Assembly (NCBI GenBank): GCA_030590525.1
Contig: JAUUYI010000007.1
Location: 1 to 17,821, forward strand
DNA length: 17,821 bases
Source: Sedimenticola sp.
GTDB lineage: Bacteria; Pseudomonadota; Gammaproteobacteria; Chromatiales; Chromatiaceae
Reading direction: 5' to 3'
Position numbers and translations under genes: made by a program. The notes below the pieces were generated by a model. That model did not search any database. It had not been told where the DNA came from and saw only the letters and a program-made list of their open reading frames with translations. Positions 1 through 17,821 of the stretch are shown here, piece by piece. Each line of letters starts with the position of its first letter. Within the stretch, counting starts at the first letter, position 1.

Positions 1-2263
1 AGGTACTGGTTTCAAACTCGAACACCAGCTCCCCGTCCACCACGTCGACGAGTACCACCCCACCCTCGGTGAGCCGGCCAAAAAGCAGCTCCTCCGCGAG
101 TGGTCTTTTGATCTTCTCCTGAATCAGGCGTGCCATCGGCCGCGCACCCATCTTGTCATCGTAGCCGTGCTCTGCCAGCCACTCACGGGCTGCGCTCTCC
201 ACCTGCAGTGAGACTCGTTTCTCCTCCAGCTGCGCCTCCAGCTCGAAGATGAACTTGTCCACCACATGGTGAAGCACTTTCGTTGGCAGGGACTGAAATT
301 GAATGATGGCGTCCAGGCGATTACGGAACTCGGGGGAAAAGAACTTTTTGATCGCCTCCTTGCCGTCGCTGGAGTGATCCTGGGTGGTGAACCCGATCGA
401 GGGACGTCCCATCAGATCGGCCCCTGCATTGGTGGTCATAACGATGACCACGTTCCGAAAATCGGCCTTGCGGCCATTGTTGTCGGTCAGGGTGCCGTGA
501 TCCATCACCTGCAGCAGCAGGTTGAAGACGTCTGGATGCGCCTTCTCGATCTCATCCAGCAGCAGTACCGAATAAGGGTGCTTACTGATCTCCTCGGTGA
601 GCAGCCCTCCCTGGTCGAAACCGACATAACCCGGGGGGGCGCCGATCAGGCGTGAAATGGTATGCCGCTCCATATACTCGGACATATCGAAGCGAATCAG
701 TTCCACCCCCATAATCCGCGCCAGTTGACGGGTCACTTCCGTCTTGCCGACGCCGGTCGGCCCGGCAAACAGGAAGGATCCCACCGGTTTCTGCTCGTTG
801 CCAATCCCCGAACGGCTCATGCGAATAGCGCTGGAGAGTGCATCGATCGCCTGATCCTGACCAAACACCACCAGTTTCAGATCCCGATCGAGGGTTCGCA
901 ACGCCTGCATATCGGTAGCAGAGATACTCTTTGGTGGTATCCGGGCCATCTTGGCCACGATATTCTCGATATCCGTTACGCCGATGGTCTTCTTGCGTCT
1001 GGAAGGCGGCATCAACTGCACCCGGGCCCCGGCCTCGTCGATCACATCGATCGCCTTATCCGGCAGATGGCGGTCATTGAGATAGCGCTCGGAAAGCTCT
1101 GCAGCGGCCCTCAGCGCCTTCAGCCCATAACGAATATTGTGGTGTTCCTCGAACCGGCTCTTGAGACCGCGCAAGATCTCCACCGTCTCTTCCACTGAAG
1201 GTTCAGTGATATCAATTTTCTGAAAGCGGCGAGCCAGCGCCCGGTCCTTCTCGAAGATACCTCGGAACTCCTGGTAGGTGGTCGAGCCGATGCAACGCAG
1301 TTCCCCTGAAGCCAGCACGGGTTTGATCAGGTTGGAGGCATCCATCACCCCACCGGAGGCAGCCCCGGCCCCGATGACGGTGTGGATCTCATCAATGAAC
1401 AGAATAGTGTCCGGCTCTTTCTTCAGCTGGGCCAGCACTGCTTTGAGCCGCTTCTCGAAGTCTCCCCGGTACTTGGTCCCGGCCACCAGACTGCCCAGAT
1501 CCAGCGAGTAGATAGTGGCACCGGCCAGCACCTCGGGCACTACGTGGTCCTCGATCATCTTGGCCAATCCCTCGGCGATGGCGGTCTTGCCAACGCCCGC
1601 CTCACCCACCAACAGTGGGTTGTTCTTACGCCGACGACAGAGCGTCTGTATGGTGCGTTCGATCTCCGTCTTGCGGCCGATCAGAGGATCGATCTTGCCC
1701 AGCCGGGCCTGTTCGTTCAGGTTGACGGCATAACTGTCCAGCGCGTTGCTTGCCGGTGCCACGGTCTCCGCTGAGTCACCCCCGGAGGAGATGTCACTCT
1801 CGCTCTCTTCCTCGGAATCGCCGTGGACCTTGGAGATTCCATGGGATATATAATTGACCACATCCAGGCGCGCGATATCCTGCTGATGGAGGAAATAGAC
1901 CGCCTGGGACTCCTGCTCGCTGAAAATGGCCACCAGCACGTTGGCCCCGCTCACCTCGTTCTTTCCCGACGACTGGACATGGAACACCGCCCGCTGCAGC
2001 ACCCGTTGAAAACCAAGGGTCGGCTGGGTCTCCTGCCCCGCCTCCTGCGGAAGCAGCGGTGTGTTCTCCTCGATAAACCGGGTAATATTCTGCCGCAAGT
2101 GGTCGGTATCTGCACCACAGGCCCGCAGCACACCGGCAGCTGTCGGGTTGTCCAGCAGTGCCAGCAGCAGATGCTCGACCGTCATGAATTCATGGTGTTG
2201 GGCCCGGGTCCGCTTGAAGGCCTGGTTCAAGGTAAATTCCAACTCTTTGCTTAACATCGACAT
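1..2263 (-). CDS. clpA: ClpA, ATP-dependent Clp protease ATP-binding subunit (3' end cut by window edge)
   Basis: AAA+ unfoldase that feeds substrates into the ClpP peptidase in the cytoplasm. Read on the minus strand, the frame stays open from 2263 to base 1 (about 754 codons; E. coli ClpA is 758 residues, so only a few C-terminal residues should be missing). Order: ClpN substrate/ClpS-binding domain (about residues 1-145, with [13 protein letters not shown] and [20 protein letters not shown]), an acidic linker, AAA+ D1 with Walker [10 protein letters not shown] (about 220-228) and Walker [10 protein letters not shown], then D2 with Walker [10 protein letters not shown] (near 500) and Walker [12 protein letters not shown]. 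ClpA rather than ClpB because no long coiled-coil middle domain is seen between D1 and D2. Two in-frame ATGs compete: 2263 ([15 protein letters not shown] 4 nt upstream) and 2257 (MLSKELE, matching the E. coli start MLNQELE). It lies 49 bp downstream of clpS in the same direction, the classic clpS-clpA pair. Confidence 0.97.
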
Positions 2264-2312
2264 ACAGCTCTCTGTTACTCCGATCTACAGGAGATTCGAC
2301 CAGAAAATCGGA

Positions 2313-2633
2313 TCAATTCTCCTCCATGGTACACATAAGAGGGTGCTGGTTACTGCGGGCATAGTCATTCACCTGCGCCACCTTGGTCTCTGCAATCTCA
2401 TGGGTGAACACGCCACAGACCCCGACGCCCCGGGTATGCACGTGCAACATTACCTGAGTCGCCTTCTCCCGGTCCATCCTGAAGATTGACTCCAGAACCT
2501 GAACCACGAATTCCATGGGAGTATAGTCGTCATTCAGCAACATTACTTTGTACATGGGGGGCCGTTTCAGTTTTGGCTTCGCCTCCTGCAGCACGAGCCC
2601 GCCATCCGAATCGTTTTCTCTTCTCTCTGTCAT
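2313..2633 (-). CDS. clpS: ClpS, ClpA adaptor for N-end rule degradation
   Basis: Small adaptor that binds the ClpA N-domain and delivers proteins with N-terminal Leu/Phe/Tyr/Trp, while inhibiting SsrA-substrate degradation. The product is 106 residues, the same length as E. coli ClpS, with a variable N-terminal tail followed by the conserved core: [19 protein letters not shown], then [21 protein letters not shown], and a C-terminal [11 protein letters not shown]. The NDDYTPM and HVHxxG segments build the degron pocket. The open frame continues upstream to 2747, but homology begins only after the ATG at 2633, which has GGAG just upstream (tight spacing), so that start was chosen. It is divergent from the cspD-type gene and 49 bp upstream of clpA, so ClpS and ClpA are probably co-transcribed. 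Confidence 0.96.
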
Positions 2634-2683
2634 AGCTCCGAATTCTAGCTGAAAACTCTGACTGCGCGTAATCTGGCCAATAT

Positions 2684-2711
2684 TTGACCAATACGGGCAG
2701 AAGGATATATT
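2684..2711 (+). promoter_or_regulatory. Candidate sigma70 promoter for the cold-shock gene
   Basis: TTGACC (2684-2689), a 16-bp spacer and TATATT (2706-2711) make a good sigma70-like pair on the plus strand in the divergent clpS/cspD region. Transcription from here would give a 5' leader of roughly 145 nt before the cspD ATG at 2862, like the long leaders of many cold-shock mRNAs. Assigned by eye only; no convincing clpS promoter was found on the other strand. Confidence 0.5.
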
Positions 2712-2861
2712 CTTCCAGTAAGTGGGGTGGTAAGCGGATAAAAACAAGGTACCCGACAGCGCTTATGCTCCATGGCAGGAACTTCCCGGACAGCGTATTT
2801 AAGCTGGCAGTCAGGGGAGACTGAAGTAATGTCTGCAGTTGTATTTGGAGGAGTAAGTGAG

Positions 2862-3071
2862 ATGGCAAGTGGTGTAGTTAAGTGGTTCAATAATGCCAAG
2901 GGCTATGGTTTCTTGACACCCGACCAGGGTGAAGAGGATGTATTCATTCATTTTTCGGCAATCACCATGGATGGCTACAAGACCCTGAAAGAGGGTCAGA
3001 AAGTGGAGTTTGAGCTGGAGCAGGGCCCAAAAGGCCTGCATGCAGCCAACCTTCAGGCGGTATCAGAATAA
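2862..3071 (+). CDS. cspD: CspD-type cold-shock domain protein
   Basis: A 69-residue single cold-shock domain (OB-fold) protein that binds single-stranded nucleic acid. Visible: the start [18 protein letters not shown] containing RNP1 (KGYGFL), RNP2 (VFIHF), and the tail [13 protein letters not shown]. The sequence [21 protein letters not shown] and its divergent position next to clpS match CspD of E. coli, which inhibits replication in stationary phase, rather than CspA. A longer frame opens at 2772, but the ATG at 2862 has a strong GGAGGAG at 2848-2853 with 8-nt spacing and starts exactly at the domain. It is convergent with the glycosylase gene (37-bp gap). CspD versus a generic Csp is decided mainly by neighbourhood and cannot be proved here. 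Confidence 0.93.
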
Positions 3072-3108
3072 GCAACCCCTTTTCTCGCCGCCCTCCTCTC
3101 CATCTGGA

Positions 3109-3792
3109 TCACTTTCCACGATTCTGCAGAGAGGAGATGCGGTGAGAGGTTGTAAATCCACACTCTCCCCGCAGACAGCAGTCATCACAGAGCGGCCGTT
3201 TGGCGCAGGCTTGTTTGGCATGGCTGACGATCAGCCCATGGTACTCGTTGTACAAGGCGACATCCGGCCCCAGCCCCTGCTGAAACCCCTGGCGCAGGTG
3301 TTCATAGGGTTCGTCCCCGGATATCATCCCCAGGCGTGAGAAGATCCGCCGGGTATAGGCGTCGATCACGAATACCGGACGCTCAAAGGCGTAGAGCAGT
3401 ATATCGTCCGCCGTCTCCGGCCCCACCCCGTTCACCTCCAGTAACGCCGGTCGCAGGGCATCCGTCTGTCTATCTGCCAGTCTCTGCTCACCCCCCTGCT
3501 GACGTATGAAATGACAGAGATTGAGCAACCGCCTGGCCTTGACATTGAAATAACCTGCAGGACGAATCAACTCGGCCAGCGCCTCGGCCGACAGGGCGAG
3601 CACCCCTTCGAGAGAGAGTGCCCCGGAGGCCTCGAGGTTGACGATGGCACGCTCCACGTTGATCCAGGCGGTGTTCTGGGTCAGAACGGCTCCCACCATG
3701 ATCTCGAAGCGGGTGTCGCCAGGCCACCACTGCTGGGGTCCATAGGCAGCGTGCAGGAGTTCGTAGACCCGGCGCAGGGATTCAGGTTCCAT
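3109..3792 (-). CDS. Endonuclease III-related DNA glycosylase (MagIII/COG2231-like, Fe-S)
   Basis: HhH-GPD superfamily base-excision repair enzyme, 227 residues. Visible: VLTQNTAWINVERA (about 37-50), the helix-hairpin-helix VNGVGPETADDIL (120-132), the catalytic Asp in VIDAYTRR (D144, aligned to Asp138 of E. coli Nth) and a C-terminal Fe-S cluster set C196-x5-C202-x2-C205-x5-C211 (Nth has C-x6-C-x2-C-x5-C). The residue in the place of Nth's catalytic Lys120 (GVGRKTA) is E126 (GVGPETA), so this should be a monofunctional glycosylase without lyase activity. That fits the MagIII type known from Helicobacter 3-methyladenine glycosylase rather than true Nth; the substrate is inferred. It lies about 100 bp downstream of rluB in the same direction, with a short palindrome between them. 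Confidence 0.85.
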   Translation of the reverse strand: MEPESLRRVYELLHAAYGPQQWWPGDTRFEIMVGAVLTQNTAWINVERAIVNLEASGALSLEGVLALSAEALAELIRPAGYFNVKARRLLNLCHFIRQQGGEQRLADRQTDALRPALLEVNGVGPETADDILLYAFERPVFVIDAYTRRIFSRLGMISGDEPYEHLRQGFQQGLGPDVALYNEYHGLIVSHAKQACAKRPLCDDCCLRGECGFTTSHRISSLQNRGK

Positions 3793-3834
3793 TCCGGAGA
3801 TCGCTCAGAAGCATCAGATTTAAAAGAAATTCAG

Positions 3835-3850
3835 CCGCGGATTAACGCGG
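3835..3850. repeat. Short inverted repeat between rluB and the glycosylase gene
   Basis: CCGCG-GATTAA-CGCGG, with 5-bp perfect arms, lies in the 100-bp gap after rluB. It is embedded in an A/T-rich flank. Reading on the minus strand there is no clear T-run after it, so it is reported as a small palindrome rather than a terminator. Confidence 0.4.
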
Positions 3851-3892
3851 ATAAAACGTAAGCACCCAGTTAATCCCGCCGAGAGGTGTTGA

Positions 3893-4735
3893 TTACCCCC
3901 GCCGGCCCCACGGTCCTTTGCCCCCGGCTGACCGCCTTCGTCCGCTCTGGCGCAGCGACGCCCGACGCACTCCTTTGGAAGAGAGCCCCGCCACCGCCAT
4001 CAGAGATTTGAGCTCTTCCGGGGTCAGGTCACGCCACTTGCCCGCCTTGAGCCGGCTGGTCAGCATCACCGGCCCGAAGCGCACCCGCTTGAGCCGGCTC
4101 ACCTGCGCCCCCACCGCCTCCCACAGGCGCCGCACCTCCCGGTTCCGTCCCTCCATGATTACCACGTGATACCAGCGGTTGGCACCCTCGCCACCGGATT
4201 CGACCACCTCCTCGAAGCGGGCCGGTCCATCTTCCAACTCGATACCGTTGACCAGTTGTTGCAGCATTTCCTCAGTGACGTCGCCGAGGACCCGCACCGC
4301 ATACTCCCGCTCCACTTTCTGGGACGGGTGCATCAGGCGGTTGGCGAGCTCACCATCGGTGGTGAAGAGCATCAGGCCAATGGTATTGATATCCAGACGG
4401 CCGACGGCGATCCAGCGCCCGCTCTGTAGCCGGGGCAGGCTCTGAAACGCGGTGGGCCGACCTTCCGGGTCGGAACGGGTGACCAGCTCCCCCTGAGGCT
4501 TGTTGTATACAATAGTGCGCTGGGCGCTCTGCTCAAGTCGCCAGTTGCCCACCCGCTGACCACCGATCACCACCCGGTCTTGTGGGATTATGCGATCTCC
4601 CAGCCTGGCAGTCTTGCCGTTGACCTTGACCTCACCCGCCTCGATCCGGCGCTCGATCTCCCGCCGGGAGCCGAAACCGGCGTTGGCCAGGGCCTTCTGA
4701 ATCCGCTCACCCTGTAGCGATGTCGGCTTGTTCAT
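3893..4735 (-). CDS. rluB: RluB, 23S rRNA pseudouridine synthase
   Basis: Modifies a uridine of 23S rRNA (U2605 in E. coli) in the large-subunit peptidyl-transferase region. The product is 280 residues (E. coli RluB is 291). It starts with an S4 RNA-binding domain (ERIQKALANAGFGSRREIER, about 10-29), followed by the RsuA/RluB/RluE-type catalytic domain with VYNKPQGELVTRSD, the catalytic motif GRLDINTIGLMLFTTDGEL (D115) and a later EGRNREVRRLWEAVG. The C-terminus is an Arg/Gly/Ser-rich basic tail, as in RluB. The frame is open upstream to 5068 inside scpB, but homology starts at the ATG at 4735, 16 nt after the scpB stop and preceded by a G-rich sequence. The last gene of the trpS-scpA-scpB-rluB run, conserved downstream of scpB in Gammaproteobacteria. 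Confidence 0.95.
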   Translation of the reverse strand: MNKPTSLQGERIQKALANAGFGSRREIERRIEAGEVKVNGKTARLGDRIIPQDRVVIGGQRVGNWRLEQSAQRTIVYNKPQGELVTRSDPEGRPTAFQSLPRLQSGRWIAVGRLDINTIGLMLFTTDGELANRLMHPSQKVEREYAVRVLGDVTEEMLQQLVNGIELEDGPARFEEVVESGGEGANRWYHVVIMEGRNREVRRLWEAVGAQVSRLKRVRFGPVMLTSRLKAGKWRDLTPEELKSLMAVAGLSSKGVRRASLRQSGRRRSAGGKGPWGRRG

Positions 4736-4751
4736 CCATCCACCCCCAATC

Positions 4752-5489
4752 CTATTCGGCGCAATGGTCCCGTCGCCCGCTGTCTGGTCCCGGATCAGAG
4801 GGTGCTCCGACGCCATCACCCTCCGTCTCCACGGGCGACCCCCCATCCGCACTGGATTCCACTGCCCCGGGTGCCCCCTCCTGCGCGTCCGGCAGCTGCT
4901 CGCTGCCGTCTTCAGACGCCGTCCCCGGGAAGGCCAGCTCCAACTCCCGATTGATAGAATCCAGATCCCGGATCTCCTGAAGGGTAGGCAGATCATCGAG
5001 GCCCCGAAGCCCGAAATAGTTGAGAAACTCCCGGGTGGTGGCGTAGAGCGAGGGTCTGCCGGGTACATCCCGATGGCCCACCACCCGGACCCACTCCCGT
5101 TCCATCATGGTCTTAATGATATTACTGCTGACGCTGACGCCACGGACATCCTCGATCTCCCCCCGGGTGACCGGTTGCCGATAGGCGATCAGGACCAGGG
5201 TCTCCAGCAACGCCCGGGAATAGCGCGCCGGGCGCTCCTCCCATAGCCGGGAGACCCAGGGTGCGTACTCCGCCCGCACATTGATCCGAAAACCACCACC
5301 CACCTCCTTCAGCTCCATGCCCCGCCCCTGATAGTCAGCCTGTAACGCCTCGATTGCCACCCGCAACGCTGCGTGTTCCGGCTGCTCCTGCTCTGGGAAA
5401 AGCGCCTGAATGGCGTCCAGGGTCAGAGGGCCGCCCACTGCCAGCAGGGCCGCCTCCACGATCTGTTTCAGTTTCTGCTCCGATTCCAT
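4752..5489 (-). CDS. scpB: ScpB, segregation and condensation protein B
   Basis: Kite subunit that dimerises and binds the ScpA kleisin in the SMC-ScpAB condensin-like complex. The 245-residue product has the tandem winged-helix region: KLKQIVEAALLAVGGPLTLD at the start, then GGGFRINVRAEYAPWVSRLW, RYSRALLETLVLIAYRQPVT, RGEIEDVRGVSVSSNIIKTM and LYATTREFLNYFGLRGLDDLP. The C-terminal 60 residues are a low-complexity acidic/Gly/Ser tail (ASEDGSEQLPDAQEG onward), which is variable in the family. Its ATG is separated from the scpA stop by one base, giving tight translational coupling. rluB follows after 16 nt. Confidence 0.96.
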   Translation of the reverse strand: MESEQKLKQIVEAALLAVGGPLTLDAIQALFPEQEQPEHAALRVAIEALQADYQGRGMELKEVGGGFRINVRAEYAPWVSRLWEERPARYSRALLETLVLIAYRQPVTRGEIEDVRGVSVSSNIIKTMMEREWVRVVGHRDVPGRPSLYATTREFLNYFGLRGLDDLPTLQEIRDLDSINRELELAFPGTASEDGSEQLPDAQEGAPGAVESSADGGSPVETEGDGVGAPSDPGPDSGRRDHCAE

Positions 5490-5490
5490 G

Positions 5491-6315
5491 TCAGGAAGAT
5501 GCCGCCTTTATGTGAATTGGACCAAATGGGTCGGCCTGCACCAGCTCAATCAACGCCTCCTTGATCAATTCCAATACCGCCAGGAAGGTTACCACCACAC
5601 CCAACCGGCCCTCCTCAATCTGGAACAGGCTGGTGAAGTCGATAAAACCGCCACTGCCGAGAGATTCCAGCACTGCTGACATCCGCTCCCTTACCGACAA
5701 TGTCTCCAGGGCAATGCGGTGGTGTGTGAACATGTCCGCCCGGTGCAGCACCTCCTTCAGGGCCAGCAGGATCTCCCGCAGGTCCACGTCAGGTGGCCGT
5801 CGTTCGATGCTCTTGTCCGGCACCGCCACGCGCGCCGGAAACAGATCCCGCCCCAGCCGCGGCAGCCCGTCCAGATCCTCTGCCGCCTGTTTATATCGTT
5901 CATACTCCTGCAGGCGCCGGATCAGCTCTGCCCGCGGATCCGACTCCTCATCTTCCAGTTCCTCCTGCCGGGGCAGCAGCATGCGTGATTTGATCTCGGC
6001 CAGCATCGCCGCCATCACCAGATACTCGGCCGCCAGCTCCAGCCGCATCTCCTTCATCATCTCCACATATTCGACATACTGGGCCGTGATCTCGGCAATA
6101 GGGATATCGAGGATATCCAGGTTCTGGCGCTTGATCAGATACAGCAGCAGATCCAGCGGCCCCTCAAATGCATCCAGAAACACCTCCAGCGCATCCGGTG
6201 GGATATACAGATCCTTGGGCATAGTCGCCCAGGGCTCCCCCTGCACTACGGCAAAAGGCAGCTCCTCCTGCTCCGGATGCGGAAGGCCTGCCCCGGATGC
6301 CGATTCACTGTTCAC
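5491..6315 (-). CDS. scpA: ScpA, segregation and condensation protein A (kleisin)
   Basis: Kleisin that bridges SMC heads and recruits ScpB during chromosome compaction. The 274-residue product shows the N-terminal SMC-neck-binding domain with the family signature FEGPLDLLLYLIKRQNLDIL (about 50-69) and IPIAEITAQYVEY, then AAEYLVMAAMLAEIKSRMLLP, an acidic linker, and a C-terminal winged helix (GFIDFTSLFQ, VVTFLAVLELIKEALI). The start is GTG at 6315; it overlaps the trpS stop by 4 nt (GTGA), so ribosomes probably re-initiate. The roughly 40-residue extension before the signature is Glu/Pro-rich. If a later start were used the conserved core would be unaffected. Confidence 0.96.
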   Translation of the reverse strand: MNSESASGAGLPHPEQEELPFAVVQGEPWATMPKDLYIPPDALEVFLDAFEGPLDLLLYLIKRQNLDILDIPIAEITAQYVEYVEMMKEMRLELAAEYLVMAAMLAEIKSRMLLPRQEELEDEESDPRAELIRRLQEYERYKQAAEDLDGLPRLGRDLFPARVAVPDKSIERRPPDVDLREILLALKEVLHRADMFTHHRIALETLSVRERMSAVLESLGSGGFIDFTSLFQIEEGRLGVVVTFLAVLELIKEALIELVQADPFGPIHIKAASS

Positions 6316-7535
6316 CGGTAGTTGAGCGACATGGCGTTACGCACCTCTTCCATGGTCTCCTGTGCCACGTCCCTGGCCTCCTCATTCCCTTCAGCGATGA
6401 TGTTGCGCACCAGTTCCGGCTGCTCCTCGAACTCACGGGCACGCTCCTGGATCGGTGCCAACTCCTGCAACACCGCATCGATCACCGGTTGCTTGCAGTC
6501 GATACAGCCAATGCCGGCGCTGCGGCAACCCTCATCCGCCCATCGCTTCACCTTCTCTGTGGAGTAGACCTCGTGGAACTGCCATACCGGGCAGCGGCCA
6601 GGATCGCCCGGGTCGTTTCGACGCACCCGGTTGGTGTCCGTCGGCATGGTTCGGATCGCCTTCTCCACCAACTCCGGGGGATCCCGCAAGGCAATGGTGT
6701 TGCCATAAGATTTAGACATCTTCTGACCGTCCAGCCCCGGCATCTTCGAAGCCCTGGTCAGCAGCGGCTGGGGCTCGGGCAGGAACTGCCGACCCATCCC
6801 TTCCAGATAACCAAACAGGCGCTCCCGGTCGTTGACGGTAATATTCTGCTGCCCTTCCAGCAGAGCCTGAGCCGCCTCCAGTGCCTCATGATCCCCCTGT
6901 TCCTGATAGGCCCGGCGATAACGATTATAGAGTTTCGCCGCCTTCTTCCCCATCTTCTTCCGAGCCTGGTTCGCCATCGCCTCGAATCCAGGCTCCCGGC
7001 CGAAAAGGTGGTTGAAGCGGCGCGCCACCTCCCGAGTCAACTCCACATGCGCCACCTGATCCTCACCCACCGGCACCAGGCCTGCCTTGTAGATCAGGAT
7101 GTCTGCCGCCTGCAGCAACGGGTAACCAAGAAAACCGTAGGTAGCCAGATCCCGCTCTTTCAGTTTCTCCTGCTGGTCCTTGTAACTCGGCACCCGCTCC
7201 AGCCAGCCCAGCGGCGTGATCATGGAGAGCAACAGGTGCAGCTCTGCATGTTCCGGCACCCGGGACTGAATAAACAGTTGTGCCTCACCCTGGTTGATAC
7301 CCGCAGCCAGCCAGTCGATCACCATATCCCACACGCTCTCCGGGATGATAGTAGGGTCTTCGTAGTGGGTGGTCAGGGCATGCCAGTCGGCAACGAAGAA
7401 AAAACATTCGTATTCGTGCTGTAGTTCTACCCAGTTTTTCAACACCCCGTGATAGTGGCCAAGATGCAGGCGACCGGTTGGACGCATGCCGGAAAGGACA
7501 CGGGCGTGCTGTGCAGAAACAGAATTCAAAATCAC
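6312..7535 (-). CDS. trpS: Tryptophanyl-tRNA synthetase with a Thermotoga-type Cys cluster motif
   Basis: Class I synthetase that charges tRNA-Trp. It has the HIGH-type signature GRLHLGHYHG (H24-H27) and KMSKS (272-276), plus LGYPLLQAADILIYK and VPVGEDQVAHVELTRE typical of TrpRS. At 407 residues it is about 70 longer than E. coli TrpS; the extra sequence lies between HLFGREPGFE and LLTRASKMPG (about 184-256), rich in Lys/Arg/Glu. Near the C-terminus are C315, C337, C344 and C347 (C-x21-C-x6-C-x2-C), closely resembling the C-x22-C-x6-C-x2-C set that holds a 4Fe-4S cluster at the anticodon-binding region of Thermotoga maritima TrpRS. The start is GTG at 7535, 6 nt after the M50 stop, with AAGGGG just upstream at tight spacing; a TTG two codons in is a possible alternative. 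Confidence 0.96.
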   Translation of the reverse strand: MILNSVSAQHARVLSGMRPTGRLHLGHYHGVLKNWVELQHEYECFFFVADWHALTTHYEDPTIIPESVWDMVIDWLAAGINQGEAQLFIQSRVPEHAELHLLLSMITPLGWLERVPSYKDQQEKLKERDLATYGFLGYPLLQAADILIYKAGLVPVGEDQVAHVELTREVARRFNHLFGREPGFEAMANQARKKMGKKAAKLYNRYRRAYQEQGDHEALEAAQALLEGQQNITVNDRERLFGYLEGMGRQFLPEPQPLLTRASKMPGLDGQKMSKSYGNTIALRDPPELVEKAIRTMPTDTNRVRRNDPGDPGRCPVWQFHEVYSTEKVKRWADEGCRSAGIGCIDCKQPVIDAVLQELAPIQERAREFEEQPELVRNIIAEGNEEARDVAQETMEEVRNAMSLNYR

Positions 7536-7541
7536 TTCCCC

Positions 7542-8210
7542 TTAAGATAAGAACAGCTGTTTAACGATATTGGAGGCCGGCAGAAAGCTCAGCACGAACA
7601 GTGCGACAGGCCAGAGAATGCGTCCCAGAACACCGGAAACCAGCAGCAGGACAATGATGATCAGGCCATAGGGTTCCATACGCGAAAAGGCGAGCGCCAT
7701 TCTGGGTGGCAACAGGGCACTCAAGACTCGCCCCCCATCCAGCGGCAGGACCGGCGTCAGATTGAGCACCATGAGAATGATGTTGATCAACACCCCCGCG
7801 CCACCCATGTAAATGAGCGGTATCGCCACCCACTCGGCGGCGTGCAGAAAGAGCACAGAAAACTTGATGACCAGGCCCCAGATAACGGCCATGATCAAGT
7901 TGGCACCAGGCCCCGCCAGCGCTACCAGGCCCATGTCCCGACGCGGATTACGCAGATTATTCCAGTTGACCGGTACCGGTTTGGCCCAGCCGAAGATAAA
8001 ACCGGTGAGCATAGTCAGCAGGGGCACGACAACAGTACCCACGGGATCCACATGCTTCAGCGGGTTGAGCGTGACCCGGCCCAGCATCAGAGCAGTCTTG
8101 TCCCCAAGACGGCTCGCCATCCAGCCATGCGCCGCCTCATGCACCGTAATCGCCAACAGCACCGGGAGTGCGAACACAGCGACTTTCTGAATCAGTGTCA
8201 GTTCTTCCAT
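7542..8210 (-). CDS. Site-2-protease-like M50 family membrane metalloprotease
   Basis: Polytopic membrane zinc protease, 222 residues. Visible: the zinc motif HEAAH (H24-H28) in the first hydrophobic segment, the second conserved site NLTPVLPLDGGR (150-161; D158 as third zinc ligand), and hydrophobic segments at about 8-24, 60-75, 95-125, 128-150 and 181-212. There is no PDZ domain and no CBS domain, so it is a minimal M50B type, not RseP. Its substrate is unknown. The frame runs upstream to 8285, but that stretch is repeat DNA; the ATG at 8210 begins the conserved MEELTLIQKVAVF. No Shine-Dalgarno is seen. Instead TATAAT ends 6 nt before the ATG. It is followed closely by trpS (6-nt gap) and preceded by a heptamer-repeat element. 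Confidence 0.9.
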   Translation of the reverse strand: MEELTLIQKVAVFALPVLLAITVHEAAHGWMASRLGDKTALMLGRVTLNPLKHVDPVGTVVVPLLTMLTGFIFGWAKPVPVNWNNLRNPRRDMGLVALAGPGANLIMAVIWGLVIKFSVLFLHAAEWVAIPLIYMGGAGVLINIILMVLNLTPVLPLDGGRVLSALLPPRMALAFSRMEPYGLIIIVLLLVSGVLGRILWPVALFVLSFLPASNIVKQLFLS

Positions 8211-8216
8211 TGGGGA

Positions 8217-8222
8217 ATTATA
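8217..8222 (-). promoter_or_regulatory. -10-like TATAAT immediately upstream of the M50 gene
   Basis: On the minus strand a perfect TATAAT lies 6 nt before the ATG at 8210. A transcript starting about 7 nt downstream of it would begin at the start codon, i.e. leaderless. No good -35 box is seen at 16-18 bp (the region is the AGGACC heptamer array), so this is tentative. Confidence 0.35.
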
Positions 8223-8233
8223 CCTTAAAGACA

Positions 8234-8336
8234 AGGACCAAGGACCGAGGACCAAGGACCGAGGAAAAGACAACAGATAGAACACAGAACCATTCTAAAT
8301 CCGGGCCCTTGGTCCTGTTTTTAATCCTTGGTCCTC
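8234..8336. repeat. AGGACC(A/G) heptamer array with complementary arm (element A)
   Basis: Four exact 7-bp units, AGGACCA/AGGACCG alternating, at 8234-8261 plus AGG at 8262-8264, face a complementary arm at 8307-8336 containing two TTGGTCCT copies. The 12-mer GAGGACCAAGGA at 8247-8258 is a perfect inverted repeat of TCCTTGGTCCTC at 8325-8336, so the whole gap can fold into a long stem. It fills the space between yciO and the M50 gene and overlaps the last base pairs of the yciO stop codon. Same family as the arrays at 16931-17035 and 17181-17210. Confidence 0.85.
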
Positions 8337-8952
8337 AGAAAACCGAGACATCACCCTTGCCGATCCGCAGCACCGCCGGCACCTCCTGTTCCATGTCGAT
8401 CACTGTGGTGGGCTCATACCCACAGTAGCCGCCATCGATCACCAGATCCGCCTCGTGGTCCAGGGTCTCCAGGATATCGTAGGGGTCCATCATCGGCATC
8501 TCGTCTTCAGGCAGGATCAGAGTGGAACTCATCAGCGGCTCCCCCAGCTCTTCCAGCAGGGCCTGCACGATGCGATTGTCTGGTATCCGGATACCGATGG
8601 TCTTGCGTTTCGGATGCTGTAACCGGCGCGGCACCTGCTTGGTAGCCTTGAGAATGAAAGTATAGGGTCCCGGCGTCAGATTCTTGAGCATCCGATAATG
8701 TTGATTCCCGACCTTTGCATAGGTGGAAATTTCGGAGAGATCCCGGCACACGAGCGTAAAATTATGCTTGTCGTCCAACCGACGAATACGCCGGATTCGC
8801 TCCATTGCCCCTTTGTCGCCAATCTGGCACCCCAGGGCATAGCTGGAATCTGTCGGATAGGCCACCAGACCGCCTTGCCGTAAGACATCCACTACCTGCG
8901 AGATCAGGCGCAGCTGGGGATTTTCTGGGTGAATCTTAAACAACCGGGCCAT
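8335..8952 (-). CDS. yciO: YciO, TsaC/Sua5/YrdC-family protein
   Basis: Member of the YrdC/Sua5/YciO superfamily, whose TsaC/Sua5 members make threonylcarbamoyl-AMP for tRNA t6A37. The 205-residue product closely follows E. coli YciO (206 aa): FKIHPENPQLRLISQ, AYPTDSSYALGCQIGDKGAM, RIRRLDDKHNFTLVCRDLSE, LTPGPYTFILKATKQVPRRL, KRKTIGIRIPDN, LGEPLMSSTLILP and a C-terminal PTTVIDM. YciO-type proteins carry the same fold, but their in vivo role is less certain than TsaC, so t6A synthesis should not be assumed. Start ATG at 8952 with a weak GAG-type site. It lies downstream of the PHP gene with a 92-bp gap; the yciV(rnm)-yciO pairing is also found in E. coli. Confidence 0.94.
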   Translation of the reverse strand: MARLFKIHPENPQLRLISQVVDVLRQGGLVAYPTDSSYALGCQIGDKGAMERIRRIRRLDDKHNFTLVCRDLSEISTYAKVGNQHYRMLKNLTPGPYTFILKATKQVPRRLQHPKRKTIGIRIPDNRIVQALLEELGEPLMSSTLILPEDEMPMMDPYDILETLDHEADLVIDGGYCGYEPTTVIDMEQEVPAVLRIGKGDVSVF

Positions 8953-9044
8953 ACTGTCTCTACTTCAAGTTGCAGCCAATAAATACCGTCAATCGCCTGG
9001 AACAAGCGAATCCAATCTGCGCTGTACACTGGAAAGAGCCGGGG

Positions 9045-9902
9045 TCAGGCGGTCGGCTCCGTGGGAGCGCTGCCCCAATCCCGCCACACCGGGATACAAC
9101 CATCCGGGAGTTCCGGCAACCGTCCCAGTTCTATCCAGGGATCCTCTGGCCCATGGTAGTCCGAGCCAGCCGAGGCCAGCAGCCCCAAATCACGGGCATG
9201 GGCCGCCATTTTGAAAACGTCATCACGACTGTGGCTGCCAGATACCACTTCCAACCCGACCCCGCCTGCCTCGACAAACTCCCCCAGCAGTCGCCGGAGC
9301 CGTCCCCGGTTCAGCGGATAGCGAGCCGGATGGGCAATCACCGCCTGCCCGCCTGCCCCGAGAATCCACGCTACTGCGTCCTCCAACCGAGTCCACTGGC
9401 CAGGTACATACCCGGGCTTCCCCCTGACCAGATAATGCTTGAACACCTTCCGCACATTGGGCTCATACCCTTCATCCACCAGAAAGCGGGCAAAATGGGT
9501 ACGCCCGATCAAACGGCCATTGGAACGGGCCTTTGCCCCCGCGAAACCGTGGGGGATACCTGCCTTCTCCAGGCGCCGCCCGATCTCCTCCGCTCGCCAG
9601 ACCCGAAACTCACGCAGCCCTTCCAGGCCCTCCTGCAACTGTTTGTCTTCCGGGTCCACGCCAAGCCCCACCACGTGGATCACCTGCGGACCCCAGCTGA
9701 CCGACACTTCCACTCCCGGGATCAGTCTGATACCAATGCGACTGGCTGCACAGACGGCCTCTCCCACTCCTTCCAGGGTGTCGTGGTCGGTGAGGGCCAG
9801 CACATCGATACCGGCCCCCCCCGCCCGCTCTACCAGCCTGGTGGGGCTCAGGGTGCCATCGGAAGCGAGAGAGTGACTGTGAAGATCGTACCGGAGAGAC
9901 AT
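9045..9902 (-). CDS. rnm: PHP-domain phosphoesterase (Rnm/YciV-like)
   Basis: Metal-dependent phosphoesterase of the PHP family. Its E. coli homologue YciV was described as a nucleoside 3',5'-bisphosphate phosphatase and as a 5'-3' exoribonuclease maturing the 5' ends of rRNAs. Visible in order (numbered from the ATG at 9902): DLHSHSLASDGTLSP with D6, H8, H10; VLALTDHDTLEGV; LIPGVEVSVSWGPQVIHVVG; GRTHFARFLVDEGYEPNV; KHYLVRGKPGYVPGQW; AVIAHPARYPLNR; and SAGSDYHGPEDPWIELGR. The length of 285 residues agrees with E. coli (293). Start choice is uncertain: ATG at 9902 and 9908 are both in frame, and neither has a clear ribosome-binding site (AAGGGG lies too far upstream). First gene of the minus-strand run and divergent from ubiG. 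Confidence 0.92.
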   Translation of the reverse strand: MSLRYDLHSHSLASDGTLSPTRLVERAGGAGIDVLALTDHDTLEGVGEAVCAASRIGIRLIPGVEVSVSWGPQVIHVVGLGVDPEDKQLQEGLEGLREFRVWRAEEIGRRLEKAGIPHGFAGAKARSNGRLIGRTHFARFLVDEGYEPNVRKVFKHYLVRGKPGYVPGQWTRLEDAVAWILGAGGQAVIAHPARYPLNRGRLRRLLGEFVEAGGVGLEVVSGSHSRDDVFKMAAHARDLGLLASAGSDYHGPEDPWIELGRLPELPDGCIPVWRDWGSAPTEPTA

Positions 9903-10081
9903 CTGCATATTGTACCGCAAAACCCCTTGGGCGGATGTCAGTTATAATGGGACGGGCAAACGAGCAGGATGGATCAAAGGACGCAGCGACGGATCCACCA
10001 ACACGCCGTAGCCTGACGTATCCGCTCCGCTTGATTAGATTTATACCTGCATTTATCGAGAAGTTACAATGATTAAATATC
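9903..10081. other. Non-coding divergent region, proximal part
   Basis: Left part of the 424-bp gap between the divergent rnm and ubiG genes. No credible ORF or tRNA is seen. It contains a perfect TATAAT on the plus strand at 9943-9948 without a matching -35 box, and a small inverted repeat TGGATC (9970-9975) / GATCCA (9992-9997). Promoters for both flanking genes should lie here or in the adjoining element, but I cannot place them firmly. Confidence 0.5.
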
Positions 10082-10295
10082 TCAAGTTTCGGAGTTCAGA
10101 TGATATAAAAGGCTAAATCAGGCCGTCCCTTCTTCCCCAGGGAGAAGGATGGGATGAAGAGGATTCGATAAATCGCTTCTTCCCCTGATCAAGTGGGTAG
10201 ATTACCGTTGTAGGGTCGAATTTATTCGGCCGACTCGGTGGTCGAATAAATTCGACCCAGCATTTCTGCTGACAGCAATGAGCTCCGAAACTTGA
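10082..10295. repeat. 214-bp MITE-like or structured element with terminal inverted repeats
   Basis: TCAAGTTTCGGAGTTCA at 10082-10098 is the inverted repeat of TGAGCTCCGAAACTTGA at 10279-10295 (16 of 17 pair). Between them lie three independent hairpins: 10128-10148 (CCTTCTTCCC / GGGAGAAGG), 10151-10185 (about 13 bp with a bulge around GATT-CGATA-AATC) and 10213-10258 (19-bp stem). The right terminus continues into the palindrome CTTGAATTCAAG (10291-10302). No credible coding capacity, and no clear target duplication. It ends 31 bp before the ubiG ATG, so as RNA it would be the ubiG leader. It could be a MITE, a REP cluster or a structured leader; sequence alone does not decide. Confidence 0.65.
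10213..10258. repeat. Strong 19-bp hairpin (REP-like palindrome)
   Basis: GGGTCGAATTTATTCGGCC (10213-10231) pairs with GGTCGAATAAATTCGACCC (10240-10258): 16 perfect base pairs, one G-T wobble and two more pairs, closing an 8-nt loop. No T-run follows, so it is not a standard terminator. It resembles the GGGTCGAATTTATTCG-type palindromes commonly dispersed in proteobacterial genomes. Confidence 0.8.
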
Positions 10296-10326
10296 ATTCA
10301 AGTATGAATAAGGTGGTGATTACCTG

Positions 10327-11043
10327 ATGAATGATAGCAGCATCAACGTCGATCATGCGGAGATCAGCAAGTTCGAGCAGCTGGCAGCCCGCTGGTGGGA
10401 TCCCGACAGCGAATTCAAACCACTGCATGAGATAAACCCTCTACGTTTGGGCTACATAGAGCGTTTTATCACGCTGAGCGGTAAAAACGTGCTGGACGTA
10501 GGTTGTGGCGGCGGCATCCTGTCAGAAAGCATGGCACACCAAGGGGCCGAGGTAACCGGGATTGACATGGGGGAGGCACCATTAGAGGTGGCGCGCCTGC
10601 ATCTGCTGGAGTCGGGCCTGGAGGTCGATTACAGGCGTATCCCGGTAGAGCAGCTGGCCCGGGAACAACCAGAATCCTACGACCTGGTGACCTGCATGGA
10701 GATGCTGGAGCATGTACCCGACCCCGCTTCCGTGGTGCGGGCCTGCATCCGGCTGACAAAGCCCGGTGGTTACACCTTTTTCTCCACCCTCAACCGGAAC
10801 CCGAAGTCCTACCTGTTTGCCATTATTGGAGCCGAATATCTGCTGCAGTTGCTGCCCAAGGGGACCCACGACTACGCCAGGTTCATCCGCCCTTCAGAAC
10901 TGGACCAATGGATCAGGGATGCCGGGCTGCAGATCCAGGATATCACCGGCCTGAGCTATAACCCTCTTACCCAACGATACAGTCTCTCCCCCCGGGATGT
11001 GGACGTAAACTACATAGTGAGCTGCCACAAAACCGATGACTGA
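10327..11043 (+). CDS. ubiG: UbiG, ubiquinone biosynthesis O-methyltransferase
   Basis: SAM-dependent methyltransferase performing both O-methylations in ubiquinone biosynthesis. The 238-residue product has the UbiG N-terminus ([29 protein letters not shown]), SAM motif [14 protein letters not shown] (55-67), an acidic residue ending the second strand (GIDMGE), [17 protein letters not shown] [26 protein letters not shown], and the C-terminal [13 protein letters not shown]. The start ATG has AAGGTGG at 10310-10316 about 10 nt upstream. First gene of the plus-strand trio ubiG-mupP-yciK. Its leader includes the inverted-repeat element just upstream. Confidence 0.96.
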
Positions 11044-11068
11044 CGACCCGCAGGTAGAAGGAGGTCCG

Positions 11069-11722
11069 GTGCGACTGGTTCTGTTCGATCTGGATGGCAC
11101 CTTTGCCGATACCGCCCCCGACCTCTCCAGCGCCCTGAACCAGACTCTCGAGCTCAACGGTCACAGCCCGCTTTCACTGGAGCAGATCAGGCCCTATGTC
11201 TCCCACGGTGGCATGGCAATGATACGCGCCGGTTTCGGCATCGAGCCGAGTCATCCGGAGTTCGATAACTACCGGCAGCAGTTTCTGGACTTCTACCGGC
11301 AGAACATCGCCCTGAACACCGTCCTGTTTCCGGGTATGGAACAGCTGCTGGAGAGATTGGAAAAACTGGGGATCGACTGGGGTATCGTCACCAACAAACC
11401 GGCCTGGCTGACCGATCCCCTGATGCAATGGCTCGACCCCAGGCGGCGGGCTGCCAGCATCGTCAGCGGCGATACCACGGAGGAGCGCAAGCCTCATCCC
11501 CGCCCCATCCTCTACGCCTGCGAACAGGCGGGTGTCGACCCATCCGCCTCCCTCTACATCGGCGATGCTGAGCGGGATATTCAGGCGGGAAGGGCTGCCG
11601 GAGCCACCACCCTGGCAGCCGTGTTCGGCTATATCGGACAACACGATCACCCGGAGCAGTGGGGCGCCGACGGCGCAATCGAACACCCACTGCAGATCCT
11701 GGAGTGGCTGGTTCCACGCTGA
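11069..11722 (+). CDS. mupP: HAD phosphatase, MupP-like (N-acetylmuramate 6-phosphate phosphatase) / Gph family
   Basis: HAD-superfamily phosphatase of 217 residues. Motif I FDLDGTFADTAPD (D7 nucleophile, D9 acid/base), motif II in GIVTNKPAW, Lys in EERKPHPRP, and motif III YIGDAERDIQAGRAAG. The C-terminal FGYI...HPEQWGAD and the position between ubiG and a yciK-like SDR match Pseudomonas MupP, which dephosphorylates MurNAc-6-P in peptidoglycan recycling; phosphoglycolate phosphatase (Gph) is the alternative. Start: an ATG at 11036 in the same frame overlaps the ubiG stop by 8 nt. The GTG at 11069 is preferred because AAGGAGGT, a full-length Shine-Dalgarno match, lies directly upstream (11058-11065, short spacing) and the product then begins MRLVLFDLDGT, as MupP does. 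Confidence 0.9.
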   Translation: MRLVLFDLDGTFADTAPDLSSALNQTLELNGHSPLSLEQIRPYVSHGGMAMIRAGFGIEPSHPEFDNYRQQFLDFYRQNIALNTVLFPGMEQLLERLEKLGIDWGIVTNKPAWLTDPLMQWLDPRRRAASIVSGDTTEERKPHPRPILYACEQAGVDPSASLYIGDAERDIQAGRAAGATTLAAVFGYIGQHDHPEQWGADGAIEHPLQILEWLVPR

Positions 11723-11736
11723 CAGGAAAAAGTGCC

Positions 11737-11766
11737 CCGTGCAGAGGCACGGAAAAACAATTTTTT
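11737..11766 (+). terminator. Possible rho-independent terminator after mupP
   Basis: Perfect 6-bp stem CCGTGC-AGAG-GCACGG (11737-11752), then AAAAACAA and six T (11761-11766). The T-run is 8 nt from the stem, longer than ideal. The T-run itself pairs with GCAAAAAA at 11780-11787 (TTTTTTGC / GCAAAAAA, extended by GTG/CAC), an alternative hairpin that would overlap the putative yciK promoter. Confidence 0.4.
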
Positions 11767-11794
11767 GCGTGGAATCACAGCAAAAAACTAGAAT
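11765..11794 (+). promoter_or_regulatory. Candidate sigma70 promoter for the yciK-like gene
   Basis: TTGCGT (11765-11770), an 18-bp spacer and TAGAAT (11789-11794), about 35 bp before the ATG at 11830. Together with the possible terminator upstream, this suggests the SDR gene can be transcribed separately from ubiG-mupP. Confidence 0.4.
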
Positions 11795-11829
11795 AGCCTA
11801 TTCCCTGTCACCCCCAGAGAGCCCGCACT

Positions 11830-12588
11830 ATGTTCAGTTATCAACCGCCTGAGGATCTACTCGCTGACCGTACCATCCTGGTCACCGGTGCCGGGGACGG
11901 TATCGGCCGCGTTGCCGCCCAGACCTTTGCCGCCCATGGCGCCACCGTGATTCTGCTCGGGCGCACCCTCGCAAAGCTGGAGTCGGTCTACGATGCCATC
12001 GAAGATGCGGGTGGAAAGCAGCCGGCCATCTATCCGATGAATCTCGAGGGGGCCACGGAACACAACTATCTGGAGCTGGCAAAGACTCTGGAAAAAGAGT
12101 TCGGTTCGCTGGAGGGTCTGCTGCACAATGCGGCCCAGTTGCGCCTGCTGAGTCGAATAGACGATTACGATGCCCAGACCTGGTTCCAGGTTATGCAGGT
12201 AAACCTGAATGCTCCCTTCATGCTGACCCAGGCCTGCCTGCCACTATTACGCAGGGCCGAGGATGCCTCGCTGCTGTTCACCTCAGACTCTGTTGGAAGA
12301 GAAGCCAAAGCCTACTGGGGTGCTTATGCGGTTTCTAAATTTGGCCTGGAAGGGCTGATGCAGGTGCTCGCGGAGGAGACCAGGGGCAGCAGCGCCATCC
12401 GGGTCAACAGTATCGACCCGGGACCGACCCGTACCAACCTCCGGGCCCACGCCTATCCGGGAGAAGACCCATCGACAGTGAAACTGCCGGAGGCACTGAT
12501 GCCCATCTATCTCTGGCTGATGGGTCCGGACAGTATCGACACCAGCGGCCAGGGTCTCTCTTTCGATACGCTTAACGCTGAAGAGTGA
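11830..12588 (+). CDS. yciK: YciK-like short-chain dehydrogenase/reductase
   Basis: Classical NAD(P)-dependent SDR of 252 residues with unknown physiological substrate. Visible: the Rossmann glycine motif LVTGAGDGIGR (17-27), HNAAQL (99-104, the NAG equivalent), NLNAPFMLTQ, the active-site YxxxK in GAYAVSKFGLEGLMQVLAEE (Y166, K170), and DPGPTRTNLRAHAYPGEDP. It follows E. coli YciK along its length, including the start (SYQPPEDLLADRTILVTG) and the MPIYLWLMGPDS near the end. At the serine site this protein has TSDSVG where E. coli YciK has TSSSVG. The residue 13 before Y166 is D153 and the one 12 before is S154, so which serves as the catalytic Ser is unclear. The ubiG-mupP-yciK order is also found in Pseudomonas. 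Ribosome-binding site weak. Confidence 0.92.
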   Translation: MFSYQPPEDLLADRTILVTGAGDGIGRVAAQTFAAHGATVILLGRTLAKLESVYDAIEDAGGKQPAIYPMNLEGATEHNYLELAKTLEKEFGSLEGLLHNAAQLRLLSRIDDYDAQTWFQVMQVNLNAPFMLTQACLPLLRRAEDASLLFTSDSVGREAKAYWGAYAVSKFGLEGLMQVLAEETRGSSAIRVNSIDPGPTRTNLRAHAYPGEDPSTVKLPEALMPIYLWLMGPDSIDTSGQGLSFDTLNAEE

Positions 12589-12652
12589 CCCCTTCCCATG
12601 TCAAACCACTGTTGTCTGCCAGAATGTTTTTATCAGGCCTCTGATTCCTGAA

Positions 12653-12661
12653 TGCTATATT
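12653..12661 (+). promoter_or_regulatory. Extended -10 promoter candidate next to the cyclase start
   Basis: TGCTATATT (TG-n-TATATT, an extended -10) ends 6 nt before the ATG at 12668. Transcription would start at or within a base of the ATG. No -35 box of quality and no Shine-Dalgarno are seen, consistent with a leaderless message, though an undetected upstream promoter is equally possible. Confidence 0.4.
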
Positions 12662-12667
12662 CTGCCC

Positions 12668-14377
12668 ATGGCCAAACGAACTTTCCTACTGGTATCACTG
12701 CTCATCCTGGCGTTCGTCGCCTCATCCTATCTGATTTTTGCAACCATCCTTAAGAACATCGAACGCAACGACCGTGAAAGCCAGTTGCAGATGCTGGCGG
12801 ATACCAGCAGCCAGATCGAGCTTTCCTATCAGCTGATCAACCGCCTCCTGGTCATCCGGCAGGAGAAGTTTCGTAAAATGCACGAGCTTACACTGTCACT
12901 TATGGGAGACGGAAAGAAGAAGATAGATCTTGCCTGGATCCAGAAGTTCATCGAATTCAAGGCCGGCATTCCGGTCGATGTCTATATTATCGGCCCCGAC
13001 TTGAAGATCGAAGAGTCCACCTACCCACCGGACGTAGGTCTCGATTTCAACGCCCCCCCCTTCGTCGACGTCCAGTACTTTCTGCGCGAGGCGAAACGGC
13101 AAAATCGTATTATGGTCGGGCAGCCTTCGCCAGAGTTCGTGAGCAAGCGCATCAAGATTTACACCTATTCGGAGCTCGGTGACGACCGCTATCTGGAACT
13201 GGGCTTCATAGACCCGGAGATCGACGGCTACTTTCAGACCCTCATCCAGTCATTGAAACAGCGTAGCGATGTCCAGGTGCAGCTCTTCTTCGAACTCTGG
13301 AATACCCTGCTGGCACCCCTGGTCCAGACCCCCCTGAAGGAATTCACGGACAAGAACGCATTACTGAAACAGCACCAGGAGGTTACCCGGGGGGAATACG
13401 AGATCTTCCGCAAGGTGATCGGATCTGACCACCCATACAAGCTGGAATCGACCAACCACCGGGGTGACCCGGTCACCACCTACTACACTCAGATCACCGG
13501 CCTGGCCCCGGAGATGCTCGGGAACATCGAGATGCGGTTTCTGGCCCGCGTCACCTTCAACAACTCTAAGATCGTTAAGATCAAGGAGCAATTCCTTTTC
13601 TTCTTCTGGATGGCGCTGCTGCTGGCCTTGCTGGGTCTGGCCGGGCTCGCCTACACCGTCCGCAGCTGGTTCATCCGGCCGCTGAATTTGATAGTCGCAG
13701 CCATCGAAAACAAACAACTGGTCGACCTCCGGCGGCTGCCGAAAAGCTCAGTTGAATTCAGCGAGATTGCCGAAACCTACAATCAGACCCTGGCTCATCT
13801 ACGAAAAAACATGGAGGAGTTAAAGTGGCAGTCAATCATCGATCCACTGACCGGCATCCAGAACCGCCGTAATTTCTACACCATATTCGGGCAGGAGGTC
13901 GGGCGCTCGGCCCGAACCCATACCTCTCTCGCCTTGGCGATGATCGATCTCGACCACTTCAAGACCTATAATGACCGGCATGGCCATCAGCAGGGAGATC
14001 AGCTTCTGAATTGGCTCGCCGACTATCTGCAACGGCGATTCCTGCGTCCTTCGGACCACATCTGCCGCATGGGGGGAGACGAATTCAGCGTCCTCCTCAG
14101 CGGCATAGACCCGGCAACCGTCGAGCATGTGTTCGAAGAGCTGAAGGATGGGTGGCACGAACTAGTGGCTACGAAAGAGCATGACCATCAGGCTCCCACG
14201 GTCGTTTCCATCTCAATCGGCGTCTACATCTGCACCGGGAGCAGTGGTACCAGCTGGAAGGATGCCTATGCGCAGGCTGATGAAGCCCTCTATGAGGCGA
14301 AGGATAAAGGGCGCAGCAGGGTGGTGATCAGGCGGCCATCAGCCCAGATATTTGACCCGGCACGACTGCGACATTAG
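12668..14377 (+). CDS. Membrane diguanylate cyclase with periplasmic sensor domain, HAMP and GGDEF
   Basis: Makes cyclic di-GMP from two GTP. The product is 569 residues. A first membrane segment (about 5-28) is followed by a roughly 280-residue periplasmic region probably of the Cache-like sensor type (DVYIIGPDLKIEESTYPPD, MVGQPSPEFVSKRIKIYTYS, DRYLELGFIDPEIDGYF). A second membrane segment (309-331) leads to a HAMP-like linker (FIRPLNLIVAAIENKQL, FSEIAETYNQTL) and the GGDEF domain (about 385-555). Catalytic features are intact: DPLTGIQNRRNF, MIDLDHFKTYND (D427), MGGDEF (468-473) and ADEALYEAKDKGRSRV. The allosteric I-site RPSD (460-463) lies exactly 5 residues before GGDEF, so product inhibition is expected. 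The ligand sensed is unknown. No Shine-Dalgarno is seen; a -10-like element abuts the start. Confidence 0.93.
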   Translation: MAKRTFLLVSLLILAFVASSYLIFATILKNIERNDRESQLQMLADTSSQIELSYQLINRLLVIRQEKFRKMHELTLSLMGDGKKKIDLAWIQKFIEFKAGIPVDVYIIGPDLKIEESTYPPDVGLDFNAPPFVDVQYFLREAKRQNRIMVGQPSPEFVSKRIKIYTYSELGDDRYLELGFIDPEIDGYFQTLIQSLKQRSDVQVQLFFELWNTLLAPLVQTPLKEFTDKNALLKQHQEVTRGEYEIFRKVIGSDHPYKLESTNHRGDPVTTYYTQITGLAPEMLGNIEMRFLARVTFNNSKIVKIKEQFLFFFWMALLLALLGLAGLAYTVRSWFIRPLNLIVAAIENKQLVDLRRLPKSSVEFSEIAETYNQTLAHLRKNMEELKWQSIIDPLTGIQNRRNFYTIFGQEVGRSARTHTSLALAMIDLDHFKTYNDRHGHQQGDQLLNWLADYLQRRFLRPSDHICRMGGDEFSVLLSGIDPATVEHVFEELKDGWHELVATKEHDHQAPTVVSISIGVYICTGSSGTSWKDAYAQADEALYEAKDKGRSRVVIRRPSAQIFDPARLRH

Positions 14378-14515
14378 CTCCAGGATGAAAGTTACCCACT
14401 CGAATAGGGGAAGAGCCAAAAATAAAATCGGTGTGAAATATAACGGACTACCGCGCGGTCTTTATAGGCGAGTGTAGAAAAAATGTTCTCAACTTTATAT
14501 ACAGGAAGATATACG

Positions 14516-14809
14516 ATGAAAAAAACAGCCCTTGCCCTTATCCTTGGTGTCTTCTCTTTTGGTGCTGCCGTAGCCGCTCAAAACAACCAGCAGCAGGAAG
14601 ACGATCTGATGTATGGCTATCGCCCTGTGGAGGCCGCCAAATCTGAGGCAGCCACGCCGAGTGCGGTTCGCAACAATCAGCAGCAGGAAGACGACCTGAT
14701 GTATGGCTATCGCACGACCAAGGCATCCCATTCAGAACCCGCCGACCCCAGTGCCATACGCAACAACCGGCAGCAGGAAGATGACCTGATGTATGGTTAC
14801 AGAAAGTAG
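14516..14809 (+). CDS. Small secreted protein with three QQEDDLMYGYR repeats, unknown function
   Basis: Predicted 97-residue precursor; I do not recognise the family. A clear Sec signal peptide (MKKTALALILGVFSFGAAVA, cleavage after residue 20 or 21) leaves a mature protein of about 76 residues. This consists of three blocks NN(Q/R)QQEDDLMYGYR at 22-36, 52-66 and 82-96, spaced exactly 30 residues apart by less conserved Ala/Ser/Pro/Glu linkers. No cysteines, very hydrophilic and acidic, two Tyr per block. The three DNA copies differ at many third positions but encode almost the same peptide. The start at 14516 is chosen because AGGAAG (14503-14508) is 7 nt upstream and the signal peptide begins there; an in-frame ATG at 14483 lacks both. 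It follows the diguanylate cyclase by 138 bp and is convergent with the AOR operon. A matrix, adhesive or regulated surface peptide is possible but unsupported. Confidence 0.8.
   Translation: MKKTALALILGVFSFGAAVAAQNNQQQEDDLMYGYRPVEAAKSEAATPSAVRNNQQQEDDLMYGYRTTKASHSEPADPSAIRNNRQQEDDLMYGYRK
14579..14803 (+). repeat. Three 90-bp tandem coding units in the secreted protein gene
   Basis: Conserved 45-bp cores at 14579-14623, 14669-14713 and 14759-14803, period 90 bp. Core differences are nearly all synonymous (AAC/AAT, GAC/GAT, GGC/GGT, TAT/TAC, CGC/AGA), with a single Gln-to-Arg change besides the first residue. This indicates selection on the peptide rather than recent duplication. Confidence 0.85.
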
Positions 14810-14835
14810 TGACTCTCCACACGCGTCATAGCGGC

Positions 14836-14866
14836 ACTGGTTCCCATGCGAAGCGTGGGAACCAGT
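14836..14866. terminator. Perfect hairpin between convergent genes (REP-like, probable bidirectional terminator)
   Basis: ACTGGTTCCCATGC (14836-14849) pairs with GCGTGGGAACCAGT (14853-14866): 14 base pairs including one G-T, with a GAA loop. It lies 27 bp after the secreted-protein stop and 9 bp after the end of the 106-residue protein gene on the other strand. No T-run on either side, so termination is inferred from position. GGTTCCCAnGC...GCGTGGGAACC palindromes are a common dispersed proteobacterial repeat. Confidence 0.65.
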
Positions 14867-14875
14867 AAATGCAAC

Positions 14876-15196
14876 TCACCCGCCGCCTCGCTGGAAATGT
14901 AGATCCAGGTTATCCATGAAATGCGCCCGTTCCAACTTGTCCAACCCTGAGAAGATAAACTTTACATGGGTAACGGGCAGCAACAGGGCTCCGATGCGGC
15001 GCCCGGCAGATGGTGTGAGGTGTATCACTATCTTCCCCTCCGGGTGGTCGATAGTAATCGTATTATCCTCCACCCGATAATCCAGCCCCTCGACCGACAG
15101 GGGTAAGGCGCGGAAGAACTCCCCGGGGGTCAAACCCATTTCACGCACGAGACTCTCAGACAATGCCAGTACTCCAACAAGGTTATCACTACCCAC
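14876..15196 (-). CDS. Uncharacterised 106-residue protein coupled to the MoaD-like gene
   Basis: I do not recognise the family. The chosen start is GTG at 15196, overlapping the MoaD-like stop by 8 nt, which implies translational coupling; the frame itself is open upstream to 15316 inside the MoaD-like gene. The product begins GSDNLVGVLALSESL and continues GLTPGEFFRALPL. It then appears as a beta-rich middle (DYRVEDNTITIDHPEGKIVI, GALLLPVTHVKFIFSG) and an amphipathic end LERAHFMDNLDLHFQRGGG. It has no signal peptide, membrane segment, cysteine or metal motif. Position in the operon suggests a role with the AOR enzyme or its tungsten cofactor, but that is inference. The Gly-Gly-Gly C-terminus is notable beside a carrier that itself ends in Gly-Gly. 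Confidence 0.75.
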   Translation of the reverse strand: MGSDNLVGVLALSESLVREMGLTPGEFFRALPLSVEGLDYRVEDNTITIDHPEGKIVIHLTPSAGRRIGALLLPVTHVKFIFSGLDKLERAHFMDNLDLHFQRGGG

Positions 15197-15437
15197 CCGC
15201 CACGGCCGGCCAGACGGCCAGTTCATCGCCCTCTTCCAGGGCATTATCCCGCTCACCCGGTGGCACAAAAACCCCGTTGCGCAAAACCAGATGAATCCGG
15301 GCGATGGGTACGCCATGTCGCTCCAGCAACTGGATCGGCGTGGTTCCTTCCGGTACCTGAAGTACTATCTGATACCCTTCAGAGCCAGCAGGCAGATACT
15401 CGGTCAAAGAGGCATAGAGCTTGAAGGTCAGTTTCAT
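15189..15437 (-). CDS. MoaD/ThiS-family sulfur carrier protein
   Basis: An 82-residue ubiquitin-like beta-grasp protein: MKLTFKLYASLTEYLP at the start, VPEGTTPIQLLERHGVP, HLVLRNGVFVPPGERDNALE, EGDELAVWPAVAGG at the end. The C-terminal Gly-Gly is the site of thiocarboxylation in MoaD (molybdopterin dithiolene sulfur) and ThiS. Next to an AOR gene, it most likely serves pterin cofactor assembly for the tungsten enzyme, as MoaD-like genes do in other aor operons; this is inference. The open frame extends to 15494, but the domain begins at the ATG at 15437, which sits directly against a 212-bp inverted-repeat element. No good Shine-Dalgarno is present, only GCGAG in the element's arm, so its upstream expression signals may have been replaced. 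Confidence 0.9.
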   Translation of the reverse strand: MKLTFKLYASLTEYLPAGSEGYQIVLQVPEGTTPIQLLERHGVPIARIHLVLRNGVFVPPGERDNALEEGDELAVWPAVAGG

Positions 15438-15649
15438 AGGGCTCGCAAAACAATAAGTTCCTGATTTTGGGGCGTCGAGGCGCCCGTCTGGCAAGGCGCG
15501 GAAACGCAGGAATATGTGCTATCTTTCAAGTTTTCGCAACGTGACCCACAGGGATGTGGGAAATGCCGGTTCCGTCAGGAACATGAACCGGCCCGCCAGA
15601 CGGGATGGATCGGCGTTCCAAAACAGGAAGTTATTGTTTCGCGAGCCCT
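15438..15649. mobile_element. 212-bp MITE-like element with 55-nt inverted arms, flanked by TA
   Basis: Left arm 15438-15492 and right arm 15595-15649 are both 55 nt and inverted copies of each other, matching over most of their length. The ends AGGGCTCGC / GCGAGCCCT, then AAACAATAA / TTATTGTTT, TTCCTG / CAGGAA, and CCCGTCTGGC / GCCAGACGGG pair perfectly. The 102-nt centre has two more hairpins: CCCACA-GGGA-TGTGGG (15545-15560) and GCCGGTTC / GAACCGGC (15565-15572, 15585-15592). If the ends are taken as GGGCTC...GAGCCC, TA lies on each side (15437-15438, 15649-15650), the duplication made by IS630/mariner-type transposases. The right arm overlaps the 3' end of the FAD oxidoreductase gene and the left arm touches the MoaD-like ATG. 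No coding capacity. Confidence 0.75.
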
Positions 15650-16908
15650 AGAGCACTGTTCAGCTGTGTACTGCCCAGATAGGCCTCCATGATCCTGGTC
15701 GGATCATCGAGCAAGCGCTGTTTCCAGAGCCCGAGACGGACCTTGCTCTGAATCAGACCACGAAGGACACCGACCCGTTCCGTCATCCCCAGAGTAATGG
15801 CCCCTACCAGATGGTCGTCCTGAAACTGCAGATTAATGTAGCGAAATCCCTCCTGGTCCAGCAGGCTGGCGGAGGATCCGTCCTCCACACCCATCCACAG
15901 ACCATAGGAGGTTGAAACCAGCCCCAGGGTGTCCAGTACGTTCATGCCCAGCCCCCCCTTGTATGGAGTTTCCGTCCCACTCATGTTGAGCGCGGCGACC
16001 CTCCCGGTCTCCACCGCCGCCGGCTGGATCGCATTCACCGCCCGCTCGCCGGTACTCCAGTCGAATCCCTCACACAGGTCACCCGCCGCATAGACGCCCG
16101 CTACCGAGGTCTGCAGCTGCGCATCCACCAGCACCCCGGTTGAGGTCTCGATCCCGCTGCCTTCCAGATACTCGATCGCCGGGACGACACCGGTTGCCAC
16201 GACGATCAGATCCGCCTGCAGTGGATCTGCTGCTCCCTCGCACTGCAGCAGAAATTTCGTTCCCTCTGCTGAATCTTTCTCCACCGAGAGCACCCGGGTC
16301 GAGGTACGGACATCGATCCCCTTCCCGATACACCACTGCTTGATCAGATTACCGGCCACCTGATCCATCATCCGCGGGACCATCCGGTCACCCATCTCCA
16401 CCACGGTGAGCTCAACACCTCGTCTGACCAGGGACTCCATGATGATACAACCGATGAAGCCTGCTCCCATCAGCACCACCCGGGCCCCTGCCACGGCGTG
16501 CTCGGCTATATTTCTGGCATCTTCCAGCGTCCAGCAGTGATGAATACCCGTCTGATCCAGCCCTTCGATGGGGGGAGAAACCGCCCTGGATCCACTGGCC
16601 AGCAGCAGACGGTCATACTCCACCGCTCCACTCTGTTCCAGAATCACTCGGTTGCTGCCCGTATCGACCCGCTTTACCCGTTCATGCAGCCGGCGGATGT
16701 CGAGCCCCTGAAAGTGGTTTGGGTCATGGCGAAGATAGGTCCCGGACTCCTCGATCCGCCCCGCCAGCAGATAGGGTATGGCCATACGGGAATAGGCCGG
16801 TTCCGGCTCATCCCCGATCAAAAAGATCTCCCCTCCAGAGTCCTGGCCACGCAGGGTCTCAGCCGCAACAACGCCCGCCGGCCCGGCCCCGATAATGACA
16901 TAACGCAT
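15631..16908 (-). CDS. FAD/NAD(P)-dependent pyridine nucleotide-disulfide-type oxidoreductase of the AOR cluster
   Basis: Flavoprotein of 425 residues: FAD-binding GAGPAG (7-12), substrate-pocket region PAYSRMAIPYLLAG (38-50), LLLASGSRA (101-109), NAD-binding GAGFIG (148-153), VVATGVVPAIEYLEGSG (236-251) and the second FAD motif VYAAGDLCEG (271-280). It resembles nitrite reductase NirB-type and rubredoxin/ferredoxin reductase-type NADH oxidoreductases and lacks the redox CxxxxC of glutathione reductases. In aor operons such as that of Aromatoleum, an FAD subunit couples AOR to NAD, which is the likely role here (inference). The start has AAGGA 7 nt upstream. The C-terminal residues LGLAKQ and the TAA are written in the arm of the inverted-repeat element, so the natural end may have been changed by insertion. 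Confidence 0.88.
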   Translation of the reverse strand: MRYVIIGAGPAGVVAAETLRGQDSGGEIFLIGDEPEPAYSRMAIPYLLAGRIEESGTYLRHDPNHFQGLDIRRLHERVKRVDTGSNRVILEQSGAVEYDRLLLASGSRAVSPPIEGLDQTGIHHCWTLEDARNIAEHAVAGARVVLMGAGFIGCIIMESLVRRGVELTVVEMGDRMVPRMMDQVAGNLIKQWCIGKGIDVRTSTRVLSVEKDSAEGTKFLLQCEGAADPLQADLIVVATGVVPAIEYLEGSGIETSTGVLVDAQLQTSVAGVYAAGDLCEGFDWSTGERAVNAIQPAAVETGRVAALNMSGTETPYKGGLGMNVLDTLGLVSTSYGLWMGVEDGSSASLLDQEGFRYINLQFQDDHLVGAITLGMTERVGVLRGLIQSKVRLGLWKQRLLDDPTRIMEAYLGSTQLNSALGLAKQ

Positions 16909-16930
16909 ACGATAATCCTTTTTTAAAAGC

Positions 16931-17035
16931 AGGACCTAGGACAAAAGCAGGACCGAGGACCGAGGAAAAACAGGACCGAGGAAAAGAAAAACCTTAAAGA
17001 TTAAACCCTTTAAACTTGGTCCTTGGTCCTTGGTC
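16931..17035. repeat. AGGACC heptamer array with complementary arm (element B)
   Basis: Left arm 16931-16982 holds AGGACCTAGGAC, CAGGACCGAGGACCGAGGA and CAGGACCGAGGA, separated by A-rich tracts. Right arm 17015-17035 is three CTTGGTC heptamers in tandem, complementary to the left arm. Same architecture and similar length to element A at 8234-8336, and likewise just upstream of a minus-strand gene start (about 22 bp before the FAD oxidoreductase ATG). Confidence 0.8.
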
Positions 17036-17070
17036 TCTAGTACAGCGCCGCATAAGTAGCGATGAAGAAT

Positions 17071-17145
17071 ATGTTGGGTTACGGCGCGCTCATAATCTGG
17101 TGATCACTTGAAATATCAGCGAGATGCGCGCCTAACCCAACCTAC
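17071..17145. repeat. REP-like palindromic module between the AOR and FAD genes
   Basis: TTGGGTTACGGCGCGC (17074-17089) is the inverted repeat of GCGCGCCTAACCCAA (17126-17140), one bulged base, spacer 36 nt. A second small hairpin GCGCGG-TT-CCGCGC follows at 17165-17178. The wider module 17041-17177 has CTAG on both sides (17037-17040 and 17178-17181) and lies between two pieces of the heptamer repeat. GTTGGGTTA...TAACCCAAC palindromes are widespread in Proteobacteria. Confidence 0.7.
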
Positions 17146-17180
17146 ATTATATTCACGGGCACTTGCGCGGTTCCGCGCTA

Positions 17181-17210
17181 GTCCTTGGTCCTGTTTTATC
17201 CTTGGTCCTG
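17181..17210. repeat. TTGGTCCT repeat after the AOR gene (element C)
   Basis: Two TCCTTGGTCCT copies separated by GTTTTA, 3 bp beyond the AOR stop in gene direction. It is nearly identical in order and spacing to the right arm of element A, which sits in the same place relative to the yciO stop. Together with element B it looks like one heptamer element split by the REP-like module. Confidence 0.75.
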
Positions 17211-17213
17211 AAC

Positions 17214-17821
17214 TTAAAGCCCAAGTCGCTGCAGGGTCTCTGGGCTCGGCACACCGCTTTCGTCCCAGCCGCGCAGCTGGTAGTACTCAGGCAGCATCTT
17301 GTCCAGACCACAGACCTTACCCTTGGCGGGACCCGTCTTGGCCGCCTCCTTAAGCAGTCGCTGAGGCAGGGTGTCGTCCTTACCGGTAAAGCCGGCTGCC
17401 AGATTGAACTGACGCTCCATATTCCAGATCCGTTCACCGATCTCAACCAGTCGATTCAGGTCCCAGTCACCTTCGCAGGCGGCATCCAGCTGTGGATGGA
17501 AATCATCCAGAGACCAGGCGAAGGTGGAGAAGAGGCAGAGACCGGAGGAGTCGACCGCGGCAGTGGCATCCTGAAACGCCTTCACCAGCCCGGCCTTTCC
17601 CTCTGTCACCAGGGGATCCGTCTTTTCCGGGATGCCCAGAATTTCGGAGGAGACGGTGTAGCTGCGCAAATGGCAGGCGCCCCGGTTACTGGTGGCGTAG
17701 GTCAATCCCATCCCCTGGATACCGCGTGGGTCGTAGGCCGGGAACTCCTGGCCCTTGACGCTCATGGAGAGCTCCGGGTGGCCATACTTCTCACACATCC
17801 GCTTCGAACCAAGACCCAGGA
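17214..17821 (-). CDS. aor: Aldehyde:ferredoxin oxidoreductase family protein, C-terminal part (5' end outside window)
   Basis: Tungsten/molybdenum bis-pterin enzyme family oxidising aldehydes to carboxylates. The minus-strand frame is open to the right edge and codes for the last ~202 residues (family members are about 600-700). Family marks: SVKGQEFPAYDPRGIQGMGL, TYATSNRGACHLRSY, and DSSGLCLFSTFAW, whose Cys (residue ~95 of the fragment) corresponds to the fourth 4Fe-4S ligand of Pyrococcus AOR (Cys494). The end IWNMERQFNLAAGFTGKDD, TLPQRLLKEAAKTGPAKG is also typical. The ATG at 17798 is internal, not a start. The metal (W or Mo) and substrate cannot be told from the fragment. Operon partners downstream are the FAD oxidoreductase, a MoaD-like carrier and an unknown 106-residue protein; the 304-bp gap to the next gene is filled with repeats. 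Confidence 0.93.
   Translation of the reverse strand, partial: LGLGSKRMCEKYGHPELSMSVKGQEFPAYDPRGIQGMGLTYATSNRGACHLRSYTVSSEILGIPEKTDPLVTEGKAGLVKAFQDATAAVDSSGLCLFSTFAWSLDDFHPQLDAACEGDWDLNRLVEIGERIWNMERQFNLAAGFTGKDDTLPQRLLKEAAKTGPAKGKVCGLDKMLPEYYQLRGWDESGVPSPETLQRLGL

Follow-up and report, generated by a model that had tools for sequence, protein, structure and literature searches.

A mobile palindromic element probably inserted into a stop/start overlap between an FAD-dependent oxidoreductase gene and a MoaD-like gene of Sedimenticola sp.

The window analysed here is the whole stretch of 17,821 nucleotides from contig JAUUYI010000007.1 of Sedimenticola sp. (assembly GCA_030590525.1). Three co-oriented genes lie near its end, encoding the C-terminal part of an aldehyde ferredoxin oxidoreductase (AOR), an FAD-dependent oxidoreductase (FAD) and a MoaD/ThiS-like protein (MoaD), and the FAD–MoaD junction holds a palindromic element (Table 1). 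Upstream of its annotated ATG the MoaD frame stays open as far as a TTG at 15494, which lies within the element, and a start other than the annotated one, for example at this TTG, is possible. Compared with the closest relative, Sedimenticola sp. CSMAG_2797 (locus L093), the FAD gene gave pN 0.065 and pS 0.456 (dN/dS about 0.10) and MoaD gave pN 0.081 and pS 0.431 (dN/dS about 0.13); judged by these ratios, MoaD is still under constraint despite the insertion. Another nested palindrome, 305 nt long and unrelated to the element (-124.3 kcal/mol, z -8.6), occupies the AOR–FAD junction (16909-17213, minus strand), with AGGACC-type repeats on the outside and a GTAGGTTGGGTTAGGCGCGC / GCGCGCCGTAACCCAACAT pair inside; AGGACCAAGGACC-type repeats, as in this palindrome, recur with inverted copies at 8228-8340. 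At 14573-14799 a 90-nt tandem unit, its third copy partial, lies within a plus-strand ORF (14483-14809) and codes for a repeated stretch.

Table 1. Genes of the operon and parts of the element at the FAD–MoaD junction (window positions).
Feature	Position	Strand	Remarks
MoaD/ThiS-like gene, 82 aa	15189..15437	-	ThiS, Ub-Mut7C; start codon at hairpin foot
Target duplication TA, MoaD side	15437..15438	.	A of TA is the A of the MoaD ATG
MITE, 210 nt	15439..15648	- (operon/mRNA strand)	Ends from terminal repeats common to other copies; empty junction in L093
MoaD-side arm	15439..15492	.	Outer part nearly perfectly complementary to FAD-side arm
Inner module m1, two hairpins	15542..15591	+	Almost invariant across family copies; 46-nt core 15545-15590
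FAD-side arm	15595..15648	.	From inverted-pair and folding analysis
Terminal repeat GGG CTC GCG AAA CAA TAA	15631..15648	-	GLAKQ and stop codon for the FAD gene
Target duplication TA, FAD side	15649..15650	.	Final two bases of the CTA Leu codon
FAD-dependent oxidoreductase gene, 425 aa	15631..16908	-	Pyr_redox_2, weak Rubredoxin_C
Aldehyde ferredoxin oxidoreductase gene, C-terminal part	17214..17819	-	Cut by window end; AFOR_C in 17214-17798

A preliminary description of this region had proposed inverted arms at the junction, and these were borne out: the outer 31 nt (15437-15467 against 15620-15650) are 90% complementary and rank first of the 72 inverted pairs in the window. The two further hairpins that it placed in the centre were also present on folding. 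It had the arms bounded by TA, which holds for both sides, but the TA is the duplicated target and the element proper comprises only the 210 nt between. Folded on the operon strand, the element RNA reached -109.9 kcal/mol (z = -10.8), a value equalled by 0 of 200 shuffles. The element contains no transposase gene (0 ORFs of at least 60 aa lie wholly inside it). Rfam covariance models gave 0 matches at gathering in the window and 0 at E up to 1 in 15400-15700, and 0 sigma-70-like promoter matches were found in 15150-15950, where other promoters may exist.

The suggestion that the element is MITE-like held up. The genome to which the window belongs (G000; 2.34 Mb, 389 contigs, 70% complete) contains 72 pieces that match a 214-nt stretch spanning it, so it is not single-copy; the pattern RGGGCTCGCGAAAYAATAA at up to 3 mismatches occurred there at 76 sites, against 0 for the reversed control pattern. 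Matching pieces numbered 34 in a congener (G001) and 27 in a member of another genus of the same family (G006). Terminal inverted repeats, a target duplication, short length without a transposase, many dispersed copies and an empty site in a relative place the element in the MITE class. The ends of the family are GGGCTCGCGNAANAATAA with TWA duplications, as read from 56 complete copies with ends no more than 2 substitutions away from the pattern, the FAD loci L080-L144 being left out. An identical triplet stood on both sides in 40 of the 56 (TAA in 21, TTA in 19); both flanks were readable in 54 copies, two having no readable left flank, and in 14 of the 54 the triplets differed. The window copy belongs to these 14, with TA on both sides and not the TWA triplet of the family. 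C preceded the triplet in 26 of the 40 and G followed it in 24, so the target resembles CTWAG. By heuristic ORF calls, nine of the 56 (L012, L032, L036, L037, L195, L211, L220, L221 and L224) sit directly against the stop codon of a neighbouring ORF, with no gap between, and in these nine the duplicated triplet can serve as that stop codon. The idea of a 'soft landing' in all frames was rejected: stops came sooner than at control TWA sites (median 8 vs 21 codons), but the slowest frame was hardly better (64 vs 79).

The family is patchy in Gammaproteobacteria. Counting the window's own genome each time, a matching piece of any kind was found in 6 of 55 genomes (in some a short piece of an end only); within the order, 16 of the 210 genomes searched had terminal repeats at up to 1 mismatch, and 5 of 369 genomes of a class-wide sample had sites. 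Two genomes of genus g4, one of them G125, had 127 and 132 sites; of the seven others in this genus, one had 2 and six had 0. A gammaproteobacterium of another family (G493) had 187 terminal-repeat sites, and the copies read there include two with the core of this family and others with another interior, giving at least two different interiors. Beyond the class, plasmid NZ_CP087953.1 of Desulfosarcina sp. BuS5, which belongs to another phylum, carries a complete 157-nt copy with TAA on both sides (L257:2920-3076), a probable case of transfer between phyla to judge from the sequence. The S. hydrogenitrophicus-type core used as query found no plasmid, the viral_contigs set gave 0 exact terminal-repeat matches and no relative when scanned with MoaD, and the phages gave no match. 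In the portions of the open-licence PMC literature at hand, no report was recognised as this MITE family and none paired Sedimenticola with a MITE.

A partner transposase was sought in two families. PF01609 had 73 matches in 5 of 7 genomes, with 0 in G000 and G001, and 3, 1 and 5 matches in G125, G126 and G493 respectively; PF13340 was present in 1 of 10 genomes. Terminal repeats were scanned for in 30 of the 73 first PF01609 loci and in all loci of G125/G126, G493 and PF13340. None of the loci scanned had MITE terminal repeats on both sides, in draft assemblies that break at repeats; single weak end matches lay in L164, L203-L205 and L252, and two 4-mismatch matches in L226.

The copies are built from modules. 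Lengths among the 56 were 155-160 nt in 34 (159 in 25), 208-211 in seven and 258-265 in eight, and the remaining copies measured 80, 283, 316, 367, 376, 416 and 539 nt, one each. Steps of about 52 nt had been added in 18 of the 21 longer copies, and in G000 the longer forms extend the 159-nt core by hairpin modules, each some 52 nt long. The S. hydrogenitrophicus-type copies have a different core sequence, yet are again 159 and 210-211 nt long. Helical phasing of the 52-nt steps was considered and discarded, as lengths of 80, 341, 376 and 539 do not fit. Among 24 cores selected from several genera, pairing holds in 97.3% of cells, and double-sided changes occur in 12 of 44 stem pairs (shuffles 6.3, sd 1.2; 0 of 500 as high), the stem structure being derived from the same alignment and the shuffles ignoring relatedness; further pair types were less striking (30 vs 27.1; 11 of 500 shuffles). 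When the partners were slid, pairing fell to 33-45% and double-changed pairs to 0-6. Eleven cores of the other type gave a covariation term of about zero (0.52). We regard the apparent compensatory changes as support for pairing rather than proof of it.

Module m1 is far more uniform than its surroundings. In G000, 16 of its 19 occurrences have the 46-nt core without any change, as do 5 of the 6 in G001; none was found in G006 or G057. Over a hand-picked 18 of the 25 occurrences, with tandem and contig-end-cut copies mostly left out, m1 departed from consensus at 7 of 900 positions and the adjoining 45 nt at 88 of 810 (gaps counted), a divergence some 14-fold lower for m1 than for the surrounding MITE core (15542-15591 and 24 other places in G000 and G001); the arms of 13 complete copies departed at 78 of 676. 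Twenty-two of the 25 follow the same CAACG-like MITE-core junction, two follow another m1 in tandem and one is cut. Spread of a young cassette from copy to copy, gene conversion and selection would each be sufficient to explain this uniformity. At one orthologous site in two species (L220:3233-3515 and L207:2953-3293) the same ends enclose different interiors of 283 and 341 nt, as if the interior had been exchanged. The 1179 hairpins in loci L001-L257, loci chosen for the MITE, have CAGGGATG as their commonest loop core (31, with 13 stems); the loop cores CATCCATG and CAAGGATG account for 8 and 5, with many different stems. We take the loop CANGGATG, whose core is CAGGGATG, to resemble the CsrA consensus; a CsrA role was rejected, as CANGGATG occurs on opposite strands in modules of one element and it is the TCC strand that is transcribed in the operon of the window. 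A 3.2-kb span bounded by two terminal repeats on contig C74, considered as a composite, was also set aside: it holds two partial copies showing the same arm.

Relatives' loci were compared for the state of the junction before the insertion. There were 52, of which 51 were examined (L141, cut inside the gene, was left out). A MoaD-like gene lay within 1.5 kb of the FAD gene in 48 of the 51, with a gap of at most 60 nt in 32 of these 48 and an overlap in five. A terminal-repeat scan found no complete element in the FAD–MoaD junction of any of the 51; of three loci with matches, two had them elsewhere or chance-like, and the third, L102, has within this junction a truncated element end that is absent from its sister L097. 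In L094, L097, L099, L102, L115 and L119 the junction is filled by other palindromic repeats, which by eye look unrelated. In the closest relative, whose FAD protein is 88% identical, the junction is without the element, as it is in L080; the FAD protein ends ..STQLNGQ-TGA and MoaD starts within that stop, in an ATGA overlap (CCAATGAAACTTACC). The window junction reads ..GCTCTA[210 nt]TATGAAACTG. Joined with a single TA its flanks give CTATGAAACTG, in which the FAD protein would end ..STQLNSAL-TGA with the same 4-nt overlap, in frame. Because this joining restores an overlap like that of L093, the element would have inserted into the stop/start overlap, and from the restored frame we infer a single ancestral TA. 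The preliminary description had proposed looking for a single TA in an element-free relative; the site is indeed empty there, but the relative reads CCAATGA and has not kept the TA itself. To judge from these sequences, the insertion most likely postdates the divergence from the closest relative with a sequence, and loss of an older element from L093 would be a less simple alternative. Two more sites were filled in one species and empty in the other (L224 vs L194 and L182 vs L221), neither base-clean, and at one further compared site both species have the copy.

The element changed the coding ends on both of its sides. The FAD C-terminus differs from that of the element-free relative, as had been anticipated, in that GLAKQ and a stop codon were added. 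The preliminary description had credited the element with LGLAKQ and the TAA; GLAKQ and the TAA do come from it, but the preceding Leu codon CTA is made up of a flanking C and the TA. Nor does the other arm end at the base before the MoaD ATG, as had been stated, since the A of that ATG (15437) is supplied again by the duplicated TA. A clear Shine-Dalgarno sequence is absent before MoaD, as had been noted, but not through the element: predicted strengths were -2.2 kcal/mol here, -1.7 for the joined empty site and -1.7 for L093, against -5.4 for the FAD gene. Since a Shine-Dalgarno sequence is missing from the joined empty site and from L093 alike, none was lost through the insertion, and on this comparison what was lost is the 4-nt stop/start overlap.

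By folding predictions, a long RNA hairpin probably buries the start of MoaD. Within the stem, opening the start region (-18 to +15) was predicted to cost 34.2 kcal/mol. It fell to a predicted 12.9 kcal/mol with a ribosome at the FAD stop, the footprint (-14 to +15 kept unpaired) being assumed, as is the folding model. With no ribosome the joined empty site was predicted to need 9.7 and L093 4.7 kcal/mol. For transcripts that start 20-150 nt upstream of the ATG, as cleavage in or close to the 3' arm would leave them, the prediction was 4.5-7.4 kcal/mol. If these values hold, MoaD would be uncoupled from FAD, with translation then depending on duplex cutting or on ribosomes that end in the 5' arm. 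A processing or stability role for the hairpin, judged by analogy and from the predicted fold, is plausible.

We propose that a palindrome that has no transposase of its own and is mobilised in trans entered a TA inside the ATGA overlap of the FAD stop and the MoaD start, and we give this explanation, including the consequences that follow, a probability of roughly three in four. Through the duplicated TA the MoaD gene would have regained its start codon, and the FAD gene would have acquired from the terminal repeat a new stop five codons downstream. In the mRNA the arms would pair and hide the MoaD start, and the old stop/start coupling would thereby be broken. MoaD may then be translated mainly once the stem is open, whether through an RNase III-type cut in the duplex or through a ribosome that terminates at the FAD stop. 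This stop now sits within the 5' arm, where such a ribosome could open the stem. The insertion was probably a tolerated accident rather than an evolved switch.

One alternative is that the insertion is neutral for expression, with MoaD made from another start or transcript, or redundant, and the hairpin without consequence. The open frame back to the TTG would allow this, and gaps of at least 100 nt before MoaD in other relatives suggest that close spacing is dispensable; against it stand the predicted opening cost of 34.2 kcal/mol and the 32 of 48 relatives that keep MoaD close to the FAD stop, and we think neutrality unlikely. Another possibility is that the hairpin has been recruited as a processing or stability switch of the operon and is kept by selection. 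Hairpins do recur in the relatives (5 of the 14 long FAD–MoaD gaps that were scored, and 11 of the 15 scored AOR–FAD gaps, reach a z of -3 or lower), although this may only reflect repeats collecting between genes; the compensatory stem changes would suit such a switch, but they are family-wide and may serve transposition. As the insertion is also absent from the closest relative, we doubt this strongly. That the hairpin is an intrinsic terminator or attenuator, a role raised in the preliminary description, can be given very little credence: it is very stable and lies between co-oriented genes, but 0 terminator-like sites were found in 15150-15950 (shuffles 0.6) and the sequence is dispersed at many unrelated places.

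A bolder reading, which we put forward as distinctly improbable, is that the stop/start overlap was replaced by coupling through the hairpin, with the FAD stop in one arm and the MoaD start at the foot of the other, and that m1 spreads as a cassette, making this a mobile element with mobile or gene-converted parts. If the former were true, a ribosome finishing FAD would free the MoaD start about 200 nt away, lowering the cost from 34 to 13 kcal/mol; if the latter were, a nearly invariant two-hairpin cassette would have spread among diverged carriers at one fixed site. On the explanation that we prefer, in which a mobile insertion broke the coupling, the window and its closest relative give a clean comparison of the states after and before a mobile hairpin disrupted a stop/start overlap, with both genes left intact. 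This comparison makes the cost of lost translational coupling, and the effect of a long stem on a downstream start, testable with short constructs. With its steps of about 52 nt, its low-divergence cassette and its copies both in Gammaproteobacteria and on a plasmid of Desulfosarcina, the family could serve as a case in which to study how MITEs grow and cross phyla.

The analysis adds a stop/start overlap that was split while its start codon was rebuilt, and a modular family that is new but belongs to a known kind of element. Among known systems, a mobiliser like that of IS5-family MITEs (IS427/IS1031-type ends) would fit the GGG start and the short T-N-A duplication, but no transposase with matching ends was found here. 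The Correia elements of Neisseria have a TA target and a terminal-repeat consensus that differs from the ends of this family; the present family, unlike them, duplicates mostly TWA and has modules. In one account, Correia elements are, like the present one, palindromic repeats transcribed within operons, and RNase III cuts their transcripts at the terminal repeats (PMC10969869). The same account describes the ERIC sequences of enterobacteria as palindromic repeats at gene 3' ends that can alter transcript stability (PMC10969869); in this they are alike, but 15400-15700 gave no match to any Rfam family at E up to 1. The BOX elements of Streptococcus pneumoniae are similarly small mobile repeats with terminal repeats and target duplication, and similarly modular, with a variable number of inner units that fold on their own (PMC3049150). 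They differ in sequence and host; for the boxA, boxB and boxC modules the comparison covered the layout. In that account, 36 pneumococcal coding sequences are reported to take their stop from a BOX element, so that a stop codon supplied by an element is a known kind of effect (PMC3049150); unlike in BOX, the duplication here has also rebuilt the start codon of the next gene.
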